A stretch of 62,545 nt of DNA, from contig JAKIML020000057.1 in the NCBI GenBank assembly GCA_022702935.2, positions 1-62,545 of the forward strand. Direction: 5' to 3'. Each line of letters starts with the position of its first letter. Position 1 is the first letter of the stretch. The stretch comes from Bacillota bacterium. GTDB lineage: Bacteria; Bacillota; Clostridia; DSM-8532. A model generated the notes under the pieces. The model was not told the origin of the DNA. It saw only the letters and a list, made by a program, of their open reading frames with translations, and made no database searches. The translations under genes and the position numbers were made by a program. Positions 1-62,545 of this stretch are shown piece after piece.

Positions 1-288
1 ATGAGTCCGTTGGAAGCAGGAATGCTGATCTGCTTTGGCGCCGCATGGCCCACATCCATTGTGAAGTCCTTAAAGTCCCGGTCCACAAAGGGCAAGAGTG
101 TTACCTTTCTCTTTATTGTCCTGACAGGCTACATCATGGGCATCATCCATAAGATTCTGTATAATATGGATATTGTGCTGGTGTGCTATGTCATCAATCT
201 GATTATGGTTTCTGCCGACACCGTGATCTATTTCAGGAATAAGCGGCTGGAGGCACAGGGGGATGGTTCCGGGACCCGGGAAGATTGA
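1..288 (+). CDS. small PQ-loop/SemiSWEET-like membrane protein
   Basis: A 95-residue protein with three likely membrane segments (about residues 4-20, 34-52 and 57-76). Between the first and second is a PQ-loop-like stretch (W-P-T-S-I-V-K-S, then T-K-G-K-S), with PT in place of the usual PQ. Three helices with this motif are the half-transporter (SemiSWEET) layout, but sugar transport is only inferred from fold resemblance. The ATG is the first base of the window, so its ribosome binding site cannot be seen and the true start may lie upstream. A hairpin terminator follows at 321-353, so it appears to end its own transcript. Confidence 0.6.
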   Translation: MSPLEAGMLICFGAAWPTSIVKSLKSRSTKGKSVTFLFIVLTGYIMGIIHKILYNMDIVLVCYVINLIMVSADTVIYFRNKRLEAQGDGSGTRED

Positions 289-320
289 TTAGGAATATTA
301 AAGGACAAACCTTGTTATAT

Positions 321-353
321 AAGGAGTCTGCCAATTAAGGCGGCTCCTTTTTA
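321..353 (+). terminator. hairpin terminator after the small membrane gene
   Basis: AAGGAG (321-326) pairs with CTCCTT (344-349), and an inner GCC (330-332) pairs with GGC (339-341). A run of T residues follows to 353. It separates the first gene from the sugar kinase. Confidence 0.6.
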
Positions 354-461
354 ATTAAGCGATAAGCCTTTCAGATAACACCATAATTCTAAGCATGGAA
401 TATGATGTTTGAGCTATTGACGGGGGACTTTGAGTGGGGGTAAGCTGGAATTGAGTACAAA

Positions 462-471
462 AAAGCGCTTT
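462..471. promoter_or_regulatory. candidate LacI-family operator (AAAGCGCTTT palindrome)
   Basis: A perfect palindrome AAAGCGCTTT lies about 60 bases before the start of the PfkB kinase. LacI/CcpA-type regulators commonly bind palindromes centred on CG of this kind, so it could control the kinase-dehydrogenase pair. The call rests on one short site and on its position; no regulator gene is nearby. Confidence 0.3.
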
Positions 472-529
472 AAAAGGCCTTATTTTTCAGCAAATTGCCA
501 TAAAATATGGAAATTCGGGGGTGTAGGGT

Positions 530-1498
530 TTGCAGGAAAAGACCATTGATGTGACTTCTTTGGGGGAGCTTTTGATTGATATGACGCCCCATGGAACAAG
601 CCCGCAGGGCAATGCCCTTTTGGAGGTAAATCCCGGCGGAGCGCCCTGCAATGTGCTGGCCATGGTCAGCAAACTGGGCGGAAAAACCGCATTTATTGGA
701 AAGGTAGGAGAGGATCAGTTTGGCAGCCTCCTTGCCAATGTGATTAAGGAGCAGGGCATTATCACTGATGGGCTTGTCAGGGATGCCCGTTATGCTACCA
801 CCCTGGCCTTTGTCCATCTGGATGAAAACGGGGATCGGAGCTTCAGCTTTTGCAGAAAGCCCGGTGCCGATATGATGCTGGAAAAGCAGGATATTTGCGA
901 GGCGCTCATTGAAAAAGCCAGGATCTTTCATTTCGGAACCCTCTCCATGACCAATGAGCCTTCAAGAAGCGCCACCCAATACGCAGTGGAGCTGGCCAAA
1001 AAGCATGGGTGCCTGATATCCTTTGATCCCAATATCAGGCCGCCCCTCTGGGATTCTATGGAGAATGCCAAGAAGCAGATGGCTTATGGATTAAGCCAAT
1101 GTCATATTTTAAAAATTTCGGACAATGAGATAGAGCTGGCCACGGGCATAAGCGACCTGGACAAAGCGGCAGAGGCTTTGCTGGCCCAATACCCCAATAT
1201 CCGACTCATGTTCTTGACCCTGGGCCGGAAGGGTAGCCGCTTCTACTATGGCGCATTGTCCCGGACCGTGGACACCTTCCTGGATGTGGCCACCATCGAT
1301 ACCACCGGAGCAGGGGATACCTTTACGGGTTGCTGCCTGTACTTTATTACTCAGTACGGGCTTGATTGCCTGGACGAGGAGAAGCTTACCCAAATGGTTC
1401 GCTTTGCCAACGGGGCCGCCTCCCTGATTACCACCAAGAAGGGCGCCTTAAAGGTTATGCCCTCAAGGCAGGACGTAGAGGCCCTGGTCAAGGGTTGA
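530..1498 (+). CDS. PfkB-family carbohydrate kinase (fructokinase-like)
   Basis: A ribokinase/PfkB-family sugar kinase of 322 residues, the usual family length. The substrate-side motif G-G-A-P-C-N is at residues 36-41. The C-terminal signature D-T-T-G-A-G-D is at 257-263; its last Asp is the catalytic base that activates the sugar hydroxyl for ATP-dependent phosphorylation. The GGAPxN form and overall pattern are most like fructokinase, but the substrate is inferred. It starts at TTG 530, with a G-rich stretch at 517-521 as a weak ribosome binding site. A zinc dehydrogenase follows 54 bases downstream, suggesting a small pathway in which a polyol is oxidised and the ketose is phosphorylated. 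Confidence 0.85.
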   Translation: MQEKTIDVTSLGELLIDMTPHGTSPQGNALLEVNPGGAPCNVLAMVSKLGGKTAFIGKVGEDQFGSLLANVIKEQGIITDGLVRDARYATTLAFVHLDENGDRSFSFCRKPGADMMLEKQDICEALIEKARIFHFGTLSMTNEPSRSATQYAVELAKKHGCLISFDPNIRPPLWDSMENAKKQMAYGLSQCHILKISDNEIELATGISDLDKAAEALLAQYPNIRLMFLTLGRKGSRFYYGALSRTVDTFLDVATIDTTGAGDTFTGCCLYFITQYGLDCLDEEKLTQMVRFANGAASLITTKKGALKVMPSRQDVEALVKG

Positions 1499-1552
1499 CA
1501 GGGCTTATAAGAAAAAGCACAGCACAGTCGTTGAACAGAAAGGGGACGGATT

Positions 1553-2578
1553 ATGAAAGCAGCAGTGTTTCAAGGCGTAGGTAAAATGGAGGTCAAAGAA
1601 ATTCCCACACCCGTACCCGGTGAGGGGGAGATTCTGGTAAAGGTTCAGGCCTGCGGAATTTGCGGGACCGACGTGCACATTTTTGAAGGGGCCGAGGGTG
1701 CGGCCACTGTCACACCCCCCGTTGTTGTTGGCCACGAGTTCTCGGGCGTGGTGGAAAAGGTAGGCCCTCATGTACGGGGCATCAAGGAAGGGGACCGGGT
1801 CTCAGTGGATCCCAATGACCTTTGCGGCTGCTGTTATTTCTGTAAGTCCGGGCTGGGGCATTACTGCGAGCATATGATAGGCTATGGAACCAGCAACAAT
1901 GGCGGTTTTGCGCAGTATTGCGTGGTCCCCTACAAGCAGGTCTATAAGCTGGCCGACCATGTCTCCTTTGAGGAGGGTGCCATGGGTGAGCCCATTGCCT
2001 GCTGCCTCCATGGCATTGATATGTGTGAGATCAAGGCCGGCAGTACAGTCATGATCGTTGGCGGCGGAACCATAGGGCTTATCATGGTTCAGCTAGCCAA
2101 GCTCAGCGGAGCACCAAAGGTGGTGCTTTTGGAGCCCGTCCAGGAGAAAAGGGAACTGGGCCTTAAGGTGGGCGCCGATTTGGCTCTGGATCCCATCTAC
2201 GAGGATGTTGAGGCCCGCTTGAAGGAAGAGGGTCTGGATAGAATAGAAGTGGTCATAGAATGTGTGGGCCTTAAGCGCACCATGCTGGATGCCATTAAGT
2301 ATGCCGGCAAGAAGTCCCTGGTCATGCTCTTTGGCCTGGGGCACCCCAATGATGAGATTCCCATTAAGCCCTTTGAAGTTTTTAAGAAGGAGCTCACCAT
2401 AAAGGCTTCCTTTATTAACCCCTATACCCAGGCAAGGGCTGTGGAGCTTATCAACTCAGGTCGGATTGATGTCAAATCCCTTATCACCCAAATCATCCCC
2501 CTGGAGGAGCTGGGCGAGGCCCTGGCAAATCCTGAAAAAAGAAGGGGCTGTAAGACCATTGTTAACCCATGGGCTTGA
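1553..2578 (+). CDS. zinc-dependent medium-chain alcohol/polyol dehydrogenase
   Basis: A 341-residue zinc MDR dehydrogenase. Catalytic zinc ligands are C37 (in C-G-I-C-G-T-D) and H61-E62 (in G-H-E-F). The structural zinc is held by C91, C94, C97 and C105. A Rossmann motif V-G-G-G-T-I-G lies around residues 168-174, for NAD(P). The closest relatives by pattern are sorbitol, butanediol and threonine dehydrogenases, so the exact substrate is open. AGGGGAC lies just before ATG 1553. Its position 54 bases after the PfkB kinase favours a polyol-to-ketose role. A strong hairpin terminator follows. Confidence 0.85.
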   Translation: MKAAVFQGVGKMEVKEIPTPVPGEGEILVKVQACGICGTDVHIFEGAEGAATVTPPVVVGHEFSGVVEKVGPHVRGIKEGDRVSVDPNDLCGCCYFCKSGLGHYCEHMIGYGTSNNGGFAQYCVVPYKQVYKLADHVSFEEGAMGEPIACCLHGIDMCEIKAGSTVMIVGGGTIGLIMVQLAKLSGAPKVVLLEPVQEKRELGLKVGADLALDPIYEDVEARLKEEGLDRIEVVIECVGLKRTMLDAIKYAGKKSLVMLFGLGHPNDEIPIKPFEVFKKELTIKASFINPYTQARAVELINSGRIDVKSLITQIIPLEELGEALANPEKRRGCKTIVNPWA

Positions 2579-2646
2579 TAATAATGTATAATAATAGATC
2601 TTAAGGATAATGCTAAGGGTGACGGTTTTAAGCCTGAACCCGGATA

Positions 2647-2685
2647 AAAAGGGTTTGACTTTATTTGGGTCAAACCCTTTTGACA
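2647..2685 (+). terminator. terminator after the dehydrogenase gene
   Basis: AAAAGGGTTTGAC (2647-2659) pairs perfectly with GTCAAACCCTTTT (2669-2681) over 13 bp around a 9-base loop. The 3' arm ends in T residues. It isolates the sugar genes from the ribosomal operon. Confidence 0.75.
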
Positions 2686-2723
2686 CCTTTTTAGAAGAAG
2701 CTTTTACGAATGTAAAAAAATTG

Positions 2724-2752
2724 TTGCATTCATTGACTACTTGATATATAAT
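2724..2752 (+). promoter_or_regulatory. sigma-A-type promoter of the S10 operon
   Basis: TTGCAT (2724-2729), a 17-base spacer and a perfect TATAAT (2747-2752). It lies just after the upstream terminator and about 260 bases before rpsJ, so the ribosomal operon would have a leader of roughly 250 bases. Confidence 0.65.
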
Positions 2753-2901
2753 ATCTCTTGCTGTGACATGGCATACGATGAAGCCGCAGATGGCAGGTGA
2801 AACAGACTGGGAACTGTGGTGGAGAATGTCCGATTCAAAGAAACCGGGCGACAAGTCACTGTACATCATACATCATGTTGTTTTGTGTGTGTTTGTAGCG
2901 T

Positions 2902-2928
2902 GCCCAGGTGTATACCTCTGGGCTTTTT
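2902..2928 (+). promoter_or_regulatory. terminator-like hairpin (attenuator candidate) in the rpsJ leader
   Basis: GCCCAG (2902-2907) pairs with CTGGGC (2918-2923), with part of the loop (AGG/CCT) able to extend it, and five T residues follow. It sits between the promoter at 2724-2752 and rpsJ at 3013. A terminator inside a ribosomal leader implies conditional readthrough; what controls it is unknown. Confidence 0.5.
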
Positions 2929-3012
2929 ATATGACCAAGCATGAAACACCCGGCAGAGTGTACAGGAAAAAGCTTGTTGCGCCAGCAAATTGTATCTCAA
3001 GGAGGCTTGTGT

Positions 3013-3324
3013 ATGGCGAACAAACAGAAGATCAGGATCAGGCTGAAGGCTTTTGATCATCAGGTTATCGACCAATCCGCAGAGAAGATTGTCGAGACCG
3101 CAAAGAGAACAGGTGCCAAGGTTTCCGGACCCGTTCCGCTTCCTACAAGAAAGGAAACCATCACAATTTTGAGAGCTCCTCACAAGTACAAGGATTCTCG
3201 TGAGCAGTTCGAAATGAGGACTCACAAGAGACTCATTGATATCCTGATGCCCACACCTAAAACCGTTGACGCTTTGATGAGACTGGACCTTCCCGCAGGC
3301 GTGGATATCGAAATCAAACTGTAA
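3013..3324 (+). CDS. rpsJ: 30S ribosomal protein S10
   Basis: First gene of the S10 operon, 103 residues as expected. S10 sits in the 30S head and also works with NusB in antitermination. The conserved core [10 protein letters not shown] and the segment G-P-V-P-L-P-T are clear. A longer frame is open from 2941, but AAGGAGG just before ATG 3013 and the usual M-A-N-K-Q-K start fix the true start. It has the long leader described above; rplC follows after 59 bases. Confidence 0.97.
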
Positions 3325-3383
3325 GTCACAAAATGTTACGTTCGGGATTAAATCCGAACCAATGACAGGAGGTATTTGTTAGC

Positions 3384-4016
3384 ATGAAGAAATTCATACT
3401 TGGTAAGAAAATCGGTATGACACAGGTTTTTGATGAAAAAGGCGTAATGATTCCTGTTACGGTTGTTCAGGCAGGACCTGTAGCGGTTATTCAGAAGAAG
3501 ACTGAAGAAATTGACGGTTATAACGCCGTTCAGGTTGGCTACCAGGACATTCCTGAAAGAAAGGCCAACAAGCCTATGAAGGGTCAGTTTGAAAAGGCCA
3601 AGGTTACCCCTAAGAAGTTCCTGAGAGAGTTCAGGGTTGATGACATCAACGGCTTTGAAGTCGGAAATGTTATCAAGGTTGAAGATATGTTCCAGGCTGG
3701 TGACAAGATCGATGTGTCCGGTATCTCCAAGGGTAAGGGCTATGCCGGTACTGTTAAGAGATTCGGAACAGCCCGCGGTCGTATGACCCACGGTTCCGGT
3801 TACCACAGAGGTCTTGGTTCCATGGGTGCTCACTCTGATCCGAGCCGTATCTTTAAGGGTAAGGTTATGCCTGGTCACCTGGGTGCAGAAAAGGTTACTG
3901 TTCAGAATCTTTCAGTTGTCAGGGTTGATGCTGAAAGAGGTCTTCTCCTTGTTAAGGGTGCAGTACCCGGTCCTAAAGGCGGCCTCCTTGTAATCAAGGA
4001 TTCGGTCAAGGCTTAA
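3384..4016 (+). CDS. rplC: 50S ribosomal protein L3
   Basis: 210 residues, normal length. The N-terminus has [10 protein letters not shown], and the central loop that reaches the peptidyl transferase centre ([15 protein letters not shown]) is intact. AGGAGG lies upstream of the ATG. It is followed 30 bases later by rplD. Confidence 0.97.
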
Positions 4017-4046
4017 TGAAGAACTGGTTCGGAAGGAGGAAATAGA

Positions 4047-4670
4047 ATGCCAAAAGTAGATGTTTACAATATGAAAGGCCAAAAGGTCGGCGACATCAAC
4101 TTAAGTGATGACATTTTTGCTGTAGAAGTCAATGCAGTTGCTATGCATAGCGCTGTTGTGAACACCCTTGCCAATGCAAGACAAGGTACACAGTCCACAA
4201 AAACAAAGCATGAGGTCAGAGGCGGCGGTAAGAAGCCCTGGAGACAAAAGGGAACCGGTCGTGCCCGTCAGGGAAGCATCCGTTCCGCACAATGGGTAGG
4301 CGGCGGTATTGTTTTGGGTCCCAAGCCCAGAAGCTACAGCTACACTCTGCCTAAGAAGGTTAAGAGACTTGCTCTTAAGAGCGCTCTGACCAGCAAGGTT
4401 CTCGACAACAACATCATCGTATTGGATGATCTGAAGCTCGAGGCCATCAAGACCAAGGAAATGGTCAACGTTCTTAACAATCTGAAGGTTGATTCATCAG
4501 CTCTGATTGTTCTGCCCAACGTAGACGAGAAGGTTGTTCTTTCTGCCAGAAATATTGGAAGTGTTAAAACAACCACCTTTAACAGCATCAACACCTACGA
4601 TATTCTTAAGTACAACAAGTTTATCGTGACCAAGGATGCTGTGGCCAAGATCGAGGAGGTGTATGCATAA
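4047..4670 (+). CDS. rplD: 50S ribosomal protein L4
   Basis: 207 residues. The exit-tunnel loop is present ([19 protein letters not shown]). In E. coli L4 also represses its own operon by binding the S10 leader; whether that applies here is unknown. The last base of its TAA is the first base of the rplW ATG (4670), indicating translational coupling. AAGGAGG is upstream of the start. Confidence 0.97.
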
Positions 4671-5023
4671 TGAAATTCGCAGAGGATATTCTCATTCGCC
4701 CTTATATCACTGAGAAGAGCAATATGGAGATTGCAGAGGGAAAATACACCTTTATCGTTCATAAGAAAGCTACTAAAACAGAGGTTAAGCAGGCTGTTGA
4801 AAAGCTCTTCGGCGTTAAGGTTATCGCAGTAAACACCGTGAACTACGACGGTAAGGAAAAGCGCCAGGGTGTTCATGTGGGCAAGACCGAGTCCTTCAAG
4901 AAGGCCATCGTGAAGATCGACACCGATCCCAAGCCCGCTACCTACGCCACCAAGGGCGGCAAGACCGTGACTTCTTCCAAGAAGTACAAGAACTCTATTG
5001 AAGAGTTCGGCGTAGCTCAATAA
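4670..5023 (+). CDS. rplW: 50S ribosomal protein L23
   Basis: 117 residues, slightly longer than the usual 95-100. It sits at the polypeptide exit and docks trigger factor and SRP. The core R-P-Y-I-T-E-K-S and the K-V-I-A-V-N-T-V-N segment are recognisable; the C-terminal ~20 residues are extra. The gene overlaps rplD by one base, and its ribosome binding site (GAGGAGG-like) lies within rplD. Confidence 0.95.
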   Translation: MKFAEDILIRPYITEKSNMEIAEGKYTFIVHKKATKTEVKQAVEKLFGVKVIAVNTVNYDGKEKRQGVHVGKTESFKKAIVKIDTDPKPATYATKGGKTVTSSKKYKNSIEEFGVAQ

Positions 5024-5040
5024 GCTTTGCGAAGCAAAGC
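5024..5040 (+). other. perfect 7-bp hairpin directly after rplW
   Basis: GCTTTGC (5024-5030), a GAA loop and GCAAAGC (5034-5040), starting at the base after the rplW stop. There is no T tract, so termination is unlikely. It may mark mRNA processing or protect upstream message in the 113-base rplW-rplB spacer. Confidence 0.45.
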
Positions 5041-5136
5041 GCGTAAATCCAATATCCATCCCGGCCGTCGGAAATATAGGCCTCACAGTCAGCCTGAGAA
5101 CGACGCGTTCGGCAAAAATATAAAGGAGTGGAAGAA

Positions 5137-5970
5137 ATGCCAACTAAAAAGTACAATCCGACATCTCCTGCAAGAAGATTCATGACTGTATCTACATTTG
5201 AGGAGATCACAAAGAAGGAGCCCGAGAAGAGCCTTCTTGCTCCGCTTTCTAAGAAAGGCGGAAGAAACTCCTACGGAAGAATTACCGTACGTCACCATGG
5301 TGGCGGTGCAAAACAGAAGTACAGAATCATCGACTTCAAAAGGGATAAGGATGGCGTTCCCGCTAAGGTAGCAGCCATCGAGTACGATCCTAACAGAACC
5401 GCCAATATAGCCCTTCTCGTTTATGCCGATGGTGAGAAGAGATACATTCTCGCTCCTAACGGCCTCAACGTAGGTGATAAGGTGTATTCCGGTCCCGATG
5501 CTGATATTAAGCCCGGTAATGCTCTTCCTCTGGAAGCCATTCCCGTAGGTACCGTAATCCACAATATCGAGCTGAAGCCCGGCAAAGGCGGCCAATTGGT
5601 CAGATCCGCAGGAAATCTTGCACAGCTCATGGCTAAAGAAGGATCCTATGCCCAGGTAAGACTTCCTTCCGGTGAAGTGAGAAAGATCGACATTCGCTGT
5701 AAGGCCTCCATTGGACAGGTTGGTAACCTTGACCATGAGAACATTTCCATCGGTAAAGCCGGTAGAAAACGTTGGATGGGCATCAGACCTACCGTCCGTG
5801 GTGTTGTTATGAACCCCAATGACCATCCCCATGGTGGTGGTGAAGGTAAATCTCCTGTTGGTATGCCAAGCCCTGTTACTCCTTGGGGTAAGCCGACACT
5901 CGGTTACAAGACCCGCAAGAAGAACAAGCAGAGCAGCAAGCTGATTGTGAAGACACGCAGCGGCAAGTAA
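5137..5970 (+). CDS. rplB: 50S ribosomal protein L2
   Basis: 277 residues, normal length. L2 is needed for subunit association and peptidyl transfer. Motifs [11 protein letters not shown] and the C-terminal [10 protein letters not shown] (with the conserved His) are intact. A GTG at 5128 is in frame, but it overlaps the AAAGGAG ribosome binding site (5122-5128), so ATG 5137 (M-P-T-K-K-Y) is the start. Confidence 0.97.
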
Positions 5971-5993
5971 GATGCAAGAAGGAGGTTAGTACC

Positions 5994-6278
5994 GTGAGTA
6001 GATCGCTCAAAAAAGGACCTTATGTTGATGAGAGGCTCTTGAAAAGAGTTGAAGAGATGAATGAAAAGAACGAGAAAAGGGTCTTAAAGACCTGGAATCG
6101 TGCCTCTACCATCTTCCCGCAGATGGTCGGACATACCATTGCTGTTCATGACGGACGCAAGCATGTTCCGGTATATATATCTGAAGATATGGTTGGTCAC
6201 AAGCTTGGTGAATTCGCGCCCACCCGTACCTACAGAGGTCACGGCAAGGATGAAAAGAGCAGCAAGCTGAAGAAGTAA
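5994..6278 (+). CDS. rpsS: 30S ribosomal protein S19
   Basis: 94 residues starting at GTG, with AAGGAGG upstream. Conserved motifs [18 protein letters not shown] and [11 protein letters not shown] are present. It pairs with S13 in the 30S head. A 103-base spacer precedes rplV. Confidence 0.96.
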
Positions 6279-6381
6279 TCTTTATTGCCATAATGCAAGC
6301 AGATAGAAGTCTGCGAAGTAACTGCGAGAGCATGGGAAGAAGACGTGCTCATGGAACCGTTGATCGGAAGGAGGAATAGAC

Positions 6382-6861
6382 TTGGGCAAGAAGGTAATGT
6401 CAAAGGACGAGCTCCTTGAAAAGAAGGAAGAGCTTCTTGAACAATATGGGAAGACCCGCAGAAAATCTGACAAGCTCCCTATTCTCACCAAGAAGGAGAG
6501 AAAAGTTCTCGGTATTGGTAAGGATGAAGGAAGAGCCGTTGTCAAGTATGTCAGAGTGTCTTCCAGAAAAGCAAAATTGGTTATCGATTTAATTCGTAAT
6601 AAGGGAATCGACGAGGCGTATGGGATTCTGAAGTATATGCCCAGAAATGCATCCGAGGTTTTGTATAAGCTTCTTAAATCTGCTGAGGCCAATGCAGTCA
6701 ACAATAACCAGCTCAATAGAGACAATCTCTATGTAGCAGAGGTATATGCTGAGCAGGGGCCCACCCTCAAGAGAATTATGCCGAGGGCACAGGGCAGAGC
6801 ATTCCGTATTCGTAAGAGAACCAGCCATATCACATTGGTTCTCAAGGAAAGGGCTAAATAA
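6382..6861 (+). CDS. rplV: 50S ribosomal protein L22 with a long N-terminal extension
   Basis: 159 residues; ordinary bacterial L22 is about 110. The conserved domain begins near residue 51 (R-A-V-V-K-Y-V-R-V) and includes the beta-hairpin that lines the exit tunnel (around R-I-M-P-R-A-Q-G-R-A). The ~48 residues before it are highly charged and Lys/Glu-rich. The extension looks real, because TTG 6382 has an excellent AAGGAGGA ribosome binding site at proper distance, while ATG 6397 has none. It is followed 12 bases later by rpsC. Confidence 0.93.
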   Translation: MGKKVMSKDELLEKKEELLEQYGKTRRKSDKLPILTKKERKVLGIGKDEGRAVVKYVRVSSRKAKLVIDLIRNKGIDEAYGILKYMPRNASEVLYKLLKSAEANAVNNNQLNRDNLYVAEVYAEQGPTLKRIMPRAQGRAFRIRKRTSHITLVLKERAK

Positions 6862-6873
6862 GGAGGTTGCAAA

Positions 6874-7539
6874 ATGGGCCAGAAAGTGAATCCGCATGGA
6901 TTAAGAATAGGAATCATTAAGGACTGGGATACAAAATGGTATGCAGGCGTTAAAGATTTCAGCAACTTCCTCGTGGAAGATGTAAAGCTCCGCAAATACC
7001 TGAAGAAGAAGCTCTACATTGCAGGAATTGCCAGAATTGAAATTGAGCGTGCAGCCAACAAGATTAAGATCAACCTTCATACTGCAAAGCCCGGTATCGT
7101 TATCGGCAAGCAGGGTGCAGGTATTGAAGCGCTTCGTGTAGAGCTTGAAAAGCTCACCGGCAAGAGTGTTCTTCTGAACATTACTGAAATTAAGACTCCT
7201 GAGCTCAATGCACAGCTTGTTGCTGAGAACATTGCTGCTCAGTTGGAAAAGCGTGTATCATTCCGCCGTGCAATGAAGCAGGCCATGTCCAGAACCATGA
7301 AGTTTGGTGCCAAGGGTATCAAGACTTCTGTTTCAGGAAGACTGGGCGGTGCTGAAATTGCCAGAACCGAACACTACGCGGAAGGTACTATCCCGCTGCA
7401 GACACTTCGTGCTGATATTGACTATGGCTTTGCTGAAGCCAGCACCACTTATGGTAAGATCGGTGTGAAGGTCTGGATTTACAAGGGCGAAGTTCTTCCC
7501 GCCAAGAAGAAGGAAAAGCAGGAAGGGGGAGACAAGTAA
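6874..7539 (+). CDS. rpsC: 30S ribosomal protein S3
   Basis: 221 residues. The start [10 protein letters not shown], the KH domain with the G-x-x-G loop ([11 protein letters not shown]) and the C-terminal [11 protein letters not shown] segment are clear. The protein lines the mRNA entry channel and is part of the ribosomal helicase. AAGGAGG precedes the ATG. The rplP start lies one base after its stop. Confidence 0.97.
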
Positions 7540-7540
7540 T

Positions 7541-7963
7541 ATGTTAATGCCAAAGAGAGTTAAGTATAGAAGGGTTCACAGAGGTCGTATGACCGGCAAG
7601 GCCACACGTGGTAACGTTGTTTCTGACGGCGAATTTGGTCTTCAGGCTACAGAGCCCGCATGGGTTACAAGTAATCAAATCGAGGCTGCCCGTATTGCCA
7701 TGACCCGTTTCATCAAGAGAGGCGGTAATGTCTGGATTAAGATTTTCCCGGATAAGCCCGTAACCAAGAAGCCTGCTGAAACTCGTATGGGTTCCGGTAA
7801 GGGTTCTCCTGAGTATTGGGTAGCCGTTGTTAAGCCCGGTCGTGTACTCTTTGAAATTGCCGGTGTTCCTGAGGAAACCGCAAGAGAAGCATTGAGGCTT
7901 GCATCGCACAAATTACCTGTTAAGTGCAAGATCATTGCACGTGGGGAAGAGGTAGGTGTATAG
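7541..7963 (+). CDS. rplP: 50S ribosomal protein L16
   Basis: 140 residues, near the usual 137-147. It begins [10 protein letters not shown], the family start, so ATG 7541 is preferred over ATG 7547. The ribosome binding site GGAAGGGGGA lies in the end of rpsC. L16 contacts the A-site tRNA; the [10 protein letters not shown] and M-G-S-G-K-G motifs are conserved. Confidence 0.96.
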
Positions 7964-7964
7964 A

Positions 7965-8177
7965 ATGAAGGCGTCTGAACTGAAAGACCTTAGGGAAAAG
8001 ACACGCGAAGAGCTCGATCAGGAGCTCGCTGAACTCAAGGCCGAGTTATTCAAGCTGAGATTCCAGCATGCTACAAGCCAGCTTGAGAATCCTATGAAGC
8101 TTAAGGATGTAAAGAAGAACATTGCACGAGTCAAGACCATCATTCGTGAAATGGAGCTTGGAATCAGAAAGAATTAA
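7965..8177 (+). CDS. rpmC: 50S ribosomal protein L29
   Basis: 70 residues of helical hairpin near the exit tunnel ([10 protein letters not shown], then F-K-L-R-F-Q). A GTG at 7956 is in frame, but it overlaps rplP and its ribosome binding site; ATG 7965 matches the family start. One base separates it from rplP. Confidence 0.95.
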
Positions 8178-8223
8178 TCGAGGGCTATAAGGCCGTTATA
8201 GACCGGAAGGAGGTTTGTTCCGC

Positions 8224-8481
8224 GTGGCTGAAAGAGGTTTAAGAAAAACCCGTGTTGGTAAAGTCGTAAGTAATAAAATGGATAAAACCATTGTTGTTGC
8301 AGTAGAAGATAGCGTTAAGCATCCGCTTCTCAAGAAGATTGTAAAGAGAACCTACAAGCTTAAGGCTCATGACGAGAATAACGAATGCAATATTGGTGAT
8401 CGTGTAGAAGTTATGGAGACCAGGCCTATTTCCAAAGAGAAGAGATGGAGATTGGTTGAGATCATCGAGAAGGCGAAGTAA
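8224..8481 (+). CDS. rpsQ: 30S ribosomal protein S17
   Basis: 85 residues, typical. It has the OB-fold motifs [10 protein letters not shown] and V-M-E-T-R-P-I-S-K. The start is GTG 8224 ([10 protein letters not shown]), 10 bases after AAGGAGG (8207-8213). An in-frame TTG at 8215 is only a base from that site and was rejected. Confidence 0.95.
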
Positions 8482-8497
8482 GAGGAGGCGTTAGAAT

Positions 8498-8866
8498 ATG
8501 GTTCAAGCACAGACCTATTTAAAGTCGGCTGATAACACTGGCGCCAAGGAATTGATGTGTATAAAAGTCCTCGGTGGCAGCAAAAGAAAGTATGCCAACA
8601 TCGGTGATGTCATCGTTTGTTCGGTCAAAAATGCAACACCCGGTGGTGTTGTTAAGAAGGGCGATGTGGTTAAGGCCGTCATCGTACGTTCTGTAAAAGG
8701 CATTAAGCGTCCTGACGGATCCATTATCCGATTCGACGAAAACGCCGCCGTTATCATTAAGGATGACGGAAATCCCAGAGGAACCCGTATATTTGGACCT
8801 GTTGCAAGAGAGCTGAGAGATAAGGATTACATGAAAATCATTTCCCTGGCTCCCGAAGTACTGTAA
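8498..8866 (+). CDS. rplN: 50S ribosomal protein L14
   Basis: 122 residues, exact family length. Conserved A-D-N-T-G-A-K, G-D-V-I-V and the [11 protein letters not shown] block are present. L14 sits at the subunit interface and is the docking site of silencing factor RsfS. AGAGGAGG lies upstream of the ATG. Confidence 0.97.
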
Positions 8867-8883
8867 GGAAGGAGGCTTGACAC

Positions 8884-9231
8884 ATGGCACATTTACACGT
8901 TAAAAAAGGGGATACGGTTCTCGTACTCACCGGTAAGGATGGCGGACACAAGGGCAAGGTTCTGAAAGTGATGCCGTCTGAACGCAAGGTCCTCGTAGAG
9001 GGCATCAATATGGTAACAAAGCATGTTAAGCCGAGACCTAACAAGGGTTTAAATCAGGGTGGTCTGGTTCATCAGGAAGCCCCCATATATGCTGACAAGG
9101 TTATGCTCATCTGCAAGAACTGCGGCAAACCTACCAAGGTCGGCAAGAAACTTCTTGATAACGGTAAAAAGGCGAGGGTTTGCAAGAAGTGCAACGCAAC
9201 CATTGACGTTATCGGTGAAGGTAAAGAGTAA
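8884..9231 (+). CDS. rplX: 50S ribosomal protein L24 with a zinc-ribbon tail
   Basis: 115 residues. The KOW motif ([18 protein letters not shown]) is at the N-terminus and starts 50S assembly by binding 23S rRNA. The C-terminus carries four cysteines, C77, C80, C100 and C103, in two C-x2-C pairs, a plausible zinc site. AAGGAGG precedes the ATG. Confidence 0.96.
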
Positions 9232-9253
9232 TCCTTAAGGAGGTTGACAAGAC

Positions 9254-9796
9254 ATGCCAAGATTGCTTGACAAGTATAAAAAAGATGTAGTCCCGGCTAT
9301 GCAGGCGAAGTTTGGTTATTCAAGCGTCATGCAGATGCCTAAACTTGTTAAAGTAGTGCTCAATATGGGCGTTGGGGATGTAAAGGAAAACCCCAAGGCC
9401 ATTGAGAATGCAGCAAACGAAATGGCAGCCATTACTGGCCAGAAGGCAGTAATCACCAAGGCCAAGAAGTCTGTTGCAGCATTCAAGCTTCGTGAGGGCA
9501 TGAGCATTGGTTGTAAAACCACCCTTCGCGGCGAGAGAATGTATGAATTCGTTGATAAGCTCTTCAACGTTGCTCTTCCCAGAGTAAGAGACTTCAGAGG
9601 AATCAAAGCAGACTCCTTTGACGGACGCGGCAACTTCTCAATGGGTATAAAGGAACAGCTTATTTTCCCTGAAATCGACATCGAGAAGATTGATAAAGTA
9701 CGCGGTATGGATATCACTTTTGTTACAACTGCCAAGACCGATGAGGAAGCAAAGGAATTGCTTACACTTCTCGGTATGCCGTTTGCAAAGAGCTAA
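9254..9796 (+). CDS. rplE: 50S ribosomal protein L5
   Basis: 180 residues, normal. It binds 5S rRNA and contacts P-site tRNA. Motifs [17 protein letters not shown] and [11 protein letters not shown] are intact. AAGGAGG lies upstream. rpsN follows after 16 bases. Confidence 0.97.
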
Positions 9797-9812
9797 AGGA
9801 GGTTAGTCGATT

Positions 9813-9998
9813 ATGGCCAAGAAGTCCATGATTATCAAGCAGCAGAGAACACCTAAGTTCTCCACAAGATACTATAACCGCTGCAAGCTCTGCGGCAGAC
9901 CTCACGCATACATGAGGAAGTTCGGCATTTGCCGTCTTTGCTTCAGAGACTTAGCATACAAGGGTCAGATACCAGGTGTGAAGAAGGCCAGTTGGTAA
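9813..9998 (+). CDS. rpsN: 30S ribosomal protein S14, type Z (zinc form)
   Basis: 61 residues. Cysteines C24, C27, C40 and C43 form the zinc site of the short C+ form of S14 found in Firmicutes and Actinobacteria. AAAGGAGG lies upstream. A second, zinc-free paralogue, common as a zinc-limitation backup, is not in this window. Confidence 0.97.
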
Positions 9999-10023
9999 AA
10001 GTAGCGAAAGGAGGTCTGTTACA

Positions 10024-10422
10024 ATGCATGCAACCGACGTAATTGCGGATATGCTCACAAGAATAAGAAATGCCGCTAGTGCAAAGCATCAGACGGTGGA
10101 TATTCCTGCATCCAACCTTAAGAAGCAGATCGCAAAGATCCTTCTGGATGAGGGCTATATCAAGGATGTTGTTGAAATAGACGATAAAAAGCAGGGCATT
10201 ATCAGAATTACCCTGAAATATGTTGACAACAAAAAGAACATCATCACAGGCATTAAGAGAATCAGTAAGCCGGGCTTGAGGGTTTACGCTCATAAGGATG
10301 AGCTGCCCAAGGTTCTCGGCGGACTGGGCGTTGCCATTGTTTCCACATCCCAGGGTGTTATGACCGATAAGGAAGCAAGGAAGCGCGGCATCGGCGGAGA
10401 AGTTCTCGCCTTTGTTTGGTAA
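10024..10422 (+). CDS. rpsH: 30S ribosomal protein S8
   Basis: 132 residues. It starts [16 protein letters not shown] and has the C-terminal [12 protein letters not shown] rRNA-binding motif. In E. coli S8 also represses the spc operon by binding its mRNA. AAAGGAGG lies upstream. Confidence 0.97.
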
Positions 10423-10450
10423 TATTCGCAGAATGTAAAAAGTTCTGAAA

Positions 10451-10468
10451 AGAGCAGCAAGCTGCTCT
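10451..10468 (+). other. hairpin in the rpsH-rplF spacer
   Basis: AGAGCAG (10451-10457) and CTGCTCT (10462-10468) pair perfectly around a CAAG tetraloop. No T run follows, so it is not a terminator. It sits just before the rplF ribosome binding site; processing or translational control are possible roles. Confidence 0.4.
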
Positions 10469-10494
10469 CAATCTAAGGACTGGAGGTTAACAAT

Positions 10495-11043
10495 ATGTCA
10501 CGTGTAGGAAGAATGCCAGTCGTAATTCCGGCTGGTGTGGATGTAAAGCTCGACGGTCATGATTTGACTGTTAAAGGCCCCAAAGGGACCTTAAGTGCTT
10601 CCTTCCACAAGAACATGACCATCACCAAGGAAGGCAATACCATCGTAGTTACTCGTCCCAATGACGAGAAGCTCAATCGTTCCCTTCATGGTCTGACCCG
10701 TGCACTTATCGCCAATATGGTAACCGGCGTCAGCCAGGGTTTTGAGAAGACTCTTGAAATCGTCGGTGTTGGTTATAGAGCACAGAAGCAAGGCAAAAAG
10801 CTTATCCTCACTCTTGGATACTCCCATCCTGTTGAGATGGAAGAGCCCCAGGGTATCACCATTGAGGTTCCCTCTCAGGATAAGATCGTTGTAAAGGGCG
10901 CCGACAAGCAGCTTGTTGGTGAAGTTGCCGCTCAGATTCGCGGCAAGCGTCCTCCTGAACCCTACAAGGGCAAGGGTATCAAATATGCTGGCGAGGTTAT
11001 CATCCGTAAGGAAGGTAAGACCGGCGGCAAGGGTAAAAAATAG
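10495..11043 (+). CDS. rplF: 50S ribosomal protein L6
   Basis: 182 residues, standard. Two repeated alpha/beta domains; the C-terminal family signature around [11 protein letters not shown] is intact. It lies near the factor-binding site of the 50S subunit. GGAGG is upstream of ATG 10495. Confidence 0.97.
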
Positions 11044-11061
11044 AGAGAGGAGTGAGTGTAG

Positions 11062-11430
11062 ATGATTAAGCGTATTGACAAGAATAAGATAAGACTCCGT
11101 AAGCATGCACGTGTACGCAAGAAGATTTCCGGAACCCCCGAGAAGCCCCGTCTGTGCGTGTTCAGGAGCGCAAAACACATATATGCCCAGATTATCGATG
11201 ATGTGAACAGCACCACTCTGGTTGCAGCATCCTCTCTGGATGAGGCTCTCAAGGGAAAGCTTAACTACACTGGCAACAAGGAAGCCGCCAGGGAAGTAGG
11301 AAAGCTTATCGGTACCAAGGCTCTTGAAAAAGGCATTAAACAGGTAGTGTTTGATAGAGGCGGCTACCTTTACCACGGAAGGATAAAGGAACTGGCAGAC
11401 GGAGCAAGAGAATCCGGTCTGGAATTCTAA
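11062..11430 (+). CDS. rplR: 50S ribosomal protein L18
   Basis: 122 residues. The basic N-terminus and [18 protein letters not shown] core bind 5S rRNA. The C-terminal [11 protein letters not shown] segment is conserved. AGAGAGGAG lies upstream. Confidence 0.97.
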
Positions 11431-11461
11431 TCCGAACCCGAAGTTGAAGGAGGGGAACAAA

Positions 11462-11962
11462 TTGCAGAAAATTGATCCAAGTACACTGGACCTTAAAGAA
11501 AAGGTAGTAAATATCGGCCGCGTTACCAAGGTTGTTAAGGGCGGTAGAAATTTCAGATTCAGTGCTCTGGTTGTCATCGGTGACGAGAACGGACATGTGG
11601 GCGTTGGCAGCGGCAAGGCTGCTGAAATTCCCGATGCTATCCGCAAGGGTATCGAGGATGCCAAGAAGAATCTCATCTATATTCCTCTTGTTGGCAGCAC
11701 CATACCCCATGAAGCCATGGGCGAATTCGGAGCTGGTAAGGTATTGCTCAAGCCTGCTAAGGAAGGTACCGGTGTTATTGCCGGCGGTCCTGTAAGAGCG
11801 GGTCTCGAGCTGGCCGGTATTCATGATATCTATACAAAGTCTCTGGGCTCCAACAACCCCACAAACATGGTTCGCGCAACCATGGACGGGTTGGCACAGT
11901 TGAGAACTCCGGAGCAGATTGCTAAGCTGAGAGGCAAGAGCGTGGAGGAAATCCTAGGATAG
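11462..11962 (+). CDS. rpsE: 30S ribosomal protein S5
   Basis: 166 residues. It has the double-stranded-RNA-binding fold ([14 protein letters not shown]) and the [10 protein letters not shown] segment, and acts in decoding accuracy. The start is TTG 11462. An earlier in-frame TTG at 11444 lies at the edge of the AAGGAGGGG ribosome binding site (11448-11456) and cannot be the start. Confidence 0.96.
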
Positions 11963-11975
11963 GAGGTAGCTTTCA

Positions 11976-12155
11976 ATGGGCAATTTGAGAATTACTCTGA
12001 AAAAGAGTACTATTAAATGCAAGGAAGATCAGAAGGCTACGGTGGCCGCTCTTGGTCTTCGCAAAATCGGGCAGACTGTTGAACAGAAGGATAATGCCCA
12101 GATTCGTGGTATGATAAACAAAGTATCCCACCTTGTACAGGTCGAAGAAATATAA
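11976..12155 (+). CDS. rpmD: 50S ribosomal protein L30
   Basis: A 59-residue protein read directly from the sequence: it begins [11 protein letters not shown] and contains [10 protein letters not shown], the L30 core. AGGAGG (11961-11966) lies 9 bases before ATG 11976. Its place between rpsE and rplO is the canonical one. The 3' end is 16 bases before the rplO start. Confidence 0.95.
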
Positions 12156-12171
12156 AAAGGAGGTGCAGCCA

Positions 12172-12612
12172 GTGAACCTGTTTGAATTAAAGCCTGGAGC
12201 ACCCAAGCAGGCTCCAAAACGCAAGGGTAGAGGTCACGGTTCCGGTAACGGTAAAACCGCAGGCAAGGGTCACAAGGGCCAGAATGCAAGAGCAGGCGGC
12301 GGCGTAAGACCCGGTTTTGAAGGCGGACAGATGCCCCTCTTCAGAAGAATACCCAAGAGAGGCTTCAACAACTTCGAGTTTAAGAAGGTTTACACCGAAG
12401 TGAAGCTCTCGGATCTTGAAAGATTTGAAAACGGAACAGAGGTTACCGCCGAGCTCCTTAAGGAAGCCGGTGTTATCAAGAAGATTAACGACGGAATTGT
12501 TGTTCTCGGAAATGGAAACTTCACCAAGAAGCTTACTGTGAAAGCAGCAAGGTTCACCAAGACAGCTTCCGAGAAGATCGAAGCTTTAGGAGGAAAGGCT
12601 GAGGTGATATAA
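12172..12612 (+). CDS. rplO: 50S ribosomal protein L15
   Basis: 146 residues. It starts M-N-L-F-E-L-K-P-G, then has the glycine-rich [14 protein letters not shown] basic tail that threads into 23S rRNA. GTG 12172 follows AAGGAGG. The upstream in-frame ATG at 12133 lies inside rpmD and lacks a suitable ribosome binding site. secY begins one base after the stop. Confidence 0.96.
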
Positions 12613-12613
12613 G

Positions 12614-13906
12614 ATGGAGAGTATTCTCACTCCATTTAAGAGTGCCTGGAAGATCCCCGACTTAAGAAAAAAGCTCCTGATGACCTTTCTTCTTTTGTTG
12701 GTGTACCGAGTAGGTGTCTACATCCCCATTCCCGGTATCAATAGGGAAGTCCTGGCTCAAATGGTTGGCAACCAGGCCGGTCTTTTCGGCTTTATGAACC
12801 TCATTGGCGGCGGAGCGTTTTCCAAAGCAAGTATTTTTGCCATGTCCATTACCCCTTATGTTAATGCTTCGATTATTATGCAGCTTCTCACCATTGCCAT
12901 TCCTGCATTGGAAAGAATGCAGAAGGAAGGTGAGGAGGGCAGAAAGAAGCTGGCCCAGTGGATTCGTTACGGAACAGTTATTCTCGGCTTTTTGCAGGCG
13001 ACCTTCACCTATATTGGTTTCAGAAGCGCCATCACAAAGCCCGGCGTACTTTCCTTCCTGACTGTTACCTTCGCACTGACCGCCGGTACAGCCTTTATCA
13101 TGTGGCTCGGCGAGCAGATGAACGAGTATGGTATTGGAAACGGTATCTCACTGATTATCTTTGTTAACATTATTTCCAATGGTCCCGCTGCATTCAACGC
13201 TCTCGTATCTATTATCAAGAGCTATTCCATGCAGGGACAGCTTGCAGTAGGTGTATTGATTGTATTGGCTATTGTATTGGTCTTCGTGGTTATGGTTGCC
13301 TTTGTTATCTTTGTCACCCAGGCTGAAAGAAGAGTTCCCGTACAATATGCCAAGCGTGTTGTGGGCAGAAAGATGTATGGCGGACAGAGCACCCACATTC
13401 CCATCAAGGTTAATGTGGCCGGCGTTGTTCCTGTAATCTTCGCCCTTTCCATTACCTCCTTTGCCCCCACGCTCATTGGTCTTATTGCACCTAATACCAA
13501 CAACAAGTTCTTGCTCGGATTAGCCAACTTCAGCAGCAATCCGCTGTATATGCTGATCCTTGCAGTATTGGTGCTGTTCTTCACCTTCTTCTATACCGTT
13601 ATGGTATTTAATCCGGTGGAGTTGGCCAACAATATCCGTAAGAACGGTGGATTCATTCCTGGTATTCGTCCCGGCAAGCCCACCAGTGACTATATCACCA
13701 AGGTACTGAATCGTGTAACATGGTTTGGCGCATTCTTCCTGGCACTGGTTACGGTTCTTCCCATGCTGTTGGAGATGATTACCGGTATCAGAAACATGTG
13801 GTTCGGCGGAACATCCCTGATCATTATGGTCGGTGTTGCACTGGATACCATGAAGCAGATTGAATCCCAGTTGATGATGAGACATTATAAGGGATTCCTT
13901 GAATAA
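12614..13906 (+). CDS. secY: protein translocase subunit SecY
   Basis: 430 residues with ten predicted membrane helices; forms the SecYEG channel for export and membrane insertion. The family signature V-Y-R-V-G-V-Y-I-P-I-P-G-I-N lies in the first helix and plug region. The cytoplasmic loop with P-V-Q-Y-A-K-R and the segment I-R-P-G-K-P-T are present. It is joined to rplO with a one-base gap and followed by a large hairpin, so part of the transcription may stop here. Confidence 0.97.
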   Translation: MESILTPFKSAWKIPDLRKKLLMTFLLLLVYRVGVYIPIPGINREVLAQMVGNQAGLFGFMNLIGGGAFSKASIFAMSITPYVNASIIMQLLTIAIPALERMQKEGEEGRKKLAQWIRYGTVILGFLQATFTYIGFRSAITKPGVLSFLTVTFALTAGTAFIMWLGEQMNEYGIGNGISLIIFVNIISNGPAAFNALVSIIKSYSMQGQLAVGVLIVLAIVLVFVVMVAFVIFVTQAERRVPVQYAKRVVGRKMYGGQSTHIPIKVNVAGVVPVIFALSITSFAPTLIGLIAPNTNNKFLLGLANFSSNPLYMLILAVLVLFFTFFYTVMVFNPVELANNIRKNGGFIPGIRPGKPTSDYITKVLNRVTWFGAFFLALVTVLPMLLEMITGIRNMWFGGTSLIIMVGVALDTMKQIESQLMMRHYKGFLE

Positions 13907-13917
13907 GGAAACTTTAC

Positions 13918-13988
13918 GGTACCAAAGGCGGATGAGCATGGTCCCATCCGCTTTTCGTACCCTATTTCATGCCCGCAGCTATTGCGGG
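13918..13988 (+). promoter_or_regulatory. tandem hairpins between secY and adk
   Basis: The first is a long stem: GGTAC (13918-13922) with GTACC (13957-13961), continuing inward as AAAGGCGGATG (13924-13934) with CATCCGCTTTT (13945-13955), with one C-C mismatch and one G-U pair. A second small hairpin CCCGCA (13972-13977)/TGCGGG (13983-13988) follows. Four T residues end the first inner stem. It could be a partial terminator or processing site separating spc from adk-map-infA. Confidence 0.45.
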
Positions 13989-14063
13989 GAATAACGCATT
14001 GAAGCATGACAGAGTGTCCGAGACGATTAAATGTGCTACAAATGATATAAAGGTCGTGACAGG

Positions 14064-14708
14064 ATGAGAATGATATTATTAGGGCCTCCGGGAGCCGGAA
14101 AGGGAACCCAGGCAGCCATTCTTTCTCAAACATTGAAGATACCTCATATTTCAACAGGCGATATTTTCAGAGCCAATATTAAAAGCGGAACTGAGCTGGG
14201 CGTTATTGCCAAGCGTTATATAGATGAAGGAAAACTCGTTCCCGATGATATCACCATAGGCATCGTGGAGGACAGACTGAAGAGTGACGACTGTATCAAC
14301 GGGTTCATTATGGATGGTTTTCCCAGAACCATTCCGCAGGCCGAGATGTTTGATCAAATGCTTGATAAACATCAGAAGGCTGTTGAACTGGTTGTGAATA
14401 TACAGGTTCCGGATGAGGCCATTATCAAGCGCATGTCCGGAAGGAGAATGTGTGCTTGCGGGCGTACATACCATGTAGAGAACAATCCGCCTCAGAAGGA
14501 AGGTCTTTGTGATACCTGCGGCGGCACGCTTTATATAAGGGATGACGACCGGGAAGAGACGGTCATAGAGAGGCTAAAGACATACCATCAGCAAACCAGT
14601 CCTCTGGTTGCGTATTATGAGGCCAAAAAGCTGGTCCTGAATGTGGATGGTATGAAACCTATAGATGAAACCACCAAGGAAATTTTAACGGCTATTGAGA
14701 AGAAATGA
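14064..14708 (+). CDS. adk: adenylate kinase, zinc-lid form
   Basis: 214 residues. Converts AMP + ATP to 2 ADP. The P-loop is G-P-P-G-A-G-K-G-T (7-15); the AMP-binding T-G-D-I-F-R and D-G-F-P-R-T motifs follow. The long lid carries C130, C132, C149 and C152. Gram-positive enzymes usually have two C-x2-C pairs; here the first pair has only one residue between the cysteines (C-A-C). Zinc binding is still likely but the geometry is unusual. Placement after secY is canonical. Confidence 0.96.
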   Translation: MRMILLGPPGAGKGTQAAILSQTLKIPHISTGDIFRANIKSGTELGVIAKRYIDEGKLVPDDITIGIVEDRLKSDDCINGFIMDGFPRTIPQAEMFDQMLDKHQKAVELVVNIQVPDEAIIKRMSGRRMCACGRTYHVENNPPQKEGLCDTCGGTLYIRDDDREETVIERLKTYHQQTSPLVAYYEAKKLVLNVDGMKPIDETTKEILTAIEKK

Positions 14709-14723
14709 TAATGGGGCTTTAGG

Positions 14724-15491
14724 ATGATTGTGGTAAAATCGCAGCGTGAACTGGATAAGATGAGAAAGGCCGGAGAGATTGTGGCCCGTGTTCATCAGAA
14801 GATGGCTGAAATTATTGCGCCGGGCATTACTACTCTGGAGCTTGACCGTGTCGCTGAGGAAATTATCAGAAAAGCCGGAGCAATTCCTTCCTTTAAGGGT
14901 GTTCCCTGTGCCTATGGCGGAAAGGATTTTCCGGGTTCCATCTGCGCCTCCATTAATCATGTGGTCATCCATGGTATTCCTGATAACACCGTTCTTAAGG
15001 AAGGGGACATTATCAGCATCGATACGGGAGCCATACTGGATGGCTTTCATGGTGATGCGGCAAGGACCTATCCGGTGGGCAAGGTGTCCGAGGAGGCCAG
15101 GAATCTTATCTATCATACCGAGGAAGCTTTTAACCTGGGTATGGCTCAGGCGGTGGAGGGAAACCGGATTCGGGATATCTCCCTTACAGTGCAGCAATAT
15201 GTAGAGAGCAAGGGCTATTCGGTGGTCAGAGATTTTGTGGGTCACGGCATTGGTACCGAGATGCATGAAGAGCCCCAGATACCTAACTATGTCACCCGGG
15301 AAAAAGGGGTCAGGCTCAGCAATGGAATGACCCTTGCCATTGAACCCATGGTGAATATAGGGACCTGGAGAGTGAAGGTGCTGGAGGATCGCTGGACAGT
15401 GGTCACATTGGACGGCAAGCTGTCGGCTCATCACGAGAACACTATAGCGGTTATGCCAAATGGTCCGGAAATATTGACCAGATTATATTAA
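14724..15491 (+). CDS. map: methionine aminopeptidase, type I
   Basis: 255 residues. Removes initiator methionine from new proteins. The pita-bread fold metal ligands are visible in S-I-D-T-G-A, G-D-A-A-R-T, V-G-H-G-I-G and A-I-E-P-M-V, with a last Glu near H-E-N-T. The gene follows adk by 15 bases, as in B. subtilis. Confidence 0.96.
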   Translation: MIVVKSQRELDKMRKAGEIVARVHQKMAEIIAPGITTLELDRVAEEIIRKAGAIPSFKGVPCAYGGKDFPGSICASINHVVIHGIPDNTVLKEGDIISIDTGAILDGFHGDAARTYPVGKVSEEARNLIYHTEEAFNLGMAQAVEGNRIRDISLTVQQYVESKGYSVVRDFVGHGIGTEMHEEPQIPNYVTREKGVRLSNGMTLAIEPMVNIGTWRVKVLEDRWTVVTLDGKLSAHHENTIAVMPNGPEILTRLY

Positions 15492-15515
15492 AATTCACGA
15501 AAAAAGATAAGAATC

Positions 15516-15544
15516 TTGAAAAAGAGCGGATTTTATTATAGAAT
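15516..15544 (+). promoter_or_regulatory. candidate promoter for the KOW-infA-rpmJ segment
   Basis: TTGAAA (15516-15521), a 17-base spacer and TAGAAT (15539-15544) lie in the 178-base gap after map. It would supply extra transcription for the KOW gene, infA and the alpha genes. Confidence 0.45.
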
Positions 15545-15669
15545 ATATACTTGGCGCGGTTAAGCCTTCTTTTTCTTGTGCTTTTAGTTTGTTTTAAAGA
15601 TAAGTGAAGCCGTTTGGATTTAATTTATCTTGGAACATGAATATGAAAACAATAAAAGGGGAAAATTGC

Positions 15670-15963
15670 TTGGATAACATCATTGGACGTTATGTCTGGT
15701 CCAACGCAGGCCGTGACAAGGATCGGTTATTTGTTATCGTCGGTATTGTGGATGACAATCATGTGCTTGTGGCCGATGGTGACTTAAGACGTATCGATAA
15801 CCCGAAAAAGAAGAAACTCAAGCACCTTAGGATAACCCAAAAGGTTGCAGCGGAGATATCCCAAGCGGCTTCTTTGAAGAAGATAACCGATAAGGATCTT
15901 CAGGATGCTGTTTTAAGATATAAGCATGAACTTACAACCGTAAACGGAAGCGAGGAGGTATAA
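15670..15963 (+). CDS. KOW-domain RNA-binding protein (L14e-like)
   Basis: 97 residues. The N-terminal half (I-I-G-R-Y-V-W-S-N-A-G-R-D-K-D, then V-D-D-N-H-V-L-V-A-D-G) is a KOW/SH3-like fold resembling archaeal L14e; the second half is helical and basic. It is often found before infA in Clostridia, and a ribosome-associated role is inferred only. TTG 15670 with AAAAGGGG (15654-15661) upstream is the best start; a longer frame from GTG 15604 lacks a ribosome binding site. Three bases separate it from infA. Confidence 0.8.
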   Translation: MDNIIGRYVWSNAGRDKDRLFVIVGIVDDNHVLVADGDLRRIDNPKKKKLKHLRITQKVAAEISQAASLKKITDKDLQDAVLRYKHELTTVNGSEEV

Positions 15964-15966
15964 ATT

Positions 15967-16185
15967 TTGTCAAAGGAAGATGTCATTGAATTAGAAGGTA
16001 CAGTATTGGAAGCTCTTCCTAATGCGAATTTCAGAGTGCAGCTTGAGAACGGACATATCATACTCGCCCATATATCGGGTAAGCTCAGAATGAATTACAT
16101 CCGCATCCTTCCCGGCGATAAGGTAACCGTTGAAATGTCAACCTATGACCTTTCTCGCGGTCGCATCACGTGGAGAGGTAAGTAA
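15967..16185 (+). CDS. infA: translation initiation factor IF-1
   Basis: 72 residues, exact family length. OB-fold protein that blocks the A site during initiation. Motifs [16 protein letters not shown] and [10 protein letters not shown] are intact. It starts at TTG 15967 with GAGGAGGT (15951-15958) upstream. Confidence 0.97.
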
Positions 16186-16215
16186 ATAGCCATAAAGGAC
16201 AGGAGGGTCAAGAAC

Positions 16216-16329
16216 ATGAAGGTAAAGCCATCAGTTAAGAAAATCTGTGAAAAGTGCAAGATCATCCGCAGAAAAGGCCGTGTTATGGTTATCTGCATGA
16301 ATCCTAAGCACAAGCAAAGACAGGGTTAA
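16216..16329 (+). CDS. rpmJ: 50S ribosomal protein L36
   Basis: 37 residues read from the sequence, starting [11 protein letters not shown]. Zinc ligands C11, C14, C27 and H32 make this the C+ form. AGGAGGG lies 8 bases before ATG 16216. It is the last gene before a 236-base spacer and rpsM. Confidence 0.96.
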
Positions 16330-16346
16330 TAGAGGCATGTGCCCAT

Positions 16347-16420
16347 GCACCGACGGCCTCAGAGGATATGAAGTAGATGTGCAACCGGCGGTTTAGTCTG
16401 CCGGTTGCCTTAATCGGTGC
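16347..16420 (+). promoter_or_regulatory. structured RNA candidate between rpmJ and rpsM
   Basis: GCACCGA (16347-16353) pairs with TCGGTGC (16414-16420), enclosing a strong inner hairpin GCAACCGGC (16381-16389)/GCCGGTTGC (16400-16408). No poly-T follows the inner stem. It lies where the alpha-operon leader would be, a place that in E. coli binds S4 to repress rpsM-rpsK-rpsD. Similarity to that pseudoknot has not been shown. Confidence 0.45.
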
Positions 16421-16443
16421 TGTTGATGAATGATAATAATTTT

Positions 16444-16492
16444 CCATAAGCGGCTGGCCTTTAAAGGGGAATACCTTTAAAGGATTTTATGG
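16444..16492 (+). repeat. twin CCTTTAAAGG palindromes inside a larger inverted repeat
   Basis: The 10-bp palindrome CCTTTAAAGG occurs at 16458-16467 and 16474-16483. The flanks CCATAA (16444-16449) and TTATGG (16487-16492) are complementary, so the whole can fold as one long hairpin. A T-rich tail (TTTTT at 16496-16500) follows, so it may be a terminator or attenuator before rpsM. Confidence 0.45.
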
Positions 16493-16565
16493 AGATTTTT
16501 ATATATATCTTTTTGTAAAATGATCAAAAACACGGTTACACAAATACCATCGGAGGTGTAGTAAT

Positions 16566-16934
16566 TTGGCTCGTATTGCAGGTGTTGACTTGCCGAGAGA
16601 AAAAAGGGTAGAAATTGGCCTTACGTATATCTTCGGGATAGGAAGAACCCGTTCCAATGAGATTTTGGCTAAGACGGGTATCAACCCCGATACACGCGTA
16701 CGTGATCTTACAGATGATGAGATCGCAAAGCTCCGTGACACAATTGAAAAGACATACACAGTGGAAGGCGACCTCAGAAGAGAGATTGCACTTAATATAA
16801 AGCGCCTTGTTGAAATAAGGTGTTATCGCGGTATCCGGCATAGAATGGGTCTGCCGGTTCGTGGTCAGAGGACCAAGACCAACGCAAGAACGCGTAAGGG
16901 ACCCAGAAAGACTATTGCCAACAAGAAGAAGTAA
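16566..16934 (+). CDS. rpsM: 30S ribosomal protein S13
   Basis: 122 residues, starting at TTG 16566 ([10 protein letters not shown]) with CGGAGGTG upstream. The helix-two-turn-helix core T-Y-I-F-G-I-G-R-T and the basic C-terminal tail ([14 protein letters not shown]) that reaches the P site are conserved. It heads the alpha genes after the long spacer. Confidence 0.97.
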
Positions 16935-16953
16935 TCGGGAGGTCGATCGATAA

Positions 16954-17352
16954 ATGGCAGCAGCTAAAGTTGTTAGAAGATCAAGGAAGAAGAAGGAAAA
17001 GAAGAATATTGAACGTGGCGCTGCCCACATCCGTTCTTCCTTTAACAATACCATCGTTACCATTACCGACGTACAGGGCAACGCTATTTCATGGGCGAGC
17101 TCCGGCGGACTTGGTTTCAGAGGTTCCAAGAAGAGCACTCCTTTTGCCGCTCAGCAGGCTGCTGAGACTGCCGCAAAGGCTGCTATGGAACATGGACTTA
17201 AAACCGTGTCGGTATATGTGAAGGGCCCAGGAGCCGGGCGTGAAGCGGCTATCCGTGCACTCCAGGCGGCTGGACTTGAGGTTAATCTGATTAAAGATGT
17301 AACCCCCATTCCACACAACGGTTGCAGACCGCCTAAGAGAAGAAGAGTTTAA
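16954..17352 (+). CDS. rpsK: 30S ribosomal protein S11
   Basis: 132 residues. Platform protein near the Shine-Dalgarno/anti-Shine-Dalgarno helix. Motifs [15 protein letters not shown] and [11 protein letters not shown] at the C-terminus are intact. GGGAGG lies upstream; 19 bases after rpsM. Confidence 0.97.
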
Positions 17353-17369
17353 TGGAGGTGTAAGGTACA

Positions 17370-17996
17370 ATGGCTAGATATACAGATGCATCTTGCAAGC
17401 TCTGTCGTCGAGAGGGACAAAAACTCTTTTTGAAGGGCGAGAGATGTTATTCCAATAAATGTGCTGTGGGCAGAAGACCCTATGCACCAGGTCAGCATGG
17501 CGCACAGAAAAAGAAGTTATCCGAATATGGTATTCAGCTTCGTGAAAAGCAGAAGGCCAAGAGATTCTATGGTATCCTGGAAAGCCAGTTCAGAAAGTAC
17601 TTTGAAATGGCAAACCGCAAGAAGGGTATCACCGGTGAAAACCTTCTCCAGCTTCTTGAATCCAGACTGGATAATGTAGTTTACAGACTTGGCTTTGGTA
17701 CAACCCGTGCCGAGGCTCGTCAGCTTGTAACCCACGGACATTTCGAAGTGAATGGGAAAAGATTGAATATTCCCTCCTACCTTGTAAAAGTTGGCGATAC
17801 TATTAATGTCAGCGAAAAGGGTAGAAAGTCCGTTCGTTTTAAGGAAATTCTCGATGTTACCGGCTCCAAGGTTGTTCCCAAGTGGCTTGAGGTAGATCAG
17901 GAAAACCTCAAGGGTAAGGTAGTGGCTTTACCCGCCAGAGAGGATATCGATCTCAATGTTCAGGAACACCTCATCGTTGAGTTGTACTCCAAGTAA
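17370..17996 (+). CDS. rpsD: 30S ribosomal protein S4 (zinc form)
   Basis: 208 residues. Primary 16S rRNA-binding protein. The N-terminus carries C9, C12, C26 and C31, the zinc-binding C+ version. The S4 domain ([21 protein letters not shown]) is conserved. Its presence inside the alpha operon differs from B. subtilis, where rpsD is elsewhere, and allows S4 autoregulation through the rpsM leader. Confidence 0.97.
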
Positions 17997-18065
17997 TCCA
18001 ACCACGGAGTTAATAACACGAATTCTATTACCCTCATACTAAATTAACCCAAGGAGGGTTGACTG

Positions 18066-19013
18066 ATGATCGAAATGGAAAAGCCAAGGATTGAATGTGT
18101 TGAAAGTGCAGAGAACAATACCTATGGCAAGTTTGTCATCGAGCCTCTGGAAAGAGGATATGGCATAACCTTAGGAAATTCGTTGAGAAGAATTCTTCTC
18201 TCGTCACTGCCCGGTGCCGCTGTAACCTCCATCAAGGTAGACGGCGTACTCCATGAGTTCACCACCGTTCCCGGTGTTGTGGAGGACATGACAGAGATTA
18301 TTCTCAATATCAAGGATCTTCGTTTGAAGCTTTTCAGCGAGCAATCCAAAACCTTGTATATCGATTACGAGGGAGAAGGCGAGATAAAGGCTTCCGATAT
18401 TAAAGCAGATTCAGACGTGGAAATTTTGAATCCTGATCTGCACATTGCCACCGTAAACGGTACCAGCAGATTCTTTATGGAGCTCAATGTAAGTCATGGC
18501 CGCGGTTATGTTTCGGCAGAGAAGAACAAGCTTCCGAACCAGCCCATTGGGGTTATTCCGGTGGATTCCATCTACACCCCTGTTAAGAAGGTCAACTACA
18601 CCGTTGAGAATACCCGTGTCGGTCAGGTTACTGACTATGACAAGCTGAGTATCGAAGTCTGGACCGACGGTTCCATCGCACCCGATGAAGCCATCAGCCT
18701 TGGTGCAAAGATTTTGAGCGATCATCTCAATCTGTTTATAAACCTCACTGACAGAGCAAAGAACACCGAGATTCTCGTAGAAAAGGGAGAGCCTGCACGC
18801 GATAAGATTCTTGAAATGACCATTGAAGAACTGGATCTTTCAGTGCGCTCCTACAACTGCCTGAAGCGCGCCGGTATCAATACCGTGGAAGACCTTATCA
18901 GCAAGACCGAGGATGAAATGATGAAGGTCAGAAACCTTGGTCGCAAGTCGCTTGAAGAGGTTGTGCAGAAGCTCGACGCTCTCGGCTTGAGGCTTGCCAT
19001 GTCGGAAGAATAA
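18066..19013 (+). CDS. rpoA: RNA polymerase alpha subunit
   Basis: 315 residues. The N-terminal dimerisation domain includes [11 protein letters not shown]; the C-terminal domain with [14 protein letters not shown], which binds UP elements and activators, begins near residue 255. AAGGAGGG precedes ATG 18066. Confidence 0.98.
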
Positions 19014-19042
19014 GAACAAAACTTTTAAGGGGAGGAAGCAAA

Positions 19043-19570
19043 ATGCCTGCAAATAAGAAATTAGGAAGACCTACAGACCAGCGTAAGGCGATGTTGAAGG
19101 GTCTGGTAACCTCTCTGATCCAGTATGGACGTATAGAAACAACCGAAACCAGAGCAAAGGAAGTCAAGAATATCGCTGAGAAATTGATTTCTCTGGCAGT
19201 TAAGGAATGTGACAACTTCACAGCATCCAAGAACGTTACCATCAGCGTACCGGTTGTAGATAGCAAGGGCCGTAAAATGCTTAAGACCGTTACTTCCAAG
19301 AACGGAAATAAGTATGAGGTTGTTGAAAGAGAGAAGAAAACTGAGCTCAAGCCAGTGGATGCTCCTTCACGTCTCGCTGCAAGACGTCAAATCATGAACT
19401 GGGTCTACAGAGTTAAGGATGAAAAGGGTAATACCATCAGCCTTACCAACAAATTGTTCGATGATATTGCTCCTAAGTACAAGGACAGAAAAGGCGGATA
19501 TACCCGTATGTACAAGCTGGGAGCAAGAAGAGGCGACGGTGCAGAGGTTGTCGTTCTCGAATTGATCTAA
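19043..19570 (+). CDS. rplQ: 50S ribosomal protein L17 with an internal insertion
   Basis: 175 residues, against 112-127 in B. subtilis and E. coli. The N-terminal half ([13 protein letters not shown]) and the C-terminal block ([19 protein letters not shown]) are canonical. Between about residues 57 and 110 is an insertion of ~50 residues (rich in K, V, T), just before the A-A-R-R-Q motif. The frame is unbroken, so the insertion is real. It ends the ribosomal block; a 12-bp hairpin follows. Confidence 0.95.
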
Positions 19571-19596
19571 GTAGAATTTTAAGAGTGACCTGATGT

Positions 19597-19624
19597 AATG
19601 GAGAACGGAAAACCGTTCTCCATT
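19597..19624 (+). terminator. hairpin after rplQ
   Basis: AATGGAGAACGG (19597-19608) and CCGTTCTCCATT (19613-19624) pair over 12 bp around an AAAA loop. The T tract after it is poor, so termination may be partial. Confidence 0.6.
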
Positions 19625-19751
19625 ATTCACATTTATGTCCCATACTGTTGTTCTTCAAATAAAAGGGATGATATTTCCCGTAATAATTTGGCCCCTTTCT
19701 TTTAGGGCGAGGCGGTCTGGGCCATTGGCAAGGTCCCGAGGAATATAGATT

Positions 19752-21533
19752 ATGAGCGAGATTATTAAAACCAATGAAGTTTATTATGAATATAGATCTC
19801 ACGAAGAAGACGCTCAGCCTGTTCAAGCGGTGAACGGCGTATCTTTGGCCATTAACCAGGGAGAGTTTGTGGTGATTCTGGGTCGTAATGGCTCAGGAAA
19901 ATCCACCCTGGCCCGGCTTTTTAATGCCCTGCTCCTTCCCAAGGAAGGCACCGTGTATATCTGTGGTATGGTTACCCATAATGAGGAGCATTTGTGGGAG
20001 ATTCGCAAAGACTTGGGCCTGGTGCTGCAGAATCCTGATAATCAGATTGTGGCCACCACCGTAGAGGAGGATGTAGCCTTTGGTCCTGAGAATCTCGGGG
20101 TTCCCCCTCAAGAGATCCGGCAAAGGGTGGACAGTGTGCTTAAGCTTGTGGGCATGGAAAGTTATGCAGGCCATTCTCCCCATATGCTGTCGGGAGGTCA
20201 GAAGCAGCGTATTGCCATTGCAGGCATTCTGGCCATGCAGCCCAAATGCATCGTATTGGATGAATCCACATCCATGCTGGATCCATCGGGCCGCAAAGAG
20301 GTTATGGAGGTTCTTCATAAACTGAACAGGAACAATCATATCACCATCGTATTAATTACCCATCATATGGACGAAGCGGTGGAAGCTGATCGGGTCATGG
20401 TCATGAGCCATGGCAAAATTGTGCTGAAAGGTCGTCCCCGTGAGATATTCGGAAATATTGAGGCCGTCCGCATGGCGGGGCTGGATGTGCCCCAGGTGAC
20501 AGCTCTTGCCCATCAAATGATTAAAAGGGGTGTTCCTTTAAAGACCCTGCCCATTGACCAAAGTGAAATGATTCAGACTTTGAAGGAGGTCTTGGCCAAC
20601 AGAAGCAGCAGAGTCCCGGATATTGCCCCCAGTTATTTTGAGGAGCAGTCGAGTTCTGAGAAGGCCGAGGCCATCATTACCCTTAAAGATGTAGAGCACA
20701 TCTATATGCCGGGCACGCCCTATGAGCAAAAAGCCTTGAACAAGGTGTCCATGACCGTTTATAAGGGCGAGATCCTAGGTGTTATCGGTCATACAGGCTC
20801 GGGTAAATCCACCCTTGTACAGCATTTTAATGGGCTTTTGAAGCCCAGCTCGGGTACCATTCTGGTGGATGGTCAGGAGGCTTCAGGAAAGGCCTTGAAA
20901 GAGCTTCGCAGCAAGGTGGGGCTCATCTTCCAGTATCCGGAGCATCAATTATTTGAAGAAACCGTCTACAAGGATATTACCTTTGGTCTTAACAAGCTGA
21001 AACTGGACCAGGAGGAGATTAAGCGAAGGGTTTTCCATGTCATTGACCTCTTAGGTATCTCTCCTGATTTACTGAATAAATCACCCTTTGAGCTCTCGGG
21101 CGGACAAAAGCGCAGGGTGGCCATTGCTGGGGTTCTTGTTATGGAGCCCAAGGTTTTGGTCCTGGATGAACCCACAGCAGGCCTGGACCCCAAAGGAAGC
21201 CGCGAACTGTTCCAGGTCTTATCCAGACTCAACCGTGAGAATGGGACTACCATCGTGATTATTTCACACAATATGGAGGAGATTGCATCACTCTGCCATA
21301 GGGTAGCCGTAATGCGCAAGGGTGAGCTGGTGCTCTGCGACACCACTCGGAAGGTGTTTTCACGCTCCCAGGAGCTGAAAAGCTATAGTCTGGATGTGCC
21401 TCGGGTTACGGCTTTGTTTGAAGCCCTCAGTCAGGAGGGCATACGGCTGCCCGCCCCGGTGCTTACCGTCAGGGAGGGTGCTGAGATTCTCAGTAAGCTG
21501 ATTCAAGGAAATACCGGAGGAGAAGGCGTATGA
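19752..21533 (+). CDS. fused energy-coupling factor ATPase (EcfA1-EcfA2)
   Basis: 593 residues with two complete ABC ATPase domains in one chain. Domain 1: Walker A G-R-N-G-S-G-K-S (44-51), signature L-S-G-G-Q-K-Q-R, Walker B V-L-D-E-S-T. Domain 2: Walker A G-H-T-G-S-G-K-S (346-353), signature L-S-G-G-Q-K-R-R, Walker B V-L-D-E-P-T. In most Firmicutes these are two genes after rplQ (ecfA1, ecfA2); here one frame covers both, with a linker around 270-320. With EcfT it powers ECF vitamin importers using different S-components encoded elsewhere. Its stop overlaps the ecfT start (ATGA). Confidence 0.92.
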   Translation: MSEIIKTNEVYYEYRSHEEDAQPVQAVNGVSLAINQGEFVVILGRNGSGKSTLARLFNALLLPKEGTVYICGMVTHNEEHLWEIRKDLGLVLQNPDNQIVATTVEEDVAFGPENLGVPPQEIRQRVDSVLKLVGMESYAGHSPHMLSGGQKQRIAIAGILAMQPKCIVLDESTSMLDPSGRKEVMEVLHKLNRNNHITIVLITHHMDEAVEADRVMVMSHGKIVLKGRPREIFGNIEAVRMAGLDVPQVTALAHQMIKRGVPLKTLPIDQSEMIQTLKEVLANRSSRVPDIAPSYFEEQSSSEKAEAIITLKDVEHIYMPGTPYEQKALNKVSMTVYKGEILGVIGHTGSGKSTLVQHFNGLLKPSSGTILVDGQEASGKALKELRSKVGLIFQYPEHQLFEETVYKDITFGLNKLKLDQEEIKRRVFHVIDLLGISPDLLNKSPFELSGGQKRRVAIAGVLVMEPKVLVLDEPTAGLDPKGSRELFQVLSRLNRENGTTIVIISHNMEEIASLCHRVAVMRKGELVLCDTTRKVFSRSQELKSYSLDVPRVTALFEALSQEGIRLPAPVLTVREGAEILSKLIQGNTGGEGV

Positions 21534-22327
21534 TACAAAACATTACACTCGGCCAATATATTCCCGGTACATCACCCATCCATCGCCTGGATCCGCGTAC
21601 AAAAATCATTTGGACCATGATTTTGATGGTGGCGGTGTTCCTCATTCAGTCCCTGCCCGAGTACATTATGATGGGCTGCTTTACGTTGGTTCTGCTGCTT
21701 GTTAGCAGTGTTCCCATAAAATATGCGCTTAAGGGTCTTAAACCCCTTGTTTTCATTCTGTTTATTACGGCCCTTCTCAATATCTTCTTTGTGGGGGGAA
21801 GAACCCTGGTAAGCTTAGGGCCCGTCACCATCACCTATGAGGGTCTTATTGCCGCCGTTAAACTCTTTTTCAGACTGGTGATGCTGGTTTTGACTGCCTC
21901 TTTAATGACCCTGACCACCACGCCCATGGCCATGACCGATGGTATCGAGCGGTTGATGAAACCCCTTGAAAAGATCGGGGTGCCGGCCCATGAGATAGCT
22001 ATGATGATGTCCATAGCCCTGCGTTTCATCCCCACGCTTATGGAGGAGACCGAGAGAATCATGAAGGCCCAGGCCTCCCGCGGCGCTGATTTTGATACGG
22101 GCAGCATCTTTTCAAGAGTCAAGAGCTTTATCCCTGTTCTGGTGCCACTTTTTGTCAGTGCCTTCAAACGTGCTGATGAGTTGGCCGAGGCCATGGAATC
22201 CCGCTGCTATCGGGGCGGAAAAGGACGGACGCGGCTCAAATCCATCGCCTTTACCTCGCTGGATCTGACCACAACCCTTTTAGGTCTGCTCTTCCTGCTG
22301 CTCCTGTTTGGATTCCGCCTGTTGTGA
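21530..22327 (+). CDS. ecfT: energy-coupling factor transmembrane protein EcfT
   Basis: 265 residues with about five membrane helices. It transmits ATPase motion to the substrate-binding S-component. The coupling motifs appear as S-R-G-A-D-F (A-R-G type) and A-M-E-S-R-C-Y. It overlaps the fused ATPase by four bases (ATGA), so the two are translated together. The substrate depends on S-components not present here. Confidence 0.92.
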   Translation: MIQNITLGQYIPGTSPIHRLDPRTKIIWTMILMVAVFLIQSLPEYIMMGCFTLVLLLVSSVPIKYALKGLKPLVFILFITALLNIFFVGGRTLVSLGPVTITYEGLIAAVKLFFRLVMLVLTASLMTLTTTPMAMTDGIERLMKPLEKIGVPAHEIAMMMSIALRFIPTLMEETERIMKAQASRGADFDTGSIFSRVKSFIPVLVPLFVSAFKRADELAEAMESRCYRGGKGRTRLKSIAFTSLDLTTTLLGLLFLLLLFGFRLL

Positions 22328-22379
22328 GTTTTTTAATCTGCTTTGAGGATAATTAAAGCCCAAAAAGGGGACAACAAGC

Positions 22380-23324
22380 ATGGAACCTAAGGTCATAGAA
22401 TCCCCCATCCTTTGGGACAATAAGCGGTATCACAGCCTGGATTACGCCTTAAAACGGCGTTTTGGAGAGAAGGTGGCCAAGCTTTCCCTGGACGGAGGTT
22501 TTACCTGTCCCACACGGGATGGGACAAAGGGAACAAGAGGCTGTATTTTTTGTTCCAGCCGCGGCTCCGGGGACTTTACCAAAGCCGGAAATATAACACT
22601 GCAAATGGCAGAGCAAGCAGCATTGCTGGCGCAAAAATGGAAGACTAAGCGGTATATTGCGTATTTTCAAAGCCATACCAATACCTACGGTCCCATTGAA
22701 AAGCTCAAAGCGCTTTTTGACGAGGCTCTGGCCTTTCCGGGAACGGTGGGCCTGGCGGTGGCCACACGCTGTGATTGCCTTGGAACCGAGGTGCTGGACC
22801 TCCTTGAAGGATATAATAAGAAGACCTTTCTTTGGGTGGAGCTGGGGCTGCAAACAAGCTCGGATGAAACAGGCAGGCTTATTGGCAGAGGGTTTGAAAC
22901 CCAACAGTTTGACGAGGTTGTCGGGAAACTTGACACACGGGGCATTCGTACTGTGGCTCACTTGATTGCAGGTCTGCCCGGTGAGGACGGACAAGGGTTT
23001 CTTCGATCGGTTCGGCATGTTGCAGCCCTGCCGGTTTGGGGGATGAAGCTTCAGATGCTCCATGTGCTGACCGACTCGGACCTTTATGAAGCCTATTTAA
23101 AGGCACCCTACCGGCTTTTTGACCGGGAGGAATATGTAGAACTTATCTGTGATGCTTTGGAGCTTATACCGCCTGATAAGGTCATTCATCGCCTGACTGG
23201 GGACGGCAGTAAAGATAAGGTTTATGCGCCCCTTTGGACCCTCGATAAAAGGCGTGTGCTGACCGAGATCCAACAGGAACTCACACGGAGAAGGAGCTAT
23301 CAGGGGAAATTTCATCAAGGATAA
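22380..23324 (+). CDS. TIGR01212-family radical SAM protein (YhcC/YtqA-like)
   Basis: 314 residues. The radical SAM cluster ligands are spaced C-x11-C-x2-C (C-P-T-R-D-G-T-K-G-T-R-G-C-I-F-C), a spacing typical of the YhcC family. Downstream motifs include Y-F-Q-S-H-T-N-T-Y and W-V-E-L-G-L-Q-T. The family is widespread but its reaction was not known to me with confidence; RNA modification has been suggested for relatives. AAAGGGGAC lies upstream. It is part of the block separating ecfT from truA. Confidence 0.85.
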   Translation: MEPKVIESPILWDNKRYHSLDYALKRRFGEKVAKLSLDGGFTCPTRDGTKGTRGCIFCSSRGSGDFTKAGNITLQMAEQAALLAQKWKTKRYIAYFQSHTNTYGPIEKLKALFDEALAFPGTVGLAVATRCDCLGTEVLDLLEGYNKKTFLWVELGLQTSSDETGRLIGRGFETQQFDEVVGKLDTRGIRTVAHLIAGLPGEDGQGFLRSVRHVAALPVWGMKLQMLHVLTDSDLYEAYLKAPYRLFDREEYVELICDALELIPPDKVIHRLTGDGSKDKVYAPLWTLDKRRVLTEIQQELTRRRSYQGKFHQG

Positions 23325-23403
23325 TCACTTGATTTTATGTTAATCGTGGCTTAAAATGCCGATAGAGACAATAGCATGGATTTTTTGCGAAGGAGGTTCT
23401 GCC

Positions 23404-23658
23404 TTGGATTTACAAATATCTGTGAAAGTGTTGAAAGAGAAGAGCTTTGACCCTAACTTTCTGGTTAAGGTTTCATATGATGACGGCAACATACGCTTAA
23501 AGGATGAATTGGTTTCTGTATCAAGGAGACCTCCCAAGGTTAAATGCACCTATCCCGAGAGTATTGAACAGGTGAAGGACAGCATTGATATTAAAAAGCT
23601 GGAATTGGAGATTTTACGGGCTATTGTGGAGTCCTTATTAACTGGAAAGCGTTTATAA
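23404..23658 (+). CDS. small conserved-looking protein of unknown function
   Basis: 84 residues, no recognised domain; mixed charged and hydrophobic, ending L-R-A-I-V-E-S-L-L-T-G-K-R-L, likely helical. TTG 23404 has a strong AAGGAGG (23391-23397) upstream and is preferred. An in-frame ATG at 23356 would add 16 residues without a ribosome binding site. It converges with the DUF421 gene, nine bases away. Confidence 0.6.
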   Translation: MDLQISVKVLKEKSFDPNFLVKVSYDDGNIRLKDELVSVSRRPPKVKCTYPESIEQVKDSIDIKKLELEILRAIVESLLTGKRL

Positions 23659-23667
23659 GCGTGAGGC

Positions 23668-24351
23668 CTATTCAAGGTACTCACCTTTTTTTTGCACCGA
23701 AAGCTTCCCATCCTGATTAATGGAGGCATAGAACACCTGGGAGTAGTCGTTGACGCCATACTCCTTAAGCCTTTCGTCCAACCATTCCCGCTTAATATTG
23801 AGCTTTTGAAGGGTTCTTCCAATGAGCTTGCCGTCAATGATCACATCATGATCAAAGCATTCAAGCGGGGTTTCAATTTTGAGATCCTCGGGGGTAACGC
23901 CCCTTTTGCTGCTTTTGAGCAAAACACTTAACTGACCATTGGTTTCCAAAATGCCATACTCCACATCATCCACGCTTTGAATACTGTAAAACCTCAATTG
24001 TTCCATCAGGTCATTAATGGTATACATCTCTTTACGCATATTCTTTTCAAGCATTTTCCCATGCCGCACAAGCAATGTGGGCTTGCCGCATATGATTTCA
24101 CGGATGCGCACGCCCCTGATGGATAAAAAGGAGATGGCAAGCTGGCAGGCTACAAGCACGGATATAGGGACAAGGGAATGAATCAGCTCCTTGTCATCCT
24201 CGGTCAAGGGAATGGCTGCCAGTTCGGAGATCATAATGGCAATGGCGAACTCAAAGGGCTGAAGCTGAGCGATCTGCCGCTTGCCCATAAGGCGCATGGA
24301 TACTACCACCACGAAATAGAGCAAAAGGGTACGCAGCACAAGCTGGGTCAT
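23668..24351 (-). CDS. DUF421 (YetF-type) membrane protein
   Basis: 227 residues. Three N-terminal membrane helices (about 5-20, 33-50 and 57-78), with the family motif R-L-M-G-K-R-Q-I-A-Q-L-Q-P-F-E between the first two, then a cytoplasmic alpha/beta domain with tandem YetF-like repeats (G-K-P-T-L-L-V-R-H-G-K, G-K-L-I-G-R-T-L). YetF relatives occur among spore-formers, some linked to spore germination or stress, but the role is unknown. GGAGGA precedes its ATG. Confidence 0.85.
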   Translation of the reverse strand: MTQLVLRTLLLYFVVVVSMRLMGKRQIAQLQPFEFAIAIMISELAAIPLTEDDKELIHSLVPISVLVACQLAISFLSIRGVRIREIICGKPTLLVRHGKMLEKNMRKEMYTINDLMEQLRFYSIQSVDDVEYGILETNGQLSVLLKSSKRGVTPEDLKIETPLECFDHDVIIDGKLIGRTLQKLNIKREWLDERLKEYGVNDYSQVFYASINQDGKLSVQKKGEYLE

Positions 24352-24514
24352 GGTTCCTCCGAAAATATCCGTAATATCAGCCTATAGTGTGGATCATTTG
24401 TCACTGCTTCATGCATTAAAGGCAGAAGTCAGGATGAATTAGGAAGATGATAAAAAAATCGTAAATGGATTATCATGTATATATTGGAAAGGACGAAGCA
24501 CAGGTGCATAAGAA

Positions 24515-24541
24515 AAACGCCGGAGCAAGATTCCGGCGTTT
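24515..24541 (-). terminator. terminator of the acetyltransferase gene
   Basis: AAACGCCGGA (24515-24524) pairs with TCCGGCGTTT (24532-24541). Read on the minus strand the stem is followed by a T run, so it ends the transcript of the gene at 24559-25113. The rest of the 207-base gap shows nothing else. Confidence 0.75.
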
Positions 24542-24558
24542 GACTTCTATAGCATTCA

Positions 24559-25113
24559 TTAATCCTGTGAAGGTGCCAAAAGGCTCTCTAAGGGCGGGCA
24601 TTCCTCTCTCAGCAGGGAGTAGAGCCTGAGATTATGGTATTCCCCGTTGTGGAAGGTGGCCTTCCGCATGGTGCCCTCATAAGTGAAGCCACATTTTTCA
24701 ACCACCTTCTGACTGGCCAGATTCTTCTCCATCACATTGACCTGTATGCGGTTAATGGGGCGAATGGAAAACATATAGGCGCAGAACAGCAGCAGGGCTT
24801 CGGACATATAACCCTTTCCCCCATGGGAGGGGTGGAATAGCTCATAGCCCACCTCATAGCCCGATTGATAATCCAGCCCTTTAAAATAGAGGATTTCACC
24901 CACATACTCTCCGGTTTTGGTGACAATGAGCATGCGGCCCTCATCCAGGCCCCAAAAGCCCGTTTCTTCGTATTCCTTGAGGAATTCCCTGGCTGACGGG
25001 ATAACGAGGTGCCAATAGGGCCCTTTTGAATTAATGTCGGTTATCAGATGGTACACCTCATTGAGCTCATGAGGACCAATATTGCGTAAATTTATCTTTT
25101 TTCCCGAAATCAT
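24559..25113 (-). CDS. GNAT-family N-acetyltransferase (RimJ/RimL-like)
   Basis: 184 residues. Pattern of the RimJ/RimL acetyltransferase subgroup: G-E-I-L-Y-F, a G-Y-E-V-G-Y-E-L strand, the acetyl-CoA loop around H-G-G-K-G-Y-M-S-E-A-L, and N-x-x-S-x-K-V-V-E-K-C-G-F near the C-terminus (here N-L-A-S-Q). The acceptor (protein N-terminus, antibiotic or metabolite) cannot be told from sequence. It is monocistronic with its own terminator. Confidence 0.85.
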   Translation of the reverse strand: MISGKKINLRNIGPHELNEVYHLITDINSKGPYWHLVIPSAREFLKEYEETGFWGLDEGRMLIVTKTGEYVGEILYFKGLDYQSGYEVGYELFHPSHGGKGYMSEALLLFCAYMFSIRPINRIQVNVMEKNLASQKVVEKCGFTYEGTMRKATFHNGEYHNLRLYSLLREECPPLESLLAPSQD

Positions 25114-25171
25114 AGGACGATTCCCTTCATGATTTAATCCGTATTTGTCAAACGACGTTTAAGTCAATTTA

Positions 25172-25200
25172 TTGATTCCTTTATCATTATAGCATATAAT
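25172..25200 (+). promoter_or_regulatory. promoter of the glucokinase-truA group
   Basis: TTGATT (25172-25177), a 17-base spacer and a perfect TATAAT (25195-25200), about 100 bases before the glucokinase ATG. Confidence 0.6.
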
Positions 25201-25299
25201 CTAGTCTATAAAATGAAGAAAGAGGCGCATTCTGTATATAAACAGGGTGGATTAAAGAACGCCATGCCTTAAATATCCTAGCCAAGGAGGAGCGCATTA

Positions 25300-26250
25300 A
25301 TGTATTATGTCGGAATTGATCTGGGAGGCACCAATATTGCCGCCGGAATCGTGGACGAAGAAGGAAAAATTATCAAAAAAGGGAGTGTTCCCACTGGGCG
25401 GGACAGAACCGCCGCTGTAATTATCAAGGATATGTGTGATCTTGTCAAATCCCTGATGCAGGATGTGGGCATTACCGAAAAGGATCTCCATAGTATCGGC
25501 ATAGGCAGCCCTGGGGCCCCCGATCGTAAAAACGGGGTTATCCTCTATGCCAATAACCTTCCCTTTAGAAATGTTCCCATGCGGGATGAGATACAAAAAT
25601 ACATCAATGTTCCGGTCTACCTGGAGAATGACGCCAACTGCGCCGCCATTGCCGAGGGTGTAGCCGGTGCTGCCAAGGGTGCTGAATTTGCTGTGATTAT
25701 TACCATTGGAACCGGTATCGGCGGGGGCGTCATCATCAATCATAAGCTTTATACGGGCTTTAACGGCGCTGCCGGGGAATTGGGCCATGTGGTGCTTCAT
25801 AAGGATGGAGAAGCCTGTAGCTGCGGAAGACTGGGTTGCTGGGAAGCCTATTCCTCAGCCACCGCCCTCATTCGGCAGACCAAAGCGGCAGCCAGGGAAA
25901 ACCCCAACTCCAAGATTATGGAGATTTGCGGCGGCGACCTTAACAAAATCGATGCCAAGACGGCCTTTGATGCGGCCAGGCTGGGCGATGAGACCGGCAA
26001 GGCTGTCATTGACCGCTATATTGACTATTTGGCCGATGGTCTAGCCAACATGGTCAACATCTTCCAGCCCAATGTGATTGCCATTGGCGGCGGTGTTTCT
26101 AAGGAAGGGGAGAACCTGTTGGCTCCTTTAAGAGAGAAAATGAAGGGAAGAACCTACTGCGCCGAAGGCCTTGAATCCACCCGTCTGGTAACGGCTCAGA
26201 TGGGCAATGATGCCGGCATTGTCGGAGCGGCGCTGATTTCTAAGGCATAG
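25300..26250 (+). CDS. glcK: ROK-family glucokinase
   Basis: 316 residues. The phosphate-binding D-L-G-G-T-N is at residues 6-11. The catalytic E-N-D-A-N-C block, the G-T-G-I-G-G-G loop, the G-E-L-G-H-V motif and the ROK zinc site C-S-C-G-R-L-G-C-W-E follow. The E-A-Y motif after the cysteines is typical of glucokinase. It phosphorylates glucose with ATP; ROK kinases can also use related hexoses. AAGGAGGAG lies upstream; truA starts 6 bases after its stop, so they share a transcript. Confidence 0.9.
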   Translation: MYYVGIDLGGTNIAAGIVDEEGKIIKKGSVPTGRDRTAAVIIKDMCDLVKSLMQDVGITEKDLHSIGIGSPGAPDRKNGVILYANNLPFRNVPMRDEIQKYINVPVYLENDANCAAIAEGVAGAAKGAEFAVIITIGTGIGGGVIINHKLYTGFNGAAGELGHVVLHKDGEACSCGRLGCWEAYSSATALIRQTKAAARENPNSKIMEICGGDLNKIDAKTAFDAARLGDETGKAVIDRYIDYLADGLANMVNIFQPNVIAIGGGVSKEGENLLAPLREKMKGRTYCAEGLESTRLVTAQMGNDAGIVGAALISKA

Positions 26251-26255
26251 ACATC

Positions 26256-26990
26256 ATGAGAACCATTAAGCTTATCCTAGAATACGATGGAGCGGCCTAT
26301 CACGGATGGCAATACCAGAATAATGCCCTTTCGGTTCAGGAGGTCCTTTCCAGGGCGATTTACAAGCTTACCGGCGAGGATATCATGCCTGAGGGAGCGG
26401 GCAGGACCGATGCAGGGGTTCATGCCCTGGGCCAGGTGGCCAGCTTTAAAACCCGCTCCTCTATTCCGGCCGAGAAGTTCACCCCCGCCCTCAATACTTA
26501 TCTGCCCGAGGATGTGTCGGTACGATCCTCGGAGAGTGTTGCCGATGATTTCCATGCACGTTTTTCGGCCAAGGGGAAACATTATCGGTATATTATCCTC
26601 AACACCCCCCAGCGCTCGGCCCTCTGGGCAAAAAGGGCCTGGCATATCCGGGAAAAGCTGGACGAGGAGGCCATGACCGAAGCGGCGAGTTACTTTATAG
26701 GTACCCATAACTTTGAGGCCTTTTGTGCTGCCGGGCACCATGTGAAGACCTTTGAGCGGACCGTCACCCTCTCTCAATGGAAGCGGGAGGGGGACCTCTT
26801 AATCTTCGATACCCAGGGCAATGGCTATCTGTACAATATGGTGCGCATCATGGTGGGCACCATGGTGGACATCGGCAAGGGCCGTTTTGCGCCCGATATC
26901 ATCAAGAAGGCCATCGAAAACAGGCAGAGAAACAGTATCGGGATGACGGCACCACCCTCGGGGCTCTATCTGATGGAGGTCTTCTACTAA
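26256..26990 (+). CDS. truA: tRNA pseudouridine(38-40) synthase
   Basis: 244 residues. Catalytic Asp52 lies in G-R-T-D-A-G-V-H-A. The C-terminal G-x-x-F-L-Y-N-M-V-R-type motif is present as G-Y-L-Y-N-M-V-R. In many Firmicutes it directly follows ecfT and precedes rplM-rpsI; here it follows glcK and precedes a small ORF and rpoB. Confidence 0.96.
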   Translation: MRTIKLILEYDGAAYHGWQYQNNALSVQEVLSRAIYKLTGEDIMPEGAGRTDAGVHALGQVASFKTRSSIPAEKFTPALNTYLPEDVSVRSSESVADDFHARFSAKGKHYRYIILNTPQRSALWAKRAWHIREKLDEEAMTEAASYFIGTHNFEAFCAAGHHVKTFERTVTLSQWKREGDLLIFDTQGNGYLYNMVRIMVGTMVDIGKGRFAPDIIKKAIENRQRNSIGMTAPPSGLYLMEVFY

Positions 26991-27056
26991 GGAAGGGATG
27001 GGCTTTGCCCGACAAAGCTCGACTTTAAGTAATTCAGGATATGACGAGGAAAGTCT

Positions 27057-27317
27057 ATGCGGATGATTGGAAAACTCATTAAGGGCACCACCGTCCTTGA
27101 TGAGAAGGTTTATGAGATCAGTGATGATGAGGGGTCCTATCAGGACAGGCTGGAAAAATGCCTGGTGGAAATATGCCGCCTGATGGCCATTGAAGTGCCC
27201 CTATGGCTTACTAAAAATACCAGGGAATATGTGGCCTTCCGGAGAACCTCCTTTAACGCCGATCAATTTTTTAATCCCGTCCTTTTTGAGCGGTTTGAAA
27301 TCAGGGTGGAGAGCTAG
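27057..27317 (+). CDS. small protein of unknown function downstream of truA
   Basis: 86 residues with no domain I recognise. It is mainly charged, with R-L-E-K-C-L-V-E-I-C-R and P-L-W-L-T-K-N-T-R-E-Y. ATG 27057 is preceded by GAGGAAAG at reasonable distance. It lies 66 bases after truA, and a hairpin follows 50 bases downstream, so it looks like the last gene of the glcK-truA unit. Confidence 0.6.
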   Translation: MRMIGKLIKGTTVLDEKVYEISDDEGSYQDRLEKCLVEICRLMAIEVPLWLTKNTREYVAFRRTSFNADQFFNPVLFERFEIRVES

Positions 27318-27366
27318 AAAAGCTGTAAACAGGCGCTAAACAGAATATTATATAAACCCAATAAAA

Positions 27367-27394
27367 AACCCGGTGTCAGTGTTGACATCGGGTT
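27367..27394 (+). terminator. hairpin after the truA-associated small gene
   Basis: AACCCGGTGTCA (27367-27378) pairs with TGACATCGGGTT (27383-27394) through 12 bp with one G-U pair and a GTGT loop. The T tract is interrupted. It separates the unit from rpoB. Confidence 0.6.
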
Positions 27395-27691
27395 CTGTCT
27401 GTGTTAGAATTATTAACTGCATTATTAGATTGTACGTACTGTATCCATTTCGGACATTGTGCATCTTTACCGTACTTTTCGATATAATTATAGCACAATT
27501 GTATGAATGGTACAATACATGTCAATAATCTTTAAGATGAAAAAATATAGATCGGGAGAATGATGCTTTGGAATTAATGCTTTTCTTTAAAACCTGACTG
27601 GCTTTATAAAAACCAGAACGGATAGAAATTCCCCCCTCTATATTTTTATGTCTTTTACACCAAAATATGCAGTCCATACGAGGTGATACGA
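27395..27691 (+). other. rpoB upstream region
   Basis: About 300 bases without a gene. A clear -10-like TATAAT lies at 27483-27488, but no good -35 at standard spacing; GTGCAT at 27459-27464 would give 18. A second weak TACAAT is near 27511. The region is AT-rich and would produce a ~200-base leader. I see no L10-binding leader motif. Confidence 0.4.
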
Positions 27692-30600
27692 ATGGTCCAT
27701 CCAGTTCAACTGGGCAGAACAACACGAATGAGTTTTGCTCGCATCAAAGAAGTCCTAGACATGCCCAATCTGATTGAAATCCAGAAAAATTCGTACAATC
27801 AGTTTCTTCAAGATGGCCTAAGGGAAGTATTAAGAGATGTTTCCCCAATTACTGACTACACGGGCAATCTCATTCTGGAATTCATCGACTACACCCTTGA
27901 GACCGATAACATTAAATACTCGGTTGAAGAATGCAAGGAAAGAGACTCTACCTATTCCGCACCCCTTAAGGTGAAGGTTCGACTGATTAACAAGGAAACC
28001 GGCGAGGTCAAAGAGCAGGAGATCTTTATGGGTGATTTCCCGCTGATGACCGAGTACGGTACTTTTGTGATCAATGGCGCCGAGCGTGTTATTGTCAGCC
28101 AGTTGGTCCGTTCCCCCGGTGTATACTATGCCAGGGAAAAGGATAAGAGCGGCAATAACCTGTTTTCCAATACCGTTATTCCCTATCGTGGTGCATGGCT
28201 TGAGTACGAAACCGACTCGGCCGAGATTATCTATGTGCGTATAGACAGAACCCGTAAGCTGCCCATTACTCAGTTCTTACGGGCATTGGGCTTTGGTACC
28301 GACGCAGAGATCATCAATCTCTTTGGCGAGGAGCCCAAGCTTCTGGCCACCATTGGCAAGGACAGCACCAAGAGCAGAGAAGAAGGTCTGTTCGAGGTGT
28401 ATAAGCGCCTTCGCCCGGGTGAACCGCCCACCGAGGAAAGTGCCAGCACCCTTATTAACAATCTGTTCTTTGATCCCAAGCGCTATGACTTATCCAGCGT
28501 AGGTCGCTATAAATTCAATAAGAAGCTTTCTTTGGCTAATCGTATCCGCAATCAGGTGGCTGCTGAGGACATTAAGGATGGCAACACCGGCAAGGTTCTT
28601 GTCAAGGCCGGTGAGGAAATCAACGAGGCCATGGCCTGGAAGATTCAGAATTCTGGCACCAATGTGGTCCATATTGAGGTTGAAGGCAAGACCGTTAAGG
28701 TAGTGGGCAACCTTACCGTTGATATTTCCGGATATATTCCCTTTGAGCCATCCAAGGCCGGCATCAATGAAAAGGTGCGCTATGATGTGCTTAAGGCCAT
28801 TTTAGAAGAGCATAAGAATGCCAAGGAGGCTGAGCTTATTGCGGTTCTCAAGGAAAACCGCGACAATCTCATGCCCAAGAACATTACCAAGGAAGACATT
28901 ATTGCTTCCATTTCCTATATCCTTAACCTGGACCATGGTATCGGCCATACCGACGATATCGACCATCTGGGCAATCGTCGTCTGCGCTCTGTGGGAGAGC
29001 TCCTTCAGAACCAGTTCCGTATCGGTCTTGCCCGTATGGAGCGCGTTGTTCGTGAAAGAATGACCATTCAGGACATTGATGCAGCAACTCCCCAGGCCCT
29101 TATCAATATCAGGCCTGTGGCTGCCTCCATTAAGGAGTTCTTTGGCTCCAGCCAGTTGTCCCAGTTCATGGATCAGACCAACCCGCTGGCCGAATTGACT
29201 CATAAGCGCCGTTTGAGCGCCCTGGGTCCCGGTGGTCTTTCCCGTGACCGTGCCAGCTTCGAAGTCCGTGACGTTCACCACTCCCACTATGGCCGTATGT
29301 GTCCTATTGAGACCCCTGAAGGTCCTAACATCGGTCTGATTGGCTCCTTGAGCACCTATGCCCGTATCAATGAATACGGCTTTATCGAGGCGCCCTACCG
29401 CAAGGTTGACAAGGAAAATGCACGGGTTACCGATGAATACGAATATATGACCGCCGATGAGGAAGACCTCTACGTGGTTGCTGAAGCCAACGAACCCCTG
29501 GACGAAAACGGCTATTTCATCAATAAGCGTGTAGGCTGCCGTTATCTGGACCAGATCCTTGAGGTGGACAGAAACCATGTGGACTACATGGATGTATCGC
29601 CCAAGCAGCTTGTTTCAGTGGCTACTGCCATGATCCCCTTCCTTGAAAACGACGATGCTAACCGCGCCCTCATGGGCTCCAACATGCAGCGTCAGGCCGT
29701 TCCCCTCATTAAGCCCGAGGCGCCCATTGTAGGTACCGGTATTGAATACCGTGCCGCCAAGGACTCCGGTGTTTGTATTGTTGCCAAGAACTCGGGTGTT
29801 GTTGAGAAGGTTACCGCCAATGAAATTGTGGTTCGCACCGCCAAGGGGCAGAAGGATCAGTATAAGCTTCTGAAATATAAGAGAACCAACCAGGGAACCT
29901 GCTTCAATCAGAGACCCATCGTCCGCAAGGGCGATCAGGTGGAGGCCGGCGATATTCTGGCCGATGGTCCTTCCACCCACAATGGCGAAATCGCATTGGG
30001 TAAGAACGTGCTCATCGGGTTTATGACCTGGGAGGGCTACAACTACGAGGACGCTATTCTGATATCCGAAGAATTGGTTCGTGATGACGTATATACCTCC
30101 ATCCACATTGAGGAGTACGAGTCCGAAGCCCGTGACACCAAGCTCGGGCCCGAGGAGATTACCCGTGATATCCCCAACGTGGGTGAGGATTCATTAAAAG
30201 ATCTGGATGAGCGCGGAATCATCCGTATTGGTGCCGAGGTTCGCTCCGGCGATATCCTGGTGGGTAAGGTTACCCCCAAGGGTGAAACCGAGCTGACCGC
30301 TGAAGAGCGCCTTCTTCGTGCTATCTTCGGTGAAAAGGCCCGTGAGGTGCGTGACACCTCCTTAAGAGTACCCCATGGTGAATCGGGTATTGTTGTTGAC
30401 GTGAAGGTGTTCACCCGTGAAAATGGCGACGAGCTGCCCCCTGGGGTTAATCAGCTTGTGCGCTGCTATATCGCTCAGAAGAGAAAGATCTCGGTGGGCG
30501 ACAAGATGGCTGGTCGTCATGGTAACAAGGGTGTTATTTCCAGAATCCTTCCTGTGGAGGATATGCCCTTCCTGCCCGACGGCACCCCCTTGCAGATTGT

Positions 30601-31441
30601 GCTCAATCCTCTGGGCGTTCCTTCCCGTATGAACATCGGGCAGGTGCTGGAGGTTCACTTAGGCTATGCCGCAAAGGCCCTGGGCTGGAAGATTGCCACC
30701 CCGGTATTTGATGGTGCCAACGAAAATGACATCTTTGAGACCCTTAAACAGGCCGGTCTGCCCGAGGACGGCAAGACTGTGCTTTATGATGGACGTACCG
30801 GTGAACCCTTCGACAGCCGTGTTACCGTAGGTATCATGTACTACCTGAAGCTGGCTCACTTGGTTGACGACAAGATACATGCCCGTTCCACCGGTCCCTA
30901 CTCGCTGGTTACCCAGCAGCCTCTGGGTGGTAAAGCCCAGTTCGGCGGACAGCGCTTCGGTGAAATGGAAGTTTGGGCTCTTGCCGCTTATGGTGCTGCT
31001 TACTCCCTGCAGGAGGTACTCACCGTTAAGTCCGACGACGTGGTGGGTCGTGTCAAGACCTATGAGGCCATTGTCAAGGGTGAGAATGTTCCCGAACCGG
31101 GTATTCCTGAGTCCTTCAAGGTGCTTATGAAGGAATTGCAGAGCCTTGCCCTGGATGTGAAGGTCTTCTCGGATCAGAACGAGGAGATCGAGATCAAGGA
31201 ATCCATCTATGACGATCTGGAAGAGCTGGATGTCAACATCGAGGGCAGAGAGGACGAAACCTTGTCCTATCTGGATCTGGATGACGAGGAAGGCCGCGAT
31301 GTCATTGATGAAGAGTTTGAACTGGATGGTTTAGGTATTGCGGACATCTCGGAGGGTGAGGAGCTCAACGAGGATCTGGTCAGCAATATGCTCGGTCTGG
31401 ATGATGTGGATCTGGCCGATGACGACGATGATGATATATAG
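27692..31441 (+). CDS. rpoB: RNA polymerase beta subunit
   Basis: 1249 residues. Start M-V-H-P-V-Q-L-G at ATG 27692; the in-frame GTG 27683 lies inside the GAGGTG ribosome binding site. The rifampicin region ([20 protein letters not shown]) has the sensitive-type residues. The active-site block [12 protein letters not shown] is intact. The last ~90 residues are very acidic and end D-D-D-D-D-D-I, as in other Firmicutes. No rplKAJL genes precede it. Confidence 0.98.
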
Positions 31442-31455
31442 GAGGGCGACAGGCA

Positions 31456-34400
31456 GTGTTTGAATTAAACAATTTTGATGCCATACAAATAGGTCTTGCC
31501 TCCCCGGAAAAAATTCGCGAATGGTCCAGGGGAGAGGTTAAAAAGCCTGAGACCATAAACTACAGAACCCTTAAGCCTGAGCGCGATGGCCTGTTTTGCG
31601 AAAGGATCTTTGGTCCTACCCGTGATTGGGAGTGCCATTGCGGTAAATATAAGCGTGTTCGTTACAAGGGTATTATCTGCGATCGCTGCGGTGTTGAAGT
31701 AACCCGCTCAAAGGTTCGCCGTGAGCGTATGGGCCATATTGAGCTGGCTGCGCCTGTTTCTCATATCTGGTACTTCAAGGGAATACCCAGCCGTATGGGC
31801 TTGCTGTTGGACATGTCGCCAAGAGCTTTGGAAAAGGTGCTCTACTTTGCTTCTTATGTGGTCATTGATCCGGGAAGCACGCCCCTTTCCCATAAGCAGG
31901 TTTTAAATGAAAAAGAATATCGTGAAAGTATTGATAAGTTCGGCAACAACTTCAGGGCCGGCATGGGTGCCGAGGCCGTAAAAGAGCTTCTGGACTCTAT
32001 GGATCTGGATGCTCTCGCCAAGGAATTGAGAGAAGAGGTTGAAACCTCCAACGGTCAGAAGAAGATCCGCGCCATTAAGCGCCTTGAAGTGGTTGAAGCC
32101 TTCCGCGGCTCCGGAAACAAGCCCGAGTGGATGATTCTGGATGTAATTCCCGTTATTCCCCCCGAGCTGCGCCCCATGGTTCAGTTGGACGGCGGCCGCT
32201 TCGCTACCTCCGACTTGAACGACCTTTATAGAAGAGTGATTAACAGAAACAACCGTCTGAAGAGACTTTTGGATTTGGGTGCGCCTGAAATCATTGTCAG
32301 AAACGAGAAGCGCATGCTTCAGGAAGCTGTGGACGCCCTTATTGACAATGGTCGCCGCGGCCGCCCTGTTACAGGCCCCGGCAATCGCCCCTTGAAGTCC
32401 CTGTCCGATATGCTTAAGGGTAAGCAGGGACGCTTCCGTCAGAACCTTTTGGGTAAGCGTGTTGACTATTCGGGACGTTCGGTTATCGTTGTGGGTCCCG
32501 AGCTTAAGATCTATCAGTGCGGTCTGCCCAAGGAAATGGCTCTGGAGCTCTTTAAGCCCTTCGTTATGAAGAAGCTGGTTGAAAGAGGACTGGCGCATAA
32601 TATCAAGAGCGCCAAGCGTATGGTGGAACGCGTTAAGACCGAGGTTTGGGACGTTCTTGAAGAGGTTATCAAGGAGCATCCCGTATTGCTCAACCGTGCG
32701 CCCACCCTTCACAGATTGGGTATCCAGGCCTTTGAGCCGGTACTGGTTGAAGGTAGAGCCATCAAGCTCCATCCGCTGGTATGTACCGCTTATAACGCCG
32801 ACTTCGACGGTGACCAGATGGCTGTGCACGTGCCCCTGTCGGCTGAGGCCCAGGCTGAGGCCCGCATCCTGATGCTGTCGGCCAACAACCTGTTGAAGCC
32901 CCAGGACGGCAAGCCCGTTACCGTTCCTACTCAGGACATGGTATTGGGTAGTTATTTCCTCACCATTGAAAAGGAAGCCCAGAAGGATGCTGAGGGCAAT
33001 GTGATCAATGGTGTTATTGGCGAAGGCAAGGTCTTCGGAAGTCCTGACGAGGCCATTATGGCTTACCAGAACGGCGCTGTCAGCCTCCATGCCCGCATCC
33101 GTGTCCGCGTCTGGAAGGAAATTGACGGCGTCAAGAAGTCCAAGATTATCAGCACCACTGTCGGTAAGATTATCTTTAACTCGGCCATTCCTCAGAATCT
33201 CGGATTTGTGGACAGAAACGATCCCGAGACCATGTTCAATTATGAGATAGACTTCCTGGTAGGCAAGAAGGAACTGGGTAAGATTATTGACCGCTGCATC
33301 AGAATCAACGGTACCAACAAGACCGCTGAGGTGCTGGACAATATTAAATCCCTGGGCTTCAAATACTCCACCAAAGGCGCCATCACCATCGGTATTACCG
33401 ATATGGTTATCCCCGAGGTTAAGCAGAAGTACCTGGAGGATACCGACAGAAAGATCGACGAAATTGAAAAGCACTACAGAAATGGTCTTTATAATAAGGA
33501 AGAGCGTAAGAACGCGATTATTACAGCATGGAACAAGACCACTGAGGACATTAAGAACGCGCTGATTAACTCGCTGGATCGCTTCAATCCTGTTTACATG
33601 ATGTCCCAGTCGGGTGCCCGCGGTAACATCAACCAGATCAGACAGTTGGCCGGTATGCGTGGTCTGATGGCCGATACCTCCGGTGAGACCATCGAAATTC
33701 CTATCCGTTCCAACTTCCGTGAAGGTCTTAACGTTTTGGAATACTTCATCTCCACCCACGGTGCCAGAAAGGGTCTGGCCGATACGGCTCTTCGTACCGC
33801 CGACTCGGGTTATCTGACCCGCCGTCTGGTGGACGTTTCCCAGGATGTGATCATCCGTGAGGAGGATTGTGGAACCACCGAGGGCATTGAGATTCAGCCC
33901 ATCGTCATCAGCGGAAAGACCATTGAGGGTCTGGCTGAGCGCTTAACCGGACGCTATGCTCAGCAGGATATTACTGATCCTAAGACTGGTGAAGTAATTG
34001 TAGAAGCCAATCAGCTTATCACTGAGCCCTTGGCTGAGAAGGTTGAGGCCGCCGGCTATCATAAGGTAAAGATTCGCTCGGTACTGACCTGCCGCTCAAA
34101 GATTGGTGTCTGCGCTAAGTGCTATGGCATCAACCTGGCCAATGGCGAAGAGTGCAATGTGGGTGAAGCTGTGGGCTTTATCGCCGCCCAGTCCATCGGT
34201 GAACCCGGTACCCAGCTTACCATGCGTACCTTCCACACCGGTGGTGTTGCGGGTGATGATATTACCCAGGGTCTTCCCCGTGTCGAGGAGCTCTTTGAGG
34301 CCCGTAAGCCCAAGGGACTTGCCATTGTCTCCGAGCTTGCAGGTACGGTGCGCATAAAGGATACCAAGAAGAAGCGTGAAATTGAGATTACCAATAACGA

Positions 34401-34992
34401 GACCGGCGAAGCCAAGACCTATCTCATCCCCTACGGTTCCTCCATTAAGGTGGCCGACGGCGATGTGATTGAAGCGGGTGATGAGCTGACCGAAGGTTCC
34501 GTTAACCCCCATGATATCCTGAAGATTAAGGGTATCCAGGCCGTTCAGAGATACCTGCTCCAGGAGGTACAGAAGGTTTACCGCCTCCAGGGTGTTGATA
34601 TCAACGACAAGCATATTGAGGTTATTGTTCGTCAGATGCTCAGAAAGGTGAAGATTGACGAGGCGGGTGACACCGATATGCTGCCCGGAAGCCTTGTGGA
34701 TATGTTCGAGTTCGAGGAGAAGAATCAGAAGGCTGAGGAAGAGGGCTTAAGGCCTGCAACCGGCAAGCGGACGCTGCTGGGTATCACCAAGGCCTCACTG
34801 GCCACCGAATCCTTCCTCTCTGCGGCTTCCTTCCAGGAAACCACAAGAGTTCTCACCGAGGCAGCCATCAAGGGCAAGGTTGACCCGCTGATTGGTCTGA
34901 AGGAAAACATCATCATTGGTAAACTGATACCTGCCGGAACCGGTATGTCCAGGTATCGCGATATCGAGCTGGATGTGGCCGAAGGCGAATAA
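31456..34992 (+). CDS. rpoC: RNA polymerase beta' subunit
   Basis: 1178 residues. N-terminal zinc site C60, C62, C75, C78. The catalytic N-A-D-F-D-G-D motif (447-453) supplies Asp449, Asp451 and Asp453 for Mg2+. The trigger loop region and the second zinc cluster ([13 protein letters not shown]) are present. Start GTG 31456 follows AGGAGGG, 14 bases after rpoB. A strong terminator follows, and the usual rpsL-rpsG-fusA-tuf group is absent. Confidence 0.98.
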
Positions 34993-35006
34993 TACGGATA
35001 AACAAT

Positions 35007-35036
35007 AAAAGAGAGGATGAAAATCCTCTCTTTTTT
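35007..35036 (+). terminator. terminator after rpoC
   Basis: AAAAGAGAGGAT (35007-35018) pairs with ATCCTCTCTTTT (35023-35034) around GAAA, followed by more T. With A residues on the left it may also serve the convergent aldo-keto reductase gene. Confidence 0.85.
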
Positions 35037-35073
35037 GATCCTGCTTTCGATGAACTGCTGTGGGATGGCCCTG

Positions 35074-36072
35074 TTATTTTCCTGCCACAGCCTGGTCAAT
35101 GGCCTTAAGCTCCTCGGCCGAAAAGGCAGTGTTGTCCAGGCAGCGGATGTTTTCCTCAAGCTGGCTTACCTTGCTGGCGCCAATGAGCACCGAGGCCACA
35201 CCGCCCTCACGGAGCACCCATGAGAGGGCCATCTGGGCCAGACTCTGGCCGCGTTGTGCGGCAATATCGTTAAGCTTGGCTATAACGGCCAATTGCTCCT
35301 GAGTAATCTGGTTCCTGGTCAGGAAGGGCGAAACCCCGCGCCCAGCTCTGGAATCCTCGGGAATACCGGTCAGATACCGGCTTGTGAGCATACCCTGGGC
35401 CAGAGGACTGAAGGCAATGAGCCCAATGCCGATATCATGGGCATAATCCTTGAGCCCGTCCTTCTCAATCCAGCGGTTGAGGATGGAATAGCTGGGCTGA
35501 TGGATGACAAAGGGCGTCTTAAGCTCCCTGAGAATCGCATAGGCCGCTTTGGTCTGCGCTTTGTTGTAATTGGACAGACCCACATAGAGCGCCTTGCCCT
35601 GACGCACAGCGCTGTCTAAGGCCAGCATGCTTTCTTCAATTGGAGTATCCGGGTCGGGGCGGTGGTGATAGAAGATATCCACATAATCCAGTCCCAAGCG
35701 CTTCAGGCTCTGATCCAGGCTGGATAAAAGGTATTTCCGCGAGCCGAAGTCGCCATAGGGGCCCTCCCACATGGTATAGCCGGCCTTGGTGGAAATGATG
35801 AGCTCATCCCTGTAGGCCGAAAGCTCCTCTTTCAGAATCCGGCCGAAATTCTTCTCGGCCGAGCCGGGGGGCGGGCCATAATTATTGGCCAGATCGAAAT
35901 GGGTAATACCCAGATCAAAGGCCTTGGTGATGAGTGCCTTCATGTTATGGATGCTGTCCACATCGCCGAAATTATGCCAGAGGCCTAGAGAAAGCGCCGA
36001 AAGCTTCAGACCGCTTTTGCCCAGCCGATTGTACCGCATGGTGGAATAACGTGACGGGTTGGCAGTATACAT
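35074..36072 (-). CDS. aldo-keto reductase (L-glyceraldehyde 3-phosphate reductase-like)
   Basis: 332 residues, a Kv-beta/YghZ-type aldo-keto reductase. The catalytic tetrad is visible: Asp in F-D-L-A-N, Tyr in N-N-Y-G-P, Lys in S-T-K-A-G-Y and His in Y-H-H-R. The insert G-P-P-P-G-S-A-E and start M-Y-x-A-x-x-x-R-Y are typical of YghZ, which reduces L-glyceraldehyde 3-phosphate and other aldehydes with NADPH. It is monocistronic, pointing toward rpoC; GGAGGG precedes its ATG. Confidence 0.88.
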   Translation of the reverse strand: MYTANPSRYSTMRYNRLGKSGLKLSALSLGLWHNFGDVDSIHNMKALITKAFDLGITHFDLANNYGPPPGSAEKNFGRILKEELSAYRDELIISTKAGYTMWEGPYGDFGSRKYLLSSLDQSLKRLGLDYVDIFYHHRPDPDTPIEESMLALDSAVRQGKALYVGLSNYNKAQTKAAYAILRELKTPFVIHQPSYSILNRWIEKDGLKDYAHDIGIGLIAFSPLAQGMLTSRYLTGIPEDSRAGRGVSPFLTRNQITQEQLAVIAKLNDIAAQRGQSLAQMALSWVLREGGVASVLIGASKVSQLEENIRCLDNTAFSAEELKAIDQAVAGK

Positions 36073-36159
36073 GGGTGAACCCTCCTTGTATTGTTTGGAA
36101 ATATGTAGCCCATGGCCCCATTATAGATCATAACTCAAGCCAAAGAAAGACAGGCCTTT

Positions 36160-36522
36160 CTAGGCGATGGACTCCTTGCGGCTCACAAATCGGGAGCAGG
36201 CCTTTTTTAAACTGCCGTCACATTTCCTGACCGAAAAAAGATCGCATACCCCATAGGTGGTAAGGTATTCATGGGGATGGATAATAAAGAACTCACAATC
36301 TGAGCAATGGAGAGCGGCAGACCTTTTAAACTCCTCCAGAGCAAAGAAGCGATGGGATGCGCAAACATAATCCGAGGACACAATACCCTTCTCCGGACAG
36401 AGAACATCATTATTAAAGCTTAACCGTTTTCCCCTCAGGCAATTTTTGCAGCACTTTTTCTGCGGAGGAGGGGAAATCTGGGGCCTAATCTTTTCTTTTA
36501 GTTTCTGCGATTTGCTCTTCAT
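36160..36522 (-). CDS. cysteine-rich protein with duplicated zinc-finger-like modules
   Basis: 120 residues from ATG 36522; a longer frame to TTG 36579 is open and the start is uncertain. It carries two similar modules: C25-x2-C28-x13-C42-x11-C54 and C73-x2-C76-x16-C93-x15-C109, each followed shortly by an aromatic residue. This suggests two treble-clef-like metal sites. No family is recognised. The gene is divergent from the DUF402 gene, and their upstream regions overlap. Confidence 0.6.
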   Translation of the reverse strand: MKSKSQKLKEKIRPQISPPPQKKCCKNCLRGKRLSFNNDVLCPEKGIVSSDYVCASHRFFALEEFKRSAALHCSDCEFFIIHPHEYLTTYGVCDLFSVRKCDGSLKKACSRFVSRKESIA

Positions 36523-36612
36523 TTTAAAGGGCTTCCGCCTTTCAGACAACCTTTTAGAAAAGTATACCATATTGCCCAAAGACCTAAAAAATGAGAGGTT
36601 GGATGTACTGTA

Positions 36613-36640
36613 TTGTTTTTATCCATGGTTCGGGTATAAT
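36613..36640 (+). promoter_or_regulatory. candidate promoter of the DUF402-BMP pair
   Basis: TTGTTT (36613-36618), a 16-base spacer and TATAAT (36635-36640), 30 bases before the DUF402 start. It overlaps the 5' region of the divergent cysteine-rich gene. Confidence 0.5.
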
Positions 36641-36670
36641 GGTCTAAAAGGACTTTCGGGGTGGAGCGAA

Positions 36671-37162
36671 ATGCCAAGGATATTCCGGACCAGATTTATT
36701 CCTTCTGAGACATTGGATCTGTCGAAGGATGTGCTGCATTACAGGGATCAAAACTATCTTATCACCGAATGGTTACCTATCAATCCCAGAGAGGATATTG
36801 CTTTTGGAATATCCTGCGTCTTCCTTCAGCATGGCTGGAAGATAAGCGCCATACTGGACAGGGAAAAGAAGCTGAAATACTGGTATTGTGATATTATGGA
36901 AATTGTCTACAACGAAAATACCGATACATATCATTTATATGATCTTTTGACCGATGTGCGGATCTTACCCGACGGAACGGTGGAGGTCATAGACTTGGAT
37001 GAGCTGGCTATGGCCTATGAACAGGGCTTGATCACATCCCAGCAGCTCTCCATGTCCCTCAGGCAGGCGGACAGCCTCTTAAGACGGGTCTATGGCAGGG
37101 AGTTTCCCGGCAAGGTCCATGAAATTATTCGTGAGTTTACGAATTTGGAGTGTCATATATGA
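36671..37162 (+). CDS. DUF402 domain protein (YgaC/FAU-1-like)
   Basis: 163 residues. DUF402 fold: W-L-P-I-N, then Y-W-Y-C-D-I-M-E-I, Y-D-L-L-T-D-V-R-I-L-P-D-G and V-I-D-L-D-E-L-A. Characterised relatives hydrolyse nucleoside di/triphosphates or bind RNA (FAU-1); activity here is inferred. ATG 36671 has GTGGAG upstream; the open frame extends to 36446 but crosses the promoter. Its TGA overlaps the ATG of the next gene (ATGA), so the two are co-translated. Confidence 0.8.
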   Translation: MPRIFRTRFIPSETLDLSKDVLHYRDQNYLITEWLPINPREDIAFGISCVFLQHGWKISAILDREKKLKYWYCDIMEIVYNENTDTYHLYDLLTDVRILPDGTVEVIDLDELAMAYEQGLITSQQLSMSLRQADSLLRRVYGREFPGKVHEIIREFTNLECHI

Positions 37163-39108
37163 GTGCCGATTTAATAGATTATCTCAACGCGAGAAAACAG
37201 GGGTTGAAGGAGTATGCCTCCTATATCTCCCAGGGCCGAAACGGATATCTGCCTTTTCTGGACGGTATCCTCAAGAATATTGATATTGTCTCCGAATTGG
37301 ATTTGGGCGTCGTGGAGATTCCCTTAAGGAAGATTCGGGGCACCTATACCTATTTAAGAAGCATTTCCTTTGCCCGCAACTACATGCCCTTGATGGAGCC
37401 CGATTCCGAGTTCGCCGTCAAATGGCAGAGGGTGTGTAATATTCAGTATAATGAGGGCTTAAGAGACCCCATCAAGGTCTACGAATATTTAAACTGGTTT
37501 TATGTGGTGGAGGGCAATAAAAGAGTCAGTGTCCTTAAGTACCTGGATGTTTACTCCTTCCACGGTACCGTGACCCGTCTGGTGCCCAAGTATGATGAAA
37601 ATGACAAGGATATTGTCCGCTATTATGAGTTCATGGACTTCAATAAGAAGACGGGCATCAACGATATCTGGCTCACCGATGAAAAGGGCTATCATGAGCT
37701 TTGGGAAATAATCAAGGATTACCATCCCAACACCCGTTATGGGGATGATACCAACCGCTTCAAGTATTTCTCCAGCGGGGTCTATAACCTGTTCAGAAAT
37801 GTATTTTACGAATTGGGCGGGGATAAGCTGCCCATGACCACCGGGGATGCCTTTCTGGATTTCCTTAAGATTTATGGCATTAAGGAAGAATTCAGCGAGG
37901 AGGACCTTAAGGATCGCATCAAGCGCCTGATCTCGGAGCTCCAGGTAAAGAATGAGCCCGAGATTGTGGACGTCCAGCAAAGCCCTAACCTCAAGCTGGA
38001 GAAGGGGCTCATTGGCCGGCTTACCCAAAAGACACGGACCGAAAAGATCAAGGTGGGCTTTGCCCATGCTACCGATAAAAAGACCTCAAGCTGGACCTAT
38101 TCTCATGAGCTGGGCCGTATGCATCTCCAGCATATCTTAAGGGACAGTGTGGAAACTGAATCGGTCTTCAATCTCCCCGAGAGCCTGGATGCTGTGCCCC
38201 AGCTTCAGGAATTGGTGGATAACGGCTGCCGGATTATCTTCACCACCTCACCATCCTTAATTAATGCCACCCTGAAGGTGGCCATGGATAACCCCGAATG
38301 CAATTTCCTCAACTGCTCCTGCATGCATTCCTTCAAGCATGTGAACACCTATTTCGGGCGAATTCATGAACCGCGTTTCTTAGGCGGCATTGTGGCCGGG
38401 GCCCTGAGTCAGACGGGGAAATTGGGGTATATTGCGCCCTTCCCGGTACCCGATATCTTAAGCGGTGTTAACGCCTTTACCCTGGGCGCCCGCATGGTCA
38501 ACCCCCGGGTCCAGGTATATATTAAATGGATGCTGCGATGGAACGGACGGGAGGAAACGCGGGTACTCTCCAATGAGCTGGCTCAGCTTGGGGTGGATAT
38601 TATTTCCCATCACAATACCCTGGCTAACCGCCAGTTCTCCCGGGATTACGGCATCTATACCGTGGAATGGGAAGACGGTCAGGCCGTTCCGGGAAAATAT
38701 CTTGCCATGCCCGTATGGAACTGGGGGATTTTCTATGAGAAATATTTAAGGAGCATTTTGGCGGGAGGCACCCGTCTTGGCGACACCCTGGCCGGGGGTC
38801 GGGTAAGAAACTACTGGTGGGGCATGGACTCGGGACTTCTGGATTTCTTCTACAACAAGCAGAACATGCCGCTGGAAACCACAAAGCTCATAGAGTTTGT
38901 TAAGGCATCCTTGATCTCCCAGAGCTATAAGGTCTTTTCAGGCCCTATTTATGATATCAATAAACGGCTGATAGTGGACGAGGGTGAGGAGCTGCAAAGA
39001 GAACAGATCCTTTCCATGGACTGGCTGGTGGATGGTATTATCGGCGACCTGCCTGATATGACCGAATATCGTTCGGCGCAGGATTTATCAACGGGAAAGA
39101 TTGTCTGA
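37159..39108 (+). CDS. cytoplasmic BMP-type ligand-binding protein with ParB-like N-terminal domain
   Basis: 649 residues. No signal peptide or lipobox is present, unlike secreted BMP/PnrA nucleoside-binding lipoproteins. Residues ~50-130 contain V-V-E-I-P-L-R-K-I and E-G-N-K-R-V-S-V-L-K (118-127), matching the two conserved strips of ParB/Srx domains. From ~300 on (K-I-K-V-G-F-A-H-A-T) is a BMP-family periplasmic-binding fold, including R-F-L-G-G-I-V-A-G-A-L-S-Q-T. It may sense a nucleoside-like ligand in the cytoplasm. Coupled to DUF402 by ATGA; its 3' end overlaps the convergent phosphoesterase by 21 bases. Confidence 0.8.
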   Translation: MSADLIDYLNARKQGLKEYASYISQGRNGYLPFLDGILKNIDIVSELDLGVVEIPLRKIRGTYTYLRSISFARNYMPLMEPDSEFAVKWQRVCNIQYNEGLRDPIKVYEYLNWFYVVEGNKRVSVLKYLDVYSFHGTVTRLVPKYDENDKDIVRYYEFMDFNKKTGINDIWLTDEKGYHELWEIIKDYHPNTRYGDDTNRFKYFSSGVYNLFRNVFYELGGDKLPMTTGDAFLDFLKIYGIKEEFSEEDLKDRIKRLISELQVKNEPEIVDVQQSPNLKLEKGLIGRLTQKTRTEKIKVGFAHATDKKTSSWTYSHELGRMHLQHILRDSVETESVFNLPESLDAVPQLQELVDNGCRIIFTTSPSLINATLKVAMDNPECNFLNCSCMHSFKHVNTYFGRIHEPRFLGGIVAGALSQTGKLGYIAPFPVPDILSGVNAFTLGARMVNPRVQVYIKWMLRWNGREETRVLSNELAQLGVDIISHHNTLANRQFSRDYGIYTVEWEDGQAVPGKYLAMPVWNWGIFYEKYLRSILAGGTRLGDTLAGGRVRNYWWGMDSGLLDFFYNKQNMPLETTKLIEFVKASLISQSYKVFSGPIYDINKRLIVDEGEELQREQILSMDWLVDGIIGDLPDMTEYRSAQDLSTGKIV

Positions 39109-39714
39109 GGGGATCTCCAGGATATAATAATTATAGGCATCAACCACCTGGGTCTCCCCATGGGTGATGATTCGCGGAGCACGGCCATAGTTAAGATGCA
39201 TATGGCCGTGGAGCATATATTTGGGTTTGTATTTTTCAAGAAGGGGAAGAAAGGCTTCAAAACCGGTATGGCAAAGATCCCGGGAATCCCCGACGCCAAA
39301 GGCCGGCGCATGGGTAACCAGGATATCAAAGCCCTTATGCTTGGCAATTTTGCCGTTGAGCTTTCGGATTCTTTTTTCCATTTGCTTCTCGGTATACTGG
39401 AGAGGCGGCACCGAATACTTAGGGTGCCTGTTGTACTGCTTGCACCCGCCAAGGCCCACGATTCGTAAGCCCCGATAGACCACCAGCTTGTCCTCGATGC
39501 TGTCGCAGCCGCCCGGAGGCTCTTTGAGATAATCGGTGTCGTGGTTGCCATGGACAAAGAAGACGGGAGCCTGGATCATGGTGGCAATAAAGGAAAGATA
39601 ATCCCTCTTTAAGTCGCCGCAGGATATGACCAGATCAATGTTTGAAAAACGCGCCGGATCAAAGTGGTCCCAAATATATTCATTTTCGATGTCAGAAACC
39701 AACAGGATCCGCAT
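39088..39714 (-). CDS. metallophosphoesterase
   Basis: 208 residues. Calcineurin-like motifs: S-D-I-E (first Asp), S-C-G-D-L, V-H-G-N-H-D, T-H-A-P and H-G-H-M-H, all metal ligands. The substrate is unknown. ATG 39714 has GGGAGG upstream; the open frame extends to 39822 but without a ribosome binding site. The 3' end overlaps the BMP gene on the opposite strand. Confidence 0.87.
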   Translation of the reverse strand: MRILLVSDIENEYIWDHFDPARFSNIDLVISCGDLKRDYLSFIATMIQAPVFFVHGNHDTDYLKEPPGGCDSIEDKLVVYRGLRIVGLGGCKQYNRHPKYSVPPLQYTEKQMEKRIRKLNGKIAKHKGFDILVTHAPAFGVGDSRDLCHTGFEAFLPLLEKYKPKYMLHGHMHLNYGRAPRIITHGETQVVDAYNYYILEIPSDNLSR

Positions 39715-39790
39715 GACAAACCTCCCGCGAATGATACATAGACGTCGGTCCAAAGGATGAAATTTTCGTCGAAGGGACAAAAACCCTGAG

Positions 39791-39813
39791 ATTTTATTAT
39801 AGAATAATAAAAT
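39791..39813. repeat. AT-rich inverted repeat between the phosphoesterase and hom
   Basis: ATTTTATTAT (39791-39800) and ATAATAAAAT (39804-39813) are perfect inverted repeats 3 bases apart, in the divergent promoter region. It may be an operator, or chance in AT-rich DNA. A TATAAT at 39860-39865 could be the -10 of hom. Confidence 0.35.
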
Positions 39814-39902
39814 TCTATCCACAAGAGAAAAAAACTTAAATATGGCAGAATGTATCTGTTATAATTATTACCAACAGATTTGTTTTCAACAGGAGGTGCG
39901 CT

Positions 39903-41171
39903 ATGAAGAAAGTCGGCCTTGCGCTTTTGGGCCTTGGCACCATCGGAAGCGGTGTGATGAAGGTCATTAAAGAAAATGGCGAAATGATCAAGAATCGCGA
40001 AGGCATTGATATAGAGGTCAAGAAAATCCTGGTTCGTGATAAGTCCAAGAAGCGTTCGGTGGCGGTTTTGCCCCAGGTTCTGACCGACAGCATGGAGGAC
40101 ATCCTGAAGGATGGTTCCATTGATGTGATTGCCGAGTTTATGGGTGGGGAGACCCCTGCCTTTGAGTATATACGCGCTGCCTTGAGACAGGGCATTTCAG
40201 TGATCACCGCCAATAAGGAGGTCATTGCCAAGCACTGGGATGAACTGGAGGAGGAAGCCCGAAAATCGGGTGCCGGGCTCTACTTTGAAGCCAGCGTAGC
40301 CGGAGGCATTCCCATTATCAAGGCCGTCAGAAGGTCCCTTCAGGCCAATAATATCCTCAAGTTCATGGGCATTATCAATGGCACCACCAATTATATTCTC
40401 ACCAAAATGAGCGAGGAGGGCAGGAGCTTTAACGAGGTGCTGGCCGAGGCCCAAAGGCTGGGCTATGCCGAGCCCGATCCCACTGCCGATGTAGAGGGCT
40501 ATGATGCCCGTTATAAGCTTTCCATTCTGTCCACCATCTGCTTCAGAAACCGTGTCCCCATTGATCATATCTACTGTGAGGGGATCACCGGCATTTCGGC
40601 CGATGATATTGCCTATGGCCGGGAGCTGGGCTTTGGCATTAAACTTTTGGCCATCGCCAAGAAACAGAATGGGAAAATTGAGGCCAGGGTGCATCCCACC
40701 TTTATCCCTTTGTCCCATCCCCTGTATGCGGTGAGGGACTCCTTTAATGCCATTTACATTGAAGGGGACATGGTGGGCAGCCTCATGTTCTACGGACAGG
40801 GAGCCGGGGACCTGCCCACAGCAAGTGCCCTGGTATCGGATATTGTCACCGCCTGCCAGAACGAGGGCGGCCATCACCGGGTCAGATTGGATGACGAGGT
40901 GGTGACCTTTGAAAAGGATTGGATAGACGAATATTACTTAAGGCTCATTGTTCGGGATCAACCCGGGGTTCTGGCCGAAATTGCCGGCATCTTTGGCCGG
41001 CATCAGGTGAGCCTGGATTCGGTCATACAAAAGCAGCGGGGCAATGACCATGCCACCATTATCTTCATCACCCATAAGGCTCATGAAAACTGGATCCACG
41101 CCGCCATTAAGGATATGAGGAACAGTCCCTCGGTCATCTCGGTGGAAAGCCTCATTCGGGTGGAACAATAG
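39903..41171 (+). CDS. hom: homoserine dehydrogenase
   Basis: 422 residues. Reduces aspartate semialdehyde to homoserine for threonine and methionine synthesis. The NAD(P) motif G-L-G-T-I-G-S-G-V is near the N-terminus; the catalytic signature G-I-I-N-G-T-T-N-Y and the Lys/Asp region follow. A C-terminal ACT domain ([12 protein letters not shown]) makes threonine feedback likely. AGGAGG precedes the ATG; hisI starts 8 bases after its stop. Confidence 0.95.
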
Positions 41172-41179
41172 GAGGGGCC

Positions 41180-41515
41180 ATGGATACACAGCAGATTTTA
41201 TCCCTTGTGAAGTTTAACAGCCAGGGCCTTGTGCCCGTCATCACCCAGGATGCCGAGAACGGTCAGGTGCTCATGATGGCGTGGATGAATGAAGAGGCCT
41301 TAAGGCTGACCCTTGAAACCCAAAAGATGACATATTATTCCCGCAGCCGCCAGAGTCTGTGGCTCAAGGGCGAAACCTCGGGCCATTTCCAAAAGCTGGT
41401 TTCCCTTTCGGTGGACTGTGATGGGGATACCCTGCTGGCCAAAGTGCTCCAGACGGGAGCGGCCTGCCATACAGGGAACAGGACATGCTTTTACAGAACC
41501 TGGACACCCGAGTAA
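41180..41515 (+). CDS. hisI: phosphoribosyl-AMP cyclohydrolase
   Basis: 111 residues, a stand-alone HisI. Opens the purine ring of PR-AMP in histidine synthesis. Motifs: [25 protein letters not shown], and zinc ligands V-D-C-D-G-D and C-H-T-G-N-R-T-C-F. The other his genes are not nearby; it shares a transcript with hom and hisE. GGAGGGG lies upstream. Confidence 0.95.
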
Positions 41516-41557
41516 GGGCCGGATGTATAGATAAAATAAGCTGAAAGGATAGAGCGT

Positions 41558-41845
41558 ATGAGTGAACAGTTTAAGATCTTAAAGGAAGTCTATGATGTGG
41601 CCGTTGATCGAAAGCTGCATCCCAAGGAAGGCTCCTACACCAATTATCTCTTTGACAAGGGGATTGATAAGATTTGCAAGAAGGTGGGGGAAGAGGCCGC
41701 TGAGGTCATTATTGCTGCCAAGAACAACAACCCTGATGAAATCCGCTATGAAATTGCCGATCTCATCTATCATCTGACGGTTCTGATGGTTAACCAGGGG
41801 CTTTCCTGGGAGGATATCTGTCAGGAGCTTATGAAGAGGCGTTAA
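41558..41845 (+). CDS. hisE: phosphoribosyl-ATP diphosphatase
   Basis: 95 residues, all-alpha MazG-like fold. Removes PPi from PR-ATP, the step before HisI. G-S-Y-T-N-Y-L-F, K-K-V-G-E-E-A-A-E-V and E-I-A-D-L-I-Y-H carry the acidic metal ligands. HisI and HisE are separate here, fused in many other bacteria. Terminator downstream. Confidence 0.94.
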   Translation: MSEQFKILKEVYDVAVDRKLHPKEGSYTNYLFDKGIDKICKKVGEEAAEVIIAAKNNNPDEIRYEIADLIYHLTVLMVNQGLSWEDICQELMKRR

Positions 41846-41881
41846 TGAAGGTGTGAAATTCACCCTAATCCGTTGAAAAAG

Positions 41882-41904
41882 TGGCGCAGCCTTTGGCTGC
41901 GCCA
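41882..41904 (+). terminator. terminator after hisE
   Basis: TGGCGCAGCC (41882-41891), TTT loop, GGCTGCGCCA (41895-41904): a perfect 10-bp GC-rich stem. The T tract after it is weak. Confidence 0.65.
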
Positions 41905-41970
41905 TTCCTGTGTTCAGTATTGATGCGGAAAGCGGTATCGGCTCTCCATTTTCTTTTGAATAGTGAGCAT

Positions 41971-42012
41971 AAAAAAGGAGGCCTGAAACCCGTTAACGGA
42001 TTTGAAGGCCTC
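41971..42012 (-). terminator. terminator of the abrB-like gene
   Basis: GAGGCCT (41978-41984) pairs with AGGCCTC (42006-42012), with an inner CCGTTAACGG palindrome. Read on the minus strand, six T residues follow (the A run 41971-41976). Confidence 0.7.
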
Positions 42013-42029
42013 TAACTTTTTATAGATTA

Positions 42030-42272
42030 TTACTCTTGCTTAAGAGCCGCTAAACATTCGGGACAAATGTTCTTGCCCTTGTAAACCTTGATGTCTTTGG
42101 CATTATCGCAGAAAATACAAGCGGGCTCATACTTTCTTAAAATAATGGTTGCTCCATCCACATAGATCTCAAGAGCATCTTTCTCCGCGATGTCAAGTGT
42201 TCTTCTGAGCTCGATGGGCAATACAACCCTTCCTAGCTCATCAACTTTTCTGACAATACCGGTTGATTTCAC
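42030..42272 (-). CDS. AbrB-family transition-state regulator with CxxC zinc-like tail
   Basis: 80 residues. The N-terminal swapped-hairpin DNA-binding domain starts M-K-S-T-G-I-V-R-K-V-D-E-L-G-R-V-V-L-P-I, the AbrB/Abh/SpoVT pattern. The C-terminal part carries C52-x2-C55 and C70-x2-C73, a likely zinc ribbon, where B. subtilis AbrB lacks such cysteines. The start is GTG 42272 with GGGGGGA upstream; the frame is open to 42326. Transition-phase control of many genes, possibly spmAB and agr nearby, is inference. Confidence 0.88.
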   Translation of the reverse strand: MKSTGIVRKVDELGRVVLPIELRRTLDIAEKDALEIYVDGATIILRKYEPACIFCDNAKDIKVYKGKNICPECLAALKQE

Positions 42273-42499
42273 CGAAACTCTCCCCCCAGTCATTTTATAT
42301 TTCTGTACCAATAGACATGATACCATAAAATTGCAAACAAGGTCAACAGAACTCTAGCTTAATTTTTCGGATTTTGTAAAAATTTACTGTTAAAAGGCGT
42401 TTTTTGTCTGAAACTCAGAGAAAAGCTTATCCCTATGAATAAAAGCCTGCTTTTCTAATATGTATTAGGTGAGAAGTAAACAAGCAAGGGTTCTGTCAG

Positions 42500-43084
42500 A
42501 TGCTGAATTTCTTATGGGTTATCATGATCTTTGCTGCCGTTGCAGCAGGCCTTTTAATGGGCAGAGTCAAGGAGATCTCCGATGCCCTTTTGGCAAGCTG
42601 CGGCAATGCGGTCAATCTGTCCATCACCATGCTGGGCTCCATGTGCTTATGGTCGGGGCTTATGCGCGTGGCCGAAAAGGCGGGCCTTGTGGATGGGTTG
42701 GCCAGGCTGCTTAAGGGGGTCTTTCGATTTCTGTTTCAGGGTATCCCCAAGGGCCATCCCGCCAACGGCGCTATTGCCATGAGCCTCAGTGCCGATCTGC
42801 TGGGCCTGGGAAATGCGGCCACGCCCTTGGGCATCATGGCCATGAAGGAATTATCCCATGTTAACGGCGATGCCCCCAGGGCCAGCAATGCCATGGTCAT
42901 GTTTGCAGTGGTCAATGCGGCCTGCATACAGCTTATTCCCGCCACCGTCCTTATTATTCGTCAACAGGCCGGCTCCAGCAATCCAACCTCCATTATGCCG
43001 GCGGTGTGGATTGCCTCGGCGGTTTCCCTGGTCTCGGGCATTGTGGCCGCCAAGCTGATGGAAAAACGCAGGGAGAGGTTGTAG
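42500..43084 (+). CDS. spmA: spore maturation protein A
   Basis: 194 residues, membrane protein with nucleoside-recognition (Gate) domain. Conserved A-N-G-A-I-A-M-S, L-G-N-A-A-T-P-L-G and P-A-T-V-L-I-I-R segments. In B. subtilis SpmA and SpmB are needed for spore core dehydration. One base separates it from spmB. AAGGGTTC is a weak ribosome binding site upstream of ATG 42500. Confidence 0.92.
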   Translation: MLNFLWVIMIFAAVAAGLLMGRVKEISDALLASCGNAVNLSITMLGSMCLWSGLMRVAEKAGLVDGLARLLKGVFRFLFQGIPKGHPANGAIAMSLSADLLGLGNAATPLGIMAMKELSHVNGDAPRASNAMVMFAVVNAACIQLIPATVLIIRQQAGSSNPTSIMPAVWIASAVSLVSGIVAAKLMEKRRERL

Positions 43085-43085
43085 T

Positions 43086-43601
43086 ATGGATTTTTTGGCT
43101 AATCTGGCCATTCCGGCCGTCATATTGTTTATTGTTCTTTCGGCTTATTTAAAAGGCGTTCCGGTCTTTGATACCTTTATTGAAGGCGCGAAGGAAGGAG
43201 CCAAAACAGCCTTTGAGATTCTCCCCGTTATGGTGGGGATTCTGGCGGCGGTTTCCATGCTCAATGCCTCGGGGCTTTTTGATGTCCTTACCTCGCTTAT
43301 CAAAGGCCCCTTAGCGCTCATCGGCATACCTGCCGAGATCATCCCCATACTTTTGATAAGGCCCTTTTCGGGAAGCGCTTCCTTAGGGCTTTTCACCGAG
43401 CAAATCAAGCTGTACGGCGCCGACAGTTATCTGGGCAGAACCCTCTCAACCATCATCAGCTCCAGTGAAACCGTTCTGTACACTCTGGCCGTCTATTTCG
43501 GTGGAACCCCTGTGAAGGATACCCGCCATGCGGTGGCCGCAGCCCTGATCTCCTCCTATGCGGGTATGCTCACGGCCATTTATATCTGCAGGATTCTTTG
43601 A
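43086..43601 (+). CDS. spmB: spore maturation protein B
   Basis: 171 residues, partner of SpmA, same Gate-like membrane fold. Motifs R-P-F-S-G-S-A-S-L-G, S-S-S-E-T-V-L-Y-T-L and Y-F-G. It starts one base after the spmA stop, so co-translation is likely. A terminator follows. With spmA it is the strongest sign that the organism forms endospores. Confidence 0.92.
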   Translation: MDFLANLAIPAVILFIVLSAYLKGVPVFDTFIEGAKEGAKTAFEILPVMVGILAAVSMLNASGLFDVLTSLIKGPLALIGIPAEIIPILLIRPFSGSASLGLFTEQIKLYGADSYLGRTLSTIISSSETVLYTLAVYFGGTPVKDTRHAVAAALISSYAGMLTAIYICRIL

Positions 43602-43645
43602 ATTTAAGCACCGCCATCCTTTTATAATCCGTGATTATCCTTAAG

Positions 43646-43667
43646 AACCGCTTTAATGCGGTTTTTT
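43646..43667 (+). terminator. terminator after spmAB
   Basis: AACCGC (43646-43651) pairs with GCGGTT (43658-43663) around TTTAAT, followed by a T run to 43667. Confidence 0.75.
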
Positions 43668-43784
43668 CATGGCTAAAAGTCCATGGGACAGGCTTTTGAT
43701 AAGGGTTTGCCTTTCACCAACCACCCCTCACCGCAATATGATGGTAATAAAGAACCCGTGGCGTGGATTAAAAGGAGGGAGCCC

Positions 43785-44555
43785 ATGTCCAAGGAGATTG
43801 TCAAGGTTGAACAGGTGAGCTTGAAGTACCAGTCCCTCAACGGTGAAATTGAGGCCGTTGCGGGGGTAACCTTCTCGGTGGACAAAGGGGAGTTTGTCAG
43901 CCTGGTAGGCCCCAGCGGCTGTGGAAAATCCACGCTCCTGTCCATAATCTCGGGGCTGTTAAAGCCCACCGGCGGCAGGGTGCTCATTGAGGGTGAGGAA
44001 GTGACCGGGGCCTCGGAAAAGGTGGGCTACATGCTGCAGAAGGACTACCTATTTGACTGGAGAACCATCTATCAAAACGTCATTCTGGGCCTGGAAATCA
44101 GAAAAAAGCTTACCCCTGAAAATAAGGAGTACGCCCTGGAACTTCTGAAAACCTATGGCTTGTATGATTTTAAGGACAAATATCCCAGCCAGCTCTCCGG
44201 GGGGATGCGCCAAAGAGCTGCGTTAATCCGAACCCTTGCCGTCAAGCCAGAGATACTCCTTTTGGATGAGGCCTTTTCGGCACTGGATTATCAGACCCGT
44301 CTGGCCGTGACCGAGGATATCTACAGCATCATCAAAAGTGAGGGAAAGACGGCCATCATGGTCACTCATGATATTTCAGAAAGCATCAGCATGTCCGACA
44401 GGGTCATTGTTTTGTCCAGAAGACCTGCCGTGGTCACCAGCATCCACGCCATCCATTTTGACTGCCCTGTCAGAACGCCTTTAAAGTGCAGGGAAGCGCC
44501 TAATTTTCGGGAGTATTTCAATACCCTATGGAAGGAGCTGGATGTACATGTCTAG
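43785..44555 (+). CDS. ABC transporter ATP-binding protein (SsuB/TauB/ThiZ type)
   Basis: 256 residues. Walker A G-P-S-G-C-G-K-S-T, signature L-S-G-G-M-R-Q-R and Walker B L-L-L-D-E-A-F-S-A-L-D. The pattern M-L-Q-K-D-Y-L-F-D-W is typical of the nitrate/sulfonate/taurine group. ATG 43785 follows AAAGGAGGG; the open frame begins earlier at 43683. It overlaps the permease gene by 14 bases. Confidence 0.9.
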   Translation: MSKEIVKVEQVSLKYQSLNGEIEAVAGVTFSVDKGEFVSLVGPSGCGKSTLLSIISGLLKPTGGRVLIEGEEVTGASEKVGYMLQKDYLFDWRTIYQNVILGLEIRKKLTPENKEYALELLKTYGLYDFKDKYPSQLSGGMRQRAALIRTLAVKPEILLLDEAFSALDYQTRLAVTEDIYSIIKSEGKTAIMVTHDISESISMSDRVIVLSRRPAVVTSIHAIHFDCPVRTPLKCREAPNFREYFNTLWKELDVHV

Positions 44556-45372
44556 GGATGTGGAGTCCCTTTCTCCCGAGCGGAGGATATACCTTAGAAA
44601 GGTGAAAATCAAGAAGATAGCCACATGGATAATTAGGACCCTGATCCTTGTCTCTCTGTTTGCCCTGTGGGAAATTGCAGCGAATCTCAAGCTCATCGAT
44701 CCCTTTATCACCAGCCAGCCCTCGCGGATGGTGAAGACATTGCTCAATCTCTATCACCAGGGCGATCTTTTCCGACATATCGGGGTGACCTGTCTGGAAA
44801 CAGTGGCGGGGTTCGTGATTGGTACCCTTCTGGGTACGCTCATAGCCATTATCCTTTGGTGGTCTGAGTTTACAGCCCATGTGCTGGAACCCTATCTGGT
44901 CATCCTCAACAGCCTGCCCAAGGTGGCCTTAGGGCCCATATTCATTATCTGGATTGGTGCCGGACCTGCGGCAATTATCACCATGGCCCTGGCCATTTCG
45001 CTCATTGTCACCATTCTGGAGGTGCTTAACGGCTTTATCCAGACCGATGAAGAGAAGATTAAGCTGGTTCAGACCTTTGGCGCCAATAGGCTGCAGGTAT
45101 TTCTCAAGGTGGTCCTTCCTTCCAATATTCCGGCCATGATCAATGCTCTGAAGGTTAACGTGGGACTGTCCTGGGTGGGTGTCATTACCGGTGAGTTCCT
45201 GGTCTCCAAAGCCGGCCTGGGTTATTTAATCGTCTATGGCGGTCAGGTCTTCCAATTGGATCTGGTCATGACAAGTGTCATTATCCTGGCTGTTGCAGCG
45301 GCCCTCATGTATCAGGGCGTGGTCCTGCTGCAAAAAAAGCTGACAGGACAAAAGGTTACTCAAAAACATTAA
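44542..45372 (+). CDS. ABC transporter permease (SsuC/TauC type)
   Basis: 276 residues with about six membrane helices. The EAA-like loop is seen as A-N-R-L-Q-V-F-L-K-V-V-L-P. Start at ATG 44542 or ATG 44548; AAGGAG at 44532-44537 is better spaced for the second. It is encoded with its ATPase and the lipoprotein that follows 21 bases later. Confidence 0.9.
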   Translation: MYMSRDVESLSPERRIYLRKVKIKKIATWIIRTLILVSLFALWEIAANLKLIDPFITSQPSRMVKTLLNLYHQGDLFRHIGVTCLETVAGFVIGTLLGTLIAIILWWSEFTAHVLEPYLVILNSLPKVALGPIFIIWIGAGPAAIITMALAISLIVTILEVLNGFIQTDEEKIKLVQTFGANRLQVFLKVVLPSNIPAMINALKVNVGLSWVGVITGEFLVSKAGLGYLIVYGGQVFQLDLVMTSVIILAVAAALMYQGVVLLQKKLTGQKVTQKH

Positions 45373-45393
45373 ATAGAAGCGGAGGAGAGTGAA

Positions 45394-46395
45394 ATGATGA
45401 AAAGATTGGGGTTACTTCTTTTGGCAATGCTTTTGGTGTTGTCCGTCATACTGGTTTCGTGCGGGACCCAGAGCAAGACCAAGGTGGTCTTGAGCGAGGT
45501 TACCCGTTCGGTATTCTATGCACCGCAATATGTAGCAATCAGCAAAGGATTTTTTGAACAGGAGGGCATTGAACTGGAAATCATCAACGGTCAGGGCGCC
45601 GACAAGGTGATGACGGCCGTCATTTCAGGGCAGGCCCATATTGGCTTTTCAGGACCCGAGGCCGCCGTTTATGTCTATAATGAGGGCAAGGAGGACTATG
45701 CCGTAGTCTTTGCTCAGTTGACAAAACGGGACGGCTCCTTCCTGGTGGGCAGAACCCCGGAGCCCAATTTTACCTGGGAGAATGTGAGGGGCAAGTATAT
45801 TATCGGCGGCAGAAAGGGCGGGGTTCCCGAGATGACGCTGGAGTATGTGCTTAAACAGCATAGCATTATTCCCAATGTGGATGTCACTGTGGACACCAGC
45901 GTACAGTTTGCAGTCATGGCCGGGGCCTTCACCGGCGGTGTGGGGGACTATGTGACCCTCTTTGAACCCACCGCCACCCTGCTTGAAAAGGAAGGAAAGG
46001 GCTATGTGCTCACCTCCATTGGGCAGGAGAGCGGAGAGATTCCCTACACCTGCTATTATGCCAAGAAGAGCTATATGGAAAAGAATAAAGATGTGATCCA
46101 GCGGTTTACCAATGCCATCTACAGAGGACAGATCTGGTGTGCAACCCATAGTCCCAGGGAGATTGCTGAGGTTATCAAGGATTCCTTCCCCGATACCGAT
46201 CTGGATACCCTGGAGGCAGTGGCCAAGCGTTATACCGAGATTGATGCCTGGAGCAAGGACCCCATCCTGAAGGAAGAGGCTTTAAACAGGCTCCAGGATG
46301 TTATGGAGGAGGCCGAGGTCATTACTCAGAGAGCGCCCTATGACAAGATTGTCACCACCGAGTTCGCCGATAAGGCCATTGAAAAAATCAAGTGA
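45394..46395 (+). CDS. ABC substrate-binding lipoprotein (SsuA/NMT1-like)
   Basis: 333 residues. A signal peptide ends in lipobox L-V-S-C at about residues 21-24, so it is membrane-anchored outside the cell. The mature part has the NMT1/SsuA pattern: F-Y-A-P-Q-Y-V-A, G-F-F-E-Q-E-G-I-E, Q-G-A-D-K-V-M. Ligands in the family are sulfonates, nitrate or thiamine precursors; no riboswitch upstream helps decide. GGAGGAG precedes the start; ATG 45397 is equally possible. Confidence 0.88.
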   Translation: MMKRLGLLLLAMLLVLSVILVSCGTQSKTKVVLSEVTRSVFYAPQYVAISKGFFEQEGIELEIINGQGADKVMTAVISGQAHIGFSGPEAAVYVYNEGKEDYAVVFAQLTKRDGSFLVGRTPEPNFTWENVRGKYIIGGRKGGVPEMTLEYVLKQHSIIPNVDVTVDTSVQFAVMAGAFTGGVGDYVTLFEPTATLLEKEGKGYVLTSIGQESGEIPYTCYYAKKSYMEKNKDVIQRFTNAIYRGQIWCATHSPREIAEVIKDSFPDTDLDTLEAVAKRYTEIDAWSKDPILKEEALNRLQDVMEEAEVITQRAPYDKIVTTEFADKAIEKIK

Positions 46396-46440
46396 TCATA
46401 GGACTTCTTAAGGAGTCTATGATAAATCCTGCCTGAAAAG

Positions 46441-46477
46441 AGCAAGTACTGCTGCGTATGCCGGTACTTGCTTTTTA
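46441..46477 (+). terminator. terminator after the ABC importer
   Basis: AGCAAGTAC (46441-46449) pairs with GTACTTGCT (46464-46472), followed by TTTTTA. Confidence 0.75.
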
Positions 46478-46554
46478 GTTCCCTTTAAGGACAAGGGCGG
46501 AATGAAGACCCTTTAAAAACCACAAAGTGTTATTGATTTTTATGTGCTTAACAC

Positions 46555-46582
46555 TTGATTATAAGAGCGTCTATGATAAAAT
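46555..46582 (+). promoter_or_regulatory. candidate promoter of the purine permease gene, with long leader
   Basis: TTGATT (46555-46560), 16-base spacer, TAAAAT (46577-46582). The leader of ~230 bases contains a short stem AAGCA (46620-46624)/TGCTT (46638-46642) followed by six T residues in all, a weak attenuator candidate. No purine riboswitch core is seen in 46478-46818, and no gene. Confidence 0.35.
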
Positions 46583-46818
46583 TATTGTGTAATTTTCGAC
46601 AATAATAATGATGTCCTTCAAGCAAGTATAAGCTTCATGCTTTTTTCGTTTCCGTATCTGAAAGCACATGAAATACCGTCTTAAATGGAATTCATCAGGT
46701 TGTCGGGTTCTTATTCACCGAATAATGCGCGGCGATTGTTGCCATTCTCATTTGACGTGAAACAGGGGCTTTCAGGTATAAAATAAAGGATGGATTTACT
46801 TTTCAGGAGGGAAAACCA

Positions 46819-48255
46819 ATGAACTTACTCGAACAAAAGTTCAAGCTCAAGGAAAATGGCACCAATGTCCGAACTGAAGCCGTTGCCGGTGTGACGACAT
46901 TCTTCACCATGGCCTACATCATCTTTGTTAACCCGGCCATTCTCGGTCTCACAGGCATGCCCCAGGGCGGTATCTATGTTGCGACTATTTTGGCGGCCGC
47001 TATTGCAACCCTGATTATGGGACTCTTTGCCAATGTTCCCTATGCCCAGGCTCCGGGTATGGGTTTGAACGCTTTCTTCACCTACACCGTATGCTTCAGC
47101 CTCAATTTTCATTGGACTCAAGCCCTGGCTATGGTCTTTATCTGTGGCGTGATCAACATTCTGATTACAGCCACCCAGATTCGCAAGACCATCATCAAGG
47201 CCATTCCCCAATCTCTCCAATATGCCATCAGCGGTGGTATCGGGCTGTTCATTGCCTATATTGGATTTAAAGAAGCACGATTCTTAAAGTTTACCTCAGA
47301 AGCCAAGCCCGGTGCTCCCCTTACCGTTATCCCCGGCGCCGATGGTGCTGCCGGAACAGTTGTTGCTGAGGGTGCCAATGTTGTTCCTGCTTTTGTGAAC
47401 TTCGCCGATCCTAAGGCCCAGCTTGCCCTCATTGGTTTGCTCATTATTGCCGTGCTGATGATTCTGAAGGTTAAAGGCTCCATACTTATCGGTATTGTTG
47501 CAACCACCCTCATCGGTATTCCCATGGGCGTTACCAATATCTCCGATTTCTCCACCGCCTATAAGGTTTCCGATATTTCCGACACCTTCCTCAAACTTGA
47601 TTTTTCAGGTCTTTTTGCTGATCCTGGAAAGATTGTCACTGTGCTTATCACTATTTTCGCCTTCAGCCTGTCCGATACCTTTGACACCATAGGAACCTTT
47701 ATTGGTACCGGCAAGAAGAGCGGTATCTTTGATGATAAGGATGAGCAGGAGCTGTTCCAGGGCAAGGGCTTTAAGTCCAAGATGGACAAGGCCCTGTTTG
47801 CCGATGCTACGGCCACCTCCCTGGGTGCCCTGCTGGGTACCTCCAACACCACCACCTATGTGGAAAGCGCCGCAGGTATTGGTGCAGGCGGAAGAACGGG
47901 ATTAACCAGCGTATTTACCGCCATCCTCTTCTTAGTCTGCCTGTTCTTTGCACCCATTGCCGGTATTGTTCCTGCAGCGGCTACAGCTCCCGCCTTGATT
48001 ATTGTAGGTATTCTTATGATGGGCTCCTTCTCCAAGGTGGACTGGGATGATTTTGATGAAGCCCTGCCCGCATTCTTCACCGCCGCAGCCATGCCTTTTG
48101 CCTATAGTATTTCCAGCGGTATTGCCACAGGCTTTATCTTCTATGTAATCATGAAGGTGGCTAAGCGTCAGTTCAAGGACGTACATCCCATCATGTATAT
48201 TGTCACCGCACTGTTCATTATCAACTATGTCATTAGTGCGCTTCTGAAACTATAA
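46819..48255 (+). CDS. NCS2 purine permease (AzgA/PbuG/PbuO type)
   Basis: 478 residues with about 12-13 membrane segments. F-T-M-A-Y-I-I-F-V-N-P (31-41) is the AzgA-group signature, and D-T-F-D-T-I-G-T appears in the second half. Relatives import adenine, guanine or hypoxanthine by proton symport; the exact base is inferred. AGGAGGG lies upstream. Monocistronic with its own terminator. Confidence 0.92.
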   Translation: MNLLEQKFKLKENGTNVRTEAVAGVTTFFTMAYIIFVNPAILGLTGMPQGGIYVATILAAAIATLIMGLFANVPYAQAPGMGLNAFFTYTVCFSLNFHWTQALAMVFICGVINILITATQIRKTIIKAIPQSLQYAISGGIGLFIAYIGFKEARFLKFTSEAKPGAPLTVIPGADGAAGTVVAEGANVVPAFVNFADPKAQLALIGLLIIAVLMILKVKGSILIGIVATTLIGIPMGVTNISDFSTAYKVSDISDTFLKLDFSGLFADPGKIVTVLITIFAFSLSDTFDTIGTFIGTGKKSGIFDDKDEQELFQGKGFKSKMDKALFADATATSLGALLGTSNTTTYVESAAGIGAGGRTGLTSVFTAILFLVCLFFAPIAGIVPAAATAPALIIVGILMMGSFSKVDWDDFDEALPAFFTAAAMPFAYSISSGIATGFIFYVIMKVAKRQFKDVHPIMYIVTALFIINYVISALLKL

Positions 48256-48280
48256 GCCCTGTCAGTGCGCATACTCACAG

Positions 48281-48310
48281 AGCCTGCCGGTTATCAGGGC
48301 AGGCTTTTTT
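48281..48310 (+). terminator. terminator after the purine permease
   Basis: AGCCTGCC (48281-48288) pairs with GGCAGGCT (48298-48305), followed by T to 48310. Confidence 0.85.
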
Positions 48311-48403
48311 GTTCATAGAAAATTTACCAACCCTTCAAGGTTGTTGTCTTGAATTTTACGGCCCATTAAGTGATAATGAGACAAAACGGCTCTGTTTTTG
48401 CCT

Positions 48404-48433
48404 TTGTGATATCCTATGAAAATACGATACAAT
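48404..48433 (+). promoter_or_regulatory. candidate promoter of the two-component operon
   Basis: TTGTGA (48404-48409), 18-base spacer, TACAAT (48428-48433), 50 bases before the response regulator ATG. Confidence 0.35.
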
Positions 48434-48482
48434 GAGTAGTATTAATACATATTTATATGGTGAGAATGAAGGGGTGGTGTTA

Positions 48483-49169
48483 ATGAGTACGGGAGCCCGT
48501 GTTCTTGTAGTGGACGATGATGTGAATATCTGCGAAATCATCAGAATGTATCTGGAAAAGGACAATTTCCAGGTTTCGGTGTGCCATGACGGGAAAAAGG
48601 CTCTGGATGCCTTTAAGGAGCAGACCCCCGATATTGTCATTTTGGATATTATGCTACCGGGCCTGGACGGGTGGCAGGTTTGCAGAGAAATACGAAAGGT
48701 AAGTCCCATTCCCATTATCATGCTGTCGGCCAAGGATGAAACCTTCAATAAGGTATTGGGGCTGGAGCTGGGGGCTGATGATTACATGGTCAAGCCCTTT
48801 GAGCCCAAGGAGCTCATTGCCCGCATCCGTGCCGTACTGAGGCGGTATGATCACCACGATGAGGCACCCCAGCAGTTGGTCTATCCGGGCCTGCTGATCA
48901 ATAAGGCCAATTACAGTGTCAAGCTAAACGGCGTTGAGCTGGAGCTTCCGCCCAAGGAATTGGAGTTGCTTTACTTCCTGGCGTCAAACCCCAATAAGGT
49001 CTTTACCCGTGAGCAGCTTCTGGAGAATGTATGGGATTTTGATTTCTATGGCGATACCCGAACGGTGGATGTGCATATCAAAAGGCTTCGGGAGAAGCTC
49101 GAGGTTGGAGAGTTTAAATGGCAAATCAAAACGGTATGGGGTGTGGGCTATAAGTTTGAGGTGAAATAA
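48483..49169 (+). CDS. OmpR/PhoB-family response regulator
   Basis: 228 residues. Receiver domain with acidic pocket D11-D13 and phospho-acceptor D55 (I-V-I-L-D-I-M-L-P-G), conserved K in M-V-K-P-F; C-terminal winged helix (R-E-Q-L-L-E-N-V-W, T-V-D-V-H-I-K-R-L). ATG 48483 has GAAGGGG upstream. Its stop overlaps the kinase ATG by one base. It probably controls the downstream htrA. Confidence 0.93.
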   Translation: MSTGARVLVVDDDVNICEIIRMYLEKDNFQVSVCHDGKKALDAFKEQTPDIVILDIMLPGLDGWQVCREIRKVSPIPIIMLSAKDETFNKVLGLELGADDYMVKPFEPKELIARIRAVLRRYDHHDEAPQQLVYPGLLINKANYSVKLNGVELELPPKELELLYFLASNPNKVFTREQLLENVWDFDFYGDTRTVDVHIKRLREKLEVGEFKWQIKTVWGVGYKFEVK

Positions 49170-50644
49170 TGATTAGAACAATGTTTGGCAAAATACTCGC
49201 CATTGTCTTGCTGGTTCTAGTCATCAGTTTTGCCCTGACCGGCCTGCTGATGAATTCGGGTCTTAACCGGATGATTACCGACCAGAAGGCTCAGCAGTTG
49301 GAATCCACCAGTGACAAGGTCATTGCTGCCCTGGAGATGATTCTGAAAAGTGCCTATAACCGGGACCCCAGCCTGCTTGTCAATGCGATTCAAACCCTGG
49401 CTGACAATACGGATTCCATTATCTGGATAACCCGGACCGATGGAACCATTGTCTTCTTTTCTGAAATTCCTGATTATATGCGGGATCAGCTTATCACGTC
49501 GGAGGACGGCTTTCCCCGTCTGCCCAATCCCAGCCAATACGATCCCTTGGCCGAGAAGTACCGCTCGGGCGATTTCTATGGGCTGTTTAAAAAGACCGAT
49601 GTGGACTGGCTGACCCTGACCGAGGCCTTCAGCATCACCAATCCCTATACGGGGACGCGATCGGGAGGGCTTATCTTTATCCATACCCAGATCCCCGCCA
49701 TCTATGGGATGAAACGCTCCATTCTGTTTATCTTTCTCGCATCGGGGACCGTAGGCGCCGCCATAGCCCTGATCGCTGTTACTCTGCTTTCCAGAAGAAC
49801 CATTCGACCCCTTAACCGGATTAAGCATGCCGCCCGGATGGTGGCTGCCGGGGAGTTCAGTGAGAGAATCCCTGTCAAAGGAAAGGATGAAATCTCCGAG
49901 TTGGCCGACAGCTTTAACCATATGATGGTGGCTCTGGAGAATCTGGAGCGGATGCGCCGGGACTTTATCGGCAATGTATCCCATGAGCTGCGTACACCCA
50001 TCACCACCATCAAGGGCTTTGTGGAGGGCATTTTGGACGGTGTCATTCCCGTTGAGCGCCAGGCCGATTATCTTATGATTGTCAGGGATGAGATTCGCCG
50101 CATGCAGAATCTTGTTAATGAGCTTTTGGATCTTGCCCGTATGCAGGGAGGGGAAGTGACCTTAAAGCCCTCAAATTTTGATATGAATGAGCTTATCAGA
50201 CGCTGCGTCATCGGCCTGCAGCAGATGTTTATTGAAAAGAATCTGGGCTTCAAGGCCAATTTCGAATCGGAAAGAATGTTTGTCCATGCCGACCCCGATG
50301 CCATCCAAAGGGTTTTAATCAATCTTATCCATAATGCCATTAAATTCACACCCCAGGGCGGGGAGATCACTGTCAGCACCTGGGTGGAAAGGGACAAAGC
50401 CTTCATTTCTGTAGAGGATACGGGCAAGGGAATCTCGGCCGAAGAGCTGCCCTATATCTTTGAAAGGTTTTACAAGACCGACAAATCCCGCAGTGCCGAT
50501 CGTACCGGCCTGGGGCTTGGGTTGGCCATTGTGCGCAGCATTATTGTTTCGCATAATGAGTCCATAAAAGTGGAAAGTCAAGAAGGGCGTGGCACCCGGT
50601 TCATATTTACCCTGCGTAGTGTAACGGGGCCTGAGTCATACTAA
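49169..50644 (+). CDS. membrane sensor histidine kinase
   Basis: 491 residues. Membrane helices about 8-28 and 184-208 flank an extracytoplasmic sensor of ~155 residues; then HAMP (about 207-260), phospho-acceptor His272 (N-V-S-H-E-L-R-T-P), and HATPase with V-E-D-T-G-K-G and G-L-G-L-G-L-A. The sensing signal is unknown; given htrA next door, misfolded-protein stress as with CssS is a reasonable inference. Confidence 0.93.
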   Translation: MIRTMFGKILAIVLLVLVISFALTGLLMNSGLNRMITDQKAQQLESTSDKVIAALEMILKSAYNRDPSLLVNAIQTLADNTDSIIWITRTDGTIVFFSEIPDYMRDQLITSEDGFPRLPNPSQYDPLAEKYRSGDFYGLFKKTDVDWLTLTEAFSITNPYTGTRSGGLIFIHTQIPAIYGMKRSILFIFLASGTVGAAIALIAVTLLSRRTIRPLNRIKHAARMVAAGEFSERIPVKGKDEISELADSFNHMMVALENLERMRRDFIGNVSHELRTPITTIKGFVEGILDGVIPVERQADYLMIVRDEIRRMQNLVNELLDLARMQGGEVTLKPSNFDMNELIRRCVIGLQQMFIEKNLGFKANFESERMFVHADPDAIQRVLINLIHNAIKFTPQGGEITVSTWVERDKAFISVEDTGKGISAEELPYIFERFYKTDKSRSADRTGLGLGLAIVRSIIVSHNESIKVESQEGRGTRFIFTLRSVTGPESY

Positions 50645-50730
50645 AGTTAACATTTTATTCATACCTATGTCAAAAATCACATCTATAATGAACTTGTATA
50701 GAGAAAACAGCGGAAAGGAGAATTATCATC

Positions 50731-52191
50731 ATGGATGAATGGAATAGAGATAACCAGAACGATAATACCATAAATCCGGACAATCTCCCGCCGACGCCAA
50801 CTGAGAATACCGGTGCAGGCGGAGAGCCCGATTCGGGGAAGGACAGGAGCGGCTGGTCCTATACTTCTAGTTATAACCCTGAACCAAAACCCTATACATC
50901 ACAATACAGGCCTTTTGAGCAAAATGCATCCTCCTATGAAACAGGATACAGAGATCGTTACGATGACCTGAAAACCTCCACTTTTTACAATGAGACCTAT
51001 AAAAAGCCCACCAAGGGCAGATTGAAAGGCCTGCTGGCACCCATGATCATTGTGGCCCTCATAAGCTCTCTGGTGACGGGCGGTATTGTGGGAGCTTATT
51101 TTACTTTTGGCCTTCCCCAGAATTATCAGGGAAGCAACACGGGCAATAATTCTTATATCAATGAAACCAAAAGGATTGAGATCGTAGACCAGACCACATC
51201 CCCCGAAACCGCTGTGGCTGAAAAGGTCAGCCCTTCCATTGTGGGTGTTGCCGTATCCTATCGCTATAACGACATGTTCTTTGGCACCCAGGAAAGCCAG
51301 GGCTCGGGCTCCGGGATTATCTACAGAAGCGACGGATACATCATCACCAATAGCCATGTGATTGAAAGCGCCATGCTGGGCTCCAGCGGCAATGAGATAT
51401 CCCCCGGATCCAAGATTGAGATCATTCTACCCAATCAGGTGGATAAGCCCTATGCGGCCACCGTGGTAGGAAGGGACCCCAAAACCGATATTGCAGTGCT
51501 GAAAATCAATGCCTCTGAGCTGCCTGCCGCCGAATTCGGCAATTCCGATGAGGTGAAGGTTGGCGAAAAGGCCATTGCCATCGGCAATCCTGCCGGTCTG
51601 GAATTCATGGGTTCTTTGACATCGGGTTATATCAGCGGACTCAACCGAAAGATCGAGTTTGAAAACGGTAAAACCTTAAGACTTATTCAGACAGATGCGG
51701 CCATTAATCCGGGCAACAGCGGCGGTGCGCTGTTAAACTCCAGGGGCCAGGTCATTGGTATCAATACCTCAAAGATCGGTGGCTCGGGATACGAAGGTCT
51801 CGGCTTTGCCATTCCTTCCAACAGCGCCAAGGAGATCGCCGACAGCCTGATTGAAAGCGGTTATGTCAAAGGCAGACCTCAAATCGGCATCAGTGTGGAC
51901 ACCCGTTTCAATAAAGAGATTGCCGACAGGAACAATGTGCCCATGGGTATTCTGGTGGCCGATGTGACGCCTTTAAGCGCCGCCTATAATGCGGGCATCA
52001 AAAAAGGAGACATCATTACCCATTTCAACGGGGTTGCCATCAGCAGCTTCAGCGAGCTCGAAACTGAAAAGAACAAATTCAAGGCCGGGGATACCGTTGA
52101 GATTACCCTTTACAGAATGCCTGAAAACGGACCCCTTGATGCGGGAACCACCATGACCCTCAAGCTGACCCTGGGCGAGGACAAGGGATAA
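50731..52191 (+). CDS. htrA: membrane-anchored HtrA/DegP-type serine protease
   Basis: 486 residues. A hydrophilic ~100-residue cytoplasmic N-terminus rich in N, P, T and Y precedes one membrane helix (101-123). The trypsin domain has triad His209, Asp253 and Ser330 (N-P-G-N-S-G-G-A). A single PDZ domain follows (~385-475). It degrades or refolds misfolded exported proteins at the outer membrane face. AAAGGAG lies before ATG 50731. It lies 86 bases after the kinase gene; a strong terminator follows. Confidence 0.95.
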   Translation: MDEWNRDNQNDNTINPDNLPPTPTENTGAGGEPDSGKDRSGWSYTSSYNPEPKPYTSQYRPFEQNASSYETGYRDRYDDLKTSTFYNETYKKPTKGRLKGLLAPMIIVALISSLVTGGIVGAYFTFGLPQNYQGSNTGNNSYINETKRIEIVDQTTSPETAVAEKVSPSIVGVAVSYRYNDMFFGTQESQGSGSGIIYRSDGYIITNSHVIESAMLGSSGNEISPGSKIEIILPNQVDKPYAATVVGRDPKTDIAVLKINASELPAAEFGNSDEVKVGEKAIAIGNPAGLEFMGSLTSGYISGLNRKIEFENGKTLRLIQTDAAINPGNSGGALLNSRGQVIGINTSKIGGSGYEGLGFAIPSNSAKEIADSLIESGYVKGRPQIGISVDTRFNKEIADRNNVPMGILVADVTPLSAAYNAGIKKGDIITHFNGVAISSFSELETEKNKFKAGDTVEITLYRMPENGPLDAGTTMTLKLTLGEDKG

Positions 52192-52220
52192 GAAGAATAC
52201 TGACAGAAAACTGTTAAAAA

Positions 52221-52254
52221 AACGGCTGTAAGACAATAACTTACAGCCGTTTTT
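52221..52254 (+). terminator. terminator after htrA
   Basis: AACGGCTGTAAG (52221-52232) pairs perfectly with CTTACAGCCGTT (52240-52251), followed by T residues. Confidence 0.9.
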
Positions 52255-52263
52255 CATGTTTTT

Positions 52264-52333
52264 CCGCAGTTATTACATTAAAAACCGCAGTTATTACATT
52301 TCAGCCCACAGACCCAATCTTTTTTGCTATATT
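52264..52333 (+). promoter_or_regulatory. candidate AgrA/LytTR operator and promoter upstream of agrB
   Basis: A 16-base direct repeat CCGCAGTTATTACATT occurs at 52264-52279 and 52285-52300. The core GCAGTTATT (52266-52274 and 52287-52295) is separated by 12 bases, a 21-bp period. This is the geometry of LytTR operators; the S. aureus AgrA repeat ACAGTTAAG also has a 12-base spacer and shares CAGTTA. A TATATT (52328-52333) lies 33 bases beyond, with no good -35, as expected of an activated promoter. The leader to agrB would be ~280 bases. Confidence 0.6.
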
Positions 52334-52518
52334 TTTCCCAGAACCTAAACTTCTCCTCCACCCTTACCTTAAAGGTTCACAAAATCCTCCTTCTGTACCG
52401 GATTGCGTGAACAAAAGATAATGCTGGCATACGGGTTCCATAAGCATATGTTCTAGGTTCCCCCCGCAAACAATGTGTGAGTGGTTTAACCCAATGGCAT
52501 TATCAACAACATCCTTAG

Positions 52519-52556
52519 TTTAGTAATAGCGTTGTCCATGCAACGCTATTACTAAA
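52519..52556 (+). promoter_or_regulatory. 16-bp perfect hairpin upstream of agrB
   Basis: TTTAGTAATAGCGTTG (52519-52534) and its exact complement CAACGCTATTACTAAA (52541-52556) flank a TCCATG loop. No T run follows, so simple termination is unlikely. It ends 65 bases before agrB; AGGAGG follows at 52559-52564 but has no usable start. An RNA stability element or a protein-binding inverted repeat are possible. Confidence 0.6.
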
Positions 52557-52621
52557 TCAGGAGGTTGACACCGGGGCTTAAAGCAGTGTTATTCGCGAAG
52601 ATGAGCAAAAGGAGTGGTAAA

Positions 52622-53215
52622 ATGCTTCAGCAGTTTGCCAACGAATTAGCAGGCTATTTGCTCAAGAGGAGAATTGTCAAAGAGGAAGACTATGAAATCT
52701 ATACCTATGGTATAGAAGCCCTCTTGTCGACGCTGGTCAATACTGTTCTGGTTCTTGGCATTGGCCTTGCCCTGGGAATGTTTGTCGATACCCTTATTTT
52801 CCTTTCCGCCTTTGCCATTCTGAGAGTTTATTGCGGCGGCTATCATGCTCGTTCCCATTGGGGCTGCATCCTGACCTATACGGTTCTCTATGGGTGCTCA
52901 ATGCTGATTATCCGCTTTTTACCTGGCTCCTTTGTGTTTGCATTCGCCTTGGCCATAGCGGGGCTGTCCTTGCTGATTATCTTTCTTCTGGCGCCCCTTG
53001 AGCATGTCAACAGGCCCTTCGTAGGGCAGGAATATAAAGTATTTCGTCTGGTATCCCGAATCATTGCTTCCATTGAATTCATCCTTGTTGTCATATTCTT
53101 GCTGCTTAAACACAGACAATTGCTGACCAGCTTAGCCATTTCTTTAGCCATGCTCTGTGTCGTATTCGTGCTAGTTTTTGGGAAAATCAAGCAAAGAGGA
53201 GGTGAAAAAGGATGA
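52622..53215 (+). CDS. agrB: AgrB-like autoinducer peptide-processing endopeptidase
   Basis: 197 residues, multi-pass membrane protein. The catalytic His75 and Cys82 lie in G-G-Y-H-A-R-S-H-W-G-C, with the same 7-residue separation as His77/Cys84 of S. aureus AgrB. It cleaves the C-terminal tail of the AgrD precursor and forms the thiolactone ring. ATG 52622 follows AAAGGAGTGG; the open frame begins earlier at 52565. It overlaps agrD by four bases (ATGA). Confidence 0.93.
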   Translation: MLQQFANELAGYLLKRRIVKEEDYEIYTYGIEALLSTLVNTVLVLGIGLALGMFVDTLIFLSAFAILRVYCGGYHARSHWGCILTYTVLYGCSMLIIRFLPGSFVFAFALAIAGLSLLIIFLLAPLEHVNRPFVGQEYKVFRLVSRIIASIEFILVVIFLLLKHRQLLTSLAISLAMLCVVFVLVFGKIKQRGGEKG

Positions 53216-53358
53216 AAGGGTTTGGTCTGTTTTTAGGAAAGGTTCTTGCAGCTCTGGCACTCTCCGTAGCCTATCTGAGCAATTTTACCGGTTGTCTCAT
53301 ATACATTAATCAACCCAAAATGCCCGAGAAGGTAAGGATGCTTAAGAACCCCATGTAA
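53212..53358 (+). CDS. agrD: AgrD-like cyclic-lactone autoinducer precursor
   Basis: 48 residues read directly from the sequence. An amphipathic/hydrophobic leader (residues 1-20) precedes the segment F-T-G-C-L-I-Y-I (25-32), then N-Q-P-K-M-P-E-K-V, the P-x-x-P-E-type tail conserved in clostridial AgrD. The predicted signal is a thiolactone between Cys28 and the carboxyl of Ile32 (five-residue ring) with a short N-terminal tail. ATG overlaps the agrB stop (ATGA); GAGGAGG lies within agrB. A terminator follows. Confidence 0.9.
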   Translation: MKGFGLFLGKVLAALALSVAYLSNFTGCLIYINQPKMPEKVRMLKNPM

Positions 53359-53393
53359 TTGCTGCCTGTGTTTTGACATGATCATGACGACTT

Positions 53394-53433
53394 AAAACCA
53401 GCCCGATGTTAACTTCCGTGGCTGGTTTTTTTT
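53394..53433 (+). terminator. terminator after agrBD
   Basis: AAAACCAGCC (53394-53403) pairs with GGCTGGTTTT (53420-53429), with eight T residues at 53426-53433. It separates agrBD from the regulator-kinase pair. Confidence 0.85.
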
Positions 53434-53495
53434 GAGCCTTTGTGTAAATAACATACCTACGGGATAGTAGAGTTCTGATGGCGGTGAGCATACAG

Positions 53496-53525
53496 TTGAA
53501 AGATAAACAATTCTTCTGGTATGAT
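53496..53525 (+). promoter_or_regulatory. promoter of the agr regulator-kinase pair
   Basis: TTGAAA (53496-53501), 18-base spacer, TATGAT (53520-53525), 67 bases before the response regulator start. ACAGTTGAA at 53492-53500, overlapping the -35, resembles one AgrA half-site but has no partner at 21 bp. Confidence 0.45.
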
Positions 53526-53591
53526 AATCATAACAAGATAAAAAATTACAATCACATTCTGGATTCTATCCGCGGAAAATCGGGAGATTGT

Positions 53592-54320
53592 ATGAATATT
53601 GCAGTATGTGATGATGAAAAGGTCTTTGTGGATCTTTTTTCAAGTTACATAAAAGACTGTGTCGCGACTCTTGATGACAATAATGATGAATTCTCGATAG
53701 AGTCCTTTTACTCTGGCGAACAGCTTCTGGAGGCCTATAATCAGGGGAAGCATTACGATCTTCTTTTTCTTGATATAAAGATGAAATCTATCAGCGGTTT
53801 TGAGGCAGCCAAGGTCATCCGGGAGAGCGACAGCAAGGTCATCATAGTCTTTATCACTTCTTTGGGAGACTATATTTTAAACAGCTTTGAATTCAAGCCG
53901 TTTTGGTTCCTTATTAAACCTGTCAATGAGGACAAGTTCAAACATGTCTTGCTTAAAGCCATTGCTGAGATAAAAGGCAATAAGACGGGCGAATACTCTT
54001 TTTTTTCAAGGGAGATTGGGCTTGTCAGTCTGCCTCTGAACAGGATTTATTACCTGGAGAGTATTCTGCGCAGAGTCAATATCTATACAAGCAATCAGCA
54101 GTATTCGTGCTATGCCAGTTTAACCGCAGAAGAGCAAAAGCTTAAGAAGTATGACTTTGTCAGGATACATAAGGGCTTTTTGGTGAATATGGCTCAAATC
54201 CAAAGAATCAATAGGCTGAATGTGGTCCTGAAGAACGGTGTTGTCCTACCCTTAAGCGAACATAGGTACAAGACGGTCTATGATAGTTTTACAAGCTATC
54301 TTGCGAGGTGTTCAATATGA
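53592..54320 (+). CDS. LytTR-family response regulator (AgrA-like)
   Basis: 242 residues. Receiver with D7-D8 and phospho-acceptor D61 (L-L-F-L-D-I-K-M), K in L-I-K-P-V; LytTR DNA-binding domain from about 140 (Y-Y-L-E-S, then V-R-I-H-K-G-F-L-V-N-M). LytTR proteins bind paired ~9-bp direct repeats, matching those at 52264-52300. ATG 53592 has CGGGAG upstream; the open frame begins at 53478. It overlaps the kinase start (ATGA). Confidence 0.92.
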   Translation: MNIAVCDDEKVFVDLFSSYIKDCVATLDDNNDEFSIESFYSGEQLLEAYNQGKHYDLLFLDIKMKSISGFEAAKVIRESDSKVIIVFITSLGDYILNSFEFKPFWFLIKPVNEDKFKHVLLKAIAEIKGNKTGEYSFFSREIGLVSLPLNRIYYLESILRRVNIYTSNQQYSCYASLTAEEQKLKKYDFVRIHKGFLVNMAQIQRINRLNVVLKNGVVLPLSEHRYKTVYDSFTSYLARCSI

Positions 54321-55633
54321 TGCACAACATTAGCTGGGTTTTGGTTGAAGCAGGAACATCCACTTTTGAGATTATTCTTCTGTTTACCTATCTTAACGGG
54401 TTCCTGCCTTCAAAGGAGGTTGCCAGGTACAAGAAGATCATTGCATTTTTTGCAGCGGCTATTATTCAGATTTTAGTCAGCGTATACTTTTACAACGAAC
54501 CCAATGTGCTCATCATTAACTACTGTACTCTGGCCATATGCTGCGCACTGCTTCTTTACACGGGAAAGCCGCTCTATCGCATTTTTTCCGGGGTTCTTCT
54601 GGTTGCCGTTCTCGTTGTGGTTGAGCTGATTGCTATCTGCATTATTGTAATGATTCTCAATATTGAATTGCCCCAGGTTCAGGGAGAGCCCTCCTTTAAG
54701 CTGATAGCCGTCATGATCAAGAATATTCTGTCCTTCGCGCTGATCAAGCTCATTACCAATTTCAGAAAATCCAATCTCCGTGAAACCGGACGTGCCTATT
54801 TCGCATTGCTCATGATTGTTCCGCTGATTTGTCTTATCATCTCCCTGCTCATTTTGGAGCTTGTAATTCCCAACGGACCCGATGATATGACCATGGTTCT
54901 TATTGCCTGCCTGGGCCTCATGTATGTCAATGCCGTGGTCTTTACCATCTTCGAGAGCCTCCTTCAGGAGCTTGATAAAACTTACACCTATAAACTCATT
55001 GAAAAACAGTTGGAGCTTCAGCTTAACCATTATAATAAGCTGGCTGAAAACAGAGCCATCCTGTCTGAAACCATTCATGATTTTAAGAATCATCTCAACT
55101 GTATTTACAATCTGTACAAATACAATAACCACGATGAGCTTGGCCGCTATCTGGAGAGCCTGGTCAATGTCTCTGACTCAGAAAAGGTCATCGATACCGG
55201 CAACCCGGTTATCGATGCCCTCTTAAATGACAAGTACAACCTGGCCCGCAAGCTGGGCATAGAATTCAAAAAGGAGCTGAATCTTCCATCCAACCTCAAA
55301 ATTGCCCCAGCCGATATCTGTGTGGTTTTGGGCAACTCACTGGACAATGCCATTGAGGCTTGCAAACGCATCAGGAATCCTGTTTTCCGCCGCGAAATAA
55401 CGCTCTCCATGGCCTATTACAATTCGTATCTGGTTATTGTGGTGGTCAATACCATTGACCAGAAGCCCGAGAAGGAAGGAAGATTCTTCCGTTCCTCGAA
55501 GCCCAATCCCGAACTCCATGGCCTGGGCTTGCAAAGTATTGAACGAACCGTCAAAAAATATGACGGCAATATGGTCTTTGATTACGACGACCCAGGACTG
55601 TTCAAGCTTCAAATTGTCCTTTCCACGGCCTAA
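54317..55633 (+). CDS. GHKL sensor histidine kinase (AgrC-like)
   Basis: 438 residues. About seven hydrophobic segments in residues 5-213, then the kinase core: phospho-acceptor His254 (T-I-H-D-F-K-N-H-L), N-box L-G-N-S-L-D-N-A-I-E-A and G-box G-L-G-L-Q-S. This is the AgrC architecture that detects the cyclic peptide. The order B-D-A-C differs from B-D-C-A in Staphylococcus. ATG 54317 has GAGGTG upstream. It converges with the ATPase gene three bases away. Confidence 0.92.
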   Translation: MMHNISWVLVEAGTSTFEIILLFTYLNGFLPSKEVARYKKIIAFFAAAIIQILVSVYFYNEPNVLIINYCTLAICCALLLYTGKPLYRIFSGVLLVAVLVVVELIAICIIVMILNIELPQVQGEPSFKLIAVMIKNILSFALIKLITNFRKSNLRETGRAYFALLMIVPLICLIISLLILELVIPNGPDDMTMVLIACLGLMYVNAVVFTIFESLLQELDKTYTYKLIEKQLELQLNHYNKLAENRAILSETIHDFKNHLNCIYNLYKYNNHDELGRYLESLVNVSDSEKVIDTGNPVIDALLNDKYNLARKLGIEFKKELNLPSNLKIAPADICVVLGNSLDNAIEACKRIRNPVFRREITLSMAYYNSYLVIVVVNTIDQKPEKEGRFFRSSKPNPELHGLGLQSIERTVKKYDGNMVFDYDDPGLFKLQIVLSTA

Positions 55634-55636
55634 ATA

Positions 55637-56749
55637 TCAGAGCGTGTCTGGGGCTGCCATTGACAGAATACGTTCCAGAAGCTGTGTTCTTAAGTCTGTG
55701 AGCCCTTCAAAATCCATATTCCCGATATAATTCTTTTCGAGCTCATCATGGGTGGCCTTGGCATCGGCAATACAGTCGATGGCCCTTTGAAGCAGGGCCT
55801 CAGTATAGAGCCGGTTAAAGCCAAGCTGTTTCCCATGCTTATCAATATAGTCCATATTATAAAATTCGTTGATGAAATAGGTTGAGCACTTCTCATTGTT
55901 CATATCACTGATATCATGATATTCATTGGCAGTGACCACCGAGACCTTCAGTTCGGGAATGACCATGTGCTCAATCCTTTTGGGATCCATGGGACAGAAG
56001 TAGGTCTCGATATCGAAGCCCCTTAACAAGGCTTCACTTTTCAAGGCCTCCAGAATATTCCGCGTATTGGTTCCGCTGGGCGCACTCAGACGGATAATCT
56101 GCTGGGTGGCGCATATGCTGTCCAAGAAGTCCGAGAAGCCTCTGGGGGTGAGGGCGCTTGCAAACAGGCAGCGCTGCTTTCCGGGAACCCTGGCCGGCAA
56201 GCCCCGGCCCAGAATCAGTTCAATGAGATCATGGGAGAACAGAGCCTCACGGCCTTTGTCCAGGGCCTGCTCATAAATGCTTTCAGTGTCCTCCTTCAGT
56301 GCGGAAGCTGCCCTTAAATAACGGTAAGCCGTGGCAAAGTGGCCCTTGATTTTCTGATTGAGGGCAATTATCTTCTCTCTTGACTGGTCAAATCCCTCCT
56401 GACTCCAAAATTGGCCCAGGTTCACGATCTCCTCTACAGCGCCGGGATAAAGAGGGTCCACCATATGGGGGGAGGTGCCGTCAATGATGGAGACCTTAAG
56501 CTCGGGAATGACAAGCCCGTCCAGGCTGTTGTTGTCGCTGGAACAGTGCATGAATTCCACATTAAACCCCTTTTTAACCAGTTCAAGACCCACCTTGCGC
56601 ATGAGGGTACTCTTGCCGGTGCCCGGTCCTCCTTTGAGAATAAAGACCCTTCGTGCCTCGCTGCTGGGCAGGATATGGGCGTAATAGCTGAAAAAACCAC
56701 CGGGGGTATTCCCGCCCGGATACATATGCCGGATATTACCTTCTGGCAT
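55637..56749 (-). CDS. PRK06851-type P-loop ATPase
   Basis: 370 residues, two similar halves. The first half has a clear Walker A G-G-P-G-T-G-K-S-T (about 41-49) and V-I-P-E-L-K-V-S-I-I-D-G-T-S-P-H; the second repeats V-I-P-E-L-K-V-S-V but its P-loop is S-A-P-S-G-T-N-T-R, without the GKS/T. So only one half likely binds ATP. Function is unknown. ATG 56749 follows GAGGT; GTG 56755 is too near it. Divergent from purL. Confidence 0.78.
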   Translation of the reverse strand: MPEGNIRHMYPGGNTPGGFFSYYAHILPSSEARRVFILKGGPGTGKSTLMRKVGLELVKKGFNVEFMHCSSDNNSLDGLVIPELKVSIIDGTSPHMVDPLYPGAVEEIVNLGQFWSQEGFDQSREKIIALNQKIKGHFATAYRYLRAASALKEDTESIYEQALDKGREALFSHDLIELILGRGLPARVPGKQRCLFASALTPRGFSDFLDSICATQQIIRLSAPSGTNTRNILEALKSEALLRGFDIETYFCPMDPKRIEHMVIPELKVSVVTANEYHDISDMNNEKCSTYFINEFYNMDYIDKHGKQLGFNRLYTEALLQRAIDCIADAKATHDELEKNYIGNMDFEGLTDLRTQLLERILSMAAPDTL

Positions 56750-56970
56750 GCACACTACCTCGATCTCAAAAATACATGCCTTATATTTTATTCGGTTTTA
56801 TATACTGATAGACCCGAAGGTTGCGCATTGTTAAAGTTGACGAGGGTTGCTTCCAGGGCCTGACAATCTCTTGTAAGTTTAAAGCTTTTTTTTATATTAC
56901 CAATCCATTATAATAAGGAAGTCAGGTGACTTGTTTCAACAAAATATTTAAAATAAGGATGGAGCTCCAA

Positions 56971-59900
56971 ATGGCCGTTAGAAGGGTATACGTCGAGAAG
57001 AAGCCGGGATTTGATGTAGAGGCTTCCAAGCTTTTTACGGAAATCAAAGAGAATCTCATGATTGAGACGCTTACTAAGGTCAGAATTCTGCAACGCTATG
57101 ATGTTGAGGGGATTACTGACGACGACTATGAGAAAGCAAAAACCATGGTGTTTTCCGAACCACCGGTGGACTATGTCTATGAAGAGGAATTGCCGGTTGA
57201 GGAAAATGAGCGGCTAATCGCCATCGAATATCTTCCGGGCCAATATGACCAGAGAGCGGATTCAGCGGCCCAATGCATTCAGATTATCACCCACGGTGAG
57301 CGCCCCGACATTCGCGTTGCCAGAATCATTGTTCTTTCGGGGAATATCTCCCAGCAGGATTATGAAAAAATCCTGAACTTCCTGATAAACCCCGTCGAGA
57401 CCAGGCAAGCTTCCCTGGAGAAGCCCCAAACCCTGGTTCAATCCTATCCCGTTCCCCCCGATGTTGCGAAAATAGAAGGATTTACCCGTTTATCTCAGGA
57501 ACAGCTCAAAGCGTTCATGGATCAGATGGGCTTTGCCATGTCCATGGATGACTTAAGCTTTTGTCAGGAGTATTTCAGGGACCTGGAGGAAAGGGACCCC
57601 ACCCTGACCGAGCTTCGCATGATTGATACCTACTGGTCCGATCATTGCCGCCATACCACCTTCCTCACTGAGATTGAGGAGGCCCGGTTCAGTGACAATG
57701 CCGTCGGGCAGAAGATAAAGAGTGTATTTGATGAATACCTTGCTACACGGAAAAAGGTCTATGGTGACAGGGACAAGGACGTCTGTCTGATGGATATTGC
57801 CACCCTGGCCATGAAATACCTTAAATCCACGGGCGACTTGGACAACCTGGACGAGTCTGACGAGATCAATGCCTGCAGTATTGTGGTCAATGCCATGGTG
57901 GACGGTCGCGTGGAGGAATGGCTGGTCATGTTCAAGAACGAGACCCATAACCATCCTACTGAGATTGAACCCTTTGGCGGCGCCGCCACCTGTCTGGGCG
58001 GGGCCATTCGAGATCCCCTTTCAGGCCGTTCCTATGTCTACCAGGCCATGCGTGTAACCGGAAGCGCTGATCCAAGAGTGCCCTTAAGCGAGACCCTGCC
58101 GGGTAAACTGCCCCAGCGGGTCATTACCACAACCGCTGCCCATGGCTATAGCTCCTATGGCAATCAGGTGGGGCTTTCTACGGGAATGGTGGCCGAGATC
58201 TACCATCCCGACTATGTGGCCAAGAGAATGGAAATTGGTGCTGTGGTGGGCGCTGCACCGCGTATTAACGTGGTCAGAAAGACCCCCGAGGCCGGGGATA
58301 TTGTCATTCTTCTGGGCGGACGCACGGGCCGGGACGGCTGCGGCGGTGCCACCGGTTCCTCCAAGGAGCACACCGAGGAATCCCTGACCCAATGCGGGGC
58401 CGAGGTTCAAAAGGGTAATGCTCCCACCGAAAGAAAGATCCAGCGGCTGTTCAGAAAGGCCGAAGTCACGCGAATGATCAAACGCTGCAATGACTTTGGG
58501 GCCGGCGGTGTTTCGGTGGCCATCGGCGAACTGGCTGACGGGCTGGACATTAACCTGGATGCCGTACCCAAGAAGTATGAAGGTCTTGACGGCACCGAGC
58601 TGGCCATCTCCGAATCCCAGGAGAGAATGGCCGTTGTGGTGGCGCCTGAGAATGTTCAAAGATTTATTGATGAGGCGCGCAAGGAGAACCTGGAGGCCAC
58701 CAAGGTGGCTGTGGTCACCGATACGGGCCGACTGAGAATGAGCTGGCGCGGAAAGACCATTGTAAACTTAAGCCGTGACTTTATCAATACCAACGGTGTT
58801 AAGCAGAGCATGCCCGTAGAGGTGTCCGGGGCTGACCTGAAAAACAGTCCCTTGACCACAATAGCATCCGAACTGGAAACCTTGCGCTTCAATCAGAAAG
58901 AAGCTTGGATAAAGAATCTGGAAAGACTGAATGTATGCAATCAGAAGGGGCTTGTTGAGCGCTTTGACAGCACAATTGGCGGGGGCACCGTTCAAATGCC
59001 CTTTGGCGGCAAGCATCAGTTGACCCCTGCCGAGGGTATGGCGGCCAAGCTGCCGGTGGAAAGCGGTCAGACCACAACGGGAACCGTGATGACCTATGGC
59101 TATAATCCCGAGATTGCCAAGTGGAGCCCCTTCCACGGCGCGATCTATGCCATTGTGGAATCCCTGGCCCGCCTGGTGGCTATGGGCGGGGACTATAAAA
59201 AGGCCCGGTTGACACTGCAGGAGTATTTTGAAAAGCCTGCCAAGGACCCGAGAAGATGGGGCAAGCCCCTGTCAGCGCTGTTGGGTGCCTTCCATACCCA
59301 GTTGAAGCTCAAGGTGCCGGCCATTGGCGGTAAGGACAGCATGTCGGGAACCTTCAAGGATCTCCATGTCCCACCCACACTGGTGTCCTTTGCATTAGCT
59401 CCCGTGGACGTGACCACATTAGTTTCCCCCGAGTTTAAGAAACCGGGAAGCTCCCTGGCCTTGTTGACGGTCAGGAAGGATGACTTGATGCTTCCCGACT
59501 TTGACCATATGGCCCAAACCTATTCAAGACTCACCCGGCTTATTGAAGAGAAGAAGATTCTCTCAGCCTCCTCCTTGAAGGTGGGCGGTCTGGCCGAGGC
59601 CCTCTGCAAAATGGCCTTTGGCAACGGCCTTGGCGCAAGACTGGAGAGTCTTGACTTTGAGCGTTTGTTTGGCCTGGACTATGGGGCCATTCTTGTGGAG
59701 GTGCCCCAGGGCCTGAAACTTGACGAGCTGTTTGAGGGCCTCGATTACAGCCTGGTGGGCGAGGTTCTGGATGAACCCTTCATCAGGACAGCGACCCTGA
59801 CCCTTTCTTTGGATGAGCTTTTGAAGGCTTGGCAGAGCACCCTTGAAAAGATCTTCCCCACCAAGACCCAGGACGGCACCCATCCGGTTGATGCCGTGAC

Positions 59901-60741
59901 CTATAACAAGGGGACCGTGATAAAGCGGAAGACGCCTTATGCGCGGCCCAGGGTCTTTATCCCCGTGTTCCCGGGCACCAATTGCGAATACGATGTTAAG
60001 CGCAAGTTTGAGGAGGCCGGGGCCCAGACCGATGTCTTTGTCATGAACAACCTTACCGCCCGTGAAATCGACGAATCAGTTCAGGAGATGAAAAAGCGCA
60101 TTGATGAAAGTCAGATCATCATGATTCCTGGCGGCTTCAGTGCGGGGGATGAGCCTGAGGGCTCGGGCAAGTTCATTGCCACCGTCTTCCGAAATGCCTA
60201 TCTCTCCGAGGCTATCATGAATCTGCTTAAGAATCGTGACGGCCTGATGCTTGGCATATGCAACGGCTTCCAGGCCCTGGTCAAGCTTGGGCTTCTGCCC
60301 TATGGCGAAATAAGGCCATTGGATGAAACCTGCCCCACCCTGACCTTTAATTCCATCGGCCGCCATGTGTCCAGCCTGTTCCATACCCGTGTGGCTTCCA
60401 ATCTCTCACCCTGGCTGGCCAAAGCCAAGGTGGGCGATGTACATACCATTGCCATTTCCCATGGCGAGGGCCGGTTCGTAGCCAGCGAGGAGATGCTCAA
60501 GGAGCTTATGGCCTCGGGGCAGATTGCCACCCAGTATGTGAATCTGGAGGGGCAGCCCACCATGGATAACCGATATAACCCCAACGGCTCGGTACTGGCC
60601 ATAGAGGGCATTACCAGCAAGGACGGCCGAATCTTTGGAAAGATGGGCCATGACGAGCGATATACACGAAATACCTTCATGAATGTTCCCGGAAATAAGG
60701 ACCAGAAGATCTTTGAGGCAGGAGTTGAGTATTTCCTTTGA
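56971..60741 (+). CDS. purL: phosphoribosylformylglycinamidine synthase, single-chain
   Basis: 1256 residues. Converts FGAR + glutamine + ATP to FGAM in purine synthesis. N-terminal PurS-like part, two AIR-synthase-like halves (Y-W-S-D-H-C-R-H-T-T; H-N-H-P-T-E-I-E-P-F-G-G-A) and a C-terminal glutaminase with Cys1097 (L-G-I-C-N-G-F-Q) and H-G-E-G-R-F. It replaces the separate PurS/PurQ/PurL of Bacillus. No other pur gene is nearby. ATG 56971 has GGATGGAG upstream; the frame is open to 56926. A TTGTAA-16-TATATT (56871-56898) may be its promoter. Confidence 0.95.
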   Translation: MAVRRVYVEKKPGFDVEASKLFTEIKENLMIETLTKVRILQRYDVEGITDDDYEKAKTMVFSEPPVDYVYEEELPVEENERLIAIEYLPGQYDQRADSAAQCIQIITHGERPDIRVARIIVLSGNISQQDYEKILNFLINPVETRQASLEKPQTLVQSYPVPPDVAKIEGFTRLSQEQLKAFMDQMGFAMSMDDLSFCQEYFRDLEERDPTLTELRMIDTYWSDHCRHTTFLTEIEEARFSDNAVGQKIKSVFDEYLATRKKVYGDRDKDVCLMDIATLAMKYLKSTGDLDNLDESDEINACSIVVNAMVDGRVEEWLVMFKNETHNHPTEIEPFGGAATCLGGAIRDPLSGRSYVYQAMRVTGSADPRVPLSETLPGKLPQRVITTTAAHGYSSYGNQVGLSTGMVAEIYHPDYVAKRMEIGAVVGAAPRINVVRKTPEAGDIVILLGGRTGRDGCGGATGSSKEHTEESLTQCGAEVQKGNAPTERKIQRLFRKAEVTRMIKRCNDFGAGGVSVAIGELADGLDINLDAVPKKYEGLDGTELAISESQERMAVVVAPENVQRFIDEARKENLEATKVAVVTDTGRLRMSWRGKTIVNLSRDFINTNGVKQSMPVEVSGADLKNSPLTTIASELETLRFNQKEAWIKNLERLNVCNQKGLVERFDSTIGGGTVQMPFGGKHQLTPAEGMAAKLPVESGQTTTGTVMTYGYNPEIAKWSPFHGAIYAIVESLARLVAMGGDYKKARLTLQEYFEKPAKDPRRWGKPLSALLGAFHTQLKLKVPAIGGKDSMSGTFKDLHVPPTLVSFALAPVDVTTLVSPEFKKPGSSLALLTVRKDDLMLPDFDHMAQTYSRLTRLIEEKKILSASSLKVGGLAEALCKMAFGNGLGARLESLDFERLFGLDYGAILVEVPQGLKLDELFEGLDYSLVGEVLDEPFIRTATLTLSLDELLKAWQSTLEKIFPTKTQDGTHPVDAVTYNKGTVIKRKTPYARPRVFIPVFPGTNCEYDVKRKFEEAGAQTDVFVMNNLTAREIDESVQEMKKRIDESQIIMIPGGFSAGDEPEGSGKFIATVFRNAYLSEAIMNLLKNRDGLMLGICNGFQALVKLGLLPYGEIRPLDETCPTLTFNSIGRHVSSLFHTRVASNLSPWLAKAKVGDVHTIAISHGEGRFVASEEMLKELMASGQIATQYVNLEGQPTMDNRYNPNGSVLAIEGITSKDGRIFGKMGHDERYTRNTFMNVPGNKDQKIFEAGVEYFL

Positions 60742-61958
60742 TAAGTTCTAACAATCGAGATGTGCAGCATAAAGTGAAGAGGAAAAAAAGCTCATGGATG
60801 CATTTAGAAAGGGGAAGCATCGGGGTGGCGGTATCCGCCCTGGGCCTGGCCTGTCTGCTGGGCACAGGCTTCCTCTTAAATGCCAGAGGATTCATGAACC
60901 CTGTGTTAATACCCCAACATCCGGCCTCTGAGGCGGCGCGCCAGGCTTCGACAGCAGCCCTGGGGCTTTCCGGCGTACCGTCTCCGGTTGCAGCCGCTGC
61001 GGCTTCATCGGCGAGCCAGACCCAAAAGGCCAATATTGTCAATCCCTATGTGAAATACACCTACGAACAGATGATGGAGGAGAGCCAAAAGCTGGCGGAG
61101 CGGTATCCGGACCTTATCAGCCTGGACAGCATCGGAAGTTCTGTAGAAGGCCGAGATCTTCTGCTCATCAAGCTGGGCAAGGGCGACAAGAAGATCATCC
61201 TTTGCGGAACCCATCATGCCCGGGAATATATCACCAGCTCCTATCTGATGAAGATGACCGAGGAGTACGCCAAGGCCTATACGGGCTCGGGCACCTTTGG
61301 AAAGTATAATGTGAGAACCCTTCTTAACAAGGTGACACTCTATATTGTGCCCATGGTCAATCCTGACGGGGTGAATCTGGTCAACAACGGTATCAAGACC
61401 GTCTCAGATCCTGAGGCTGTGTCGGCCATGGCCATGGTCAAATCCACCTATCGGGAATGGAAGGCCAATATTAACGGGGTTGATTTGAATCGTCAATACC
61501 CCGCCCATTGGGAAGAGAAGTACGACAATATCGGCAAGCCCGCCTCCGAGAACTATAAGGGCACCGATGCAGCCACCGAGCCTGAGGTTCAGGCCATGAT
61601 GAAGCTGAGCCGGGACAACGATTTTATCCTGGCCGCCTCCTTCCACACCAAGGGCAATGTGATTTACTGGGCTGACAGGGGAACCGTAAAAAAGATAAAG
61701 GGCGTGGAGGCCATGGCAAAGCGCTTGTCCTCATTAACCGGATTTAAACGCATGCCCATCTCCGAGAAACCCTCGGTTTACGGAGCAGGGTATGAGAACT
61801 GGTTCAGGCTCGAGTTCCTGCGCCCGGCCTTCTGTATTGAGCTGACCCCATATAATAATACCGATGTGCCCCATGACGACAAGAAGTTTGATTCCCTGGT
61901 CTGGAAGAATGCCAAATACATTGGCCTTTTCCTGGCCGATGAGGCTTTAAAACGATAG
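60738..61958 (+). CDS. membrane-anchored M14 zinc carboxypeptidase
   Basis: 406 residues. A membrane segment (about 26-48) with basic residues before it is followed by an Ala/Ser/Pro-rich linker and the M14 domain. H160-A-R-E163 (zinc ligands), the second His in S-F-H-T-K-G and the catalytic Glu in C-I-E-L-T-P are present. It likely trims peptides or cell-wall peptide stems outside the membrane. The longest start is TTG 60738, overlapping the purL stop (TTGA); ATG 60798 would lose 20 residues and neither has a strong ribosome binding site. Confidence 0.88.
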   Translation: MISSNNRDVQHKVKRKKSSWMHLERGSIGVAVSALGLACLLGTGFLLNARGFMNPVLIPQHPASEAARQASTAALGLSGVPSPVAAAAASSASQTQKANIVNPYVKYTYEQMMEESQKLAERYPDLISLDSIGSSVEGRDLLLIKLGKGDKKIILCGTHHAREYITSSYLMKMTEEYAKAYTGSGTFGKYNVRTLLNKVTLYIVPMVNPDGVNLVNNGIKTVSDPEAVSAMAMVKSTYREWKANINGVDLNRQYPAHWEEKYDNIGKPASENYKGTDAATEPEVQAMMKLSRDNDFILAASFHTKGNVIYWADRGTVKKIKGVEAMAKRLSSLTGFKRMPISEKPSVYGAGYENWFRLEFLRPAFCIELTPYNNTDVPHDDKKFDSLVWKNAKYIGLFLADEALKR

Positions 61959-62063
61959 GCTATAAACCGACCTCTAATTTATAAAAGCTTCAGTCCCGAT
62001 TTGGGGGTGAAGTTTACTCTTCTTATAGTGTATTAGAACTGTTTTATTTCAGTTATTAATTAT

Positions 62064-62110
62064 ATGCTCCAATCATCTGTATTATCCAAGACTGATGATT
62101 GGAGCATTTC
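62064..62110 (+). terminator. terminator after the carboxypeptidase gene
   Basis: ATGCTCCAATCATC (62064-62077) and GATGATTGGAGCAT (62094-62107) form a perfect 14-bp stem; only a short T run follows. It lies about 105 bases after the stop. Confidence 0.6.
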
Positions 62111-62491
62111 CTGAAGTTAATATCACTCTATTAATTCCATCTTGCTCTATTGCGACAGCACAAACTGATAGGACTGTGAATATTGTAGTGATGATTCGTG
62201 GCTATAAATCCGACTATGGAATTTCTATAGATTGAAGTTGGCACGTGGATACAGATGATTAATAATGAAATTTTTCAAATATTCTCGCACATCTTTTAGT
62301 CTCAAGCATTGGTACAAGTGGTTTTTGACGAGGGGTTGACGTTTTTCCTCACAAGTGGTCTTCTCATACCCTTATTAACATGAACATACAATTTGGAATC
62401 TTAGGTAATCGGTTGGTTTTAGTGGGGTATTTTGCTCAATCTCCATAATTAATAGTAAGTCTGGACCCTGAGCTCCTAGAACGATTGATGA
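62108..62491. other. gene-poor AT-rich stretch at the right end
   Basis: I see no convincing gene here. ACAAGTGGT occurs twice (about 62319 and 62353). On the minus strand a short frame is open from the window edge to a stop near 62378, but it resembles no family I know. Composition looks unlike the coding regions to the left, as in a degraded or mobile-element flank. Confidence 0.4.
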
Positions 62492-62545
62492 TGTTAGTGC
62501 TACTCTAAAATTGTACCATATACCGGTAAAAAAATAGGCCACCTT
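62492..62545. mobile_element. possible terminus of an IS21-like element cut by the window edge
   Basis: From 62492 the sequence begins TGTTAGTGCTACTCTAAAAT, followed by a second degenerate copy of a TA...TAAAA...CCA-type unit (62521-62545, ending GGCCACC). IS21-family elements often begin with TGTTA and carry such repeated transposase-binding units inside the end. The transposase genes would lie outside the window. This is pattern memory only. Confidence 0.3.

Follow-up and report, generated by a model that had tools for sequence, protein, structure and literature searches.

The paired direct repeats upstream of agrB are very likely the operator of the LytTR regulator encoded at the same agr locus, a predicted site that would drive both the production of the peptide signal and an RNA of the RNAIII/SpoZ kind. 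The sequence-only reading of these repeats as an AgrA/VirR-type LytTR operator finds support in their conservation, in their co-occurrence with the regulator, in the phase of the -10 box and in the putative secreted-protein genes that follow further sites: the repeats have a 21-bp period, they hold a fixed place upstream of a promoter with a poor -35 region, and they are present together with a LytTR regulator across genomes. The comparison of genomes supports the operator, its link with the regulator, the -10 phase and the recurrence of a hairpin element. This kind of operator is already known; the in-line succession of operator, RNA and signal genes in clostridia would be a new arrangement, with possibly a new RNA family. 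The locus predicts an autoinducing clostridial agr circuit in which signal, kinase, regulator, operator and in-line RNA are found in one place; the 21-bp-period motif can serve to search genomes for the regulon, and the RNA offers a defined object for testing.

The features of the locus, all on the forward strand, are collected in Table 1 in the coordinates of the window, by which we mean the whole stretch of 62,545 bases that was analysed. The repeats had been described as two perfect copies of CCGCAGTTATTACATT with a 21-bp period and with 12 bases between the copies of the core GCAGTTATT, and both statements are correct. They form the sole exact 16-bp direct repeat within 100 bp across the window, none of 200 dinucleotide shuffles of the window contains such a repeat, and the exact pair has a single occurrence in the home genome (G000). 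At the TATATT box, which had been said to lack a -35, the promoter scan indeed gave no sigma-70-type match and no consensus -35. The pair does lie upstream of agrB as had been claimed, but it does not adjoin the gene: 321 bases separate the second repeat from the ATG, which itself stands 288 nt past the -10 box. Protease domains of the HtrA type were found in the product of the gene upstream of the operator. The presence at the locus of its own LytTR regulator was borne out by domain searches, which gave AgrB, AgrD, a GHKL kinase and a LytTR response regulator all together, the composition of an agr quorum-sensing locus.

Table 1. Features of the agr locus and of the predicted operator, in window coordinates.
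Feature	Position	Strand	Evidence and remarks
Intrinsic terminator of the upstream HtrA-type protease gene	52218..52254	+	15-bp perfect stem and T-run; separates the protease gene from the operator
Predicted operator half-site 1, CCGCAGTTATTACATT	52264..52279	+	Exact repeat; conserved in the 22-site alignment A2
Predicted operator half-site 2, CCGCAGTTATTACATT	52285..52300	+	21 bp downstream of half-site 1; conserved in A2
-10 box TATATT	52328..52333	+	27 nt after half-site 2; without consensus -35
RNA hairpin P0	52375..52412	+	CTGTACC (52393-52399) in the loop; z -3.34
Long RNA hairpin P1/P2	52417..52504	+	C6 run (52460-52465) at the apex; z -3.10 here, -1.19 on a wider window
Hairpin H3, terminator-like	52519..52556	+	16-bp perfect arms, without T-run here; z -9.81
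agrB	52622..53215	+	PF04647; AGGAG at 52610-52614
agrD, cyclic lactone autoinducer peptide	53212..53358	+	TIGR04223, 30.8 bits (cut-off 19)
Likely terminator after agrD	53396..53433	+	AACCAGCC ... GGCTGGTT, then Ts; by eye, letters checked
Promoter-like site before the regulator gene	53496..53525	+	Weak evidence; 10/12 matches
agrA-type LytTR response regulator	53592..54320	+	PF00072 and PF04397
agrC-type GHKL sensor kinase	54308..55633	+	PF14501, 82.6 bits; start codon uncertain

The conservation of the repeats in relatives possessing an agr locus, which had been named as a check, was found in all 11 genomes of the genus with an AgrB match and in the sister genus. AgrB is matched in 29 of 61 genomes, home included, and the family set comprises 32 genomes. 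Of the 14 in the genus, 12 encode an orthologue of the regulator (E 7.5e-71 or better), as do four of the five in the sister genus. The 21-bp-period pair occurs at the agr locus in every one of these 16 genomes (the 11 of the genus with an AgrB match, G003 and the four of the sister genus), 15 of them by model score (at least 19.3 bits) and G024 by eye only, while the 16 family genomes devoid of the orthologue contain no site above 17.2 bits. The distance upstream of agrB is roughly 290-450 nt in ten of the 11 genus genomes. In G013, a second operator at -93 of agrB accompanies the distal one, and in G008 the pair is located about 93 nt before agrB, with the start of the contig another 225 nt upstream. 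In the four genomes of the sister genus, the pairs lie at about -90 to -104 of agrB; three of these sites have model matches of 19.3-20.0 bits, and the fourth, that of G024, is plain by eye with a model score of just 10.7 bits. There, GCGTTnGTTACATTT stands in five of the eight half-sites, the change being present in both halves. G003 has no AgrB match and carries a 29.1-bit site ahead of its regulator-kinase pair, in a locus flanked, as judged by eye, by genes matching those that flank the home locus. As its operator, C-run element, LytTR regulator and kinase have all kept their position (L126, G003:C54:45000-50500), it has the appearance of an agr locus without signal genes.

Between the promoter and agrB, folding of the 221-nt stretch 52340-52560 gives a z of -5.54, and none of 200 shuffles is as stable. 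We examined 15 agr loci for this structure (the home locus, G001-G008, G010, G011, G013, G019, G028 and G031; G024 was left out, its contig breaking off). A run of six or more Cs on the coding strand is present in 14 of them, G010 being without it. Such runs are not rare singly, as the window holds seven C6 and four G6 runs, and 26 C6/G6 runs were counted over the 117,515 bases of the stretches L119-L138, the C-run element making up about half of them. A hairpin surrounds the run in the minimum-energy structures of 13 of the 14 loci (G013 is the exception), and when the run is fixed and its flanks are shuffled, ten of the 14 fall below p 0.05 (G002, G008, G013 and G031 lie above), which yields a combined p of 4e-9 that ignores the relatedness of the loci. 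The stability of the C-run windows is uneven, with z values of -0.13 in G006, -1.19 in the home genome and up to -8.54 in G003. The CTGTACC motif is found in eight of the 15 loci, three of the sister genus among them; its placement in a loop is weaker, with a combined p of 1.6e-5 and no significance in G006, G007 and G019.

The alignment of eight leaders by MAFFT and RNAalifold gave H3 as the sole structure. The covariance model R2, built on four leaders, scored well only on those four and reached no other locus significantly. Pair counts on these four leaders (93.7% of cells paired and 6 pairs changed on both sides, against 30.8-41.3% paired in slid versions) lean toward the model, because its structure was taken from one of the four sequences, and the count of further pair types was no higher than in shuffles (160 of 500). 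Rfam gave no match at gathering score in the 15 loci and, for the window, no meaningful one with E values up to 1. Since R2 misses the other loci and no Rfam family is matched, what unites the candidate RNA family is a common architecture and position together with two loop motifs, and not one alignment. A reading of the leader as a small ORF was rejected, as 12 site contexts contained no ORF of at least 15 codons with a Shine-Dalgarno-like sequence ahead of agrB.

By sequence, the element lies downstream of the operator. It is located between operator and agrB in most of the genus and between operator and regulator in G003, and in the sister genus it comes after agrD, closed by a T-run hairpin, ahead of the regulator gene. 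The operator could hold and the structured leader nevertheless act in cis only, by attenuation or translation control of the next gene, with no separate regulatory RNA, an explanation that we consider possible though rather doubtful. It accords with the home locus, where H3 has no T-run and agrB comes next on the same strand, with G001, G002, G005 and G011, where a T-run after H3 places a terminator between operator and agrB in the layout of an attenuator, and with the position of the element ahead of the regulator gene in the sister genus and in G003. On the other hand, the sister genus has the element behind agrD, and where AgrB has no match it precedes the regulator, so that no single downstream gene goes with it, and in G013 agrB has its own operator, directly before it and downstream of the element. 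These positions are not explained by a leader of agrB alone, and a regulatory RNA kept in the circuit would fit them.

We tentatively put forward, as a serious possibility still short of probable, that the agr loci of two clostridial genera contain a new family of quorum-regulated RNA, made up of a hairpin with a CUGUACC loop (in a subset), a hairpin with a C-run at its apex and a terminator-like hairpin. This RNA would keep to the locus whether it precedes agrB, as in one genus, follows agrD, as in the other, or stands ahead of the regulator where agrBD is missing, and it would be the effector of the circuit, a counterpart of RNAIII in line with the signal genes, with separate operators for the RNA and for agrB in at least one species (G013). 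An exposed C-rich loop is a feature of RNAIII. In G008, the sole visible operator is the agrB-proximal one; the upstream end of the agr contig of this genome (L134, G008:C386), just upstream of the C-run element, reads like a Nextera adapter and is probably an assembly artefact.

Besides its single AgrB match, the home genome contains four LytTR genes, and the three outside this locus raise the alternative that another regulator, for example one of these proteins, binds the repeats and that the agr regulator acts elsewhere. We consider this very unlikely, as the presence of the operator tracks the orthologue of the agr regulator over the 32 genomes, G003 retains both, and the operator model finds no operator in the stretches around the other three genes. 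When the agr regulator is compared with solved structures, its best match is ComE (41.6 bits), and S. aureus AgrA is absent among the 25 matches listed. The loop of the likely terminator after agrD is too long for the terminator scan, and this feature was judged by eye; the promoter-like site before the regulator gene is the one site that the promoter scan found, against a shuffle mean of 2.7, no excess over shuffles. Together, this terminator and this promoter-like site suggest that the operator probably controls the RNA and agrBD, and that regulator and kinase are probably transcribed apart and made separately. The AgrD peptides of the home genome and of G004, G006-G008, G013, G019 and G031 possess a conserved Cys followed by a C-terminal NQP/YQP...MP..VR motif. 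Their ring residues (CLIYI in the home peptide) are variable between species, so that signal specificity may differ among species.

Alignment A2 contains 22 of the 26 places given by the family pattern search; G001:C5, G006:C17 and G023:C144, with three mismatches each, and G013:C100, whose site sequence is that of home C21, were left out. The 23 matches above 36 bits are the 22 of A2 and G013:C100, so that alignment and operator model agree by construction, and the independent matches of the model are those of G003, of the sister genus and of the weak sites. The conserved word in the operator is GCAnTTATTACATT, and the invariant letters of A2 are A5, T7, T10-A14 and T16 in the first half and G24, C25, T28, T31, C34 and A35 in the second, a motif that we write GCAnTT-N15-GCAnTT-N3-ACA. 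On two points the sequence-only reading needs correction: conservation extends over more than 9 bp, and any of the four letters may stand at the G of CAGTT in A2. The operator core presumably matches the S. aureus repeat, ACAGTTAAG.

Downstream of the motif, a -10-like hexamer (at least 4/6, with A at position 2 and T at position 6) starts 26-28 nt past the second repeat in 28 of 31 sites, and a hexamer of 5/6 or better is present in 22 of the 31; with shuffled tails, the at-least-4/6 criterion gives a mean of 4.6 sites and a maximum of 11. Both the pattern and the operator model stop short of the -10 position, and the phase is therefore independent of site finding. The exceptions are the agr site of G002 (TATATT at 29 nt), home C34 and home C131. 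This layout bears on the highly improbable explanation that the site is the operator of a repressor and not that of an activator, for which we find nothing specific in favour: the site lies just upstream of the would-be -35, with a fixed -10 phase and without a usable -35, as in the AgrA-activated promoters of S. aureus, whose -35/-10 spacing is described as poor (PMC4227749).

Among published layouts, the closest fit is the VirR motif of C. perfringens, CCAnTT-N15-CCAGTT-N3-Cac (PMC4963840). VirR boxes and VR-RNA (PMC4963840, PMC2688746) share the direct repeats with a 21-bp period and a LytTR regulator; CAnTT is kept in nearly all home-type sites, with a leading G here for C and ACA for CAC. 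The agr-like components of C. perfringens are scattered and VirR does not activate agrBD (PMC4963840, PMC10602386), whereas here all the components are in one locus. In C. difficile, the LytTR regulator RgaR acts on direct repeats to activate agrB1D1 and the regulatory RNA spoZ, the critical Gs of its sites standing at -51 and -72, that is, 21 bp apart (PMC10602386). The spacing is shared, but the critical G is variable at the equivalent position here. In that species, moreover, agrBD has no regulator or kinase of its own, RgaS-RgaR does not transmit the signal of the AgrD1 peptide, and spoZ forms a gene by itself, whereas our RNA lies inside the agr locus. In the agr P2/P3 region of S. aureus (PMC4227749, PMC3754575), direct repeats likewise precede promoters whose -35/-10 spacing is poor, and an agr operon goes together with a regulatory RNA; RNAIII is divergent from agrBDCA there, whereas the present element shares the strand of the agr genes, ahead of agrB or behind agrD. 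Literature searches gave no title or abstract that we recognised as dealing with this operator or RNA, which is no claim of absence from print.

That the repeat arose by accidental tandem duplication or belongs to some dispersed repeat has a negligible probability, for although some outside matches of the pattern are tandem repeats (L078, L085) or lie within an ORF (L156), the 200 shuffles gave none, and position, period and -10 phase are kept across two genera, a conservation that contradicts this explanation. In the genome collection, the pair pattern matched 19 stretches, of which 11 are metagenome-assembled records of Clostridiaceae or Ruminiclostridium; their isolate codes presumably denote anaerobic digesters. 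The other eight belong to unrelated bacteria and were rejected: L078 and L085, from one Bacteroidetes bin, consist of tandem repeats of a GCAGTTATTAC-like word, and the operator model matches none of the remaining six at E values up to 1. The single viral-contig match (L156) was also discarded. The reversed pair pattern, in its longer version, had no match in the 32 family genomes.

We infer binding, activation, the transcript ends and the role of the RNA as follows. The activated regulator would bind as a dimer, with each subunit on its own half-site and both on the same face of the helix, since 21 bp make about two turns. The bound regulator would then aid RNA polymerase at a promoter possessing a good -10 box, without a usable -35, some 27 nt further on, and the transcript would start near 52340 in the home genome. 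It would pass through the three-hairpin RNA with its exposed C-run and, as the home H3 has no T-run, readthrough of this terminator-like hairpin into agrB and agrD would be expected, the agrBD transcript ending at the 53396-53433 terminator. Signal production would thereby be autoinduced, a prediction made from the operator only. The RNA itself would most likely be a quorum-induced regulatory RNA working like RNAIII, VR-RNA or SpoZ.

The regulator would also switch on a small regulon of putative secreted products, and with the RNA these recall the extracellular products and regulatory RNAs of the C. perfringens VirR regulon (PMC4963840, PMC2688746). In the home genome, the three-mismatch pattern search gave 9 matches against 19 for the reversed control, which places the weak sites at chance level. 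The sites C34:140524 and C131:66164 are motif-like and have no -10 at 26-28 nt, and C24:21940 has TATTTT alone, at 28 nt; the three were rejected as members. The site at C1:16793 scores 18.9 bits. C81:132 precedes, with a good -10, the gene of a 306-aa putative secreted protein and is a tentative member, its 17.5 bits being about the best score in genomes without the regulator. Signal-like starts of the putative secreted proteins were judged by eye. In relatives, the genes behind such sites encode a matrixin-type protease in G007, a product with weak similarity, below cut-off, to family C92 in G013, and proteins assigned to no family. Besides agr, the home genome has two strong sites. The site at C21:46766 (48.5 bits) precedes the genes of a 122-aa SH3 protein and an M28-peptidase lipoprotein. 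The site at C42:17527 (43.6 bits) precedes those of a 124-aa Tyr-rich protein, a permease of the FtsX/MacB type, a weaker MacB-like permease and an ABC ATPase; the NCBIfam model that fits this ATPase best is that of the lactococcin-972 exporter family, with 225.6 bits, short of the cut-off of 254.85. Lying behind a predicted operator and combining a small, putatively secreted Tyr-rich protein with permeases and the ATPase, this operon (L122, G000:C42:15500-21500) is possibly that of a quorum-regulated bacteriocin.
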